DNA of 64,000 nt. It comes from Nitzschia sp. pyKryTriq1. Its lineage: Eukaryota > Bacillariophyta > Bacillariophyceae > Bacillariales > Bacillariaceae. Made by a program: the position numbers and the translations under genes. Positions 1 through 64,000 of this stretch are shown here, piece after piece (position 1 is the first letter of the stretch; the number at the start of each line of letters is the position of its first letter). The stretch is from NCBI GenBank assembly GCA_956465555.1, contig OY101127.1, forward strand, positions 124,001 to 188,000, given 5' to 3'. The notes beneath the pieces were generated by a model that did no database searches, had not been told where the DNA came from, and saw only the letters and a list, made by a program, of their open reading frames with translations.

Positions 1-1341
1 CTAGCTCCTACTACATGTTTCGGGAATAAGAATACCGACGACCAACTCCATCAGCCAGCATCCTCATCATCATTATCATCCTCCAGCACGAGTACTAGTA
101 CTACTACTAGTACTAGTAGTACTAACAGTAGAGAATTGGCAAGTTTGGCCGAAAAGTGGAACATTACCGGGCCATTGAATTTCAACTACAGCAGTCTTGA
201 ATTTCAACTTACCTATCAAGTCAGTGACTTTATATTGAATTCCATGATTTCCGAACAAATCTACGATGAAAATTGTGCCGAAGGAGGCAATATTATTGAT
301 CCTTCCTATCTGGCGTCTCAAGTCGTAACCACAGCGCCTACTACTACTTCTTCTTCTGGCAATGGCGACTCGATTCAATCCATTCAAGTGTCCATTACCG
401 CCGATCCGGAAACCATCTCTACCAATCCACTCATTTACAAAGAAGAAGTGGTGAATAATCAAATGATGGCCACGATTCGATTTTGTCATCGATTCATGTT
501 ATTCACGAGTGGAGGGGGAATGACTCCGATTGAAGTCAACTTTCGAGAAACCGTCATTACACTCACGGTGGATTTGACGGATGGATTTGAAATTGGGACG
601 GTACAAGTCGCCGAAAAGGATAAACTGATTCAAACGGCCAATCAAGCCTATCAAGTCGAAGGATATCAATGTGATTTTACCAATACTCCCTTGACGGATC
701 TTCAATTGGCCGTGGCACGAGCCCAAGGTACCATTGTTCGTGTCTGTGTCCGACCGGATCAAGAAGCACGGCAAGATGGGATTTATATGCGATCCATTGA
801 TTCCTTTGTCTTTGAACGGGATTATGGTGGATCGATTGGGACTGTCACACAATGGGCGATTGAAAATGGAGGCCTACCAGCGTCCAATTCCTTGACGGAA
901 GTGTATTGCAATTCGGGAGATGAAATTTGTGTCTTTGAATCGATATTAATGGCCATCTTCTTTCGATTGCCTGGATCGGTGGATGGAGTAGGGATTGCCT
1001 CGATGCAATTTGGGAATCAAAATTTGAATAATAGTCGTCAAAGAAGAACAAGAAGACGACAAAGACGGAGATTGGCATTGCGAGGAACCGAAGAAGAAGA
1101 AGAAGAGGAGGAGGAGGAGGAGGAGGGACGATTCTTGCAACAAGACAATGCAAATACGGATAACAATGGCGCTGTGGCAGCGGTAGCCGAATTTGAACTC
1201 AACATGGAACTGATACCTGTTCCAAGAGCACGGGGCAGGACTAGTGGTGGAGGACGTTCCAAAGGAAAAGGAGCATGCCTCGTCCTTCTGTTACAGAGTG
1301 TCGTCTCCCTTGCCCTTTCACTATTGCTGCTGCTGCTGTAG
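1..1341 (+). CDS. Unknown protein, 5'-partial
   Basis: The frame is open from base 1 with no ATG before the conserved-looking part, so the gene starts outside the window; about 446 residues are visible. A Ser/Thr run is followed by a non-repetitive region of about 300 residues rich in beta-branched residues with several Cys. Then comes an Arg-rich stretch (RQRRTRRRQRRR), a run of about 12 Glu, and a strongly hydrophobic last 20 residues ending in a Leu run just before the stop. The hydrophobic tail could be a membrane anchor or a GPI-type signal. I recognise no family. An imperfect copy of the bases coding for GGGRSKGKG lies 580 bp downstream, so the annotated 3' end could be one of two alternatives. 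Confidence 0.6.
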   Translation, partial: LAPTTCFGNKNTDDQLHQPASSSSLSSSSTSTSTTTSTSSTNSRELASLAEKWNITGPLNFNYSSLEFQLTYQVSDFILNSMISEQIYDENCAEGGNIIDPSYLASQVVTTAPTTTSSSGNGDSIQSIQVSITADPETISTNPLIYKEEVVNNQMMATIRFCHRFMLFTSGGGMTPIEVNFRETVITLTVDLTDGFEIGTVQVAEKDKLIQTANQAYQVEGYQCDFTNTPLTDLQLAVARAQGTIVRVCVRPDQEARQDGIYMRSIDSFVFERDYGGSIGTVTQWAIENGGLPASNSLTEVYCNSGDEICVFESILMAIFFRLPGSVDGVGIASMQFGNQNLNNSRQRRTRRRQRRRLALRGTEEEEEEEEEEEEGRFLQQDNANTDNNGAVAAVAEFELNMELIPVPRARGRTSGGGRSKGKGACLVLLLQSVVSLALSLLLLLL

Positions 1342-2127
1342 AAACCAATTTTGTAACCAAAAAGGCAGGAAGGAAGGAATCATAGAACCCAAACTACCAT
1401 CACTGTGTTGCTCTAGATGCATCCTTCTACTACTCGTAGACTTTACAATCAATAGTAGTAGTAGTAGTAGTAGTAGATACAAGGTAGTATACTATACACC
1501 ATACTTCGTTCCAACAACAGGCCGAGAATCTTCACTTTCCTCGTCCTTTACCACTACTGCTAGTAGTAGAATGGAGGAGGCAGCCACTACTACTCTCTTT
1601 GTTGCACCTACTAGGACGAGAATAAGGACCATCTTCTTCTTCTTCTTCTTCTCCTCCTCCTTTCTCCGCAACGGCTGCTGCTGTTGTGGCGCTGGTGGGT
1701 TTTGCGTGGTCATGGATGTGGTTTCGTTTTGTTGTTATCCTCGTACTTTTCTACGAACTACTACTACTAGCTAGTAGCTAGTAGTAGGGCGAATATGACA
1801 TTTCACGACGGACAAGGAGTAGTAGTAATGGTGGCGGACGCTCCAAACGAAAAGGATAAGATACAATAATGCTACTTGTTCTGCTCGACAGAATGGATAC
1901 CAATTTTTTTTTTTAAGATGAATGAATGAATGATAATCAAAGCTACCATCCGTGGTCTGCTCTCTACTACTACATAGTAGTAGGTAGCTACTACTACTAC
2001 TACTAGTAGTAGTAGTAGACGATAGTCAGTCCGAAGTCGATAGTACAATAAGACATCTATACATCACACTACAAACAGAAGCTAGCAACTATATGCTAGC
2101 TCTACTACTACTACTACTACTACTACT
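1342..2127. other. Intergenic spacer with TAG/CTA repeats
   Basis: No supported gene. The stretch contains (TAG)n around 1450-1480, 1770-1800 and 1960-2025, and (CTA)n at 2101-2128 that runs into the stop codon of the transporter gene. Bases 1829-1853 resemble 1245-1272 of the preceding gene. The plus-strand open frame 1244-1774 is low-complexity and overlaps the end of the first gene, so I do not call it. Confidence 0.6.
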
Positions 2128-3843
2128 CTAGGCACCCAAAGCAATCGAACTGACGACTCCACAAAGACCCAGTACGACCATGGATACCATGGCCACCAAG
2201 ACAAAGGTGACTTCGGTCGTTTCCATCCAGGAAGTATGGTCGTCGTCACCGTCACCGCTGGTCTTGTTCTTCTTGTTATTCTTTTGCTGTTTCATCATCA
2301 TCTTTTGTCGTCGTCGTTGTTCTTGTTGATTTTGAACCGCATGTTGAAACATAAAGGCAGGAAAGACAAAGGCCACCAAGGCGACCGTGGTGCCTCCCCC
2401 TACCGAACTGATCAATCCCAAATCCGTCACAAAACAGGCCATGGTCACACAGGTTGCCAACAGCAGAACAATAAAAACTTGAAGTTTGGCGGGATCGTTT
2501 TGAAACTTGTCGGTCAATCCCATCAAGTCCAAACAATTGTCTCGCAGTCCCATAAAATTCAATGGATATGTCAGCATGGCCGAAAATCCCATGGACACTC
2601 GGGCCAAGGTCGCCAGAGGATCGTTGGGAGCATAATTGTTGAGAATGAACGAATGCGACGCTCCACCAAAGGTCAAGTATCCCACAATGGCAATGGACCA
2701 ATACAAAAAGGATACAATCCCAAACGAGGCACCGCAGACTTGGGCAAATCGTGACACGGTCGCATTCTTGAGTTCGGTATAATATCTGGGACTGTTGTAG
2801 TGCATATCAAAACTCGTAAAGGCCATGCAAACAAAGGGCATGACTTGGAACGAAAACGGATTGCTCGATCGGGTCCCAAAGTGGGGACGATATTCCGGCA
2901 ATATGTCGTAGTAATAAAATCCCACATCTGCACCCTCGCAATTTTCAGCGGAATAGGATCCATCCAAATATCGAATCACCATGCATCCCAAAGCGACAAA
3001 GACGGCCGCCATTCCAAAGGCCGAATAGGGTGCCAGTGCATCCAAATTACGCATCAAACACAGTGGCAACAAGGCCACCAAGGCAATGGCAATGAGACAT
3101 TGGGGAATGGTCCAGTAAATACCCAAAATGCCTTCCAGTGTGAATTGTAAGGATTGAGATAAAATGGACGAATTGGCAAACAGTCCCATGAGTGGATCCA
3201 GCGTCGTGGCAATGGCGACCGCCAGTCCTCCGCCCATACTCCGTCCACCGACGGTACGCTCCCAACACTCTCGATAGGTCGCACTCAAGGACATGTCACA
3301 GGATTTGCCCGTCAAGAGACAAAAATATCCAAACAAAAATCCCAATCCCAAAATCCATAGAGTGGCCGAAAGAACCGCGTGTGGATCATTGGAATAGAGG
3401 GCAATCCCGCCCGACAAGGACATGACACCCCCTCCAATGGTATTTTTGGACAAATTGGCCACTTCGGAAAGTATGGATGAGGTACCGGCCATGCGAAAAT
3501 GTTGACGACGATTTTCTTCCGGATCCAACGCTTGTTCACTCAAGACAAAGGTCGGATGGGCCAAGGTTTGCATTCCTTCACTGACGGTCCGCACCAACGG
3601 CGTAAATCGTTCACTCAAATGTAACGTGCGAGCGGTGATGGAGTATCTCAAGGAATCGCCGCCATCCCGCAACAATGAAAAGATTCCACGGTCTTCTTGA
3701 TCTTGATCTTGATCTTGTTCTTGAGCGTCGGCTTCCATGTCGCCGTCAGGAGCATCGCTGTGGTTGAGTGCGTCGTCGGCAGACACAATGGCGCCGTAAT
3801 ACGACGATGGGGGATACATGTACTTGCCGTTGGGTGTTATCAT
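2128..3843 (-). CDS. Amino acid transporter, AAAP/SLC38 family
   Basis: A 571-residue polytopic membrane protein of the amino acid/auxin permease family (Aa_trans). These are secondary carriers that move neutral or cationic amino acids with H+ or Na+ across plasma or vacuolar membranes. The N-terminal ~105 residues are hydrophilic and acidic (a D-Q repeat near residues 45-50). The first membrane segment begins with NLSKNTIGGGVMSLSGG, the typical glycine-rich TM1 of the family. About ten further hydrophobic segments follow, with a short Gln/Lys-rich cytosolic loop (QNQQEQRRRQKMMMKQQK) before the last helix. The start is the first ATG of the frame, just after a GAT repeat. No intron is needed. 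Substrate cannot be deduced. The stop lies at the edge of a (CTA)n tract. Confidence 0.88.
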   Translation of the reverse strand: MITPNGKYMYPPSSYYGAIVSADDALNHSDAPDGDMEADAQEQDQDQDQEDRGIFSLLRDGGDSLRYSITARTLHLSERFTPLVRTVSEGMQTLAHPTFVLSEQALDPEENRRQHFRMAGTSSILSEVANLSKNTIGGGVMSLSGGIALYSNDPHAVLSATLWILGLGFLFGYFCLLTGKSCDMSLSATYRECWERTVGGRSMGGGLAVAIATTLDPLMGLFANSSILSQSLQFTLEGILGIYWTIPQCLIAIALVALLPLCLMRNLDALAPYSAFGMAAVFVALGCMVIRYLDGSYSAENCEGADVGFYYYDILPEYRPHFGTRSSNPFSFQVMPFVCMAFTSFDMHYNSPRYYTELKNATVSRFAQVCGASFGIVSFLYWSIAIVGYLTFGGASHSFILNNYAPNDPLATLARVSMGFSAMLTYPLNFMGLRDNCLDLMGLTDKFQNDPAKLQVFIVLLLATCVTMACFVTDLGLISSVGGGTTVALVAFVFPAFMFQHAVQNQQEQRRRQKMMMKQQKNNKKNKTSGDGDDDHTSWMETTEVTFVLVAMVSMVVLGLCGVVSSIALGA

Positions 3844-4500
3844 GATGACGATGATGACGATGATGATGATCTAGTATGTCTTCGTACTCGAGCTAGCCAA
3901 CTACCGGTAGTCTAAGGAACAAGTCGTCTTTGAGAGGTCGCATCCGACGACGGTTCCCCGCATTCCAAAAGATATGTTACTGCATAAAAAGATGATGTTT
4001 AGATGAAAAATGAATGATGATCGATGAAAGGTCGGCGAAGCGAAGGCACATCAACCAAACTTCCCTTCAAAATCTTGGAACTATTGAGCGCTTCTCCCCG
4101 CGCACCGTGCGCTGATCATGCGCGTGCGCGTTTCGCGACAGAGGAATCGATCGGATCGGTCGGCTGTATATATATGTACGTATGTACGTATATACGTATG
4201 GTTGCTTTCGTATTTCTTTCATGGGTTGGGCGTTTTCGTAGAGGGGGGGACGTCTCTCGACTCTCTCGCTCTACTAATACCTAGTAGTAGAGTGGAGACT
4301 ACCGATACCTGCGGTACTTACTCTAGCTAGTAGAGTAGTAGACGAGAATTACTGTACTACTAGCTACTTTCGAGATTCTTAGTAGAGTAGAATACGAGTA
4401 CTATTAGTAGTGGTAGGTAGTAGTAGAGAAACCACATGGTACATAACTATAAAAACACGACTATCAATTTAATGTTGAATACCGTATAAAATAAGCCGCT
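3844..4500. other. Intergenic spacer
   Basis: I see no gene. It has GAT-type repeats at 3842-3872, a GC-rich patch near 4090-4140 (gcgcaccgtgcgctgatcat), ATACGTAT palindromes at 4165-4200, and TAG-rich sequence at 4270-4430. Short ORFs here are not protein-like. Confidence 0.5.
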
Positions 4501-7500
4501 CTACTCCGCTTTTGTTGCTCCTTCTTCTGCTTCATTAGAACAAACGTTGGATGCAATGATTTCATGGTCAAACTGCACGACACGTCCTGGACCACGGGGT
4601 TGGTCGTCTCGTAACGTTTTGGTAAGCGAAGTTTTGCTAGCAAATGTATCGACAAATAGATCGGCCGTACTCTTGCTTTGGTCTAAGGAATAGTAGAGAT
4701 TCAAATCGACATGGGTACGACCATCCCAGACCATCATGACATTGCCACCGGAAAAAATGGCCACCGCAGCCGCTCCCTCTCCGACTTCTTTGAACGTAGA
4801 CCATCGCTGAATGTTTTTGGCCTCGATTCCAAGAACTTCTTGAATGGTTTCTTGGAGAGCTTGGTTCAACTCTTCGATGGATGGAATTTTTATGATAGAA
4901 GTCCTCGGAGGTTGTCCATCGTTGCCTTCTTCGTCTTTTTCCTCGATGAACTCGAATTGAAAGATACCTTGTCGACCCACTGGAATCTGTTCTGCTGCTT
5001 GAGCGAGGGCAGGCTGAGGGTCGTACGCATCTGGAGGAAATACTCGGGAGTCGTATTCCGAGTCGAAATAATGCATTCCTCCAATGATGGACTTGGCTTC
5101 TACTAAAATTGGCTCAAACGATGGACCGTTCCCGTCGTCGACAGGATCGACCATCAATTGGGCTTGGAGATTCTTCTCGAGGTCATGCAAATGTTGGAAG
5201 AATAGACGGTCATTAACGGCAGCAATGTGAAGTGCGTACTCATGATCATGATCATCATCTTGTTCTTGGTCCGATCCTGCCGAAATGGCTACTTCTGCTC
5301 GAGAAACGGGAAAGAAGTGCGACTCTTTGCGATAACGTTCCAGAACATTCATTCTCCAACCATTCTCCTTGTCAGCACCACTGTCTTTATTATTGCTCTT
5401 CTTGGAAAAAGCAACAAAGACATTTTGGTCAGAAAGTAGCGCTTCGCGATTGTTCGAGACGGAAAAGATACTGTTCAAGACCTGTCCCATGGCTCGTGGA
5501 GCCGATGGATCGATGATGACCATGTCGATATCTTCGTCGTCCTCATGCTTGGCCACAAACTGTAACAATTGTCGAAGCATGGACTTTTCGCACTCGTACA
5601 TGTGATCAACTATCTCCAACGACATGTCGGTAAAGTTTGAAACGGGAGGACATGCCCAAATAGGCTCGATAGCTATCGTTCTTCCTTCAATCTTGGATAG
5701 TACTTGAGCACTGGCGCAGTCAACCTTGGATTCCAATCCGCATAATACTAATGCTACCGTTGTTTCTTTTGGAGGCACGAAGCGAAGAGATTCTTTCAAA
5801 GAAACCTTGAGCGCGAGTGTGGCGAGATCGTAATCGTCCTTGGCCAATCCTTCATGATGTTTCTTCGATTCGTTTGTTTGACAATTTCTTGGTTGGGTGA
5901 TTTCAATACCAATATCATCCTTGTCGTTGTCCCAAGTTGAAGTGCCGTGCATTCCTCCCGCCACGACTCGGTAAAAGGAGGACGTTTCAGCTCCTACTGC
6001 CTTCAAGAGAGCGGCACGTAGACTTTCCATTTTTGAAAAGGCGCCCCACAAGTGAATATCAAAGGCAATGTATTTGTTAGCGTCAGCAGCGGTAGTAGCA
6101 CTAGTAGTAGTGGTATCGGAAGTAGTAGTGCGTCCCACCATATATCCTTCCTTCATGACCATGACCGAAATGGGTCCCTTGGAGTGCACCATGGGAGGCG
6201 ATAGGGGTGTCAGACCTTGCTCCTTGGCTACATTGAATAAAGTTGTTTCCAAATGCTCAGTCTCAAAATCATACGAGACATTGTAGGCTTCCAGAATCTC
6301 AATGAAGCCCGCTTTGGCTCCATGTTCAATCGAACCGATAATACCATCTTGGTCGTTGCATTTGCCTTGTTGTCGAGCATCCGTTTTGCGATAATCATGC
6401 ATGTACTTGTAGTGCCGGCTCTTGATATGCATGTACTTGTAGTCCCGGCTCTTGATATCGTCCAATGGTTCCAACAAGAGTCGATCGACCCTGTGATCTT
6501 TGGTAGGATGATGCAAAAAGTCGACTTGATTGCTTCCCATGACCAAGACTTGGGTACAAATCTTGGGAGTGCCGTAAAAGATTTGAATGGTATGATCAAA
6601 AAAGTCACTGAATTGATCAATGTAGGGCTCATTCTTCACCATGATCCCTTCTGGCTTGAGTAGAAGCGATAGCGCCGAAAAGATATCCATCGTTTTGGTC
6701 ACCGAAAAGGACATGACCGTCTCGGAAAGGTCCACCAAAACAAGATCAAACGAGCCCCAGTAATCGCGGGGCAATAGAGGAAGGCTCTTGGTAGCATCGC
6801 CGTACCACCATTCCACCTTGTCATTGTCCCAATGCGGTTGCGAATGAAAGTGCTGAAAGGATTTTCGTGTCACTTGTTGGTCCAGTTCCAAACCCACGAC
6901 TTTTTGGAGACTGGGGTATTTGAGTACCTCGTGCAAGAGCATCGAGTCGCCACCTCCAATAAAGATGACGCGTTCGATGCTGTTCATAAAGCGTGCTGGA
7001 AAGTGAACAAAGAATTCATGGTAATGGGGACGATAATTGGAACATATTTGGAGGGTATTTTCCAAGTTCATACAAACATCGTCGTCTGCTTCTCGTGTCA
7101 CAAACCAAAGCTTTTGGTAATTGGTTTGTAGATCTTCGATGGTTTCATACTGTTCGAATTCCAATAGTTGCGTCGTAGCACAACTTGGAAAAATATACTG
7201 GAGATAATCTTCTTCCTCCTTGAGGTCATCAAAGTGGCTTCCATAAATATCCAAGAGGGCGGCCTCACAGGCCCCTTCATTGGATGACATGATGTCCTCT
7301 TGACATTCTTCGGCCGTCTCATCGTCTTCATTTTCCAGTGATTGAATCGCAAATTGAAGCGCTTCTCCAATCGCTCGATAGTAGGCTCGAATCTGCTTCC
7401 ATTCGGTAGGAGGAATAACTGAATCTTCTTCTTCTTTCTCCTCCTCCTCACCACCACCATCATCATCATTGTCGTCCTCTAACAAATCGTAGTGAATGTT

Positions 7501-8979
7501 TTGGAACCGATAGAGCTTTCGAAGATGCTTCCGAAAAATGCGACGGATATAATTTCGAGCACGATCGTCAAATTGGAGATGTTCGGCCCATTGAACATGA
7601 ATACTGGTCTTGTCATCTGTGTTATGGTCATCGTCGTCGTCGTCGTCGCCTTGTACTTCAACAAGTTCAAAGGTAAGTTGTTCGGGAGCGTAGAGGGCAC
7701 CGACTCCATCTTGCGTTTCCAAAACGACAGCATTGGGTTGAAACGTCCAACGTTGTGGATACTGTTCGATCACTCCATAGTCTCGAAAGATTTCTGAAAG
7801 AAAAGAAAAGAAACGAAAGTAGTAGAGGGTGTGAGATCATCGTCACCATGTATGGCAGTACTATGACAGTACGATACGATATTTTTACGATTACGTACCT
7901 GGAGTTCCATACCCCGATTCGACCGCCTCTTCGTCGCATTGATCACATAGATCATAGCTATTGTGCAAAGGTTCTCCCGCTTGAATATCACGACGGGCCT
8001 TGATTTCGAAATAAAAATTCTTGTCAGCATCATCTCCTGCTCCTGGTACTGCTCCTGCTTGCAGAATATGGAGATTCGTTTCAATATTATAGTAATTTCC
8101 ATTCCGATGCGTGTACCAATCGTAGGTAGGAACCATGAAGGTATCGTACAAGCCTCGTTGTAAAATCAACGATGCGGCCACGGCACCATCATCGTTGTCG
8201 TCGTCACCCTGACAATTCGTATACCAATCTTCTTCCAAGACATTGACTGGTGCTCCCGGAGGAAGATCGGGATCGATTCCACCCAACAACTCCAAAAGGA
8301 GTTCCTTTCCGGCATTCGACCAAGCACTCGGAATCTTGGGCTGTTGTGGTTGACATTCTACTAGGGCATTCAAGTATTGAATATAGGGTGCAAAGAATGA
8401 TGATTTCGATGATGCTGCTGCTGATGATGATGATGATGATGATGAAGCTGATTCCTGCTTTGCCAATCGGAGCTCTTGCGCCAACACACGAGTCGTGTCA
8501 CAATTCAAACCGTCCCTTGTGATAATGTCCTCAAGGAGGAGGAGTGGGGAGGAGTTGTCGTCACCTGATGATGATGACGACGCTGATGATGATGATGGCG
8601 GCATGATAATCGATTGCCAGGGGATTTTGGATAGAATTTCTCCTTTTGGAATATCCTCCGTTGCATACAACATCCATCGTGACGATGATGATTCTTCTAA
8701 GCGTAGCTCTTGACTCGGATGAAAAATACCTCCGGGCTGTCCCCGAATCCACTCGATAATTCCAAAGGCGTCTGTCTTTTCATTATTGTTACGGAAGAAG
8801 GAACAACTATCATCACTGCCACCACTGCTGCTGCCGCTGCTGCCTCCGCCTTGTTGAGCAGGCGACACTGCAGATGCACCAGCGGCTAGTAGTAATAATA
8901 GCCCGAGGAGCCGCATCCCAATACTAGTAGTATGAAGCGATGCCATTGCGGCTTTGCGCATGATCATCCTCATCATCAA
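4501..8979 (-). CDS. SET - aminopropyltransferase - AdoMetDC-like fusion protein (paralogue A)
   Basis: Two exons: 8979-7899 and 7793-4501. The intron is GTACGT...TTTCAG, phase 1, and joins SGYGTP to EIFRDYG. The product has 1,457 residues. Residues 1-37 form a signal peptide (LLGLLLLLAAGASA). Residues ~75-385 are a SET domain of the RuBisCO-LSMT/SETD type: IPKGEILSKIP, DWYTHRNGNYYNI at ~287, ARRDIQAGEPLHNSYD at ~328, and a C-lobe running through YGTPEIFRDYGVIEQYPQRW. Residues ~600-790 are a spermidine-synthase fold: GGGD at 640-643, acidic E663 in GLELD, GD at ~692, catalytic-position D715 in VDLSE. Residues ~850-977 resemble prokaryotic AdoMetDC, but the pyruvoyl Ser, catalytic His and Cys positions are Gly910, Arg915 and Trp943. 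The remaining ~480 residues are unknown, apart from a second AdoMetDC-like segment (VMMVWDGRTHVDLNL) near the end. A 30-bp in-frame tandem duplication lies at 6399-6458. The tandem paralogue lies immediately upstream. Role inferred: polyamine/lysine modification in the secretory pathway. Confidence 0.88.
6399..6458 (-). repeat. 30-bp in-frame tandem duplication inside fusion gene A
   Basis: The unit containing catgtacttgtagt is present twice, head to tail, differing at one base. It encodes KSRDYKYMHI followed by KSRHYKYMHD, in the linker between the aminopropyltransferase and AdoMetDC-like domains. The paralogue has only a single corresponding segment (RYIHDYIK). This looks like a recent slippage event tolerated by a flexible linker. 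Confidence 0.85.
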
Positions 8980-9648
8980 GTGGTAGTTGTAGACGGAGAT
9001 GAAATGTTGTACTATTGTACTGTTGTTGTTGTTGTTGTTGTTGTTGTTGTAATAGTAAATGTGTGATGAGAGTACATGTCTGCTCTATTAGCTCTACTCT
9101 ACTAGCTAATAGTAGTAGAGGGAGAGATCATGAGGCGCACGATGATGAACGCAAAATTTGGACTATGCCCCGCTTTTATGACCGTTGGGCAAAGGCGCGC
9201 CAAAAACTTTCGCAAGTAGGCGACTGTGCTGTTTTATTCTGACATCACGTCATAATTTTTATCATGGCAGGTATCGCGCGCGTGACGTTATTTCGCCAAA
9301 ATAAACTATTTTCACAGACACAACAAAATACGCTGTACATAGCTTCTTCCGGTACAATGGATCCACCATATGATGCATTTCAGTCGTCTCAGAGCTCGAT
9401 GATGTTGTTGTCTGAACTTTAATCATCATCATCATCATCATCACGACACTATCGTTTTCGTTGGAGAACCGGAAGGCAGCAGGAAAGCCGAACAAAAAAG
9501 TCGCTCTTTTTCATTCTTGGTGCTCTTTTTGGCCACAAGCCAGCATCTATGTACGTACTGCTTTATAGACAGAATAACAATCAAGTTATAACATATGATA
9601 TAAAAATAGCCTTCCTCGCGCTTGTTGGAGTGGCTATTATTTCTATTA
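8980..9648. other. Spacer between fusion genes A and B
   Basis: This is the probable 5' region of gene A and 3' region of gene B. It holds a (GTT)n tract at 9021-9051, a GGCGCGCC palindrome at 9194-9201 that on the minus strand reads TTTTTGGCGCGCC (E2F-like), and a TGACGT at about 9283 followed by TTTCGCC. I see no gene. Confidence 0.5.
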
Positions 9649-12600
9649 TTACATTTTCGGTCGAGCAGCAGCAGCAGCAGCATCGACAAGACGAATCATG
9701 TCGTTTTGAAAGTTCACAACGCGTCCAATGCCCCGAGGTTGATCGTCACGGAGAGATCGCTCCAATCGGTGATGCTGGTCGACCGATTGGAGAAAGTGCG
9801 CGAGGAATCGGTCAGCAAGTTCACGACTTTCATCCAAACAAAACAAGTTAATGTCGACATGCTCCAGACCATCCCATACCATGACCAAACTTCCTTGTTC
9901 AAAAACAGTAGTAACCACGGCGCCATTTCCAACATCATCATCATGGGAGAATAATAACAATTGTTCGGACTTTTCCTTTTTCGCATCGTAATATGCCATG
10001 CTTTTCATTGTCTCCATCAATGCAGAGATGAGTTCATCCATGGATGGCATGATGGAAGCTGATACTTCATCTGTAGTACTCTTTTCCAATTGAAAGAGAG
10101 TTTGTCTTCCAAGAGGACGTTGTTCGGCCATTTGCTTTTGATTGGGTCCGTAATCGTAGTCCTCCGGACGGAAGGAACGCTCTTCCAACAAAAGATCGGT
10201 AGGAGTATGAAGTCGACCACCCTCGAGCAGTGTGAGCTCGATATCCGTTTGTGGAAGACGCTTTTGCAATCTATTTTTCATTTCCGAGATTGAATTAACG
10301 GCCGTTGGATCGTCAACTGTAAGGACTCTCCATCCCAAGTACTCTTGTTGGCTAGTGGAGCCCTGAAAGCTAATCTCTGCCATTGTAGTGACTGTTGTGT
10401 GTACCAACTTTCGAAAGAGATCCATGAATCGTTTGCGCTTTGGATCACTTTGAACGTCGTATGGCATAGCAACGACGTAATGATCTTCGAGAAATTCTTC
10501 GCGATGCTCGGGAACTGCCCAGACACTAGCAAGTATTTGGATCATGGAGAGAGGCGTGGCCAAGTCGATGAAAAGGCCGTCGAGCGTCAAGTCTTCGTCT
10601 TCATTGGACAAGGCCTCGAAATGTCTGATGAGATTCCTCTCGCAGTCGTACATTGGTTCAAAGTCGTAGGTACCATTGTTAAAGTAGGGAATACCGGGAC
10701 AGGCATAAATGGGAATCACAATGCCCACATGAGGATGCTTGCTCAACACCTCAAGGGACAAACAAGCCTCTTCCTCGCGACCACAAACAACAGCGACTAC
10801 CAAGTCTTCGGAGTCAGCCAGAAGATCCAATGATTCTTCAATGGCAACGGAAATGGCTTTGTTGGCGTCCAATGTCTTGCTAGACAAATCGGCTGCTGTA
10901 CAGTTGCGCTTTTGAGAAAACTGGACTCCAATTTCCTCCTTGTCTTGCTCCCAAGTACTACTACCATGCATTCCACCCACCACGACACGGTATGAGGACG
11001 TTGTTTGACTTTCGAGCGCTTCTACGAGAGCAGCACGGACACTTTCCATCTTGGAAAACGCGCCCCAGAAGTGCAGATCAAATCCGACGTACTTTAGCTC
11101 GGGCCACACACGAGCAACGACATAGCCTTCCTTCATGACGATTTGAATGGTCGAATTTCCTTGTTGTGTTTGTTGTTGTTGGGTACGTTGAGGCGAAACG
11201 GGAGTAAGGCCTTGGGCTTGAAGGACTTGATAGATCATACTTTCCAAATCTTGATCGATTCCTTTGGAACAATGCTCCGCTTCTAGCACCATCAGAATCC
11301 CCGCTTGGCGACCGTACTCCGTAGTGATCATGTCGATAGCGTCTTCTTTGCACTTTCCTTGAGCGATCGGATCGACTTTTATATAATCATGAATGTATCG
11401 GAATCGATCGCTTGGTTCTCCGACCTTATTGTCAATCAAAAACATGTCCACTTGGTGATCGTACATGGGAGATGTCAGGAAATCGACTGTATTGCTGCTG
11501 ACCGTATGGACTTGGACGCAGACTTTGGGAGATCCATAGAAGATATGGACCGTATGGTCAAAATGCCGAGCCATCTTGTCAATGTACAGTTCATTCTCGA
11601 GCATGACCCCTTCGGGTTTGAGCAACATGGAAATGACGTCCAACACATCGTGTTTACCCGTCACGTGCAATGACACTACCGTTTCGGAGAGATCGACCAA
11701 GAGCAAGTCAAAGGAGCCCCAGTAGTCTCGAGGCAAGAGTGGAAGTGTTTTTGTGGCATCTCCATACCTAAAGAAGATAAAAGAGCAAGGTAAGGCATTG
11801 AAGGAAGGACAACACCGCACAGCCTGTAGTACTGTACGACGTTACTCATGGATACTTGGTACGTACCACCATTCGACACGCGGATCGTCATAGTGCGGCT
11901 GCGTCTTGAAATGCTGAAAGGATTTTCGTGTCACAGTCTGATCCAATTCCAATCCTACTACCTTTTCTAACTGTGGATACTTAAGAATTTCATGAAGCAG
12001 CATGGCATCCCCTGATCCTAAAAAGATGACTCGTTTGATGGATTTCATGTATTGCGCCGGGAAATGGACAAAGAACTCATGGTAGTGTGGTCGATAGCTC
12101 GAACAAATCTGTAACACGCCATCCAAGTGAAGACAGGTATCATCGTCGTCTTCTCGATATTGCCATAGCATTTCTTGATAGTTGGATCGTTCTTTCTCAA
12201 ACTCTTGGTAGGAGAAAAAGTCCGTGAGCTCGGAACTCTCACAGTCCGGATTATTGTACGCCAAATGGTCCAACTCGACTTGAAAGTCTGTGTAGTGATC
12301 GTTCCAATGGTCCAGATTCCGACAAACACGTTCTGGATGCTTGTGGATATCATCACCATTGGTGTTGTTTTGTTCGAGGATGAGATGGTGAATATGAAAA
12401 ACGGCACGCTTCAATGCCATAGAGTAGGCCTCGTGAAATTCCCAAATATCTTCCCATTCTTCTGGTTTGATATCATAGTCTTGGTGATTGACACCTGCAA
12501 CTTCAATATTCTTGAGTCGATGTAGTGCTTCAATCCGAGATCGAAAGATCGCATCCATAAACTTATACATTTCGACATCATGATCTTCATCAAATGTCAC

Positions 12601-14155
12601 TTCAACCTCCATCTCGCCATTATCCTTTTCCTTTTCGCTCAATCGAAATCTCATGTCCAATCCATTCAGGGTGAGTTCCATTGTTTCTCCAGTCTCCTCA
12701 TCGATAAACGGGACCCTCATTTGCGTCTCGAGAATGCTCCATGTTTGTGGAAGGGCTTCAATGATTCCGTGATCGCGAAAGATTTCTAAACAATAATAAA
12801 TATGGATTGAGAACAATGGGAGAGATAGATGTGTGAGTAGATGATATGGTGATGCCGACAATGCATGAAATGAATGCATATTCCGAAAGTAACAAAAGAA
12901 ATGAAAGAAAACTGATACCGCACCGGTAGGACTCACCAGGTGTAGTAGTAGTAGTCAAAATATCCTCTTCTTCTTCGTCCTCATGATCATTCTTCTTCTG
13001 GCTACAATATTCGCCAGCACATTCCGTGTAGTAACTTGTATGAAGTTGTTCTCCGGGAGCAATGTCTCGTCGAGCGACCATTTGAGCAGAATACCTCGTC
13101 TTTCCTTTTTCTCCTGGTGACTGCTGTTCCTGCTGTTCCTCGTCTACTCGTATCAATTGAATATCAACATTATGGTAACGTCCACTCCGATGAGTATACA
13201 TATCCTTGAGCGGTATCATCCGATCCGCATTGTATCCATGTTGTTGGACCCACATGGCAGCTTGAATGCCACGTTGTTGCTTCCTCCTTTCCCTAATGCG
13301 TTCTGGACTGTCTTGAATTATTTCATCAACGCCTTCGTCGTCGTCTTCGTCGTCGTCCACGTAGTCGTCCACGTAGTCGTCAATAAGACCTATATCCGCA
13401 CCACACAAGACCTTCCAATCCCAAAAGACATAATTGACCGGATGTTCCATCAATTCAATGAGAAACTGCTCCCCACCCAATATTTCGAGGAATAATCCCT
13501 TGGCGGCCGGAGAGTATTGACTCGGAAGTTTGTTCTTTTGGTGGGGCAGCAAGTAGGAGGATCGAAGATGCGATAGATAGGGTGCAAAGAATGACGACGA
13601 CGACGAAGCATCGTCATCATCATCGTCATCGTCATCGTCATCGGAACCCTTCTCTTCTTCCGCTTTTTCTTCTTCTTTTTGCAATTCATCCCATAGAGCT
13701 CTTGCCGTACCACAGTCAAAATGTGCTTCATCAGTAGCAGTATTACTACTACTAGTAGGACTAGTAGTAGCGACAATCATGGCGCTCTCAGGAATCGTCG
13801 CCAAGACGGAACCTTGGGGAATGAACGATTTTGCAAACACGCCTCGCTGGACAACATTCTTTTCAATTTCATTGTTTCTGTCGCCCCATACAATTCGTTG
13901 TTTGGTAAAATCAAAAGACGCGCCTTCTTGTGAAAGTAGCCACTTGAAAAGAGGTTGTTGTTGTTGTTGTTGTTGTTGCTCTTCTTCTTCAGCAGCAGCA
14001 GCAGCAGCAGCAGCATTTTGGCAAGAGTCCTCGTTGTCGGCTGCCAGCACGACCAGCGATGAAGACGACGACGAAGACGCCAGAAAGAACAACGCCACGG
14101 CTAGTGCGTGTAATACGTGGTGTCGTTTCCAAAACGAAAACGCCGGCCCAAACAT
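9649..14155 (-). CDS. SET - aminopropyltransferase - AdoMetDC-like fusion protein (paralogue B)
   Basis: Three exons: 14155-12937, 12785-11867 and 11767-9649. The introns are GTGAGT...TTTAG (phase 1, same position as in paralogue A) and GTACGT...TTTAG (phase 2, inside the aminopropyltransferase domain, absent from A). The product has 1,418 residues. I chose the second in-frame ATG (MFGPAFSFWK) because it leads directly into a hydrophobic signal peptide; an ATG 13 codons upstream is possible. The SET domain spans ~100-430 (GVFAKSFIPQGSVLATIP; DMYTHRSGRYHNV; ARRDIAPGEQLHTSYY). The aminopropyltransferase core spans ~625-810: LDGVLQICSSYRPHYHEF, GSGDAM ~663, VDLSE ~737. The AdoMetDC-like part (~865-985) keeps WPE at 934-936 but has Gly, Arg and Trp at the Ser/His/Cys positions. 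The C-terminal ~430 residues are shared with A and end with a second AdoMetDC-like half (VMVWDGLEHVDINLFC) and RDDQPRGIGRVV. A and B are clearly homologous throughout but well diverged, so the tandem duplication is old. Confidence 0.88.
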
Positions 14156-15543
14156 CCTATTTTCATATGTGCACAGTGTTATAACAATCCACAAACGTCT
14201 TCTTCTTGTTGTTGTGCTCTTGGTTTTGCTCTTGTTGTGTTGTTGTGTTGTTGTTTTTCTTTTGGAAGGGAGAGAGGGGGGGGTCGTTGCGTTTTCCTGC
14301 GAATAGAAGGGTATGCTGATGCTATGATGATTGCAAATAATAATAATGTTGTTGTTGTGCCAACATGAAATAAGATAATATATTATATTCTGTACATGAT
14401 GTACAATAAGAGTTCGCGGTGCACCTCGCGAAATAAAAATTTAATAGTTATTTTGGCGGTTCAACGGATCGGACACAATAACATGACATGACATGACATG
14501 CATTCGTGCCTTTGATCGTGATCGCGCATCTCTATGATGGATTCTTGATGATTCCTTCGATCGAGTCAGTCGATTTTGTCGACGATGACGTCATTGTTGT
14601 CTGTCCTTCATTCCATTCTGCCTTCACAATAACATTCGTTCATCATCGATGCACAGTCTTGACCTTGGCCAACTGCAACAGTTCCAAAGTCAATACTCGC
14701 GCGTTCGACCTTGACCAGTCCTTGCGATGACAAAGCCGGCAACCAGTTTGAAGTTTGGGCCCCCATTTCAACCATGAATTAATCGCGACAGGGCGATCCA
14801 GGAGGCAGGAAGAGGGCAAAATACTTTCGAGTGTCTTCGCTAGCTCTTTAGGTCGCTCATTTTCACACACTGTTCGTGAAGTTGGAGAATCAGAGGTGGA
14901 AGAGAGTAATCTTGAAAAGACTTTCTATCGAGCCCATCCATGTCGGAGGGTAGATTGTGGCAAACGCCTATTAGTAGTAGCGACGGAACATTGTGGTGCA
15001 GCGGATGTGTACGTAGCTGTTGTACTGTACTGTGGAGGTACTGGCGCGATCACTCTCTACAGTAGTAGAGGCAAGGCCCGCAGTCGTGTACCGGTGCGAG
15101 GTACATGATCGTGGAAAGAAGAGTTCGAGCTCGATTTCTTGTACTTATCAGGTACTACAGTAGTACCGATGTAGAAATAGTGGGTTATGAGCCTACTATT
15201 TGGGCGTAGTAAATAGGTGGATTTTTGATGAACTGTAAGTTCTTTAGTTTTATAATATTGTGAGCTTGTTTGCTCATCATCTACTTGTACATTTCTTATT
15301 TTCTCTTTCGAGAGTTCGGGTTTCTAAGGGTAGCTTTGGAGCTCTTTTACCATCTTAGAAACCCTCAGAGTTTTGGATACTAGATTCCTCGTAAAATGAG
15401 GAATCGATCTCTCGTAGTTTTCAGACGTGCTTGCGCTGACTTGGCGAAATATTAATCTTGCATGACTTTCACATGGTTGACCAGATGAATCTATTTCATG
15501 TGGTATGAATCTCATTTTGTGTGCTGAGCTATTTTCGGTGCCT
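14156..15543. other. Intergenic spacer upstream of fusion gene B
   Basis: No supported gene. It contains (TTG)n/(TTGTTG) sequence at 14200-14260, ACATG repeats at 14480-14500, and a TGACGTCATTGT element at 14586-14597. A plus-strand ORF at 14755-15108 and a minus ORF at 14643-14870 have no recognisable domain and no coding-like bias that I can argue for. Confidence 0.45.
14586..14597 (+). promoter_or_regulatory. CRE-type palindrome TGACGTCATTGT
   Basis: The same 12-mer occurs at 23054 and 46440. TGACGTCA is the bZIP/ATF-CREB binding palindrome; its half sites TGACGT and ACGTCA are the CO2/cAMP-responsive elements described in Phaeodactylum. This copy lies 430 bp upstream of the start of fusion gene B. 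Function is inferred. Confidence 0.35.
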
Positions 15544-15793
15544 GTTTGGCAGTTGTAGTCTAGTACATAGACTTGTAGTTTCTGTTGAGTCTTTGCAACG
15601 GACGGGGGCCAGTCGTACGTCGCGCGTCTCACACGCACCCGAGTCATTACAGGCCGACCACGTCATCGACTGGTCGTGGCTAGGGCGTCTGCGCATGCAC
15701 GGCGCGCACTAGCGTGGAAGATCCTTCAGGACATTATCTACCGACGACGGGCAGACAATGGTCGTACGAGTCGTGTAAACCGTGTGTATTGCA
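15544..15793 (+). repeat. 250-bp dispersed repeat, copy 1
   Basis: Runs from GTTTGGCAGTTG to GTGTGTATTGCA. A copy of the same length with very few differences is at 43002-43251, and a more diverged inverted copy is at 56536-56788. It is GC-rich with many CG dinucleotides and several ACGTC/GACGT motifs, unlike its AT-richer flanks. I see no terminal inverted repeats or target duplications that would classify it. A minus-strand open frame runs through copies 1 and 2 (MTRVRVRRATYDWPP...). Confidence 0.8.
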
Positions 15794-16004
15794 CACCGCC
15801 CAATTAGAAATAAACATAACAAATGAGGGACGTGCGACGGACGTGCGTGGCGCACGTGTGGCCAGTTACCGGTACGAGTTTATTTTTCACGACTCCGACA
15901 TCACGTAGGCCTGGTACAAAACCAACTAAGCACTAAATAAGAACCCTTTGTAACTAAGTTAGCACCCTTTTTGTAGTCGTAAAATCGAAAAAAATGAAGC
16001 ACAA

Positions 16005-16096
16005 CATCAACAAGATCATCACCACATCATCAACAAGATCATCACCACATCATCAACAAGATCATCACCACATCATCAACAAGATCATCACCACAG
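16005..16096. repeat. 23-bp tandem repeat, four copies
   Basis: Four head-to-tail copies of a unit beginning CATCAACAAGATCATCACCA, perfect except for the final base. No spacers and no conserved dyad, so this is a minisatellite and not a CRISPR array. Confidence 0.9.
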
Positions 16097-16543
16097 GGGC
16101 ATGTCCGAAAAGTCGACTGCTTCAGTGCCTCGTGTCTCTCTTTGTTTCGCCGACAGCATGATGACTGATCGATCCAAGACGAAGCGGTGACTACTACTAC
16201 CACGTGTACCCCAAAGTGTACCATTTGTCATGGCAGGGCGCGTTGGATTCGCGAAGATCCCGCACCGCAGCTGCAAGTAGCTCGTTCGTAACCACCATTG
16301 CACGGATTTTTGACTTTTTTTCGACGAATGCCTTCTAAGATGTATGTTTAGATGAAATGTTCAATAATAGTCAAAAAGTACTCGCTAGAGAAGTAGTGGA
16401 TGCTATGCTTCTATCACACCATCGTCGGTGGGAGTTTGTTGTCATTGTCGTGATGGCGATCGCGGAAGAAATTCTTTCATCACGATGGCGCGGCAGGACT
16501 CGTGTTCGTGATTCGGGCGTTTGTACCAGGGCTACATGGACCT

Positions 16544-16678
16544 ACGTCATGCCAGAACGCTGGAAAATAAACTCGTATGATACGTGCAGTACGTACTACT
16601 GTACGTACTGTATGCTACCAGAGCACGCCGCGCAGGCATTCGCTGCGGCAACACTTACGTCACTCGTTCTCTACGTCA
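16544..16678 (+). promoter_or_regulatory. Cluster of three ACGTCA motifs upstream of bestrophin
   Basis: ACGTCA occurs at 16544-16549, 16657-16662 and 16673-16678, each preceded by T (TACGTCA or TTACGTCA), about 400-535 bp before the bestrophin ATG. In Phaeodactylum ACGTCA is one of the CO2/cAMP-responsive half sites. Thylakoid bestrophins are carbon-concentrating components, so co-regulation by CO2 is plausible, but distance and spacing are not those of the known promoter. Confidence 0.3.
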
Positions 16679-17078
16679 TCCAATGAAATCAAGAGCTACG
16701 GTGCCGGTGGTACCGTTATACATACATAGTGCGAACGAAGGGAACCGCCAGTATTGCGATCTTTCGACCTCTCGTGTGGATTATTTTGATTGCCGATGAG
16801 CCGATACTAGAGATGCACATCATGCATGCATGTTGATTGATTGATTGATTGGGGTCTCTTATATTTATTTTGTCTCTTGACCGTTTTGTCGTTGTATGGT
16901 TTGTGGTCTTGCTCTGCTTCTCCTACTACAGTACCCGGTACAGTAAACAGTATACAGCATTATTATTCGTCTACTCCCTATCGACAGTATAATACTATAT
17001 AGCAAGTTCGTATACAAATAAGAGACAACATCTGATACCGGTACGACCACCGACCTCCTCACCATCACCATCACCATC

Positions 17079-19313
17079 ATGAAGAAGTATATGTTCCAAC
17101 GACTAATACTACCGGTAGAAGCCAACGCATCATCATCACCTACTGTTATCATTCTGACAGTGTTGTTGTTGTTGTTGCTGCTGCTCTCGGGCGGTGCTGC
17201 TTTCGAGAGTAAGAATGCGAATCATCATCATCATCGTCATTATTATTATTATGGAGTTTCGTCCTTTGTACCCGCTGCTCCTTCTCGAGTGGTGTTGGAT
17301 CCAACAAAACTAAAAAGAACAGCACCAACAGCAACAGCAACAGCAACAGCAACATCAGCATCAGCAACAGCCACCCAGTTGTTTTTATTTGGCGACAACA
17401 ACAAGAGCAATAACGAACAACAAAACAACAACAACCACAACCACAACGATGATGATGATAATAACAAGAATACTAGAAAACCCGAAGGGATCTCCAAAAT
17501 GCAATACAAACTCGAGAAATTGGCTCAAAAACAAGTCCCGGACAAACAAGTCGAAGAACTCTTGCTCAATTATGGAGAAAAGTCTCGACAATATCGACGC
17601 GATGTCTTTACGTCGGCCGATTGGATTCGGACCCGACGTCCCGATCGATTCGTCGACAATCTCTTGACGATTTTCAGTTCCGGATTGATTCGTCAAATCA
17701 GTTTTGAAATCTACGTCTTGGCCGCATTGAGTGCGCTGGTCGTCTTGTACAATGATTTGTTTGTGGAAGGATTTGTCGACTTTTCCGGACTTCATAAATA
17801 TGGACCAATCTTTGGTAATCCACTACCCGCCATGCAACTTCCCATGCTTCCCTTTACACTTTCCACTGCCGCTCTTGGTCTACTATTGACCTTTCGGACC
17901 AATGTCAGTTATGCAAGATGGAATGAAGCACGGACGGCATGGGGTGCTGTCATTAATGATAGTCGATCCATTGTACGGATGGGTTGTATTTGGGCCCGTT
18001 CGTACAATAATATTGACGATGCGTCCCTCCAACGATTGGGAGAAGCCGTATGTTCCTTCAGTCGGACCCTTATGAATCGGACCTTGCCCCCTCAAGAAGA
18101 TGGAGAAAGGTTTCGACAATATACCTTTACGACATTGACCGATCAATACTATGCTCAAGTCTTGAGAGATTCCAAACATCGACCTACCGCTGCCTTGGCC
18201 GAAATTACTCAAATCATGGTCGACTTTCAGCTCAATCCGATTCATCAAGTCGAGGTGGAACGGGTCGTGACGGGATTGTGCGATGCCATGGGAGCCAGTG
18301 AACGGATCTTTACGTCTCCCGTACCCACCTTTTATACTCGTCATACCGCTCGATTCCTTGCCATTTGGCTATTTACCCTCCCATTGGGATTGTATGCACC
18401 CTTTGCATCGACATGGAATCATTTTGCCATGATTCCAGCGACAGTCGCTTTGGGACTCTTCCTTTTGGGCATTGAACGATTGGCGACCGAAATGGAAGAA
18501 CCCTTTTCCATTCTGCCCATGGAGAAAATGTGTGAGGGAAGTATTCGCACACCCGTCATGGAACAAGTGCAACGAAGTATGATGGGGTCTTATAAACCCG
18601 TCACCATTGTCGAAGCCATGACCGTTTCTTCATCACCTCTCTATCCCGCTCCTGTCAAGTTTACAACTATTGAACAAGGACAACTACCAGCACCACCACC
18701 ACCAACACCACAACAGGCATCTGCTCAAGCCAGCATTGAGCCTCCTCAAACACCACCACCACCACCACCACTATCTTCAGTAGTACCCGAACGAATGCCA
18801 CAACCGCTGCCTCCCAGACCAACATCCTTCACCAGCATCCCCAACGGTTTATCCGATGCCGACATGGCCAAGCTGAGCCAATATTTCAACGATGTTCCGT
18901 TTCCCTCTACTCTTCCTGCTTCTTCGTCTTCGTCTTCGTCTGTCATCAATGGAGATCGCTCCAGCAGTTCGAATGAAAATTATATGACAAATAATGGACG
19001 TGGTGACCTGACAGTAGAGGAAATGAATCAACTCTGGGCCAGCAGCAGCGGCAGCACCAGCACCAGCAGTAGCAGTCATGCCCAATCGGAAGACAAAGAG
19101 CAATCATCTTCATCTTCATCACCATCATCATCATCATCCTATAATTATTATGGTGCTGGCGGATCGTACATGGACTCATTAAATGGGAGCAGCAGCAGCA
19201 GCAGCAGCAGTAGCCCTTCCAGAGCATCGCCAACATCGTACATGCCCAAAAAGTACAAGGGGACTTCTTCTGGAACGGGTCTACCGTCGTACTTTGACAG
19301 TTTCAATTCCTAA
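17079..19313 (+). CDS. Bestrophin-type anion channel, probably plastid/thylakoid
   Basis: A 744-residue single-exon protein. Residues ~25-45 form a signal peptide ([15 protein letters not shown]) followed by Phe, matching the diatom plastid A-F cleavage context; a basic/His-rich transit-like region and low-complexity Asn/Asp linker follow to ~residue 140. Residues ~160-500 are the bestrophin (RFP-TM, UPF0187) domain: DWIRTRRPDR, a first helix pair near FEIYVLAALSALVVLY, LLTFRTNVSYARWNEAR, the central helices, and IERLATEMEEPFS, the acidic Ca-clasp-like end of the fold. Bestrophins form pentameric Cl-/HCO3- channels; algal thylakoid forms supply bicarbonate to the pyrenoid or tune the proton-motive force. 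The C-terminal ~230 residues are Pro/Ser-rich low complexity and probably disordered. Three ACGTCA motifs lie upstream. Confidence 0.88.
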   Translation: MKKYMFQRLILPVEANASSSPTVIILTVLLLLLLLLSGGAAFESKNANHHHHRHYYYYGVSSFVPAAPSRVVLDPTKLKRTAPTATATATATSASATATQLFLFGDNNKSNNEQQNNNNHNHNDDDDNNKNTRKPEGISKMQYKLEKLAQKQVPDKQVEELLLNYGEKSRQYRRDVFTSADWIRTRRPDRFVDNLLTIFSSGLIRQISFEIYVLAALSALVVLYNDLFVEGFVDFSGLHKYGPIFGNPLPAMQLPMLPFTLSTAALGLLLTFRTNVSYARWNEARTAWGAVINDSRSIVRMGCIWARSYNNIDDASLQRLGEAVCSFSRTLMNRTLPPQEDGERFRQYTFTTLTDQYYAQVLRDSKHRPTAALAEITQIMVDFQLNPIHQVEVERVVTGLCDAMGASERIFTSPVPTFYTRHTARFLAIWLFTLPLGLYAPFASTWNHFAMIPATVALGLFLLGIERLATEMEEPFSILPMEKMCEGSIRTPVMEQVQRSMMGSYKPVTIVEAMTVSSSPLYPAPVKFTTIEQGQLPAPPPPTPQQASAQASIEPPQTPPPPPPLSSVVPERMPQPLPPRPTSFTSIPNGLSDADMAKLSQYFNDVPFPSTLPASSSSSSSVINGDRSSSSNENYMTNNGRGDLTVEEMNQLWASSSGSTSTSSSSHAQSEDKEQSSSSSSPSSSSSYNYYGAGGSYMDSLNGSSSSSSSSSPSRASPTSYMPKKYKGTSSGTGLPSYFDSFNS

Positions 19314-19320
19314 AGAGGCA

Positions 19321-19339
19321 GTGAGTGAGTGAGTGAGTA
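19321..19339. repeat. (GTGA)n microsatellite
   Basis: A short GTGAGTGAGT tract directly after the bestrophin stop codon, in its 3' UTR. A similar tract lies just after the stop of the gene ending at 53255. Confidence 0.8.
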
Positions 19340-19598
19340 AGTGTATCAGTGTGTCAGTGTGGATGAGCGACTTATCCTCTTTTGGCAAAAGTCAGGATAA
19401 CAAACAAGAATAACAAAACAACTGTCCACATACCAACAAACCACGCTCTCAGACGACGACCACGACGACGACGACGATAATCAGCCCCTCTAAGCTATGG
19501 TCAATATTAAAAACAAGCAATCAATCAATCAAGCTTTGTATTCTAGTAGTACTAGCGCTTCCTTATTATTACTCTGTGCAGGTGGTGTATTAGCATCA

Positions 19599-20288
19599 TC
19601 ATGCCAACACAGCATTCCGTACCAATGCCACCATCAAAAGGAGACTGTTGGATAAGGAAGTACTACTACTACGATGATTGTTGTTGCTGCTGTTGTCTTT
19701 CTTTGTTTTTCTTTCTTCCAGCACCATCATCTCTGCCGTATTGATATTCTTTTGCTGCGAAGAAGGTCGTAGTAGAGACCATGCCGAAGAGCTTCGGGGT
19801 GCTGGCAAAGAATCCTCCTCGGGGCGGTGTCTCTTTGGGGACTGAACCATTATTCCGTTGTCGTTTTCTTTCAGCAAGGAGGTCGTCTTTGATGGTGTTG
19901 GGATCGCCAGTACCGAGGTGGTGGTGGTGGTGGTGGTAGTGATTTCGTCATCCAGCAGCAACGAATGCTGCCAACAAGAATGATCGGCAAATGCCACATG
20001 CCCAGCAAGAACAAGAACAGACGAATCATGATCATCATTGACATTGTGTTCGTCGATCGAAAAGATAGATGGTGGTGGTGGTTCCAAATCATTATTGGTA
20101 TCCGTCATCATTCCTCGCAAACTTTGTGGTAGAAAAGCCCAATGCTGGGCGTGGTAGGGGCAGGAGGATGTCGGGGACGACGATGGGCCGCCTTGATGAT
20201 ATTCCACTATCGCTAGTATTGCGTTTTTACTCCAGGAGGGCCCGACTTGGGTTGAGAGTGGTGGTGGCTCGAGGATCATTAGAGGCAT
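19599..20288 (-). CDS. Hypothetical low-complexity protein
   Basis: 229 residues from the ATG at 20288 (MPLMILEPPPLSTQVGPSW). The frame stays open further upstream, but that part is translated from a TTGGTTGG/TTCGTTCG repeat and looks like 5' UTR. The protein has patches of ordinary composition (WSKNAILAIVEYHQGG; VLVLAGHVAFADHSCWQH) between a Thr run and Ser/Asn-rich stretches, and ends with a hydrophobic SNSLLLMVALVRNAVLA. I recognise no domain. Whether it is expressed is uncertain. Confidence 0.4.
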   Translation of the reverse strand: MPLMILEPPPLSTQVGPSWSKNAILAIVEYHQGGPSSSPTSSCPYHAQHWAFLPQSLRGMMTDTNNDLEPPPPSIFSIDEHNVNDDHDSSVLVLAGHVAFADHSCWQHSLLLDDEITTTTTTTTSVLAIPTPSKTTSLLKENDNGIMVQSPKRHRPEEDSLPAPRSSSAWSLLRPSSQQKNINTAEMMVLEERKTKKDNSSNNNHRSSSTSLSNSLLLMVALVRNAVLA

Positions 20289-21483
20289 GATGTTACTTCT
20301 CTGAATGTCTCGTTTGTTTGTCTGGTTGGTTGGTTGGTTCGTTCGTTGGTTCGTTCGTTGTTCTCGTAGTCTATAGCGTATATTCTTAATTTGCTTTGTT
20401 GATGTTGTTGTGTTAATATGGTGCAAAATAATATTAATGGATTGGCAAATCCGAGTTTTGTGAGGAGCCACGCATCAACAAGAATGGCGAGGTCGCAAAA
20501 ATTCAAAATCCGCCACGTGTCAGTTGTCAGCTGAATTGTCAGTCGTCCGAGGAGAGAGTCGTGGTCAATTACTGTACAGTACCGTTTCACCCGTTGTTCT
20601 CGACTGTTCTCGTTATAAATAGACAAAATGATGGAATAGGAACAAAATGAGCCCAGGCGCCTATCATTGATACAGTACTCGCCCAACACGACCTTATGAT
20701 CCGCCGATCATAAATAGAAAATGTCAACCAGGTTCATCGAGCATCTTATCCCATTATTATTAATTGCCTTCACTATACTGTTAGACACGAAGAATAGAAT
20801 GTCCAAGATACACGATATATGTGTACGAAACATACCGAAACACTCAGGATAGAAAAGTTTGCTGATGTATTGAATAACTTCACGGAAGCGGGCGTAGCGA
20901 AGGCATGTGACTGGGTCGGCGCCTACTGGTACAAAACCAGTCAACGAGCCGGGCGGGGAGCGGAAAGGTTACTCCACTAGTAGGCTGGAGGCTTGTATAC
21001 TCCCAGGAAGAACTACCGCTCGGGCTACTACTACATCCACCAACCGGCTTTTCTTTGATTCTCCTACTACTCTACTACTACTAGCAAGAGAGCAGCACCG
21101 GTATTGTATGAGTCTCAGGTTTTCTACCGGTAGAGTAGAGAGACGGCGGTGCTCCTCGAACAAGGTACTGCTATGTCGTATCACAACTACTATACACTAG
21201 TAGTCTATTGATGCTACTACTACTAAAGAGTTTAGAGGCAGAATGCACGGGTAGGATAGTAGTCGAATACTGCTATAACAGTAGCATGTTCTTGTGTTGG
21301 TAGTTGTCGTGTGACGAGGAGAGGAGAAAAAATTTGCGTATTGTGGTGCTGGTGGTGGCCCCCTCGATGAGGGATAGTGCTGGAAAGAAGAATTTGCTTG
21401 CGTGCGGTGGTGGTGCGGTTGCCCCCCTCGGTGAAAGATGGTGGCCCGAGAACCGTGTGAGTGAGAAATGTGGTTGGGTGCGC
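20289..21483. other. Intergenic spacer
   Basis: Holds TTGGTTGG/TTCGTTCG repeats at 20325-20362, a GC-rich stretch around 20880-20980 with a CTGGTACAAAACCAG near-palindrome at ~20927, and TAG-rich sequence at 21060-21240. No ORF I would call a gene. Confidence 0.45.
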
Positions 21484-21954
21484 TCATGGAGGACATTCTT
21501 GCATGATATCGCTGTCGTCGTCGTCGTCGTCGTCATGCAAGATTTTAAGTGTGGCCTCGATTATTTGCAAAATTTTCTGCTTCTGCGTTCCGGAGAGGTG
21601 GCGAGGAGGAGAGACGTCTAGCGACGAGGAGTCGTTGGAGCAAGAGGAGGATTGCAAGTATGGCATGTCTCCATGACCACTGTTCTTCGTGGAACAGTAA
21701 GGAAGAACCTCGCGATTGGCGATGATAGTAGAAACATCGCGAAACGATGGCACGTCTTCATTGGACCCACCAAGCTGTTGTTGTGGCTCTGCCGCCGGCG
21801 GACTGTGCCGCCGAGGACTGCTGTTTCTTTCCGCATGGTGTGGCGATGGCAGCTCCTGATGCAGATCATCATCATCGCGTAAACCGTCTTGATGGTAGTC
21901 TGGTGGCTCTTCGTCTGATGCTGGTTCTTGGTACTCCTCGAATGGTGTCTTCAT
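21484..21954 (-). CDS. Hypothetical small acidic protein
   Basis: A 156-residue ATG-initiated frame (MKTPFEEYQEPASDEEPPDY). It is rich in Pro, Ser, Asp and Glu with a Pro/Gln-rich centre, a Ser/Cys patch and a short predicted helix (TQKQKILQIIEATLKIL) before an Asp run from a GTC/GAC microsatellite. Composition is plausible for a disordered eukaryotic protein, but nothing homologous is recognised and the plus strand also carries open frames, so expression evidence is needed to trust it. Confidence 0.35.
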   Translation of the reverse strand: MKTPFEEYQEPASDEEPPDYHQDGLRDDDDLHQELPSPHHAERNSSPRRHSPPAAEPQQQLGGSNEDVPSFRDVSTIIANREVLPYCSTKNSGHGDMPYLQSSSCSNDSSSLDVSPPRHLSGTQKQKILQIIEATLKILHDDDDDDDSDIMQECPP

Positions 21955-22754
21955 GTTGTTTCTATCTTCCTTGGTGTAATAATTGTTTGTGTTTTGTTCA
22001 GGTGGTAATAGGGATTGTGCTTTCCCCCCTTCTCGGTTCTCGGATTGTGAAAATTGTGGAAGAAGACGATGGTCGGTGCCGTATGATTCGGTTTGGTGGA
22101 AATTTTATGATATTTCTTGCGAAGCGCAGGGACTCTACCGTAGTAGACTTCAAGTAGTGTACTAGTACTAGGCTACCAGTACCGGTAGTCCCCGCCACGT
22201 GAGAACACTGAGAATGGTTAAGAATTCGCGAAGGAGAAATAAGAGTTTTCTGTGTTCTACCCGGCGGATGAAACGAAGTCCCGTTGTGTTCGGCTTCAAC
22301 AGTCTCTATGGTTACACTACAAGCACCGGTGCTTGCTTTTGCTGCATAAGAAAAGATTGGTTGATGATTTTTTGCTCATGCTTGATTTATTGCGTCTCAA
22401 GTTGAACTTCACAGCGGAAAAGGACCAAACTACACGGACTAGTCTATGTATAGTATTCCGAACCGATTAATGGCACACAGTCATTCTCAAAAGGGTCATA
22501 ACTCCTTTATACAGTAATAATTACGTACCGGTACCGGTACCGGTACGGTCGATCGGCATCATCTTTTACTCTACCGGTACCATTTCCATTATCCGATGCA
22601 AGACGAGGATCGATCGATGAAGGACGATACACATTAGCCGTCCGACACATTCAAATCCATCAACCCGGCGCTACTACGTACGAGTGCAAATAATACTAAA
22701 GCCACCGGCATCTCAACAATAGCCAAAAGACGAAGCACGATACCGCCGGTATCA

Positions 22755-22886
22755 ATGGGATGTGGGAATACCAAACCGGCTAATAACAATATTTCGGAGG
22801 AAGTTTTTAGTCTGGATGCCAACAACGATGGATTGATCTCCCGATGTGATGACTACCCGAGTGGTAACATGCTGTCTCTACTCTAG
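22755..22886 (+). CDS. Small ORF with one EF-hand loop (possible last exon or relic)
   Basis: From the ATG at 22755 the frame encodes 43 residues starting MGCGNTKP, a context fitting N-myristoylation (Gly2) plus palmitoylation (Cys3). It continues EEVFSLDANNDGLISRCD, an EF-hand loop with D, N, D, G, I and a final D in the expected ligand positions. The frame is also open upstream to a TAG near 22638, directly preceded by TTAG, so this could be the 3' exon of a larger calcium-binding gene or a decayed remnant. A single EF-hand is unusual. Confidence 0.3.
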   Translation: MGCGNTKPANNNISEEVFSLDANNDGLISRCDDYPSGNMLSLL

Positions 22887-23053
22887 TAGTTTATTAGTAC
22901 TAATAGTCCCCTTACTATTATTATTATTTTTGTCCGCGATGACGTTTTTCTCTGTTGGGGCCGTCATCCGTCATCGCATGCTTCATCGCTCATCGCGGTG
23001 AGTCATGTGAGTCGGTCCGGTCGTCGTCACAAACAAACAAGCAACACAGGTGA

Positions 23054-23065
23054 TGACGTCATTGT
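23054..23065 (+). promoter_or_regulatory. CRE-type palindrome TGACGTCATTGT
   Basis: 202 bp upstream of the ATG of the aldo/keto reductase gene. Identical 12-mer, same orientation, at 200 bp before the OTU-protease ATG (46440). Candidate bZIP site. Confidence 0.4.
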
Positions 23066-23255
23066 GAATTTCTCATTTTTCTGACTCATAATTTTTTTTC
23101 GAAAATGAGAAAGGGAAAAAGAGACGAGTGATACGATGATCTCTTCCATCACAAACAAAGTCTACTTCGTACTCTAATAGACTACCCTTAGTCCGTAATA
23201 CACCAGACAAATCAAACAACAAAGAACCGTAATCATCATCATTATCATCACCATC

Positions 23256-23346
23256 ATGGCGTATTATTATTATGCATCTTGGACGACGATGATTCTACTG
23301 AGTGTATTGGTACTAGCAGTTGTAGCTTTGCCGTCGTCGCAAGCCC

Positions 23347-23377
<31 letters not shown>

Positions 23378-24605
23378 CAACCACCGCCACACAACGCCAG
23401 CATCGGATCTGCATCTTTCCAGCACTTCTTCAAATTCTCGTCGAGACATTTTGGCCCAAGCGGCTGCTGCGGCCACTGCCGCCTCGACGTCTCCATTGTG
23501 GATTTCCTCGTCCAATGCCAACGCCAATGCTGCCGCCGCCGCCGTCCCGATTCAATCTTCTTCCTTGAAATTGCCGCCCATGGGACTGGGATGTTGGGCG
23601 TGGGGCGATAGTTTGTTTTGGGGCTATAACCCCAAAAATGATGCGGATCTGAAGCAAGTCTTTGACTATGCCGTCGCCAATCAGGCTCCCGTTCTCTTGG
23701 ATACGGCCGAACTTTATGGATTGGGGCGATCGGAATCCCTCATTGGAGAATATTCCAAAAGTATTGCTGATGGCGGAAGTAGTAGTAGTAGTAGTAAAAG
23801 GGAAGACAAGATTATCGTGGCATCCAAATTTGCAGCCTTGCCATTTCGTACCCAAGCGGGATCGGTCGTGAAAGCTTGTCAAGCCAGTGTTCAGCGACTG
23901 GGCGGAGAAGCACCAATCGATTTGTATCAAATTCACTTTCCTGGGGCGTGGGCCAATGAAGCCTACTGGGATGGGATGGCACAAGCGTACGAAAAGGGAT
24001 TGATCAAGGCCGTGGGTGTCTCCAACTATGGCGTCGATGCGACTCGGGCATGTGCCAAGGCCTTGGCCAAGCGTGGGATTCCCCTGGCGACGAATCAAAT
24101 ACAATACAATTTATTGTACCGATTTCCTGAAGAAAATGGACTCTTGCAAGCCTGTGAAGACTTGGGAGTGCAAGTACTGGCGTATTCCCCTCTGGCATTG
24201 GGTCTCTTGACGGGTAAGTATGTGGATAATGAAACGATTCAATCCATTCAAGGGCCACGCAAGCAACTGTTTGCCAAGACGGTGGAAAATCCAGAATTTC
24301 AAAACTTGCTATCTGTCATGAAACAAGTGGCGGCTGCGCATGATGGGTCGTCGTCGTCGTCGTCGTCCGCCAGTTTGCCGCAAGTCGCCATCAATTGGTG
24401 CCGTAGCAAGGGAACGATTCCCATTCCGGGAGCACGCAATTTGCGACAAATTCAAAGCAACTACGGAGCACTCGATTGGGAATTGAGTAAGGAAGAAGTT
24501 CAAATGTTGGACAAGGCTTCAGCGGGACTTTCTTACATACTTCCCGAAGCGAGTCCCATGCCCAAATTCGACAAGGATACCAATCTCAAAATGTTTGACT
24601 CGTAG
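23256..24605 (+). CDS. Aldo/keto reductase, probably plastid
   Basis: A 449-residue single-exon protein of the NAD(P)H-dependent aldo/keto reductase superfamily, which reduces carbonyls to alcohols. Residues 1-31 are a signal peptide (ILLSVLVLAVVALPSSQA), then a Gln/His run. SRRDILAQAAAAATA at ~residue 62 looks like a twin-arginine lumenal signal, so thylakoid lumen or stroma are both possible. The TIM-barrel follows from LKLPPMGLGCWAWG: DTAELYG supplies the catalytic Asp and Tyr, VASKFA the Lys and LYQIHFPG the His. AINWCRSKGTIPIPGARNLRQ is the C-terminal cofactor-binding segment. Length of the catalytic part is normal. A Ser run (residues ~170-176) and another near 365 come from microsatellites. 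Substrate unknown. Confidence 0.9.
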
Positions 24606-25541
24606 TACTACTACTAGTAGTAATAGCAGCCCGTTAGCTAGTATCTACTAGAGCTACAGACAGCAGTATTAGTAAACTAAATAACAATGCATTTTCAAAG
24701 CACGAACAAGATTGTTGTTCCTGGTGTAGTAGTATTATCAAGAGTCGTCGGCAGCGGGGGTGAATTTAGCATCATCGCCAGCCACCGTCTCACCCGGAGT
24801 GTTCGTTCGTCCCTCCCCAGAAAGTCACGATTGAGATCTTTTGTTGGTATCCTTGGTCGTCGTCAGTGGGGCGGGAAAGAGTATGCATAATAAAATCTAC
24901 TACGACTACTGTACGGTAGATTATGTATTGTTCCTCTTCACCACTCCATAGTACTAGCTACTAGAGTAGAGCTGCTTCAGTACGTACTATTGCTACCTAC
25001 TGCCGGTATGACCTTGCACGCTGGACTGCGACGATGACGACGACGACTCTTTTGACTTCATACTAGAGCCGCCTTGCGCGCACGCTTGGTCTCAACCTAC
25101 CGTTCATAGATAGCAGTAGTACTTGTAGTTATCGACAGCACGCGTGCATCGTTATGGTAATTAACAGCACACCTCCGGTTCCTTTACATGTTTATCATCC
25201 ATGTACTGTATTTGGATCATATTATTATCGCGGATACACGTGCACAAGATGATAAGTAAAATCGCGGCACAAGAAGTCGTAAAGTGCTATAATATCATCG
25301 GCGGGGATGCATGATCAAGGATGACGATCGAGGGAAAGATCGCATATATGGGGTTGTTCTCGTTGTGTTTTGTTTCAGCGCATCACATAGGCAGTCATCG
25401 ACGACAGACGACTCTTCTCTTCTTCTTTCAATGATAAACCCCACAAACAAGTGCTCGTATACGACGTAGCTATTATTGTTCGTAGTACTAATAGCATCAT
25501 AGCATCATCATAATAACAGAGGAGAGGGAAAAATAATCATC
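24606..25541. other. Intergenic spacer
   Basis: I see no gene. TAG/CTA clusters lie at 24606-24650 and 24945-24975; the rest is unique sequence with ATGAT/CATCAT near the next ATG. Confidence 0.5.
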
Positions 25542-27671
25542 ATGATCCATATCATCATGATGGATGGTGCTGTTTCGAGGATTTCCCCAGCACAGCATAA
25601 TAATAATTATAGTAATATTAGCATGGAGACATCACCAATGGGGACAATGGGGTATTCCAACGTGGAACCGATCAAGATGAGACGGCGTACATCATCATCA
25701 ACATCGGTTCACGAGGAGGAGTCGTTGTCCACACGACGCCGGCGGAAGAAAGCTGATGGCACACTAGCAGTATCATCAAAGAATACGAAGAAGACTATTA
25801 GGGCCACCGCAACTAGGAAAACAAACAAGTCTGAAGGTACGAGAAGGAAGAGTGGTCGATCTACATCTCAACAAGAAGGACGGGGAGAACGAAAAGGCGA
25901 AATTTCTCCTGTGCAGGAGAGGAGAAATGGTTCATTTACAGCCGAGGTCGTCACACCCATCAGCAGCACCGCCAGCACAGAACAAGAGTCGTCATCAGGA
26001 GCCACGGTGCATGCCCCGATTTCGTTCGGTCATCAAGACTCACGTACCAAACTGGATGAGATATTACTATTAGCCGTACGAGAAAGTCGTGGAAACGAGT
26101 CGATGTACTACTATCGATCGTCGTCGCCGCCAGCAGCTCCAAAAGGTCTCCTCCTCCTCAGTCGACGACGACACAGCAGCAACACGAGCGGTCCAGAGGA
26201 CTCTAGTAGCGGCCTGAAGAAAAAAAGTTCAAAGCCAAGAAAGCCAAGAGAATCTTCTACTAGTACTATTCGTACTAGCCGATCCCACAGGGATGCCCAT
26301 GGATCCAGCATGAAACCGGCGTCGAACAGCAGTACTAGGCGGCGCTGCAGTCTAGCGTCAGAAGGTTCCAAGAACAGTCCACTGCATCATCGCCGCGCCA
26401 ACAATGGGGATACTAGAAAGTCGTCTCTCGTCACAAACAAAACTCCCAACAAAGAAACTCAAAAATCGGACGAAGCTCGTCAACGAGATTCTCAATTATC
26501 GATTCATCGGCCTCGATCAAATCTTATTGGCTTCGAGTCGCGTTCCAAAAGTCCACTAGCAGCAGTATTCGCTGGTGATCCCTTGGTACTAAAACAACAA
26601 GTGACTAACGACGATCATGGTGAGACCAAGCAGTCTGAGGCGGGACAAATCAAAACGAAACGACCTCGGAAGGAGGAGGATGAAAGTGATAAAGGTGGCA
26701 ACAGAGGAAAGAAGAAAGATACCCTGTTATCTTCAAAGAAAAAGAAAAGGCGCTCTGGCCCGTCAAAGATCACAGTACTAGTAGCAGCACACGAACGACC
26801 AAGCTCCGATAACATGGCCCCTGAACCATCCAAGAAGAAAGCCAAAACCTCACTGCTGCCCTCCCCCCAACAAGCCGGTCGACTGGTGCTGGCTAACTCA
26901 TGTCGAGATGGGATGTCTCCCATTTCAAAAAGCCAATCACCACCATCAGACAATTCGACCCCGACTAGTAGCACCGTGCTTATCAAACGTGCTGAAGGAG
27001 GCTACGAGGTAGATTTAAATCTCCGGCCCACAGCACTACCAGAAACTTCGACAGACAGCTGCTCGGGTGGCGAAAAGGATTCCTCTTATTCTGGCGCGAA
27101 GCCTTTCAAGAACAAGCCTCAACAACAAGCCAAGAGTCGGGTCGTGTACTCGCTTGCAAGTGGCGAGCCGTGTAGCTCAAATAGTGAGGAGGATTCGCCA
27201 CCACAGTCGCGTCCTCGATACACCAGCGTGGATGTTCAAAAAGAACAACAAAGGTTTCGGTCCTTGTCGTCGTTTGGTGGAATTCATAGATTCTGGAGGA
27301 AAGGGTCCTCATTCTGCAGTCGACTCGGTTTTGACATTGTTCCTCATCCAGGTGTTCTTCGTCCAGGAGTGTCCAGTACAAGAACACCCTCCTTGTCGCT
27401 CCCTTCATCTGAATTTCTGGCCATCAGTCGATCATTTGAAGACGATCTTGCTGAAACTCCCCCCGTCGATTCAACCAAAAAGAATTCCAACAAATCACAC
27501 ACTCCCTGCTGGTTCCTAGTAGCCAAAAGGCCTGACGATGGTGAGCATCGTCCTTATTGTGTTCAGCACCATCCGGTTGATTCAACAAGCGTTGAGTATC
27601 GTAACTCTATGCAAATGGTCTTCTTTGACACTTTTGAGCAAACGACACCACGCGAAGAAGGCAAGCAGTAG
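25542..27671 (+). CDS. Basic low-complexity protein with C-terminal EYRxSMQMVFFDT motif
   Basis: 709 residues, one exon. Residues 1-~570 are Ser/Arg/Lys-rich with several bipartite nuclear-localisation-like clusters (TRRRRKKADG, SSKKKKRRSGP, EPSKKKAKTS), so a nuclear location is likely. I recognise no folded domain there. The last ~90 residues are better ordered: a Ser/Pro patch, then CWFLVAKRPDDGEHRPYC and EYRNSMQMVFFDTFEQ. The same C-terminal sequence (WFLLA...EYRATMQMVFFDT) ends the otherwise unrelated membrane protein at 60192-63146. Starts at 25557 or 25560 are possible alternatives. Confidence 0.7.
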   Translation: MIHIIMMDGAVSRISPAQHNNNYSNISMETSPMGTMGYSNVEPIKMRRRTSSSTSVHEEESLSTRRRRKKADGTLAVSSKNTKKTIRATATRKTNKSEGTRRKSGRSTSQQEGRGERKGEISPVQERRNGSFTAEVVTPISSTASTEQESSSGATVHAPISFGHQDSRTKLDEILLLAVRESRGNESMYYYRSSSPPAAPKGLLLLSRRRHSSNTSGPEDSSSGLKKKSSKPRKPRESSTSTIRTSRSHRDAHGSSMKPASNSSTRRRCSLASEGSKNSPLHHRRANNGDTRKSSLVTNKTPNKETQKSDEARQRDSQLSIHRPRSNLIGFESRSKSPLAAVFAGDPLVLKQQVTNDDHGETKQSEAGQIKTKRPRKEEDESDKGGNRGKKKDTLLSSKKKKRRSGPSKITVLVAAHERPSSDNMAPEPSKKKAKTSLLPSPQQAGRLVLANSCRDGMSPISKSQSPPSDNSTPTSSTVLIKRAEGGYEVDLNLRPTALPETSTDSCSGGEKDSSYSGAKPFKNKPQQQAKSRVVYSLASGEPCSSNSEEDSPPQSRPRYTSVDVQKEQQRFRSLSSFGGIHRFWRKGSSFCSRLGFDIVPHPGVLRPGVSSTRTPSLSLPSSEFLAISRSFEDDLAETPPVDSTKKNSNKSHTPCWFLVAKRPDDGEHRPYCVQHHPVDSTSVEYRNSMQMVFFDTFEQTTPREEGKQ

Positions 27672-27962
27672 TATTAGGACGTCTTTCAGAGACGACAATA
27701 TCATGTCGAATATTATTTGTCTCCCTCTTTTTGTATTAGAATTGTATAACCGAAGAGTTCTATTTTTTGTCATACTGCCTTCTATTTTCTAGTTTTCTTC
27801 CACCATCGATCAATGCCGTTTGTTCGATGGCTTTCGCTCTCTACTAGTGCTGCTACTGTTAGACTGGTACTCTAGTTTTGTACGTCATCGTCGACAGTGT
27901 CTCCCTGCGAGCAGCAGCCGCTTTCCCACGCCATCGAAACATCAACAAATTCCGAGAGGAAC
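27672..27962. other. Convergent 3' spacer
   Basis: The short region between the convergent ends of the preceding gene and the F-box gene. It is pyrimidine-rich with no gene. Confidence 0.5.
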
Positions 27963-29261
27963 TCACGAACAAATAACAAGACGGTCGGTCATCTTGGCGC
28001 CGGTCTTGATGATTCTCCAGGATCGAAGCAGGGGCATTTTCGAGCGAAAGTCTTCCCATTCCCGCTTCTGCTGCTGGGCCTGGTGCGTTAAAAGTAGGAC
28101 ACGAGTAGTCTCCTCGTCCTCCCCGCTCGAACCGCCCGTGTGAGCAGTCATGAGCAGTTCCAACTTGCGCAGGGATGGTGCCAGAGGCAACAAATCTTTG
28201 AACAGCCGTCTCCAGCAAGATGACTCCTCATTGTTGCTGCAGTTCTTCTTGCGCTCCTCATCGTTCTCGTCCTGGTAGTAGTCGTAGTACGGCAATCCAA
28301 CAATTATCAGGGCTTGTAAATGGGGCGCATGCTGGACAATCCGGGATAGTAATGAAGCATGAACCTCGTGGCGCTCATCGCGATGATGATTGATCACAAT
28401 TACCAATTTCTGAAGATGAGGAATCCGCATGTTTTGTTTCGGAGTAGTATTTGACGACGGGGCGGGAAACATTTCGTCCAACAAGCTTTGAGAAGGATAT
28501 CGAAGCTGAAGTTCTTCCAAATGAGATGCTGGTAGATGTGACACAAATTGATGATGGAAGGATGTGTGTTGACCTTCATCATCCAAATGGGGGGAAAACC
28601 CTCGTCCAAGGACGTCGCCGTATGCATCCAAATGCGAGATTTGTTGTTGTGAAGCTGCTGCAGTTTTTGGTAGTTTCGAAAAGACATTCCATGACATGCC
28701 ATTCACTTGTCGATCCCAATGAGAAGGCTGGAGCACTCGTGGTAATTGGCATGACATGCTGCTGTTGTTGTTTTGGTCGGCATTTGCTAGAAGCAATACT
28801 CGCATGGGAGCATGGCGAGTGGCTTGATTCCACAACTTGGATACCCGGCAGCATGCAGAAACTTGTTGTCGCCATGGGAGATAACCAATGATGTGGCTGA
28901 CAATCCCATCAATCAAAAACACTCTTTCCTGGACATCACTGGTGTTTTCGTCGTTCTTGTCGTCAAGCGATGTAGAGCTCTGTCGAATCCGCTTCGTGGT
29001 GTTGGGTTGTAGGGTGGTGGGGTCACGACCACCGCCAAAGTGTTGGAAGTATCGCCGTTTATTAGAAGCCATATCTGATAAAGAGTCATCCATCGCTATT
29101 GTTGCGTAGAGTCGAATCGGTTCTGTCCGGAAAGATGACGACGAGTCGTCCTCCTCGCTCCTGGTGTGGTGAATTTGCTGCGGTCGGAAACAAACAAAGG
29201 AACAAGCAGCAGACGAGGAGGACGATGATGATGATGATTCTTGAGCAGCCACAGCCATCAT
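27963..29261 (-). CDS. F-box protein
   Basis: 432 residues. After a Ser-rich N-terminus and ~60 variable residues, ~residues 110-155 match an F-box: VFLIDGIVSHIIGYLPWRQQ, then SACCRVSKLWNQATRHAP. F-box proteins recruit substrates to SCF ubiquitin ligases through Skp1. The C-terminal half has leucine-rich segments reminiscent of irregular LRRs (LEELQLRYPSQSLLDEMF; HLQKLVIVINHHR; HLQALIIVGLPYYDY; LRKLELLMTAH), as in F-box/LRR proteins. The start could be the later MDDSLSDMASNKRR. The substrate is unknown. It is convergent with the upstream neighbour. Confidence 0.7.
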   Translation of the reverse strand: MMAVAAQESSSSSSSSSAACSFVCFRPQQIHHTRSEEDDSSSSFRTEPIRLYATIAMDDSLSDMASNKRRYFQHFGGGRDPTTLQPNTTKRIRQSSTSLDDKNDENTSDVQERVFLIDGIVSHIIGYLPWRQQVSACCRVSKLWNQATRHAPMRVLLLANADQNNNSSMSCQLPRVLQPSHWDRQVNGMSWNVFSKLPKTAAASQQQISHLDAYGDVLGRGFSPHLDDEGQHTSFHHQFVSHLPASHLEELQLRYPSQSLLDEMFPAPSSNTTPKQNMRIPHLQKLVIVINHHRDERHEVHASLLSRIVQHAPHLQALIIVGLPYYDYYQDENDEERKKNCSNNEESSCWRRLFKDLLPLAPSLRKLELLMTAHTGGSSGEDEETTRVLLLTHQAQQQKREWEDFRSKMPLLRSWRIIKTGAKMTDRLVICS

Positions 29262-30164
29262 TTTAAGATTCTAGGAATGTTTGAAAAGATGCGAAAGAGG
29301 ATGTAATTGTAATTTTAATTGTAATTGTCTTCTTCTTGGAATGATTTTTGTGTTGCTGGATGCTGGATAGGGACAGTATGCGAGATGCTGGGTTTGGAGT
29401 TAGTTTGGAGACATCATGATATTGGATTTTTCGATTTGGCGACCGAGGCGTTGTGAATGTGAGAGCATTGCCGGCGTGCAAAAGTGGACCGCCCAACGCG
29501 CAGATGTCCATGTGTGTCAATGACTAGTTGGATCGATCGATCGATCTCCGCTCCTCCTGCATGATGACGTGGCAGCTTGCTTTGGAAAGAATTCTTTCCG
29601 AGCGAGCGGGCCAATCAAGAATCATCATGTGGAAGGACGCATGCCGAACTACGTACATGTGAAAAAATAACGTACATACCTGTATACCAAACCACGCACT
29701 ACTCAAATATTCAACTTGCAGTGCGCGGGCCTGCGCATGCATGCCCGCGATGCATGCCCGCCAAGATTTGAAATCACCACGTCGTTTCGTACCGGTAAAC
29801 GTACGAGTAATGCTGTACGCCTTCCGCATGGCCAAAAAATAAATACTGTAACCTTGGAAGACCATGGCGGTCTCGTTGTGGATGAAAAAGAAGAAGAAGA
29901 ATCATCATCATCGCATAAGAAGTACGCAACAACAACAACTTGAAACTATCACCATATACCAAGATTGCATTCTTCCAAGCCAAAGAGTAACAACATAGCT
30001 TCCTCTAAAGCTCTGAGGTTTCTGTGACGAGCAATACCAGAACCAGAACTGACTGACCAAGTGCACAAAACGCACACGTCGAACAAACGAAAACGAACAC
30101 GAAAGAATCTTGTGTTATTTCAATTTTCTTCACCAAAAACTTGAAAAAGTTAATAACAAGAAAG
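29262..30164. other. Divergent spacer between F-box and DGDG synthase genes
   Basis: A bidirectional promoter region of about 0.9 kb. It has a TCGATCGATCGATCGAT palindrome at 29531-29545, a TGACGTGG at 29573, and a GCATGCATGCCCGCGATGCATGCCCG repeat pair near 29735-29760. I see no gene. Confidence 0.5.
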
Positions 30165-30399
30165 ATGGGAAATCAATCTTCCGTTCCAACGACTACGACT
30201 ATCACGGAATCTGAAAGCATTCACAATAACACGACGTCTCCACTACCAGAGACGAACAAGGATGGTGATCATCATGATGATACCAACAAGACAAGGACAA
30301 GCACAAGTACAAGTAATTGCGACAAAGAGGAGGAGGAGGAGGAGGACGTCCTCCCAGAAGCCTACGATGCTAACTCGACGACCTCCAATGCTAGCAGTT

Positions 30400-30430
<31 letters not shown>

Positions 30431-33077
30431 AGACTTTGAAGCAAATGATGACACTGATCAAGCCGCTGAAGCTCTCAACAATCACAGCAACGTGAAGAAC
30501 AACCCGTATGTGGATACGACTCCACAGAAGAAAACAACAACAACACCAACAACAAGGCGCAGCTCTTCATCTGCCAGCAGCGGCAACAACAGCAACAGCA
30601 AAAACGCGGAAGAATGCTATCGACTTCCCATCTTTCAGCGAAAATCCAGTCCCTTGATGACAGTCTTACATTCGACTGGTACCGGAGACGACGATGACGC
30701 GGATGATGATGATAAATTACTGAACCGTACGAGTACTTGCTTTCCTGCTGCTCGCTCCAGCTCCAACGCTAACAGCAGCGATCGTGCGCTAACGAGCAGC
30801 ATCAACAGCAACGCCACACCTCTTTCCGCTTCGTCTGCGACAGCTACAGCTTCTGCCATTGCCACTGCCACCGCCGCTGCCTTGTCCTTCCAGTCTTGCA
30901 CGTTACGTACGAATGACAGTGACGATAATATGATCGATGCTGCTGCTGCTGCTGCTGCTTCTTCGTCATCATCCATACTGGGTTGTGTGGGTTCTCCTAT
31001 TGGTAGTATGTCCAATTCCAATAGCTGGACGAACCTGATGGGTCTTGAGGGTGGCGAGAATAATAATAATGCACTTGCCTACACGGCCGAAGAAATGGAA
31101 ATGGTCGATGGGGACTTGCCGACGGTCGAATCGGATCTCAGCAGCAGCAGCGGCGGCGGCGGCCATGGTCGTCCACGCGAGTATTGGATTGTCACCACGG
31201 CGGCATTGCCATGGATGACAGGGACGGCCGTCAACCCACTCTTGCGTGCCGCTTATCTTTCCCAACGGAATCGTTGTCAACAAGAACAGCAACAACAACA
31301 ACAACAACAAAATGATGATGATGATATTGAGACGCCGCCACCACCTCCATTGTCGTCCACAGTGACACTTGTGCTTCCATGGTTAGAGGTTGCCGAAGAT
31401 CGTCTCGCACTCTACGGAAAAGACTGGGAAGATGCGACACCCCAAATACAAGAAGATTATATTCGAACTTGGCTACGAGATTCGGCACAAATGCCCCAAG
31501 AGGCAGACCTCAATCAAGGTGGGATTATGATTCAATGGTATCCCGCCCGCTACCATCAGACCTTGTCCAGTATCTTCGCCATGGGCGACCTGTGCGAACT
31601 CATTCCACCAACGTCAATGGCGCGCAACATGATTTGTATTTTGGAAGAACCCGAACATGTCAACTGTTATCGGGCTCCCGGACGAGAGAGTTGGAGAGAC
31701 AAGTTTCCACATGTGATTGGTATTGTTCATACCAACTACAAGGCTTATGCTCAAAATCATTACAGTGGACTGCTCACGGGACCACTCGTCGGGGCCCTTT
31801 CCAGTCTCATGGTCCGCGCGTACTGTGACAAGGTCGTCAAACTATCGCCCGTCCTTCAATCGTATGCACCCTACAAGGAGGTCGTCAGTAATGTGCATGG
31901 GATTCGACAAGAATTCTTTCAAATACCGCAGAATCCAGGAGCGTCTCGAATCTATTTTATCGGGAAGTTACTTTGGGCCAAAGGACTGGACAAATTGTTG
32001 GAATTGGAAGCATCGTATCGCAAGGCGACAGGATCGTACTTTGCTGTCGATATTTATGGAAGTGGACCTCATGAAGGCGAAATCCAAAAGGCCTTTTTGG
32101 GACAAGAATACTTTTCGGCCGCTTCTTTCTTCAAGAATAACAAAGCATCATCATCATCAGCAGCATCATCCTTTTCTTCCTTGAAGGATGTCGGCGCAAC
32201 TCCCTCCGCCTCCGGCGAACAGCAGCAGCAGCAACAACAACAACAACAACAAGACAATAGTGCTGCCAAACGATATTGGAGAAGCTTCCGGCAACCGATT
32301 CCGGCTCGATTCTTGGGACGCATGGACCATGCCCAAGTGGGGGCGACGGGAGAGTACAAAATCTTTGTCAATCCTAGTATTACCGAAGTTCTCTGCACAA
32401 CGACCGCCGAAGCCTGTGCCATGGGATTCTGGGTCCTCATCCCCAAACATTCCTCCAACGAATTCTTTCTGCCTTTTGGAAATTGTTTGCAGTACTCAAA
32501 TCGTCGAGAGTTTGTCGAACTCTTGCAATACTGTCAAACCCATGATCCACCCGGATGGTGTTGTACTACAAGTACTACTACTACTACTACTACTTCCGAT
32601 GGCGTTGGTGGCAACGCGAATGGCGAGCAGGAGGATGAAGTTCTTGTTGTCGATCGTTCGTCCGAAGCCTTGTTTGGGGCCTTGTCGTGGCAAGCGGCGA
32701 CGGATCGATTGATCGAGACCGCCTTTTTGAGTCGACGCGACGCCCGACGGTGCGAACGATTGCAACCCAAGGATCGGAATATTCAAGAATGGCATTATGC
32801 TTTGGGTAGAGGGACCCGAGGGGATGTCCTCCGCAAAGTTTTGGGAGGAGGGCCCGTGGCCGACCAATCACAATATGCGGCTGCCAACACCAGCAACAGC
32901 AACAGCAGCAGCAGCAGCAGCAACAAATTGTCCAGTCATGCGGTGAGAAGTACGAGCATAACTGTCCGTGGGTCCTCCTCGTCCTCCTTGTCGTCGTCTT
33001 CGTCTTCATCTTCCTTTAGTAGGACCCCAGAAGACGACCCAGTTCATTTCATCGCAAAAAGTGAATTAGTAAATTGA
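30165..33077 (+). CDS. DGD: Digalactosyldiacylglycerol synthase
   Basis: 970 residues from the ATG at 30165, which gives MGNQSS, a strong N-myristoylation context; the frame is open 8 codons further but without an ATG. It transfers galactose from UDP-Gal to MGDG to make DGDG, a bulk thylakoid lipid. Residues 1-~340 are low complexity. The GT4 catalytic region follows: EYWIVTTAALPWMTGTAVNP, VTLVLPWLEVAEDRLALYG, FPHVIGIVHTNYKAYAQ, VRAYCDKVVKLSPVLQ, VVSNVHGIRQEF, IYFIGKLLWAKGLDKLLELE, FAVDIYGSGPHEGEIQ, YKIFVNPSITEVLCTTTAEA, IPKHSSNEFFLPFGNCL and LSWQAATDRLIETAFL. All match plant DGD1/DGD2 blocks. A ~70-residue Ser/Gln insert interrupts the C-terminal Rossmann domain. There is no signal peptide, so it is not a classic stromal import substrate. 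Confidence 0.92.
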
Positions 33078-34124
33078 AAGAAGATATTGCGCTCGTTATT
33101 AGTATTCATTATTGTTTTAGTATTTACATTCCTGATCAGACGGTACACGTAGACTACTGTAGTAGTAGTAAAAGTATGAATACCATTCATGCAAAGGTAT
33201 TGAGCTGAGACACGCGATGAGTCACGAGTGCTGCTTGCGAGCAGAGGAAACGATAAAGAGATCAAAACCTGTTGTGTTTGAAGAGTGTGAGCTCTAGAGA
33301 TTACGTTCTACTTCCTTGCTCTTCATCAATCTCTTGGCTGAGGCTCACCCCCAGGAGATGGTGATATTATTCGTTGTGTGGTTGAATGCGCGAGGTGCAC
33401 GCTGCAACTGATACTACGTGCGCTCGTCCCCCGCGCCTGATCACCAAATCTATGCGACCCCTCAGCTGCCACGCACGTGCTTTCTGCGGTTACACCGCCC
33501 ATCACGCGCTTCCAGCGCCCAAACAACTCTCGGCTCAAAGAAGGGCCCTTGTACGGGTACAAGTACCTACCGGTACGGTGGTTTTAGCCGAAATCACGTG
33601 ATTGGCGAACCTTAAAAAAGAGAATTCAGTACTGGTCACTACTGGCTCCTACGCATTCTTTGTAAGAATGCAAGCGAAGTTTAATTCGAGGTCATTAAAT
33701 ACCCTACAACGTCGAAGAATCATGGCGACTGAAGTGCCGGAATTAGGGACGCAAGCACGTCGCTACTGCCGGGTTCGTACGAGTACCGATACTTTTGTAC
33801 ATCCGCCGACTATAACAAGTGTTGGGTGGCTCTCCCTACCGGTACTGGTACTGTAGTAGCAAGTAGTAGAGAGAGAATAGCTTTAATCGAGTGCTTTAAT
33901 AATGGAAGGCTTTGGACTGGATTAAAGGAGAGTAAACCAACAATGAGTAGAGGCTAGAGTAGAAGTAGTAGCGAAATTGACAGAGTGTCATGTCGTCGTC
34001 AGACGAGTCAAGAAGGAAGATCATTCCGAGATGTCCGTCAGGCATGATGATGTCGAAAAAGGCGACAGGTGGGTGAGGCATGATTTCATATTTCAGGTTT
34101 GATAAGAAAAGATAGCTTCTTGCT
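33078..34124. other. Intergenic spacer
   Basis: Contains a perfect AATCACGTGATT palindrome near 33592-33603 and ACCGGTAC palindromes. The short ORFs here resemble nothing known. Confidence 0.45.
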
Positions 34125-35399
34125 TTATGATCTCGTCTTTTTCGTCCGTCGCTTGGCGTTGGCACGTGGGTCAAACACAAATCCAATTTCCATGAGCTTG
34201 GCGATTCTCCCCAAGGTCAAATACGATTTCGCAGGGCCTTCCGTTCGGAAAATCTTGTACTGGCGGCGTTCTGAACACAAAAGCAGAAGACAGTTACATG
34301 AGATGTGATGATCGTGGTTGAAACCCAAAGATGATGATAGTACGATAGACGAGAGGAACCTCGAAGCCGATAGGTATTACTTACGACATTTGCACCAGAC
34401 TCCAAGCTGTGGGTTTTCCTTGTACTTTGTCGGAACATTAGTGTGCCCCGTCAGGTCCTTGAACATATTTAGCTCGTTCCATCGCTCTTCCCAGAAAACT
34501 GCGTGCGAATCCCAGACGAAACCCAAATCCTCGAGCATGACGATTCGCTCGTCCGTCAGAGTCGAAGGGCGATCATTGCGCTCTTCGTGCCGGAGCTTGT
34601 ATTGGTAGCGCTGTCGTTTGACCCACTGAGCGAGAGGAGTATTGGCAGGCCAGTAGCTTGGGATACAACAGTGTCCGTGCTGGCTCTTGAATGCTACAAG
34701 CTCGTTGTAACGCTCCATCCAGCGCAGGGACTGACTGTCAGAGATGTTTGGAACTCGTTGCCTACTGCTGCTCTCCGTACTGCTGCTGGACGACACAAGA
34801 GCAGGCTCAGCTAGCAAAGTCATCATGGAGGACTGTGTCAGCGACAACCCGCTACCGGCATGTCGTGCTGGCTCGGAAGAGTAGACGGCACCAGCAGTGG
34901 CGAAGGATGAACTGCTCATGAAATCGAGTATCATCTGATGCTGCGGAGGAGCAGGCGCTGCGCTGGACGACGAGGGGAGCATCTTGAATGGATCGTTGCT
35001 ACTTGAAGCAGGCGAGGCGCTTTCCAAACCCTGGAACCATGGCGCACTGAAGAAGTCGTTGGCCCTGGGAGGGTGGACGTCGTCATCCTCGGGCGAGTCG
35101 CCGCCCAAAGAGGACGCGTCCCCGTCAAATTCCTTGAGGAAGTCTTCTTCGCAGAACTCGTCGAGCTCGGCTCTTTGAATGGACAGGGATGGTGGGGCCA
35201 CCGTACCTTGAGCCAGCGACAAGCTTTGGAACTCGTTGTGGGTGTTACGGGTCATGAACGAAAGCGGCACCGGTTCCGCCTGGCCGCTGCTGCTGCCTTG
35301 AGAATTCATGTGATGATGATTCATCATCACCAGCCTCTCGTCGATTGGCGTGGGTTCGAACAACGAAAACAGCGAGTCTTTGTTCGTTCGAGAGTTCAT
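34125..35399 (-). CDS. Helicase-associated-domain protein, copy 1
   Basis: Two exons: 35399-34385 and 34270-34125. The 114-bp intron (GTAAGT...TTCAG) joins GVWCKC to QRRQYKIFRTEG. 386 residues. Residues 1-~220 are Ser/acidic-rich. Two helicase-associated (HA) domains follow at ~226-298 (RWMERYNELVAFKSQHGHCC, LAQWVKRQRYQYK, LTDERIVMLEDLGFVWD) and ~302-373 (RWNELNMFKDLTGHTNVP, LGVWCKCQRRQYK, GRIAKLMEIGFVFDPR). HA domains are three-helix nucleic-acid-binding modules, widespread in diatoms outside helicases. A basic KRRTKKTRS tail ends the protein. Copy 2 at 39941-41176 has the same exon structure. Function is probably DNA binding or regulatory. Confidence 0.85.
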
Positions 35400-36937
35400 T
35401 GTTGTTAAGACGGATCAGATGATAATAGTAGCTAGATTAGAAAGATAGGTCTTTCAAGGGATGAATGCTTCGTGTACAGTAACAATAAGGAATTTTTTTG
35501 TGCGCAATCTCTCAATTACACAATAGCGGCAACAATCTTAAGTCCGTAAACAAAATGTTAAGACATCGGAAAGTGACGAAGAGCTGTGTAGAAAGCTTAT
35601 CATGTATACGGAATCGCACGTGGCCCCTACCTGCTTGTTCGCTCGGATCAGAACCCGTTTCAACGAATTCTGACAGAGCATTCCAATGGATAGGACATTG
35701 TCAAGGAAAATGCGCTGCTCAAGGAATGCTGGCAAGCATGTCCTTGGCTCGGCCGCTTTGAGCTTTGACATGGGTTGAAATCTGCGTGGAAAAGACATTT
35801 TTCGATTATCCGGGATGCTCTTCCCTAATAGTTCATCAGTCAACTTTGCGTGAAAAAGACATTTTCTGAGTATCCGGTATGTTCGTTCACTGTCAACATG
35901 TAAATCATTAAATAGGAGTCAAATGCGAAATAGAAACGCCGCTTTCGTCAGTCATTCCGCTTCTTTTTTCAAGAATTTGCGAATTTGTAAAAATGGAGGG
36001 GCATATGAGTAATCCAGAACTGCAAACTGAAATCTTACCTGAGTCATGCAGGGTAGCGCTACCGGTACAGTGCATTCTGCCGATTTTACAGTACCAGGTA
36101 CCGCACCGCCGCTACCAGTGAATTTGTACCTGAAGATGGTTGATGGACGCATGCACAAAGAGAGTAATTTGAACCTCTCGTCATCCCATAATAATATTCA
36201 TGCAACGTCGAAACTGCTCCGTCACTATTTTGCAATTTGGATAGGTATGCCCCTTCTCCAACTGCACTTTTGTTGCAAAGCAAGGAGGACGGCAAAAACA
36301 GCACAACGAACTAAATGGGGAAGCAAGCATCAAGCATACTGCTCCTACCACAGTACGTACAGTACAACAAAGAGAGGATACACCTCACCATCTCCACTAT
36401 TGTGGCATCCATCAATAGTAGTCGGTTGGGTAGATTATTGGAAATAGAAATTGCAAGCTGAGATGCTGATAGAGTTACAAAAAGAGCAAGCACTATAGTA
36501 CTGTGGAAGAAGAGAGCTATACCATGGACACCTGCCGATACTAGATGACCATACAGTTCAGGTCTACAGCAGATCGAACAAAAAATGGCTGGTTTGGCTC
36601 CTACTACCCCTCATCTACCATATCATTGTTGAATTCTCCTCCAAATTGTCTCGTCATGCTGGCATCCCGATTCTAGTACTCTATTGTTTTGATATGGTAT
36701 AGTCGGAGTGTGCAATGAGGCTCGTATTTCCAGGTGCTGTCCGCGAGCCTGTGGCACCACCTAATGGATTCTGGTGGTTGTCGTACAAAATCAGCAAGGA
36801 ACCAAGAAGATTAGCATAACAATCCTACTAGAGTAACTCGTAGAGTGTAAGAGGAGCGTCCTTTAAGCTGCGCAACCTCCTTTTTGAGAAAAGTCTGAGG
36901 ACGCGGCATGATATCTACTCTACTAGTACTAGTACTA
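35400..36937. other. 5' flank of HA gene, part of the duplicated block
   Basis: Up to about 36500 patches match the corresponding flank of copy 2 (41177-41920), for example CTTATCATGTATACGGAAT against CTTACCATGTATACGAAAT, and GAATTTGCGAATTT. A direct repeat, GCGTGGAAAAGACATTTT and GCGTGAAAAAGACATTTT, occurs at 35787 and 35853. No gene. Confidence 0.5.
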
Positions 36938-38286
36938 CTAGCAGTCGCCTGCAACAACAAGTTCTGCGTGTGTGGGAATGTCGGATGGGGGCAAGACTTC
37001 AGGCAATCGTTGGAGGAGCTGCGCAAAGGCGGCAGCCTCTTGTGGTTGGTATTCGTTTTGCGTCCATGCCTTGACATTGGTCGGCAAACGATGGGCCCCC
37101 AATGCCTTCCAACCACATTCCCGCCAGGTCACATCGCGATAGATTCTTTTTCCACTCCTTTGTTGGGGCTTCTTGCCATTGATAATAATATTCGTTCCGT
37201 CCGTTCCATCCTCCGTTAAGTCAAATTCCACCAACCATCGAGTCTCTCGCACCCGAAGTAGGACGTGATCCACGCGGACAAACAATTGCGATAAGACGTA
37301 GACGCAGGTAGGCATGACGCGGACTTTGATAGTAAATTGCATTTGACCATTGTCATGCAAGTCATCCTCGACCAACACCAGCTCGTCAAACAAGAGAATG
37401 GGGACCGTCCGATCGGTCAGCAAATGCATTGGCATTCCCGATGACTCGAGTGTCTTCCATCTTCGTGTACCGGTAGTTGTTGGGGAGGATGATGACTGGT
37501 GTGCCGTTGTTTCTTGTAGGTTTCCACAGTAGGGTGAACTATATGTCCAGTCGTAATGAAAGGTAGTGGAGCTGATTCCAGTAGCAGATAATGATTCGCC
37601 CTCTACTTCCACCGGCGATGTTGACTTTTGTTTCCAGAGAGAAGCATCAGAAGTTTCTAGAACACTGACTCCTCGAGACGATAACATTACAGTAGTACTA
37701 GAGTCATCTTCGTCGGCGTCGTCGATGGCCATAGGTGCTGCTGCTGCTGATGATGATGACTCCTGATGGTCGTCCTCCTCCATCATTATCTCGTCGCCTT
37801 GAGGAGAACTACTAGGAAGTGGAATGGCTTGATGAGCCGCAGCCCATTCCTTCAGGAAATCCATAGCATTCCAGGAAAGCATTAAGGAGTTATCATCATC
37901 ATCATCATCATCATCATCTGCATCTGCATCATTGTTGGCATGCTGCTGCCGATAGTCGAGTACCACATAGGCGTGTGGAAACACCATTTCGGGAAGTGCC
38001 AATTGTCGCCGAGCAGGACGATTTTTTGGTGTATTGCTAGTAGTAGTAGTAGTAGCAGCAGCAGCAGTACTACTACTAGGCTGACTCAAAGGCTCGAGTT
38101 GTTGCAGGGCACGATCAAACCATTGCGAATCGCCGATAGGGCCCTGGGATGTTCCAATATCCCAACCGGCAATCGAGATTCCAACCACCACTGCTGGCGG
38201 CTGTTCTGGCCCTTGATGATCTCTTGATGGCGGTTGTTCTCCTTCTTTTTGGTCGAGCTGATTCTGATTCTGCTGCTGCTGCTGCG

Positions 38287-38320
<34 letters not shown>

Positions 38321-39043
38321 ATTCTGCTGCAGAAATGATAATAGCGGTTGACCACCATGAGCCGTTAATTGAGGATACAAATGCCGACGCCGGGACGGGA
38401 CGCAAACGGGTGTCGTAGTATTTCGTCTCTTCCATGGAGCCAGCAACAACACGTCATCAATTTTCTTTTGTTCCTTGGTCGGTGGCGGCACCACTTCTCC
38501 CTCCTTTGGTGGAATGTAGTAGGTTTCATGAATGTGAGAAATCTTCCAACCAGGAGTACTAGTACTACTAGTAGTACTTGCATCGTCCGGGAAATTTCTC
38601 ATCCAAGCAGTGACTTGCTTACAAGTCGGTAATATAGTAGATTCCGCGGTGGTGCTGGTACTAGTCGTGGACCAGACTTGAAATGTCACCAGCCGTGTCG
38701 ACCGAGGATGCTCTTTGTCCTCCTCGTCCGCGTCCTCGTCCTCGTCGTCGTCGCGCATCAATTGTAGATTTCGTACTTTGATTGAGAGATGAGAATCCGA
38801 GATGTGGCTGGAATACCCGTATTCTGGAGACGTTTTCCAGTTGCCGCCTTGATACGCAACGCCACTGGCAACCACCCAACCAAAGCTCGATGTGCCAGTA
38901 GTCGTATCGGCAGCATCAGCAGTACTACTCGCATTACATGTCGTCCAGCGTTCCAATTCTTCTTCTAGCGCACTCTGCTCTTTGGATCCTCGTAGCCAGT
39001 CCACTAGCCAAGAGCCAAAGAATTCAGTCACAGAAGCTTCCAT
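36938..39043 (-). CDS. TIP41: TIP41-family protein
   Basis: 701 residues from the ATG at 39043 (MEASVTEFFGSWLVDWLRG). The open frame extends 45 codons upstream, but that part looks like 5' UTR. TIP41/TIPRL binds PP2A-type catalytic subunits and TAP42 and modulates TOR signalling in the cytosol. Family blocks are spread along the protein: SFGWVVASGVAYQGGNWKTS near the N-terminus, RRQLALPEMVFPHAYVVLDY mid-protein, SLMLSWNAMDFLKEW, then YDWTYSSPYCGN, VPILLFDELVLVEDDLHDNG, FTIKVRVMPTCVYVLSQLFV, RVDHVLLRVRETRWLVEF and RDVTWREC. The usual family length is ~270-300, so it is inflated by several low-complexity inserts (Gln, Asp, Ser/Thr). An E2F-like inverted pair lies ~145 bp upstream. Confidence 0.82.
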
Positions 39044-39184
39044 GACATTCAAATGTATACAATGTAATGGATGAATGAATATAATGAATGTGACCAAGGC
39101 AGGGGGGTGGAGCGTCAAGGTAGTAGGATGATGCATCACTGAAGATTCTTGTTCCTCAAACGCACGCGAGGGGAGCACAGAAAA

Positions 39185-39212
39185 GCGCGGGAAAATATCC
39201 TATTTCCCGCGC
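39185..39212. promoter_or_regulatory. Inverted pair of E2F/DP-type sites
   Basis: GCGCGGGAAA, an 8-bp spacer, then TTTCCCGCGC: a perfect 10-bp inverted repeat. TTTCCCGC is the E2F/DP consensus conserved in plants, animals and algae. The centre is ~155 bp upstream of the TIP41 start codon. Such dyads mark G1/S-regulated promoters elsewhere; function here is inferred. Confidence 0.45.
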
Positions 39213-39289
39213 CGTTTGACTATTTCGAACGTAACTTCTCACCGCTATTAACATTAGGAGTACATACTTCAAACTTTTAATTGCAGTCT

Positions 39290-39885
39290 GTGTTCTTCAA
39301 GAAAGATCTTCTTCGTACAATCCACGAGTACTACTACTACAAAGGAGAATACGCATAGCCCCATTCTATAGAGGAGGAGCTATAGATTTCGAAATAATGT
39401 ATGATAGTTTACCACTACGTGTACGATCCCAGCAATTTGTTCTTTCTCTTTGTGCTTGTTTTGTTGCCATGATACAAACTAGAACTAGCTAGTGCTGTGG
39501 TGTGAGTGTATTTACCAGTCATCCTCTTCTTGTTCCTCATCGTCGTCGTCGTCGTCGTCTTCCGGAGCACCATCCAAAAGAGTAGTACCCACCATGCTAA
39601 AAGGGAATCGTTTGGCTATTACTACCGATCGTTGCTGGTGGGTCATCTGCCTTCTTTCTCAAACAAAAACTTCCCTTGGTTTCATATTCAATGTGCTGAC
39701 ACTTCCCATGGCAGACATTTGGTACTACTACTACTACCGTCGTTGCACATGCAAAAGTTCTTGAAAGTCAATCGTTCCATCGCCATTGGTATCCCACATG
39801 TAGGCTTCTTCTGCCAACCATGATTTCATGCAAAAAGGATTCGTCCACCTCATGACGACGATGACTCGTATTGGCCAGCATTGCC
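39290..39885 (-). pseudogene. Broken duplicate of the 3' end of the TPR/EF-hand gene
   Basis: 39290-39508 matches the 3' flank (43605-43800) and 39509-39885 matches the last exon (43801-44390) of the TPR/EF-hand gene, in the same orientation. Recognisable pieces are the stop context TTTACCAGTCATC, the acidic C-terminus, the EF-hand segment around TCAATCGTTCCATCGCCATT, and GGCTTCTTCTGCCA. Several internal segments (corresponding to about 43925-44115 and 44215-44300) are missing, insertions interrupt the frame, and no 5' part is present, so no protein can be made. It abuts HA copy 2. Confidence 0.8.
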
Positions 39886-39940
39886 CAGCAGCAAGAGGGA
39901 TGTTTGATTCAAAAACTAGCTGACTACTCGAATGATGGGT

Positions 39941-41176
39941 TTACGATCGCGGCGTCTTTTTCGTCCGTCGCTTGGCGTTGGCACGTGGGTCAAACACAAA
40001 TCCAATTTCCATGAGCTTGGCGATTCTCCCCAAGGTCAAATACGATTTCGCAGGGCCTTCCGTTCGGAAAATCTTGTACTGGCGGCGTTCTGAGCACAAA
40101 AGCAGAAGACAGTTACATGAGATGTGATGATCGTGGTTGAAACCCAAAGATGATGATAGTACGATAGACGAGAGGAACCTCGAAGCCGATAGGTAGTACT
40201 TACGACATTTGCACCAGACTCCAAGCTGTGGGTTTTCCTTGTACTTTGTCGGAACATTAGTGTGCCCCGTCAGGTCCTTGAACATGTTTAGCTCGTTCCA
40301 TCGCTCTTCCCAGAAAACTGCGTGCGAATCCCAGACGAAACCCAAATCCTCGAGCATGACGATTCGCTCGTCCGTCAGAGTTGAAGAGCGATCATTGCGC
40401 TCTTCGTGCCGGAGCTTGTATTGGTAGCGCTGTCGTTTGACCCACTGAGCGAGAGGAGTATTGGTAGGCCAGTAGCTTGGGATACAACAGTGTCCGTGCT
40501 GGCTCTTGAATGCTACAAGCTCGTTGTAACGCTCCATCCAGCGCAGGGACTGACTGTCAGAGATGTTTGGAACTCGTTGTCTGCTGCTGCTCCCAGTACT
40601 GCCGCTGGACGACAAACGAGCAGGCTCAGCTAGCAGAGTCATCATGGAGTACTGTGTCAAGGACAACCCGCTACCAGCATATCGTGCTGGCTCGGAAGAG
40701 TAGACGGCACAAGCAGTGGCGAAGGATGAACTGCTCATGAAATCCAGCATCATCTGATGCTGCGGAGGAGCAGGCGCTGCACTCGCCGACGAGGAGAGCA
40801 TCTTGAATGGATCGTTGCAACTTGAAGCAGGCGAGGTGCTTTCCAAACCCTGGAACCATGGCGCACTGACGACGTCGTTGGCCCTGGCAGGCTGTGCGGC
40901 CCCGTCAAATTCCTTGAGGTAGTCTTCTTCCCAGAAATTGTCGAGCTCGGCTCTTTGAATGGAAAGGGATAGCGGGGCCACCGTACCTTGAGCGAGTGAA
41001 AAGCTTTGGAGCTCGGTGTGGGTGGTATGGGTCATGAACGAGAGTGGCGGCGGTTCCGCCCGGCCGCTGTTGCTGCCTTGAGAATTCATGTGATGATTCA
41101 TCATCACCAACCTCTCGTCGATTGGCGTGGGTTCGAACAACAAAAGCAGCGAGTCTTTGTTCATTGGAGAAGTCAT
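39941..41176 (-). CDS. Helicase-associated-domain protein, copy 2
   Basis: Two exons: 41176-40204 and 40089-39941, with a 114-bp intron at the same position as in copy 1. In this copy the intron happens to be open, so an unspliced 411-residue frame also exists; splicing (373 residues) restores the HA-domain core CQRRQYKIF and is preferred. Nearly identical to copy 1 over both HA domains and the intron. The acidic region after EFDG is shortened (EFDGAAQPARAND against EFDGDASSLGG...PRAND). Recent duplication. Confidence 0.85.
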   Translation of the reverse strand: MTSPMNKDSLLLLFEPTPIDERLVMMNHHMNSQGSNSGRAEPPPLSFMTHTTHTELQSFSLAQGTVAPLSLSIQRAELDNFWEEDYLKEFDGAAQPARANDVVSAPWFQGLESTSPASSCNDPFKMLSSSASAAPAPPQHQMMLDFMSSSSFATACAVYSSEPARYAGSGLSLTQYSMMTLLAEPARLSSSGSTGSSSRQRVPNISDSQSLRWMERYNELVAFKSQHGHCCIPSYWPTNTPLAQWVKRQRYQYKLRHEERNDRSSTLTDERIVMLEDLGFVWDSHAVFWEERWNELNMFKDLTGHTNVPTKYKENPQLGVWCKCRKYYLSASRFLSSIVLSSSLGFNHDHHISCNCLLLLCSERRQYKIFRTEGPAKSYLTLGRIAKLMEIGFVFDPRANAKRRTKKTPRS

Positions 41177-41942
41177 CGTCGTTAAAAAGACGGATCAGAT
41201 GATACAGAGGGGTGGGATATGATGACTCTACTAGCTAGTAGAGTAGAAAGATAAGTCTCTCGAGGGATGTGAACGGTGCCGGTAGTAAATCATGGATTTT
41301 TAGTGCGCAATCGCAATAATTTGCTCATCGGAAATCGAAGATTGTTGCTTCTCTATTCGCGACACATATGCTGACGAGAGCGAACGTGTAAAATACTTAC
41401 CATGTATACGAAATTCACGTGGCCGTTGTTCGGAGTCGTTCCTCAAAACGATGGAAGTTGGCCAACAACCAACTCTGTCTCTTTTATATCACATTGTTCC
41501 ACGTTGGATTGGCCAGTAGATTGGACAGACGATTTCCCGAAAATTGTTTGGTATTCCACTTTTATTGTACGTGTACTTAGTCTACTCATAACCAGGGACA
41601 ATTATAGGTCCCTGCTTGCAAAGCGGCACATTATTTACTTGCTTTCCGGCATATATTTGCAGAATTTGCGAATTTACAAACAAGGTAGGGCATATGCGTA
41701 GTGAGATTGGACGTCCGGTTGAGTTCTGTAGTGGATAGATAACAACTGGCGACGACGACGTGCATAGCGGTATCCTCTTTGCTCCAAATACTCCCGCTAA
41801 TTGTGGCATATACCAACAATCAATCGTCAGCCATGCATATATATGGGTAGAATAGACATAGAAATAGTAAGCTGAAATGATGATGGATAGTGCACCTCAA
41901 ACAGAACAAGAAACAGTACCGGTAATAGAGACGAATCACTGG
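41177..41942. other. 5' flank of HA copy 2
   Basis: Patchily homologous to 35400-36500. No gene is seen. Confidence 0.45.
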
Positions 41943-42046
41943 GAGTAAATAAGTCTATTTTTATACCGCTGTCACGCCACGCTATGCGATGGTTGACCCG
42001 CGGTCCGGGCTCCCGAAGGAGCGAGGTACCTTATCGTTATTTACTC
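41943..42046. repeat. 104-bp segment bounded by inverted GAGTAAATAA with internal UUCG hairpin
   Basis: GAGTAAATAA at 41943-41952 is inverted as TTATTTACTC at 42037-42046. Inside, GCTCCCGAAGGAGC (42009-42022) reads GCTCC-TTCG-GGAGC on the minus strand, a five-pair stem with the very stable UUCG tetraloop. It lies just downstream of the LINE-like fragment's A tail. It may be an older short element into which the LINE inserted, or an unrelated MITE-like sequence. Confidence 0.45.
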
Positions 42047-42065
42047 ACAATTTTTGTTTGTTCTG

Positions 42066-42885
42066 TTTTTTTTTTTTTTTTTTCTTGTTGGGAGTTATTA
42101 TTCGGTGTTTCTGGAGGTTGGGGGGTTATTTGATGTTTCTGTGGTTTCGGTGGGGGGAGGCCCCCTTATTTGGATGTTTGTGATTTCGTTGTTTTCGTTG
42201 TTGTTATTGCGTTCAGGGTCGCTTGACGCCTCGTTGATGGCATGGTGGGCTAGAAGAGGAGTGGGGTGCGTTGGCGCAGGTGCGGCTGGGAACCATTCGG
42301 TAATAGTCTGTTGAAGTCCCAAACGCAAGCGGCGGGCTTGATTCACACTGGCGGCGATGGAGGTCCGGAAGGTAGATATCCAATTCGCTAAGAGATTCAG
42401 ATCTGGGCGCGCAAGAAGATGGGCGTCAGCTGTGTCGTAAAACCACGACCGGTCGCGTGGCATGACTTTGAGGCGTTCCGAATACAATGCTCTTAATTCC
42501 CGGTGGACGGTGGTCTGGAGGATGCTCTTCCGGGTTTCCTTATCCTTGCCATGTCGTTCGTCATTCCGCAGCTTCCAAAGGCTCAGCCATTGTTGCATGA
42601 AGTGGGTAGCCAATCTAGACGCCCAAACTTGGCCGTTGCGTTTGGTCGTGCGTAGATCGAGTCGGGTTAAATGGCGCTCTTGAAGTATGCTCCACTGGAG
42701 GCTGGTGTGGCATATATTTCTCGGATCCTTGCTTTGTACTTTCCCGTGAGAGTCCCGTTCGGGCCAACCAGGTAGGCCCCGCAGGACGGAAGAGGCGTCA
42801 CGGTGTGCCTCCGTGCAATGCGGACGCCCCCCTATTTCCAATTCGGCAAAATCAGGTTTACTGGTGGTACACCGTGCAAAAACGA
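42066..42885 (-). mobile_element. 5'-truncated LINE-like retrotransposon fragment
   Basis: On the minus strand an open frame ends at 42098 and is followed within ~15-30 bases by an A17-18 tract (seen as T on the plus strand at 42066-42083), as expected for a LINE 3' end. The frame's ~250 C-terminal residues contain WLSLWKLRNDERHG, resembling the W-x-x-R-N...H segment found after the reverse transcriptase in LINE ORF2 proteins, plus a Pro/Asn-rich tail. No reverse transcriptase or endonuclease domain is present, so it is truncated. The frame continues into the 250-bp repeat at 43002-43251. Confidence 0.5.
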
Positions 42886-42890
42886 TTTGC

Positions 42891-42958
42891 AACATTGTTG
42901 CAAAATATGCAACATTGTTGCAAAATATGCAACATCGTTGCAAAATATGCAACATTTG
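42891..42958. repeat. 20-bp tandem repeat, 3.4 copies
   Basis: The unit AACATTGTTGCAAAATATGC is repeated with one substitution. It contains the palindrome TTGCAACATTGTTGCAA. It sits between the LINE-like fragment and the 250-bp repeat. Confidence 0.9.
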
Positions 42959-43001
42959 GCAATAAGCAATTTGGGGGGGATCCCATGACGTCGTCTGACA
43001 A

Positions 43002-43251
43002 GTTTGGCAGTTGCAGTCTAGTACATAGACTTGTAGTTTCTGTTGAGTCTTAGCAACGGACGGGGGCCAGTCGTACGTCGCGCGTCTCACACGCACCCGA
43101 GTCATTACGGGCCGACCACGTCATCGACTGGTCGTGGCTAGGGCGTCTGCGCATGCACGGCGCGCACTAGCGTGGAAGATCCTTCAGGACATTATCTACC
43201 GACGACGGGCAGACTATGGTCGTACGAGTCGCGTAGACCGTGTGTATTGCA
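43002..43251 (+). repeat. 250-bp dispersed repeat, copy 2
   Basis: The same 250-bp length and ends as 15544-15793, with few differences. The different flanks confirm the borders GTTTGGCAGTTG and TGTGTATTGCA. Confidence 0.8.
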
Positions 43252-43805
43252 CTACGTCTACTACTGTCACACCTACGGAGACCTGCCAGACTACAGTCGT
43301 GTTAGTCAAAGGGCAGGAAGAATCACAGGTATTTCAACAGGATGGACCGTCGAGCAGTACCTGTGACTAACCCAACACAACAATCCGCCAACGACAATGG
43401 ACGACGACTATCTAGACAGTTTAGCTCTAGGGACACGGCACTAGAGCCGCTAAGAGCCTTGAGAGATCATGGACGAGGAAATCTGAAGGAGAGTTCAACA
43501 ATTCTTTGTTCTCGATCTCGCCTGTTGCAGACGTGAAATGTAGTCTTGTATCCACCATGATATAGTTCGCTTCCGTTATACGATACCGCGATGTGAAGAG
43601 TTCCTCTTTCTTCAAGAAAGATCTTCTTACAGTCCACGAGTCCAACAAACGGCAACAATATAATGTATACGCATATAGGCCCATGCTATAGATTTCCAAT
43701 TAAAATATTGCCTACCACTACGTGTCCGATCCCAATTTGTTCGTTCTCTTTCTCTTTGTACTTTTGTTGCCATGATGCAAAATAGTACCAGTGCTGGTAC
43801 TGTAT
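43252..43805. other. Spacer; 3' flank of the TPR/EF-hand gene
   Basis: No gene. 43605-43800 is the source-like match of the duplicated flank at 39290-39508. Confidence 0.5.
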
Positions 43806-45881
43806 TTACCAGTCATCTTCCTCCTCCTCATCGTCGTCGCCACCTTCCGGAGCATCCAAAATAGTACCCATGCTGGGAGTGAATCGGCTGGCTGCCGATC
43901 GTTGCTGGGTCATGCCTTCCTCAAACTTGGTTTCATATTCGCTCGCCGCTTCCGACTCGGACGACACAACACACATAAAGTCGATCAACTCGTGCAAGGA
44001 TGTCCCGACTTTTTCGGCGTAATTGGACATGGCATAGGCAAACTCTTCCGGATCCAAGGCTTGGTTATTATCTTCATCGTGTCCCATGATCATCAATGCG
44101 TCACGTTCCGCATCCGCCAATGTGAGACTTCCCATGGCAGACTTTTGGTACCGTCGCAACCCATGCAATAGCTCTTGAAAGTCAATCGTTCCATCGCCAT
44201 TGGCATCCCATAATTCAAACAACTTTTGCGTACGGCTGTACGACAAGGCGTCGAGTGTCTTTTTCTTTTGGTCTTCTTCCTTTCGTTTTTCGGCCGCCTT
44301 GGTATAGGCTTCTTCTGCCACCATGATTTCTTCCAAAAAGGATTCATCCACCTCATGCTGGCTATCACTCGTATTGGTGAGTGCCCAAGTGAGTTGATCG
44401 GCCAATTCATCAAAGGTCATTCCAAAGGCGCCACTGACGGCCAACATGAGTTTGGCAAATTGTTCATACGTCAAAACACGTGTATCATTTTTATCCAACA
44501 TGAGCAACAATCCTGCGGCCTTTTTGGCGGCTTCTCCCATATTCTTGGTCAAGGGATACAATCCAATGGCTACTTCTTTGAAATCGACCGTCGAATCGGC
44601 ATCCTTATCAAACAATACAAAGAGTGATTGCATCCGTTCATCATTCAAAAAAGACTGTTTGATCATGATTGGCTCTGCTGGTACTACTGATGCAGTGCTT
44701 GAAGTGGTAGTAGTAGTGGTGGTGGTGGTAGTACCGGAAGTGCTGGTACCTTCGGCTGCTGCTGCTGGTGCTGGTGCCGTTGGTGGTGCCATGATACCGG
44801 CATTGAACAAGACTTGGTAGACAATAAATTCGGTAAAATCATCCATGGAAACATTCAATTTCCCCACGACTTGTTGAACAAAGGCTTCAAAGGATGCTCG
44901 TGTCATCATGACCTGTTGTTGTTGTTGTTGTTGTTCGTCGTCGTCTTGGTCCTCCTTTGAAACCTCCATTACTTCGGCCAAGGCTTGATGAATTTGATCC
45001 CCAAATTTCAATAGGACCGTCGCCTTTTCCATGGCCGCCACGACTTGCGGTATCGATGTCATGTGTTGTCCACTGGAAGTGATGAGACTAAAGAGGAGAT
45101 CCATTTTTTCATTGACGTCAATCATGCTGGTAATTTCCGATACCAAATCGAGCTGCGCTTGCAGGGCGACCATTTGCAATTCCAAATTCATTTTGGTTTG
45201 AGTGACAAAACTGGCCATATCTTCGGCTTGCGAGGCCTTGACTTGACGACTCAGTGCGGCATTGCGGGTCGCTTGGGTCGTTTTGGCGGCTTGCGACGCC
45301 TTGCTGGAATTGGTTTTCAAACGACGGGCCATGGACAAGCCCTTGGTCAAACTCTCATCCCCTGGACAATGTTCGAGACCGGCTAAGTAGGTATCGACTT
45401 CGGTAGCATAATCTTTCATGGCCCGCAAGACACAGGCCTTGCGAATATATCCTCGGACGTAGGTAGGTTGAAGGGTGATGGTTTGACTGGCATCTTCCAA
45501 GGCCAGAGTCAGATTTCCTTGCTTTTGATGGGCCGAACTGCGAATGGCCAAGCAAGTCACGTCGGATGGATCTTCTTGAATGACTTGCGTAAACTGAGCG
45601 ACCGCTTCCTCCCACTGTTCTTCTTTGAACGCCGTGCGGCCTTTTTCCTTGGCCTATCCTCGTAGTTGCGTATTCGTGCCATCGCATTGTAGGAGGTACA
45701 TATTGATGTTCATACCAATTGATGCAGAGGGAGGAAGAGACGAGAGATAGTGTGCATGTGAGTCCCAAGACTTGGAATTGGAATAATGGGGAGAAGTGAT
45801 GGCAAGACTGCGCTGCTGCGCTACTACGCTTCACTTCACTTCACTTCATCCACTCGCGACCATACTCACCTCTGCGGACAT
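43806..45881 (-). CDS. TPR and EF-hand protein
   Basis: Two exons: a 12-bp first exon, 45881-45870 (ATG TCC GCA GAG), and 45653-43806. The 216-bp intron is GTGAGT...ATAG, phase 0. 619 residues. The micro-exon restores the start of a TPR: MSAEAKEKGRTAFKEEQWEE, then LAIRSSAHQKQGNLTLALED and YVRGYIRKACVLRAMKDY, about three TPRs of the STI1/Hop type. After a coiled region, EF-hand loops include DKDADSTVDFKE, DKNDTRVLTYEQ, DANGDGTIDFQE and DEDNNQALDPEE. The C-terminus is very acidic, ending EEEEDDW. Probably a Ca2+-responsive co-chaperone-like scaffold. A decayed copy of its 3' end is at 39290-39885. Confidence 0.85.
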
Positions 45882-46639
45882 GATGCTGCTGCTGCTGCTG
45901 CTACTACTACTATCCTTCTTTGCTGTGTTTCGTTCTTGTGGGGTTGAGGATTGCGGAGGATCCTCGAAGTAGAACAGGTATGATGTTGCAAGTATGTGAG
46001 TACTTGTACTTCTCGAGTTATGTTCAAGATGATATGGGAGCGCGCGGCATCAGCTTTGCATCATCGGTTCGGGTGCGCCGCCCCGCCGCGACAGGAGAAA
46101 AAAAAATAAAGCTGAGGTCGAGGCGAAGGTCTCCTTGCTCGCTCTGCCTGCGGTGGTCCCCGGTACTTGAAGAACCAGGCTTATATTTTTGTTATCAAAA
46201 TCAAAAGTTGTTAGTCATTCTTCTCATTCGGTCATTGTTTCGATACCGGGCTCCCAGAAACCGGGGTGAAAGTAACCCAAAAATCGTGAACAGAACTGCT
46301 ATCTCAGGTCCTCATCATCTGTGACGCACGTCACGCCCGGCGGCCCAGGCCCAGACCCGGAAAAGAAAGTTCTCCATAGTCGGTCCCGCGGGGATTGAAC
46401 ACAGGTCAAACTAGCAATGTCAATCTAATCTTCTACTAGTGACGTCATTGTTGGCGCGAAGTCGCTCCCATCGCATAGCATCGCGTCGCGGCGGCGCGAT
46501 CTTCGATCTTTCTTTTTCAACAACGCACTACAGTACTTACTGCATGCAGACGAGTCTAATACATCAATTGACGATGATGATGGGATTGAGGATAGAAGGG
46601 AGAACACACACGCAACACACACATTCTCTCCAACAAAAT
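45882..46639. other. Divergent promoter region
   Basis: This lies between the TPR/EF-hand gene (-) and the OTU gene (+). It has a GC-rich patch at 46070-46160, CCCGGCGGCCCAGG at 46335, and TGACGTCATTGT at 46440. The sequence around 46405 looks superficially tRNA-like but does not fold. Confidence 0.45.
46440..46451 (+). promoter_or_regulatory. CRE-type palindrome TGACGTCATTGT
   Basis: 200 bp before the preferred ATG of the OTU-protease gene, in the same orientation and at nearly the same distance as the identical element of the aldo/keto reductase gene. Followed by GGCGCG. Confidence 0.4.
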
Positions 46640-48010
46640 ATGATGAAGAGACGACGATATAAGCGGCGTCCTTTGTTAGTACGACGAGGAATGCTGATTC
46701 CCGGTTTCTGCTGGATGGCGGTTTTCCTCCTTTGTCAGCAGCAGCAGCAGCAGCAGCAGGATGAATCCTCATCATCGTCATGGAAGAGATTATTTTTTCT
46801 GGCGCCTAATACAAGTAGTACCGGCATTTCCGGCGTCCAAGCCTTTTCCGCAGAAAGAACACCGCGATCAACAACACCATCATCATCGGCGGCTTGTTCT
46901 TCCTCCTTTTCTACCTTTCAATTCGCTCCCAATGGAGTATGCATTCAACCACGCTACTTTTGTGAGCAACAAGAAGAACAAGTCGACAACAACAGCAATG
47001 ACAACAACAACAACAACAACAGCGAGGCGTCATCATCTCCAACTACTACTACTTATTGTTCTAGTACCAAAAGCAACAAGAAGAAGAAATATTTTAATTA
47101 TTTTACAATGAGAAATGTTCCAGGCGAAGGCGACTGCATGTTCTTGGCCGTGGCCTTGGCGGCAGCGACGTCCATGGGACTCGGTGCCAATGATTTGTTG
47201 TTGCGGGCCATTTCCCGAGAAACACGAGAAGTCGTGGCCCAAATTTTGGAATCGCCCAAGGGGACCTTGTATATTTCATCATCAACAACTTCATCATCAT
47301 CATCATCGTCATCTACAAATACAAAAAATAAGTCATCGGCATCATCCTCATCCTCATCATCATCATCATCATCGTCTTCGTCCCTATCGGATCGCAGCAC
47401 CCCCAGAATGGTCGTTGTGACGGCTCGGGATTTGTTGCAATCGGCCACGCGACAAGAAGGATTCACTTCTACCCAAGAATATTTGCAACGATTGCGACTC
47501 GAAGGGCGGTTTGGAGGATTGTATGGAGGGGGACCGGAATTGACCGTGCTGGCGAATGTATTACGACGGCCCATTTCCATCTATGAGCTCGTTCCCCCTT
47601 CTTCTATTAGTAATAGCAGTAGTAGTGCAGCAGCGCCAGATGATAGCGCAACAAGAATGGACGATGAGGAAACAACAGCAGCAAAGAAGAACAGTGATTC
47701 TTTCTCTGAGACGAAGACGACCAGCACGACCATGATGTCGTATTGTCCCATTGTTTGCAAGGGAACATTTGGAGATGGATTGTTTGAAGATCCATATTCC
47801 AAGATTCCAAACTCGGCACTATTGCCCGAACAAGATAATGATGATGATGATGACGATGATCATGATGATCATGATTCCTCGACGTCGACGATTCCCGAAG
47901 GCGCCTACAGCTGGCATTTGCATATTTTGGTAGTCGACGTGTCACCGCAAGAGAAACACGCTTGTGTGTTGTTGCCGTCCAAGGGACCTCCTCCTCCTTC
48001 TCCTAGCTAG
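46640..48010 (+). CDS. OTU-type cysteine protease, possibly plastid-targeted
   Basis: 456 residues from ATG 46640 (MMKRRRYKRRPLLVRRG); an in-frame ATG at 46544 would add 32. The N-terminus has a basic stretch, a hydrophobic run (MLIPGFCWMAVFLLC) and then GVQAFSAERTP, which resembles the diatom plastid cleavage motif. The OTU domain starts at RNVPGEGDCMFLAVALAAA, with the catalytic Asp/Cys in GDCMF. It continues VTARDLLQSATRQEGFTSTQ, RFGGLYGGGPELTVLANVLR and RPISIYELVP, and ends with YSWHLHILVVD, where the catalytic His is expected. Ser and Asp runs interrupt it twice. OTU enzymes remove ubiquitin or ubiquitin-like proteins. Confidence 0.75.
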   Translation: MMKRRRYKRRPLLVRRGMLIPGFCWMAVFLLCQQQQQQQQDESSSSSWKRLFFLAPNTSSTGISGVQAFSAERTPRSTTPSSSAACSSSFSTFQFAPNGVCIQPRYFCEQQEEQVDNNSNDNNNNNNSEASSSPTTTTYCSSTKSNKKKKYFNYFTMRNVPGEGDCMFLAVALAAATSMGLGANDLLLRAISRETREVVAQILESPKGTLYISSSTTSSSSSSSSTNTKNKSSASSSSSSSSSSSSSSLSDRSTPRMVVVTARDLLQSATRQEGFTSTQEYLQRLRLEGRFGGLYGGGPELTVLANVLRRPISIYELVPPSSISNSSSSAAAPDDSATRMDDEETTAAKKNSDSFSETKTTSTTMMSYCPIVCKGTFGDGLFEDPYSKIPNSALLPEQDNDDDDDDDHDDHDSSTSTIPEGAYSWHLHILVVDVSPQEKHACVLLPSKGPPPPSPS

Positions 48011-48575
48011 TAGTACTCTACCGACTAAAGAAGGAACATTATTATCTTTCGACGACGGCGAGTACGAAAAAGGAGATCCAGCAGCAGCAGCAGCAGCCGT
48101 AGTAGTAGTATGAAGGCTTTCTTGGCATCCGCGAATACACAAGCATAGAGACTGGTGTGCCGGTGTTCTAGCAACTTTCTTGATCAAACTAGGCTTTCCT
48201 CTTTGGTCGTAATACATCTCCGAGTAGACTATATACGCACTACGAACACTTCTTCCACTTTAGCTTCAAAGAGCCATAGTACCAGGTACTCGTACGAGTC
48301 GTCGGTCGCACGAAATTATAGTACTACTTCGAACGCGCGCGCTGGCCCGCGCCGATGACGTACTTGCGGCATCGCGGCGACGCATAAAGCGATCTTTTTT
48401 CTTTGGACGACCTTTGACGATGACGACCATGCTACACCTCAACAACACTCCGCGCCCATCAAATTAGACCAGTAATAGTCTAGTTGCAGGATAGTGTTGC
48501 CTCGTCACACAAGCTACTCTACTGTTCCTGTCGCAAGCTTGCTTCCTCCGTCTTTCCACATCTCATGCTGCAGCA
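48011..48575. other. Spacer upstream of PsbP-like gene
   Basis: TAG and GCAGCAGC repeats at 48080-48112; a GC-rich patch at 48335-48360. No gene. Confidence 0.5.
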
Positions 48576-49584
48576 ATGACTCGTGTTACTGCCATTAGTT
48601 CGATGTTGATGATTCCTCTTTTTCCATGTTTTCTTTGGATTCTTCTTCCATCCTTCCTCGTCTCCATGGGGCAGCATCGTCCTCCGATGATGGTGGTGGC
48701 GGCCTGGTCCTATTCGCACTCGCAGCACTCTCCAACACAGTCCAAATCAACGACGACAAGGAATGCGATGATGGTCCCTTCTTCAGCATCAGAGCAGGAC
48801 AATCCAAATGCAAACAACATCCGACGGAAATTGCTACACTCCGTCGCTGTCTCTTCCGCAGCACTGCTGCTGTCACCAGTATTTCCGTCCCAAGCAGCTG
48901 CTGAAGCCGAAACAAAAATCCAACAACCGTATCAACGCCAAAAGGACAAAATTGCGTATTCAATTCAAATCCCAATCCAATTCAAAGAAACGCAAAAACC
49001 GCTCAAGACACATTTGGACGAAATCAATTTTGTCAGTGAAGACGTCAAAGGATATCAATACGGGATCACGGTCGATCCAGTGCGAATCAACAGCTTGAAA
49101 GAGGCAAGTGCTGTATAGTAAGAAAGGTCTCTATGGTTCTTCATGCATTGATATATATATATATATATATATATATCCAACTAATCCTTTCTCTTCACTT
49201 GTTTTCTCTTTTTGAATCGATAATAATATTATGTTTTACTACCTATAGTTTGGAACTCCCGAAGAAGTCGCCGCTCGTGTAGTTACGGCCGAAGTGAATC
49301 GAGATGGCGTCTTTGAAGTCACTCTTTTGGCCGATCCGTATGAAGTGGACGGAGCGTACATTTTACAGTACCTTTCCGTCGGCAAACGAGGGAACAAGCA
49401 TTATTACAACAAAATCTTCATTTCGGATGATGGTGCTACTAGTTCTACTGCTGCTGCTGCTGCTGCTGCTGGACCAACAACAAATCTATTGTACGTCTTG
49501 ACGGCTCAAGTCAAGCAAGATGATTATGAATCACAAAAGGCAGAATTGGAACGAGTGGTGGCATCCTTTCAATTATCATCTTGA
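48576..49584 (+). CDS. PsbP-domain thylakoid lumen protein
   Basis: Two exons: 48576-49103 and 49249-49584, 287 residues. The presequence is tripartite: a signal peptide (MLMIPLFPCFLWILLPSFLV), a Ser/Thr-rich transit region after VVAAWSYS, and a twin-arginine lumen signal (NIRRKLLHSVAVSSAALLLS...SQA). The PsbP domain follows: IAYSIQIPIQFKETQKPLKT, VDPVRINSLKE joined to FGTPEEVAARVV, then AYILQYLSVGKRGNKHYYNK and NLLYVLTAQVKQDDYESQKA. PsbP and its relatives serve the oxygen-evolving complex or photosystem assembly. The best junction uses a GC-AG intron (AG|GCAAGT ... CTATAG|T); a GT donor 9 bases later would insert three residues. An Ala run from GCT repeats interrupts the domain near the end. 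Confidence 0.85.
49151..49176. repeat. (AT)n microsatellite in PsbP-like intron
   Basis: 13 AT dinucleotides inside the 145-bp intron of the PsbP-like gene. Confidence 0.95.
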
Positions 49585-50217
49585 AATAAAACATTTCCGA
49601 GGATGCGGTCTCGGTAATACTACTAGTAGGCGGAAATGCCCTATTTAGTATAGATGATGGGTGCGTGTGATGTTGACCCAGTTTGGTGTAAATGAAGAAC
49701 AAGGGATCCACTGAAACGGAAAAAAAGACGATTCGTTCGTTCGTTCGTTCGTTCGTGTCTATCCAGACTCCAGGGCCGGTAGCTTATAAAACTAAGGCCT
49801 TGGAGTAGAGGTATGAAGTAGGGAGTAAGTCAAAAAAAGGACGACTTTGATGGATTCTTCTCTAGTAGTAGTAGTACTGCTCTATAATACTCTACCGGTA
49901 TACTCGTGCTCTATAATACTAGTTGATTTATTAAACATATTATTGACATGATGCTGGACGTGATGAGGATCATCATCATGCGATGATGGGCCAATAATTC
50001 TTCATTCTGCATCATTCCGCAACGTGTCTGCGTCCAAAACATATATCCATCATATCCATTCATTCATTCATTCCTTCCTTCCATCGCTTCAATCACGCAT
50101 CATCATCCATCATCCATCATCCAGCCCCTCCGCACACCATTCATTTCATTTCTTTTCGTGTTTTTCTTTTTCTTTCTTTCTTTCTTTCTTTTTGTTCTTT
50201 CCTTTTTCTTTGTTTAT
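49585..50217. other. Convergent spacer
   Basis: (CGTT)n at 49731-49756, ATTC repeats at 50062-50075, ATCATCC repeats at 50098-50122 and a long C/T-rich stretch at 50140-50220 that is the 3' flank of the bL33 gene. No gene. Confidence 0.5.
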
Positions 50218-50394
50218 TTATTTAATTTTGTGTTCCCGAAAGAGAACTCGTTGTCGTACAATCGGATCAAATTTGACAAAGGCCAGTTTGTGTTGAGTAT
50301 TGGTAACATTTTTGCGGGTCGTGTAGAAAAAGCCCGTCCCTGCCGTGCTCAATAATTTGATGGGAATCGTCTTGCCCTTGCCCCGGGCCATCAT
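50218..50394 (-). CDS. Ribosomal protein bL33, probably mitochondrial
   Basis: 58 residues from the ATG at 50394 (MMARGKGKTIPIKLLSTAGT); an ATG at 50418 would add eight residues. The sequence has the bacterial L33 signature: KLLSTAGTGFFYTTRKN, then HKLAFVKFDPIVRQRVLFRE and HKIK at the C-terminus. The length equals bacterial L33 (about 55). There is no signal peptide, so it fits a mitochondrial large-subunit protein; plastid L33 is normally plastid-encoded. Upstream exons cannot be excluded. Confidence 0.85.
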   Translation of the reverse strand: MMARGKGKTIPIKLLSTAGTGFFYTTRKNVTNTQHKLAFVKFDPIVRQRVLFREHKIK

Positions 50395-51131
50395 GAGTGA
50401 GGGGAGTGTGGAATGCATTATTATTATTATAGTAGTAGTAGGAGTAGTAGTAGTAATATGATTGCTGGAAGGAAGGAAGGGGCGCAAGGCGGGTAGAGAA
50501 AAGAGAGAGGGAGGATCTACCTGTATAATATGGATCAGGAGCGCTGGATTGGAATGATGCTCAAACTGTCTGTCTGAACAATCTCCAAAATTGACTCTGC
50601 TAATAGATAGGAGAGAGCTCTATCGGTACAGTAATGCGGTGTTGCGGTGTTGCGGTGTTGATAGGTAAGGGAGTCGTCGCTGCAAAATGAATGCGGCGGC
50701 CACCGCGGCCATTGTCGACCGTCAAAATTTTTGGAGCGAGCGATCATCTTTGATGGACGGTCGGACGAAGGTCTGACCCGGTTTATCTTCTCTTTGAGAA
50801 AACATAAAGGGCCTGTGAACACGTCATCGTTCTCGTGGTCATGAAGAAATACGTAACAGTCCACAAAATTCAAAATGACCGTTTTCGAGCCTCCCCTTCT
50901 AGAATAATACGCATCTACCTTATTCGGTTGGTTTTATTCTTTCCTGCTTTCTTCTTTCCGGCTTATTTCCTTCTTTCCTTCCTTCATCCATTTTATTTTA
51001 CTTTTCATTGTGACATCACTAAAATATTATTACTTCCTGATCGATATATATATATATTTATATCAATACAGGAAAGACAATACAGGACAGGACAGGACAG
51101 CAAAATACAGTACGAATGTCGCTTATTCTCC
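50395..51131. other. Divergent spacer between bL33 and SGNH-like genes
   Basis: Contains GCGGTGTT x3 at 50637-50660, TAG repeats at 50430-50455, pyrimidine-rich TTCC/TTTC sequence at 50935-51010 and a TATATATATATA at 51046. The plus-strand frame is open through 50835-51131, but its hydrophobic translation comes from the C/T-rich tract; I treat it as 5' UTR. Confidence 0.45.
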
Positions 51132-53255
51132 ATGGCTAGAACCCCGTCGCTTTTGGCTATTACATTGGATTCGTTGTATAATAATATATCGACCGTCGTC
51201 ATCATGATGCTGTCGTCGTCATCAAAGAGCAGCAGCAACAACAGCAACAGCAACAGCAACAGCAACACCCAAAATGCTGGTCGTTCCAGAACTCCTTCCC
51301 CTACGACGGTCGTAACGACCAGCAATAATTGCAACAAGGAGATCACTATTATTACCATCGTCAAACCGGCGAGAGCTGCCAAAAAAGGAGCATATTACTT
51401 TCACCATTCTTTATTGGTATCCTTCGTGGCACTGTTGATCTATGGGTGGTGTTCCATCCAGACGCAACTACTCGAAATCAAGACCAAGACCAAATTATCA
51501 TCATCATCTTCCTCGTCCTCGTCTTCTTCCTCGTCTTCTTCCTTGCTGCTGGGATCATCAGCAGCATCAGCAGCAGCATCATCAACCGAAGAAGAAAAAA
51601 TGGTATCCAAGAAACCATTACGATTTTGTCGTCAACCGACTGTCCAACACAACAACAACAACAATGATAATGCTACACTGAAACTACTCTACCAGTGTCA
51701 TGGAGAGGACTACGAACGTTTCGGTCAACAACTTTTGGCCTTGGCAGAGAATCAAAGTAGCAGTAGCAGCAGCAAGGGGGATGAGCATGACATTGATGAC
51801 AATGACGACCACTCGTTCTTCTTGTGGGGACGCCGATCCGCACCCTTACCCTCCAATACGACCGTACTGGTGTTGGGAAATTCTCATTTACGTCAAGTCA
51901 GCAAGACATTGGTCTGTCAATATGCCGATCAAATCCAGTCCCTGTATTCGAGTAGTGAAGATGTCTTTATGGTACAATTTACCAATGGCGCAAAATGGAT
52001 TTCCATTACCAATACCGTCCTGGTATATTCCAAAGATTGGATGTCCTTGATCCAACAAGTACATGTCAAACCATTACTGCAACGGGCATCCCTCAACAAC
52101 AACAACAATGTTGATGATGATATCGACACTGATACTGATACTGATACTGATATCAATCTCAATGTCGATGCCATTGTTTTGGGCAAGTTTACACGGTACG
52201 AAGAAGCTCAACATACCAACTTTGAAAGGACCATGAAACAGGATCAAGAATCTTATTACTTGTCGAAATCGAAAACAACAAAAACAAAAACAACAACAAA
52301 CTCATCTTCATCATCATCATCAGGCGCCACCTTGTATTGGAACAACACTACTACTTCTCCTATTCTTCTGGACTTTGCTACCATTCCACCTCCCCAACTG
52401 GTGGATGTCGTACGAACCGTTTCCACCACCACCACCACGACGACAAGCCAAGAATACCAATACAAGAACTACCACCACCAGCAGCAGCAGCAGCAGTCTT
52501 CCTCCACTCGAACTGCAGCAGCAGCAACAGCAGCAGCATCGAACGACGATAGCCATCGTCATCATAATCATAATCATCGTCGTCGTGGCCATCCTCCTCC
52601 TTCGATTCTGTCCGTTCCAATGTTTGCTCAGTCGGATTTACCACGTGTCGACAAGGAACGACAAGACTATTTCCTGCAATTTCCAAAGGCGACGACGCAT
52701 GATCTTGTTGATAACAACAACAAGGAGAAGAAGAAGAAGAAGAAGAAAACGGAATCATTGTCATCCCAAACAACAAGAACAAGAATAAGCGCAGCTGCTA
52801 CTACGAATAGTACCAATCCACTGCTGCTGCCGATGCTGCCCAAAGTCCAATTTTTGGACACTCGGCATTACATTGATGCTTTGGGCTTGGAATGTGGATC
52901 CGATGATAAGTTCACACTGGGGACCTGTCATGAACCCCCTCTACCACCACCAGCAGCAGCAGCAGCGTATTACAATAGCAACAAGAAGAGCAGCAACAAG
53001 AACAACATTGACTACCACGACGATATGCAAACGAATACGACCAACAGCACCAGCAGCAGCACTACGAGTATTGGTAGTCATACTCCTTCTCGTCCTACTA
53101 CTACTTCAAATAGTAGTACCGAACATCTCCTGGGACCACGAAATCCAGCCGATATGCATCGATGTGCCGGTCCGTTGGGAGGGCATGCAGATTTGGTGGC
53201 GTGGAGTGTGATCGAAGGATTGCACGAGTTGCTACTGTCAAAACAAAGATCATGA
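51132..53255 (+). CDS. Type II membrane protein, SGNH-like
   Basis: 707 residues from MARTPSLLAITL; the frame is open further upstream. One transmembrane segment (HHSLLVSFVALLIYGWCSIQ) after a basic Asn/Ser-rich N-terminus predicts a type II Golgi/secretory protein. The lumenal part begins VLVLGNSHLRQVSKTLVCQY, resembling block I of SGNH/PC-esterase enzymes (GDSH, here GNSH). It continues VDAIVLGKFTRYEEAQHTNF, RVDKERQDYF and VQFLDTRHYIDALG, and ends with MHRCAGPLGGHADLVAWSVI, where a catalytic His could sit. Between these are long Ser, Asn and Thr runs. Function may be acyl transfer or hydrolysis on glycans; family assignment is tentative. Confidence 0.55.
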   Translation: MARTPSLLAITLDSLYNNISTVVIMMLSSSSKSSSNNSNSNSNSNTQNAGRSRTPSPTTVVTTSNNCNKEITIITIVKPARAAKKGAYYFHHSLLVSFVALLIYGWCSIQTQLLEIKTKTKLSSSSSSSSSSSSSSSLLLGSSAASAAASSTEEEKMVSKKPLRFCRQPTVQHNNNNNDNATLKLLYQCHGEDYERFGQQLLALAENQSSSSSSKGDEHDIDDNDDHSFFLWGRRSAPLPSNTTVLVLGNSHLRQVSKTLVCQYADQIQSLYSSSEDVFMVQFTNGAKWISITNTVLVYSKDWMSLIQQVHVKPLLQRASLNNNNNVDDDIDTDTDTDTDINLNVDAIVLGKFTRYEEAQHTNFERTMKQDQESYYLSKSKTTKTKTTTNSSSSSSSGATLYWNNTTTSPILLDFATIPPPQLVDVVRTVSTTTTTTTSQEYQYKNYHHQQQQQQSSSTRTAAAATAAASNDDSHRHHNHNHRRRGHPPPSILSVPMFAQSDLPRVDKERQDYFLQFPKATTHDLVDNNNKEKKKKKKKTESLSSQTTRTRISAAATTNSTNPLLLPMLPKVQFLDTRHYIDALGLECGSDDKFTLGTCHEPPLPPPAAAAAYYNSNKKSSNKNNIDYHDDMQTNTTNSTSSSTTSIGSHTPSRPTTTSNSSTEHLLGPRNPADMHRCAGPLGGHADLVAWSVIEGLHELLLSKQRS

Positions 53256-54781
53256 GGAGCATATAGTTCTTTTTGTTCTTCCTCTGAGTGAGTGAGTGAG
53301 TGAGTGAGTGATGTACGAACTCCTCGGAGTAAAGTACTCGTCCGGTATACTACAAGTACTCGTACTGCTCGAGCACCAGCAGTGGTTGATCATGATGATG
53401 GCCAGCGGGGCAGGGCGATCCATACTACAGTACTTGTACATACAGTATCATGCTGGGGATAGTACTAGTACGTACTACAGCACAGGAAAATGATGATTCT
53501 TCGAGGGAGTAGTCGTCGCTAGAGAGTACCCAGCACTCGTAGGAGTAGAACCTACTACTAGTAGTAGTAGAAGAGGCGCTATCTACTACTGCACTGCACT
53601 GTACACTACAACACAATCATTGATACCGGTAGCACTACGTACGGTAGCTTCTAAACAAACCGTGCCGACGCGACGCTGGGGTTTTGCTGCCATTTCTACC
53701 GGCGGATAGCGAGGCGGTTTCCCAAGCTACTCGAGAGTACACCACCGACGATGATGACGCCCGGGCGAACTGGGGTTCAGCGAAATAGCTTTCAAATTGA
53801 TGTCTCTACTCTACCGGTACTGTAGTAGGAGAGAGTAGTAGATAGTAGTAGTACATTCTTGGATAAATAATGATAGACTAGCTAGTAGACTCTTACTACA
53901 TGTACCCATCCCTCTACTTCCAATATATTGGAAGATAGATTACAGTACCAGTACTTCGTTGTTCGATCGTTCGAGAGAGATTCATTCGGCCGAGGAGATT
54001 CTACGAGATTCGAAAGAGGCTCGGTTTCTACTACTAGATTAGCCCTACCTATGTGAGAGATCGAAACGCTGATCATACTCATCATTGAAGCAGAAGAGAA
54101 GTCGTGAAAAAACAAGAATTGGGCTGGAAAGAGAGAATTAGCTACTATTAGTAGAACAATAATAAGAAGGAGATGGTTTTACTTCCCGCCTGCCTGTTCG
54201 ATCGTCGTCGCTCATTCTGCCGAGATTCGAGATGGATTCGATATTACTAATAAGTAAAAGACTATGCGAAGTAGTAGAAAAGAATTTTTGGGCTATCTAC
54301 CACCAACTCTATACAGTTGCAGAAAGAGAATTCTACCTTTACGGTACTACTCGGACGATCTAGAGTAGAGTACCTGTAGAAAGAGAATTACTGGAGCCAG
54401 TCGAGTACTAGAACAACGCGGAACACGACTTCAGAACTTTCCGTCGGACGTGTGCGTGGGAACAGTGCGAAGGGCTTATTTTTAAAAAAAGAAGCGCGTG
54501 CGCTATGGACCCTTGCACTACTACAGTAGGCCCAACCGTACCGATATCGTATGAGGCTTGCGTGGCACTAGTAGTCGCGGTAGAAAATTCTCTCTGCCAG
54601 TAGTAGTTAGTAGAGAAGTTGCATACGCGAGGACAGTCGGCCGAGAGCTTAATTGTCAACAACGGCACGCGCAGTATTTAGTCGTTTCGGTTTTGGAAGC
54701 GGTCGGTGTATTTGTTCGCAACTCTCATGAATAGCGATAATATGAAGGTCACAAACGCAGATACCGCACGCCGCTGACCCG
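53256..54781. other. Intergenic spacer
   Basis: (GTGA)n at 53286-53310; many TAC/GTA palindromes; TAG clusters at 53555-53572 and 53820-53850; E2F-like TTTAAAAAAAGAAGCGCG at 54483-54500. No supported gene in 1.5 kb. Confidence 0.5.
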
Positions 54782-55777
54782 ATGAATGCTCTAATCTCAC
54801 ACAAAAATAAAAGCAATCCAGAAATACCAACTCACAATTCAATACAAGTACCATTCACATCGATCACCAACCCCAGCACCAATACTATGTTTTCCATGCC
54901 ATCAAGAGGAAACCAAGAACCATCTTCTTCATCATGCACAGCAGGCGTGTTGGTGTATGCTGAGATATTGTCTCTGAATAACAGAGCTGCTTGTCATCTT
55001 GTAGCCGGAGATATTGAGAGCGCCACGGCCTCGTTTTCCGGAGCCCTCCGAGCTTTGAAGCGGCATATCGCTAGCGGGGTTTCCACTTCGGCTGCATCAA
55101 TAGAAACAAGCCAACAAGTATTCTCTACAGGGATGCTTCCGAAAATCGCATGCGTCTTTGCGAATCTTGGTCCTCCTCAAGATCATGTTCGAAGTTCCGC
55201 TTCGGCGGAACAAGAACAAGAAGGCGGCCAGTTCATCTTCAAACAGCCCATCGAGCTTCTATTCGTGCCTTGTGGCGATCACCAAGCGCCACCCATGGTC
55301 CAGGAGTATCGGATCGTGGAGGTAATCTCCTATACAGTCATCTATAATCTCGCTCTCTGTCGGCATGAATATGCTTTGACTCTGGCGAAAACGAGCGACT
55401 TGAATCTAGAGCAAGAACAGCTCCAGAAGGTTCGAACGAGCTTTCAACAAGCGGCTTCACTGTACGCTCATGCCCAGACGTTGTTGTTTCAGAACAGTAC
55501 CCGCAGGGATACTGGCGCTTTGCACGGCTTATCTATATTGAACAATATGGGGCATGTGTTCAGTCAACTAGACGATACTACAAAGAGCAAGAAGTACTTC
55601 GAGACCCTATTCAAGTCAATTGTTTGCGTCAAAACGTCGGGGGCCGCGATTCTAGAATCGTCATGTCTACCACAAGCTAGTGACGCACACGAACGGGTAG
55701 AGGCTGTATTGGACGGGTTTCTATCTAATGTATTATCCTACTGGGTGTCCTCTTCTCGCAACGCACCGGCGGCCTAG
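54782..55777 (+). CDS. TPR-like protein of a diatom hypothetical family
   Basis: 331 residues, one exon. After a Ser/Asn-rich N-terminus the protein is helical: ILSLNNRAACHLVAGDIESA, ATASFSGALRALKRHI, YTVIYNLALCRHEYALTLA, VRTSFQQAASLYAHAQTLL, LHGLSILNNMGHVFSQLDD and KYFETLFKSIV. These helices have the spacing of degenerate tetratricopeptide repeats, which mediate protein-protein contacts. I recognise the style as a common diatom family of unknown role. A 26-bp piece of its coding sequence (55639-55664) recurs exactly beside the dispersed repeat at 56510. Confidence 0.75.
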   Translation: MNALISHKNKSNPEIPTHNSIQVPFTSITNPSTNTMFSMPSRGNQEPSSSSCTAGVLVYAEILSLNNRAACHLVAGDIESATASFSGALRALKRHIASGVSTSAASIETSQQVFSTGMLPKIACVFANLGPPQDHVRSSASAEQEQEGGQFIFKQPIELLFVPCGDHQAPPMVQEYRIVEVISYTVIYNLALCRHEYALTLAKTSDLNLEQEQLQKVRTSFQQAASLYAHAQTLLFQNSTRRDTGALHGLSILNNMGHVFSQLDDTTKSKKYFETLFKSIVCVKTSGAAILESSCLPQASDAHERVEAVLDGFLSNVLSYWVSSSRNAPAA

Positions 55778-56509
55778 AACAAGAACAACGTTCGTGCTGC
55801 TGTTGGACGGCCAAGAACACCGCAAGCAGCAGAGAAACGCACGGGTCTGTCTCCACCCATTTTCGATTGATTTTGCAATGATCATACAATTAGACTACAT
55901 ACCGGTAGATGACGAGTCTCCTCCGCCTCGTCCCTTGTTACTATACTACTAAAGAATACATTTTGGATTATTTTTTAATAAGTTTTTAAGATACGGCGAG
56001 GAAACCAGCACTCGAATAGTAGTAGCGTAGAATCACACAGTATTAGCGGTATGGGCTTTAGTACGAATGATGAAGTATTCTAAAATAGAGGAGTTGCTTC
56101 GCCCACAGAATTTCTCTTTTCGCTGTGCTGCTACTAGGTACATAAAGAAGAGCTTGAAGATGATTTTGTGTTTTCTCCCGTGGGTGGTCGTCAACAATCG
56201 TCACCGGAGTACCGGTAGATAGACTACAAGAAGTAACGGTAGTAGATGATAAGGAGTCGTACTGTAGTTTGTCCTTGTGTACGGTACAGTACCAGTAGTA
56301 CTACTGAATGATGACGCACGACGGCGATATTATTTATTTGAACCGGTACCTGCTGGTAGGGTACTCGTAGTCCTTGGTAGTAGTGGGTAGAAAATCGTCT
56401 TTCCTTCGATAATTATTACAATATTTTTTGTGGATGACGACTTGCTTCGCGCCACCACATCCGCCTGTGTTGCACACATCATCGTCGAGTTGCGCCACCA
56501 CATCCGCCC
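55778..56509. other. Intergenic spacer
   Basis: No gene. GCGCCACCACATCCGCC occurs twice (about 56449 and 56493). Confidence 0.45.
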
Positions 56510-56535
56510 GGGGGCCGCGATTCTAGAATCGTCAT

Positions 56536-56788
56536 TGCAATACACACGGTCTACGAGACTCGTACGACCATAGTCTGCCCGTCCTCGGTTTATAATGTCC
56601 TGAAGGATCTTCCACGCTCGCGCGCGCCGTCCATGCGCAGACGCCCTAGCCACGACCAGTCGATGACGTGGTCGGCCCGTAATGACTCGGGTGCGTGTGA
56701 GACGCGCGACGATGACGCGCGTCGCACGACTGGCCCCCGTCCGTTGCAAAGACTCAACAGAAACTACTAGTCTATGAACTAGACTACA
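56536..56788 (-). repeat. 250-bp dispersed repeat, copy 3 (inverted, diverged)
   Basis: Reverse complement of the repeat at 15544 and 43002 with more substitutions and a small insertion near 56716 (gatgacgcgcgt). It begins TGCAATACACACGG immediately after a 26-bp exact match to the TPR-like gene. Confidence 0.75.
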
Positions 56789-56800
56789 GTACTATCGGCC

Positions 56801-56930
56801 AATGTTGTCTTAGATGTATGCTCGATGTAAAGCAAATGGGGAGATTGGGTCTGGAGAAAGCCACGAATGTTGTCTTAGATGTATGCTCGATGTAAAGCAA
56901 ATGGGGAGATTGGGTCTGGAGAAAGCCACG
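56801..56930. repeat. Perfect 65-bp tandem duplication
   Basis: Bases 56801-56865 and 56866-56930 are identical (AATGTTGTCTTAG...GAAAGCCACG). A recent event. Confidence 0.95.
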
Positions 56931-57140
56931 TCAAATTCTTAGGAAGAATTTGTCTGGAGAATTTGTCTGGAGAATTTTTCTGCGCAAATTCAGGCAGGTG
57001 GGTTCGGCAGGTGAATTCGGCAGGTGAATTCGGCAATTGGATGTAAAGGAAGAACGTATGACCTTTCTCCTAGGAGAATCTCTAAGGAGACCATGGAGAA
57101 TCCCCTGGAGAATCCCCTGGAGAATCCCCTGGAGAACAGA
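56931..57140. repeat. Cluster of short tandem repeats
   Basis: Three separate short units: GGAGAATTTGTCT repeats (~56955-56980), GGCAGGTGAATTC-type units (~56993-57035) and TGGAGAATCCCC-type 15-mers (~57092-57136). An open frame across the last gives NPLE repeats, but it is not a credible gene. Confidence 0.8.
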
Positions 57141-58194
57141 TCCGCCATCCTGGAGATTCTGCGCCTCAGATGCTTTCGCAGATCAATCTTGGAACTGCCG
57201 AATTGGATCCTTCGCGTGGACAGTTCGTGGCCTGGTACAAAACTCAACGCAGAACTCCGTACAAAATTTGGTTGAGGTGATTTAATTGTCTGGCAGCGGC
57301 CAGACTGAGTGATAATTCTCCGTGATGATCGAGTTTTCAAAAAATGAGAGATAGCTGTGTTAATTTTGTACTGCGGTAGCGCAAAACGCGCTGATCACGA
57401 TGGTAGTAAAATACACGGCTGTCTCGCCTTCATTTGTTTGTTAAAGAATAAAACAAATTAACACGTGATTTTGACGCGCTAAAATGCGCAGAATTTCGGT
57501 GGTAGGACAGACTCCCACCAGGTTCTACGTGCGCTACTACGCGTTTTCGCGCTTTTGGTACAGCCATACAGCTACATTTTTCCAATCATATGGCCAAGGG
57601 CATATGGGGAATCACGATTTCGTGCCGAAGATTGGGGCACCCCAATTCTTTCCTGGTAGGTTTTTCTACGGAAGCATTTTATGTTGGGGCGTCGGGATTT
57701 CAGATTGGGGCGTCCCAATACATTGTGGATCTTCATATATGTATATAAAAATTTATATATTGGGGCCTCCCCATTCCTCTAGCGGATCGTATTACCGGAT
57801 TGCGCTACTACTAGTAGAGAGCTTAGATATTCATACCGTATAAGCCTGAAGACATTTTAATCTTGGTTCTCGAAATAGCGACTATGGCGACGCGCAGATT
57901 CTCCCTTATTCAACTGACTTAACTGATATTTATTGAGGCATTTATTCTAAACGTCAAGATATCTTGCATCCGAGATTTTACTTATGACTGACCGAGAATT
58001 TGTTGAGAACCTCCGGAATTTGACGACCGAAGAGAAGTGCCGGAAGTCGAAGAGGCAAGAAGCAACAACAAACCCCTTCCTCGTCCATTTTTTCGGAAGC
58101 AGAACTTTTGTTACGCACCCACGCACGGCACATAAATTTTGGCTACCTTATTTCGCAACGCAACAGCACATAAAGTACAAAGATCCAAAAAATT
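57141..58194. other. Spacer with spaced ATTGGGG..CCCCAAT dyads
   Basis: Three near-palindromes, ATTGGGGCACCCCAAT (57631), ATTGGGGCGTCCCAAT (57704) and ATTGGGGCCTCCCCATT (57759), about 55-73 bp apart. The plus ORF 57484-57843 runs through them but has no recognisable domain; I do not call it. Confidence 0.5.
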
Positions 58195-59154
58195 ATGAAG
58201 CAGCAAACTCACTCCATCATCCCACGAAATGAGGTCCTCGTAGACATGATGTACGATGCTCCGTTGAAGCAAGGGTCCGTTGGCAGCAACTATACCAAGC
58301 AGCTGTCGCGAGGAGACGACACCCTCTCGACCACGGACTGGTCCGGCAGCAGTTTCACGGATTCGTTGTCTCTTTCCTTTCCGAACGACTCTACCGTGCG
58401 TTTTGATCTCGACCGCAATGTCTACATTCCGATCAAGGCCATCGAAGACTTGAAAGATTATGAACGCCGCGCTGCCTGGTATGATCGGGACAGCTACAAT
58501 ATCATGACTGGCGCGAACAACCTCACAGTCAAACTCATGAAGATCGGAAGAGAGAACCCCGAATCTTTTGGGCACTGCTACAGAGGTTTGGAACATCGAA
58601 CGGCGGATATGCGACAGCAACGCGAAGACAACATGAAACGAGCCTACCAGACTGTCTTTGATGAACAGAGCCGTCAACAAGAACAGAACGGCGTTATTGT
58701 TGATCCAAGAACGATTGCCAAGGCGTACCGCCTCTGTACCTTTTCCTCTCTTGAGAGTGCCATCGCACTAGCGGAGTCGGATGCTCAAGATGCTGCTGCG
58801 TATCACAAAGAGTATGCTTCGCATATCCCTCCAGTAGCACCCAAGCAAGAAAGTGTACACCCTACACCCCAAGAGGAACAGACACCCACTCTTGCCTCTC
58901 TCTCGGAAGGCGCAGCCTCGTCCTTTGACATTAAGGTTGCGGACCTCGACGACGATAACGTCTCTGTTCTTTCGGACGAAGAAGGATCCAATGATTTCAC
59001 TCTCTACGCCAGCGAAGGCCTTGGGCTCGTCAAGCGCTTCAAGTCATTTGTGCAAAAGCGTCGATCGAGCATTGAGAGCCGGGGCAGCAGCAGCAAGAGC
59101 TCCGTCAGCTCGTCCAGCAGAAGCAGTCGACGATCTGGATCGTTCTTCCGATAG
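58195..59154 (+). CDS. Diatom 'RGLE' family hypothetical protein
   Basis: 319 residues, one exon. It has the layout of a large diatom-expanded family: a short variable N-terminus, VRFDLDRNVYIPIKAIEDLK, RRAAWYDRDSYNIM, then ESFGHCYRGLEHRTADMRQQ and a helical RAYQTVFDEQSRQQEQ segment. Next come KAYRLCTFSSLESAIALAES and an acidic linker, and it ends in a Ser/Arg-rich basic tail (KRRSSIESRGSSSKSS). I know no biochemical function for the family. The basic tail suggests nucleic-acid or membrane contact. The ORF is intact. Confidence 0.8.
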   Translation: MKQQTHSIIPRNEVLVDMMYDAPLKQGSVGSNYTKQLSRGDDTLSTTDWSGSSFTDSLSLSFPNDSTVRFDLDRNVYIPIKAIEDLKDYERRAAWYDRDSYNIMTGANNLTVKLMKIGRENPESFGHCYRGLEHRTADMRQQREDNMKRAYQTVFDEQSRQQEQNGVIVDPRTIAKAYRLCTFSSLESAIALAESDAQDAAAYHKEYASHIPPVAPKQESVHPTPQEEQTPTLASLSEGAASSFDIKVADLDDDNVSVLSDEEGSNDFTLYASEGLGLVKRFKSFVQKRRSSIESRGSSSKSSVSSSSRSSRRSGSFFR

Positions 59155-59960
59155 ATCTGCAATGATATCCACTACCAAAGGAATTCAATTTTTCACTGAA
59201 TACGGCGGGGGTCGATTCAGGTTTTGATCAAGCTACTACTCTACCACTTTTGAACGCCATCACTCTAGTAGCTACGACAGCTACAGATGAAATTTTTACC
59301 TAGTAGTTTTGAACCAGTCCTATATAACACCGGCAAGAACATAACTCAACTTACCACAGCTACTATCTAATATGCTACTACCACTGATAACCTAAGCAAG
59401 AACTTCTATCATTTCTTTCTTTGACCTCGACGAGTTCTTCTTTTTGCGACAAGCAAGATTATACCTAGCAAGCCACGACCTACCAGACGAATATAACTCA
59501 ATGATTTACTACACCAGTACTTTGTACTAGTCTACATGTCTATCAAATTAGGAATATGTCTCTATACAGTAGTTTGAAATCATTATCTGACAAAAGATGA
59601 AGAATAACGGTCGAGCAAACCAACTTCGTACACGCCGATCCGCGGGCCATGGCGAGCCGCGAACCAGGTGGAAAACCGACCTACAGTATGGCGAACCCCT
59701 GTACGGGTATTAGTTCTCTTCTGGTTCTTTTGACTATCTATTGTACTGCTGCACCGGGTACAGGTACATACGAAAAGCTGGTCCAGTACCTGTACTGCTC
59801 ATACTAGGTTGAGGGTAGCGAGGCCCTCTACTGCAGCAGTACCTGGTGCGGACCTTGTACCGGTGGTCTACTACTAGTAGTAGTATCTATACTAATATAG
59901 ATGATGATGATGATGCTGGAGAAATTTTAAAGAACATCATGATCGATAGTTGACGGATGG

Positions 59961-59996
<36 letters not shown>

Positions 59997-60191
59997 ATGG
60001 AATCGATCTACCAATGGGAGGATAGAGATTTTGTTTGGGCGGAACTCGCATGATCGAAGAGGGAACGGTCTTGCTACTACTGCTACTAGTTAGTACTACT
60101 ACTATATCGTAAAGCAGCGAACAAGTACACTGTCTAAATTAGCTCTACTACTACTATACTATATTATCTAGTATGATGATCCCTGCCGCTG
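59155..60191. other. Intergenic spacer
   Basis: No gene. (GGAT)n at 59954-60000; CTAGTAGTAG at 59870-59885; CTACTACTACTATA at 60147-60160. Confidence 0.5.
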
Positions 60192-62413
60192 CTAAACTGC
60201 ATGCTGATAATTATTCTTGTTGTCCCGCTGTTTCTGGATTTTGACCGTATCGAAGAAAACCATTTGCATAGTAGCTCGATATTCCTCGTCACTACTACTA
60301 GATCTTCCTCCTTCTTGCTGGTGGGCAGCAAGAAGAAACCAAGGACGAGTCGTCGTCGTCGTCGTCGTTGTTGTTGGCTTGTTCTTCTTTGAAGTAGCAG
60401 TAGTAGTAGATGGATCGATTGTTATTGCAGTGAGAGTAGGTTGTTTCGCACCAGCATGATGCTGGCCAAGTTCAGAATGGACGACTGGTTCTTGGTCAAA
60501 ATGGTGGTGGCCATCCTCCTCCTCGTCGTCGTCGTAGACATCGTAATCATCATTATCACTTTGGTGACTCGCCAAGAGTTTGGTGGACAGTTGCGACAAG
60601 GGACTTGTAATAGTAGTAGTAGGAGCGGAAGCCCGAAAAGGACGACGATCCGAGGAGGATGTTGACGACGATGCCGACCAGATAGGGACAAAAAATGGCC
60701 GACGCTGGTGGTGGTGAACACTGGCAATAGTACTTCTTCTTTTGCTGCGGCTGCAGCTGCAGCTGCTGCTGTTGGTGGAAGAGCCATTACCAATCCTCCT
60801 GACAATGGAAGATATGGACGTCGCCCGACGACTCCTTTTTTCGCCTCGAGAGTAGTATGTGTCGTTGGTTGGGAGGTCGGTCAAGAAGGAATCATCCTTG
60901 TTCTCGAGGTTCTCCTTGCGACTACTAATACCACTAGTAGATGCGTTTTCGTCGTTCTTTGTCATGATGATCTTCTTCTTGGCTTGTGGTTGGTGGTCTT
61001 CGTGGTTTGCTCTTCTTCCTGCGGTTTTTTCCTCTGCGACTAATGGTGGTTTGATGGTTGGGCTTTCTGGTTTTGAAATACCAACACCAACAACGATTGA
61101 AGTAGCAGGAGTAATAGAAGGATCTCCTCCGGAATGCTGGTCCTCTTCTTTGGAGTGGGGTTGTTGTCGTTGCTTGTTGCTGGTGATCATGGTGAGGTAT
61201 GCTGTTTTTTCGTTCTTCTTGGTGGAGTTTACTATGGAGCCATCCTTTTCGTCAGCAGCAGCAGCAGCAGCAGCAGCAGCGTACAACAATGAGTATTCTT
61301 CTTCTTCTTCTTCTTCTTGGCCGTTCTTGGTACCAGGATGTGATGGTATGGCAGCAGCAGTAGTAGTAGTACCGGTAGTAGGTCTCGTTGGACGACTCCT
61401 TCTTGATGATGTTATAGGCGAAGATGGCGGCGGCGGTGGTGGTGGTAGTGGTGGTGCCTTTATGAATTTTTCAGCATGGGCCAAAAGCCACGACTCCATC
61501 ACTTGTAAAGAAGTCTTGTTGTTCTTTTCCACTTTTTCTTTTTCTTGTTGTTGCTGTTGTTGTTCTGCCACCTCTTTGGTTGCTGCTGCTGTTGCTGCTG
61601 TTGCTGGTGGTGGTTCTGACCTGGTTGTTCTTCTTGTCTTTCTTTGCTGATGATCGTGGCCCACCATCATTCGCAGCATCCGAAATCTGTTTGGTTGGTT
61701 ATTGCTGGCGGCGGCGTTAGTAGTTGTAGTAGTAGTGCAAGCACTTTTACTAGTACTGCCAACAAATAATGATAATGGAGGGGGGTGTAGTTCGTTCGTC
61801 GATGACGATAATGGTGATAATGGTGATGATGATACTGGTGATGATTGTCCATTTGATTCTTCTGCCTCTGCTGCTGAAATAATGATTCTTCTGTTGTTGC
61901 TGTTACTGCTGTTGTTACTGCTATTATTGTTGTTGTTGTTGTTGTTGTTGTTGGACGGTATCATTGGCACTCTGGTTGTACTATCGACCACGGCTGATGG
62001 ATCATGCGTCGTCGCTTTAGGGAGTATTGCCTTTGCCGACGCCGCCACCGCCGCCGCCAAAGGTGATGATGATGGTGGTGGTGGTGGTGGTGATTCGCCT
62101 GTGGATGAGAGTAAGTCATGATTACTGTTAGACTTGGTAATAGTGATGGACGAAAGCGGTTGATGCTGCTGTTCTCGTTGTTCTTCTGAGATGGATCGTG
62201 TTTTTGTTGTGGTTGTGGTTGTGGCTGTGGTTGTGGTTGTGGTTCTGCTTCTTGTTCTTCTTGTTTGTTGTACAATGATGGAGAGGAAATAGGCGACCCA
62301 ACAGAATATTGCCATCATCATCATGAATGCCATGACGAACAACACTTCCTCAATCTTCCATACTATTATTATTATTTCCTCCTCCTCCTCCTGCTGCTGC
62401 TGCTGTTGCTTGG

Positions 62414-62446
<33 letters not shown>

Positions 62447-63146
62447 GTTCAACAAGGCTGATGGACGAGGCGGCTCGTCTGCTACTACTACTTGCAGTAG
62501 TAGTAGTTGTTGTTGTATCATTCTTCTTTTTAGCAGTATTCGTATCCTCATTGAGAAGAACAAGAACAACACCGTTATCCAAATCAATGTTATCATTATT
62601 GGAGGAGGAGGAAGGGGGGGTGCTGGTCGTGGCTCGAATCGTCATCATCGTCGTCGTCGTCGTCGTCGTCATCCGTGGCTTCTTGCTGTCGGCGTTTGTG
62701 GAGTTTTGTCCTTTTTCTTCTTTTTCTTTTTCTGCTTCTTCTTCTTTTTCTTCTTTTTCTTCTTTTTCTTCTTCTTCTTCTTCAGAGGAGGAGGAGGAGG
62801 TGCTGCTGCTGATCATCATCATCGTAGCAAGATTATGAGAATCCAGAGGACACTGCGGGTGATGCTGATGCTGATGCTGATGCTGATATTGATGCTGATA
62901 TTGATGCTGACACTCGCCCGGCGGAACCCCCAGCATCATCCACGACGGTGGTGTCACAACATCCTCCACATGACGATCTGGTGGCAGGACAGCAGCATCA
63001 ATACTTACTATTTCAATTGCATGATCACCATCACCATCACCATCGCCATCATCCAATAAATAGCCAGAAGGAGAAAAAGAAGGAGAAGACGACGAAGGGG
63101 TTGTAGTAGTACTTGCAGTACGCAAGATTGCGCCGACTTGTTCCAT
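60192..63146 (-). CDS. Low-complexity single-pass membrane protein with EYRxTMQMVFFDT C-terminus
   Basis: 984 residues from ATG 63146. The protein is dominated by Ser, Thr, Gln, His, Glu and Lys runs. One hydrophobic segment (VLFVMAFMMMMAIFCWVAYFLSIIV, part shown at ~residue 270) predicts a single membrane span. A more ordered patch around SFLTDLPTNDTYYSRGEKRS follows late in the protein. The C-terminus reads RPWFLLAAHQQEGG...EEYRATMQMVFFDTVKIQ, the same motif as at the end of the basic protein at 25542-27671. The long runs make the exact reading frame dependent on assembly quality, but both ends share one frame. Confidence 0.6.
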
Positions 63147-64000
63147 ATTCTTGTCGCTGTTGCTAGTATTTTACCTGGGGTAATACTGAATGAATTGCTG
63201 AATGAATGAATGAATGAATGAATGAATGGCTGAATGAATCGTCGTAGCTGATCTCTACTACGTACTACTGGCAGTGTGTATTACCTACTAATATACTGGT
63301 ATACTGGTATACTGGTAGTGTCGCTAATGAATGGAAAAGGAATAAGTATATTATGGATACCGGTAATAAATCAACAAGGATAAGCAATATAAGCACCGAA
63401 CAGCATCGTCGCGTCGTCGTCGTCGTGGTCAAAAAGAAAGAAAGAAAAACGAGAAGGCAGCATCATCGCATCATCAGCATCAGCGCCATACTCGTAAAAT
63501 TTAGGGTACAGTAATAGCGCAATAGCAGTACCTGATGGTACTGGTACCGGTACTGTCAAAAGCAAAATCTTCAAAAGAAGATCTCCCTCCAGCGCGCATC
63601 TCCGCGCATCGTCCCTCCCCGCATCATCATTCATTCCCATCCAGCGAGAGTATTAGAATTTGGGGGGTCCCCATCACATCTCATCCTCGGACGCACCCTT
63701 ATTCTTTCGTACGTGATGATAACGAGAGACGTCCAGACCAAAAAATATGCTGATGAAAAAAGCGCGCGCTTTTTCTTTCCACCACACAATCGCCTCATGC
63801 GCATAATAGTCAGCATCATGCAGACTATTATTGTTTTACTCTCATCAGCAAAATGCGACGGGAAAAGATGATAGAATATCTTCTCGCTGCGCTACTACTG
63901 CCTTTACATTTCTTTTTACATCGCATCGATCATCATCATCACCAACCATAAATACCATCATCACCTCATTCTACCCGTACTTCCTCCCCCCCCCCCCATA
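63147..64000. other. Right-end spacer
   Basis: (GAAT)n at 63200-63228, GGTATACTGGTATACTGGTA at 63297-63316, the palindrome AAAAAAGCGCGCGCTTTTT at 63756-63774, and a C-run at 63988-63997. No gene is supported. Confidence 0.5.

Follow-up and report, generated by a model that had tools for sequence, protein, structure and literature searches.

A tandem pair of secretory-type SET-aminopropyltransferase genes with AdoMetDC-like domains in the diatom Nitzschia sp. pyKryTriq1

The window analysed, a stretch of 64,000 nucleotides from Nitzschia sp. pyKryTriq1 (contig OY101127.1), contains two genes in tandem, both on the minus strand. Gene A (4501..8976) has two exons (8976-7899 and 7793-4501) and encodes 1,456 residues; gene B (9649..14155) has three exons (14155-12937, 12785-11867 and 11767-9649) and encodes 1,418 residues. 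The outer coordinates were those of a preliminary description of the locus. Both models are based on splice sites, an open frame and alignment with paralogues; splice sites were picked by eye with the paralogues as a guide, and the first ATG in frame was taken as the putative start codon. All introns are GT-AG and the frames are open after joining, in agreement with the two adjacent genes of about 1,450 residues initially proposed. Both proteins display the same domain order: a signal-peptide-like start, a SET domain, an aminopropyltransferase (APT) domain, an AdoMetDC-like domain, a middle region and, with modest confidence, a further AdoMetDC-like domain.

At least seven such SET/APT/AdoMetDC-like genes were detected in the genome, A and B among them. 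Over 1,313 aligned codons, 49, 38 and 67% of the first, second and third codon positions differ between A and B, which is the pattern of selection on protein. This pattern, together with a layout common to seven paralogues at 25-51% identity, indicates that the layout is more than chance. The analysis confirms a real tandem pair with a signal-like start, SET, APT and a weak AdoMetDC-like domain.

The N termini were characterized by hydropathy only. Signal-peptide-like regions cover residues 1-36 of A (8869..8976, minus strand) and 1-39 of B (14039..14155, minus strand), with a hydrophobic core at residues 23-34 and 14-25, respectively; the hydropathy count revealed no later transmembrane-like stretch in either protein. 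On this profile, both proteins are apparently secreted. Plastid targeting motifs are of the ASAF type. Since the signal region of A has ASA followed by V instead of F, a plastid target is not favoured for this protein.

The SET domain spans residues 101-341 in A (7954..8676, minus strand; Pfam SET 26.0 bits, 1.3e-5) and 104-375 in B (13031..13846, minus strand; 23.8 bits, 6.4e-5), both above the cut-off of 22.4 bits. In the alignment columns, the NH motif reads Thr-His in both genes (T289-H290 in A, T321-H322 in B), and the Asn-His motif for AdoMet is absent from both SET domains. Across the family, the residue before His is Asn in four of seven members, Ala in one and Thr in A and B. The Tyr column, which we take to be that of the catalytic Tyr from the SET pattern, is kept in six of seven (Tyr341 in A, Tyr375 in B); C16_398 displays Ala-His and lacks the Tyr, and the SET domain of C13_454 has Asn-His. 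Asn and Tyr are both present in four of the seven paralogues. In MLL5, as described in PMC5094779, a change to Arg at the NH-motif position is linked with lost AdoMet binding. Because the NH-motif Asn is lost, the SET domain of A and B probably has little or no activity or helps to dock the substrate; that of some paralogues looks able to methylate. The GYDMYNH motif, sought as a DNA pattern, turned up only in C13_454 and C16_403, and nothing further was gained from it.

The frame of gene A exon 1 meets a stop a few codons past the proposed donor, as would suit a gene-model artefact in which the SET exon is a separate gene, unjoined to APT. However, in the paralogue C15_211 the SET tail and APT are read in a single exon and one frame, and the same phase-1 intron position is common to six of the seven family genes. 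Moreover, a SET protein without APT (L044) runs on into a segment of the same kind as in A and B, IYRDFGFLEEYPQEW, and in these two genes the exon that follows the SET exon carries that segment. A search with L044 matched only EZH2, at E 0.22. We consider the artefact extremely improbable; the one-exon reading and the common intron position indicate that SET and APT are fused in one coding sequence. With the spliced frames and the hydropathy of the N termini, this upholds the original view that a silicifying alga has SET and APT united in a single secreted-type protein.

The APT domain was located at residues 616-746 of A (6634..7026, minus strand; Pfam Spermine_synth 62.1 bits, 6.5e-17; motifs GGGD, ELD, GDA and DLSE) and 640-770 of B (11596..12087, minus strand, split by the intron 11866-11768; 52.7 bits, 5.2e-14), both above the cut-off of 22.9 bits. 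The motif columns show that the acid of GxG(D/E)G is kept in A (Asp642), in B (Asp666) and in six of seven paralogues overall, while the final Gly of this motif is replaced by Ser in A and by Ala in B. According to PMC10349129, this acidic residue binds decarboxylated AdoMet (dcAdoMet). Gene A missed the NCBIfam equivalog cut-offs (92.6 against 260 bits for NF002010, 59.2 against 249.55 for TIGR00417); lying so far below them, its APT appears to be a distant relative of SpeE and not a standard SpeE.

Spermidine-synthase-like protein methyltransferases have been described, namely METTL13, which has two transferase domains, and the fungal NHMT, which acts in the ER (PMC6109062, PMC10349129). A and B contain the same type of fold, which could be a second AdoMet-using protein or amine methyltransferase, as in METTL13-C and NHMT, making each protein a double methyltransferase for silica proteins. 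The ER location of NHMT, a weak Pfam match to Methyltransf_12 below its cut-off, and a second APT acid that is not conserved in the motif columns of the family are in line with this reading. Against it, both genes retain the dcAdoMet-binding acid that NHMT, as described, lacks (Ile at this position; PMC10349129), and the best matches of the APT domain are aminopropyltransferases, both for the family profile against the PDB and in NCBIfam. We therefore regard methyltransferase activity of this fold as unlikely.

The first AdoMetDC-like domain covers residues 853-995 of A (5887..6315, minus strand), placed by aligning A with B and the other paralogues and by profile comparison with AdoMetDCs, and residues 877-971 of B (10993..11277, minus strand), from a similar profile comparison and a Pfam AdoMet_dc match (4e-5) slightly below cut-off. 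In the spliced protein this match scored 24.4 bits (cut-off 25), and in a six-frame search of the genome 28.9 bits; the spliced protein of A had no AdoMet_dc match at E <= 1. Among the domains first claimed for the pair, SET and Spermine_synth were recovered above their cut-offs in both proteins, and AdoMet_dc only in B, with scores on either side of its own. Searching the PDB with the B domain by phmmer returned nothing at E <= 1, and its profile gave only five weak, unrelated matches.

Taking S63, H68 and C83 of T. maritima as the reference triad for SpeD-type AdoMetDC, the positions of Ser, His and Cys hold G909, R914 and W942 in A and G927, R932 and W947 in B. The triad is missing in all seven family members, with Gly, Arg and Trp (Ser in one) instead. 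Self-processing and catalysis of AdoMetDC are described as requiring Ser, His and Cys (PMC10407285). As these residues are replaced throughout the family, the first AdoMetDC-like domain should not produce dcAdoMet. Taken at its fullest, the preliminary description would make each protein a complete silaffin-modifying machine, able to generate dcAdoMet, to transfer aminopropyl groups and to N-methylate lysines. The three domain types do occur together in one secreted-type protein, the APT motifs are retained, and four paralogues keep both SET residues. However, the family-wide loss of the AdoMetDC catalytic residues and the Thr-His motif in the SET domain of both window genes make such a machine very improbable.

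The C-terminal domain may be a second AdoMetDC-like domain, with modest confidence. In B (9688..10128, minus strand), an AlphaFold2 model (pLDDT 59.8) subjected to a fold search had the N-terminal part of human spermine synthase and bacterial AdoMetDC as its nearest PDB folds; in A, the domain (residues 1290-1440; 4552..5004, minus strand) was placed by alignment with B. The middle region of A (residues 1015-1261; 5089..5829, minus strand) displays an alpha/beta pattern in a low-confidence model and has no family match in Pfam or NCBIfam. The whole AdoMetDC-like/middle/C-terminal block, modelled from two sequences, reached a pLDDT of 37.4 and was left out of the fold search. A second, decayed APT, resulting from an APT-AdoMetDC duplication, was considered for the middle region and rejected as insufficient (hhalign E 0.054, probability 1%, against E 0.17-0.47 for six unrelated domain pairs).

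Animal spermine synthase is described as an AdoMetDC-derived domain without AdoMetDC activity joined to APT (PMC12803844). A and B likewise join APT with an AdoMetDC-like domain that is probably non-catalytic, and the fold predicted for the C terminus of B is similar to the N-terminal part of the human enzyme, at modest model confidence. In contrast to spermine synthase, the domain order is reversed, there are apparently two AdoMetDC-like domains, and a SET domain and a signal-like start are added.

A catalytically dead AdoMetDC paralogue is also found in trypanosomes, where prozyme is described as forming an active complex (PMC5201418, PMC6221367). By analogy, the pseudo-AdoMetDC domains might pair with and switch on catalytic AdoMetDC-APT fusions. 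Eight AdoMetDC-APT loci are present in the same genome, the triad is intact in seven of them, and the N termini tested (seven of eight) carry a hydrophobic 19-residue stretch. However, a pure regulator would not need the retained APT motifs, and prozyme derives from AdoMetDCs of the eukaryotic class rather than of the bacterial class. A regulatory role is thus quite unlikely.

The reading we prefer, to which we give an even chance of being correct, is that A and B are secretory-type SET/APT fusion proteins with a working APT, pseudo-AdoMetDC domains of scaffold or ligand-sensing type, and a weak, inactive or docking SET domain. Gene structure, domain content and the loss or retention of motif residues are observed here; secretion, activity, partners and a silica role, the last already offered as inference in the preliminary description, are inferred. 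The APT would be the working part, most likely binding dcAdoMet supplied by other enzymes, possibly the AdoMetDC-APT fusions encoded in this genome. The amine receiving its aminopropyl groups would be a long-chain polyamine still being extended, or else a side chain of a silica protein, be it lysine or polyamine. Both AdoMetDC-like domains should be unable to form the pyruvoyl cofactor from the usual Ser; most likely they act as a scaffold for dimerisation or assembly, as their counterpart does in animal spermine synthase, or else form a pocket that senses a ligand. The SET domain would have arrived as a whole module.

In each of the seven divergent paralogues found, Gly and Arg invariably occupy the former Ser and His positions of AdoMetDC. 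Two of the three catalytic columns thus fall among the 10 invariant columns of 130 (hypergeometric P 0.015), a post hoc value that is no proof. Speculatively, and with a rather small chance of being right, the AdoMetDC-like part might have been rebuilt into a new pocket sensing or handing over AdoMet, dcAdoMet or a polyamine in the silica-forming compartment. With SET switched off in some members, among them the tandem pair and C16_398, the family would then comprise enzymes differing in methylation and aminopropylation, which could leave distinct lysine/polyamine patterns on silica proteins.

It is not yet settled how diatoms synthesise long-chain polyamines and couple them to silica proteins, and a 2025 paper lists the APT fusions of diatoms among the subjects that call for study (PMC12803844). 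If the AdoMetDC part is non-catalytic and the SET part varies among paralogues, the target of assays shifts away from a self-sufficient enzyme, towards the transfer of aminopropyl groups when dcAdoMet is supplied and towards complex formation with catalytic AdoMetDC-APT proteins.

The link to published diatom fusions made in the preliminary description holds. Diatoms are reported to have AdoMetDC-APT fusions of bacterial origin, some of which include a histone-methyltransferase-type domain (Michael 2011, FEBS Lett 585:2627; as described in PMC3820600, PMC12533330, PMC12803844), and the SET/APT/AdoMetDC architecture is, by these descriptions, already published (Michael 2011; compare Nemoto 2020). 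Like those fusions, proposed for long-chain polyamines, A and B combine APT, AdoMetDC-type and SET-type domains in one diatom protein. Compared with them as the citing papers describe them, A and B may be distinguished by their order (SET, APT, AdoMetDC-like, middle, AdoMetDC-like), by AdoMetDC-like domains without catalytic residues and by a SET domain without the NH Asn. They are also SET-bearing diatom proteins, like those that citing papers link with long-chain polyamines and with the building of the silica wall (PMC11554505, PMC11151724).

Querying a prokaryote genome collection and IMG/VR with the family alignment gave 58 and 73 pattern matches, respectively, and not one of them could be confirmed as a relative; as these scans cover one or two short conserved stretches, absence of relatives is not established. 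The diatom genome itself contains eight silicon-transporter matches. Finally, a tree of the seven paralogues, which has two very long branches, grouped A and B with C15_211 (97/95), and C13_454 with C16_398 and C16_403 (99/96).

Genes A and B, encoded in tandem on the minus strand, lie within 4501-14155, point in the same direction and are separated by 672 bases. Gene A (exons 8976-7899 and 7793-4501) encodes a protein of 1,456 aa, and gene B (exons 14155-12937, 12785-11867 and 11767-9649) one of 1,418 aa. Both display SET and Spermine_synth domains above the Pfam cut-off; AdoMet_dc scored slightly below the cut-off in B and gave no Pfam match in A. Hydropathy analysis revealed a hydrophobic N-terminal stretch in each protein, and no further membrane-like stretches. 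The coordinates, protein sizes and domain order of the preliminary description are correct. The tandem-gene observation is real and was read well, and this kind of protein is already published. Thirty-two aminopropyltransferase (APT) fusion proteins are reported in Nitzschia inconspicua (PMC12803844), one AdoMetDC-APT fusion transcript is up with aluminium (PMC12533330), and diatom-specific SET methyltransferases are tied to wall proteins and polyamines (Nemoto 2020, as cited in PMC11554505 and PMC11151724). The available portions of the open-licence literature, where these terms were not specifically sought for diatoms, contained no mention of lost AdoMetDC residues or loss of the SET NH motif in such proteins. 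What is added here is the absence of catalytic residues from the AdoMetDC-like domain in the seven genes found, a probable second such domain, a variable SET motif and genomic evidence of the SET-APT fusion.

The genome (40.65 Mb, 20 contigs) was searched with the APT, C-terminal and SET parts of gene A. At least seven genes share the A/B layout: A, B, C13_454, C13_466, C16_398, C16_403 and C15_211, the splice sites being picked by eye. This number is a lower bound, since scoring covers the best candidates only. Pairwise identity among the seven is 25-51%, with 39% between A and B, indicating that the tandem pair is old. Eight silicon transporter matches above the Pfam cut-off were also detected in the genome, so its source is probably a diatom or a closely related silica-forming organism.

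The presence of SET and APT in one protein, as originally described, was borne out by three genomic facts. In C15_211, the APT shares one open frame with the end of the SET domain, including its Tyr. A phase-1 intron occupies an identical site in six of the seven genes, immediately 5' of the EIFRDYG segment or its equivalent; in A and B this segment is encoded by the exon that follows the SET one. Finally, in the SET-only locus L044, on C5, the counterpart of the segment immediately follows the SET part. Because of these three features, the SET exon does appear to be truly joined to the APT exon. Another APT-free SET protein is present in L041 (minus strand, adjoining C16_398); genome searches for APT and AdoMetDC-APT loci gave no APT match beside L044 or L041. 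Both carry a post-SET segment like that of the fusion family, and this type is perhaps its ancestral SET module.

The SET Tyr is retained in A and B (6/7 overall; Gln in C16_398). Four of the seven genes keep the Asn of the NH motif; A and B carry Thr at this position, and C16_398 has Ala. In MLL5, Asn to Arg at this motif is tied to lost AdoMet binding (PMC5094779). Since Thr is smaller, the SET domains of A and B may be weak and not dead.

For the APT domain, the rival reading is a methyltransferase with the spermidine-synthase fold. In the PDB, the family profile matched 25 distinct sequences (E <= 5.9e-6). Of these, 24 are named spermidine/thermospermine synthase or polyamine aminopropyltransferase, while 8iyi bears a locus name only; no AdoMetDC was found among the profile's 28 PDB matches at E <= 1. 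The GxG-D acid, required for decarboxylated AdoMet (dcAdoMet; PMC10349129), is retained in A, B and 6/7 overall, and all seven genes have ELD, GDA and the initial Asp of DxSE. The second APT acid is E in five genes; C13_466 has K there, and C15_211 has T. C13_466 has GSGA in place of GGGD; its APT is probably inactive, a non-catalytic copy kept in the family. APT scores fall well below the NCBIfam equivalog cut-offs, and the acceptor may therefore not be the one used by SpeE.

Homology of the AdoMetDC-like domain to AdoMetDC is only moderately supported, because Pfam and NCBIfam AdoMetDC models match one of seven members and the reverse search is weak. In that search, with an HMM of AdoMetDCs, B scored 8.3 bits (E 0.3; best of 2,100 shuffles, 4.9 bits), C13_454 fell within the shuffle range, and the other five members were absent among the matches listed. 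A profile built from the seven domains was compared with one from six of the eight AdoMetDCs in the genome; the match had E 9.3e-5 and a probability of 59%, and paired KEGY with LESH. From that LESH Ser, B and L045, an AdoMetDC-APT locus, align over 21 residues without a gap, sharing V, W, P, E, D and L. S63, H68 and C83 are essential in T. maritima AdoMetDC (PMC10407285). The corresponding columns hold G, R and W, except that C13_466 has S in place of the W, and none of the seven genes retains any of the three essential residues, whereas the ESH...H...C pattern is kept in 7/8 AdoMetDC-APT loci of the same genome. The domain should therefore not be a pyruvoyl decarboxylase. The Gly and Arg are invariant across the seven genes, a pattern that resembles a new state become fixed more than ongoing decay. 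The exception among the control loci, L052 (C6, ~1,774,000), has lost the AdoMetDC Ser and Cys (KGKGHVSIHAWP) and retains GGGEC in its APT. A second AdoMetDC-like domain is probable; in C15_211 (L043) this region contains an insertion of ~120 residues, absent from the six others, with two seemingly similar halves (VLFQYDDNVWLGMWTAATVV... and VLYRKELEGTEVWLQGFVV...). Its likeness to Tudor or SH3 domains is only an impression.

A domain lacking the triad could serve as a prozyme-like activator, after the catalytically dead AdoMetDC paralogue of trypanosomes. Most likely, the pseudo-AdoMetDC domains would instead keep the dimer together in a secreted or vesicle-lumen aminopropyltransferase using dcAdoMet produced elsewhere. 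The precedent is animal spermine synthase, which likewise has an AdoMetDC-type domain without AdoMetDC function beside an APT, and where that domain is still required for dimer formation and activity (PMC12803844). Since 7/8 retain the catalytic triad, the AdoMetDC-APT fusions are a candidate dcAdoMet source. A 19-residue hydrophobic stretch, which could be a membrane anchor, is present at the N terminus of all seven examined (of eight), and we infer that they would share one compartment with the A/B-type proteins.

Elsewhere in the window, two genes (34380-35414 and 39944-41194) carry Pfam Helicase associated (HA) domains; a helicase domain was not detected in the frame of either. A 992-codon open frame (60195-63170), without Pfam match at E <= 0.001, is overlapped by two long opposite-strand open frames. 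On C7 (~1,448,600-1,456,200), three AdoMetDC-APT fusion genes, L048, L049 and L050, are spaced by ~3.65 kb. Their AdoMetDC parts are near-identical; L049 and L050 share 89% identity over 3,285 ungapped bases, and L048 is 67% identical to either, which looks like tandem amplification plus exchange.
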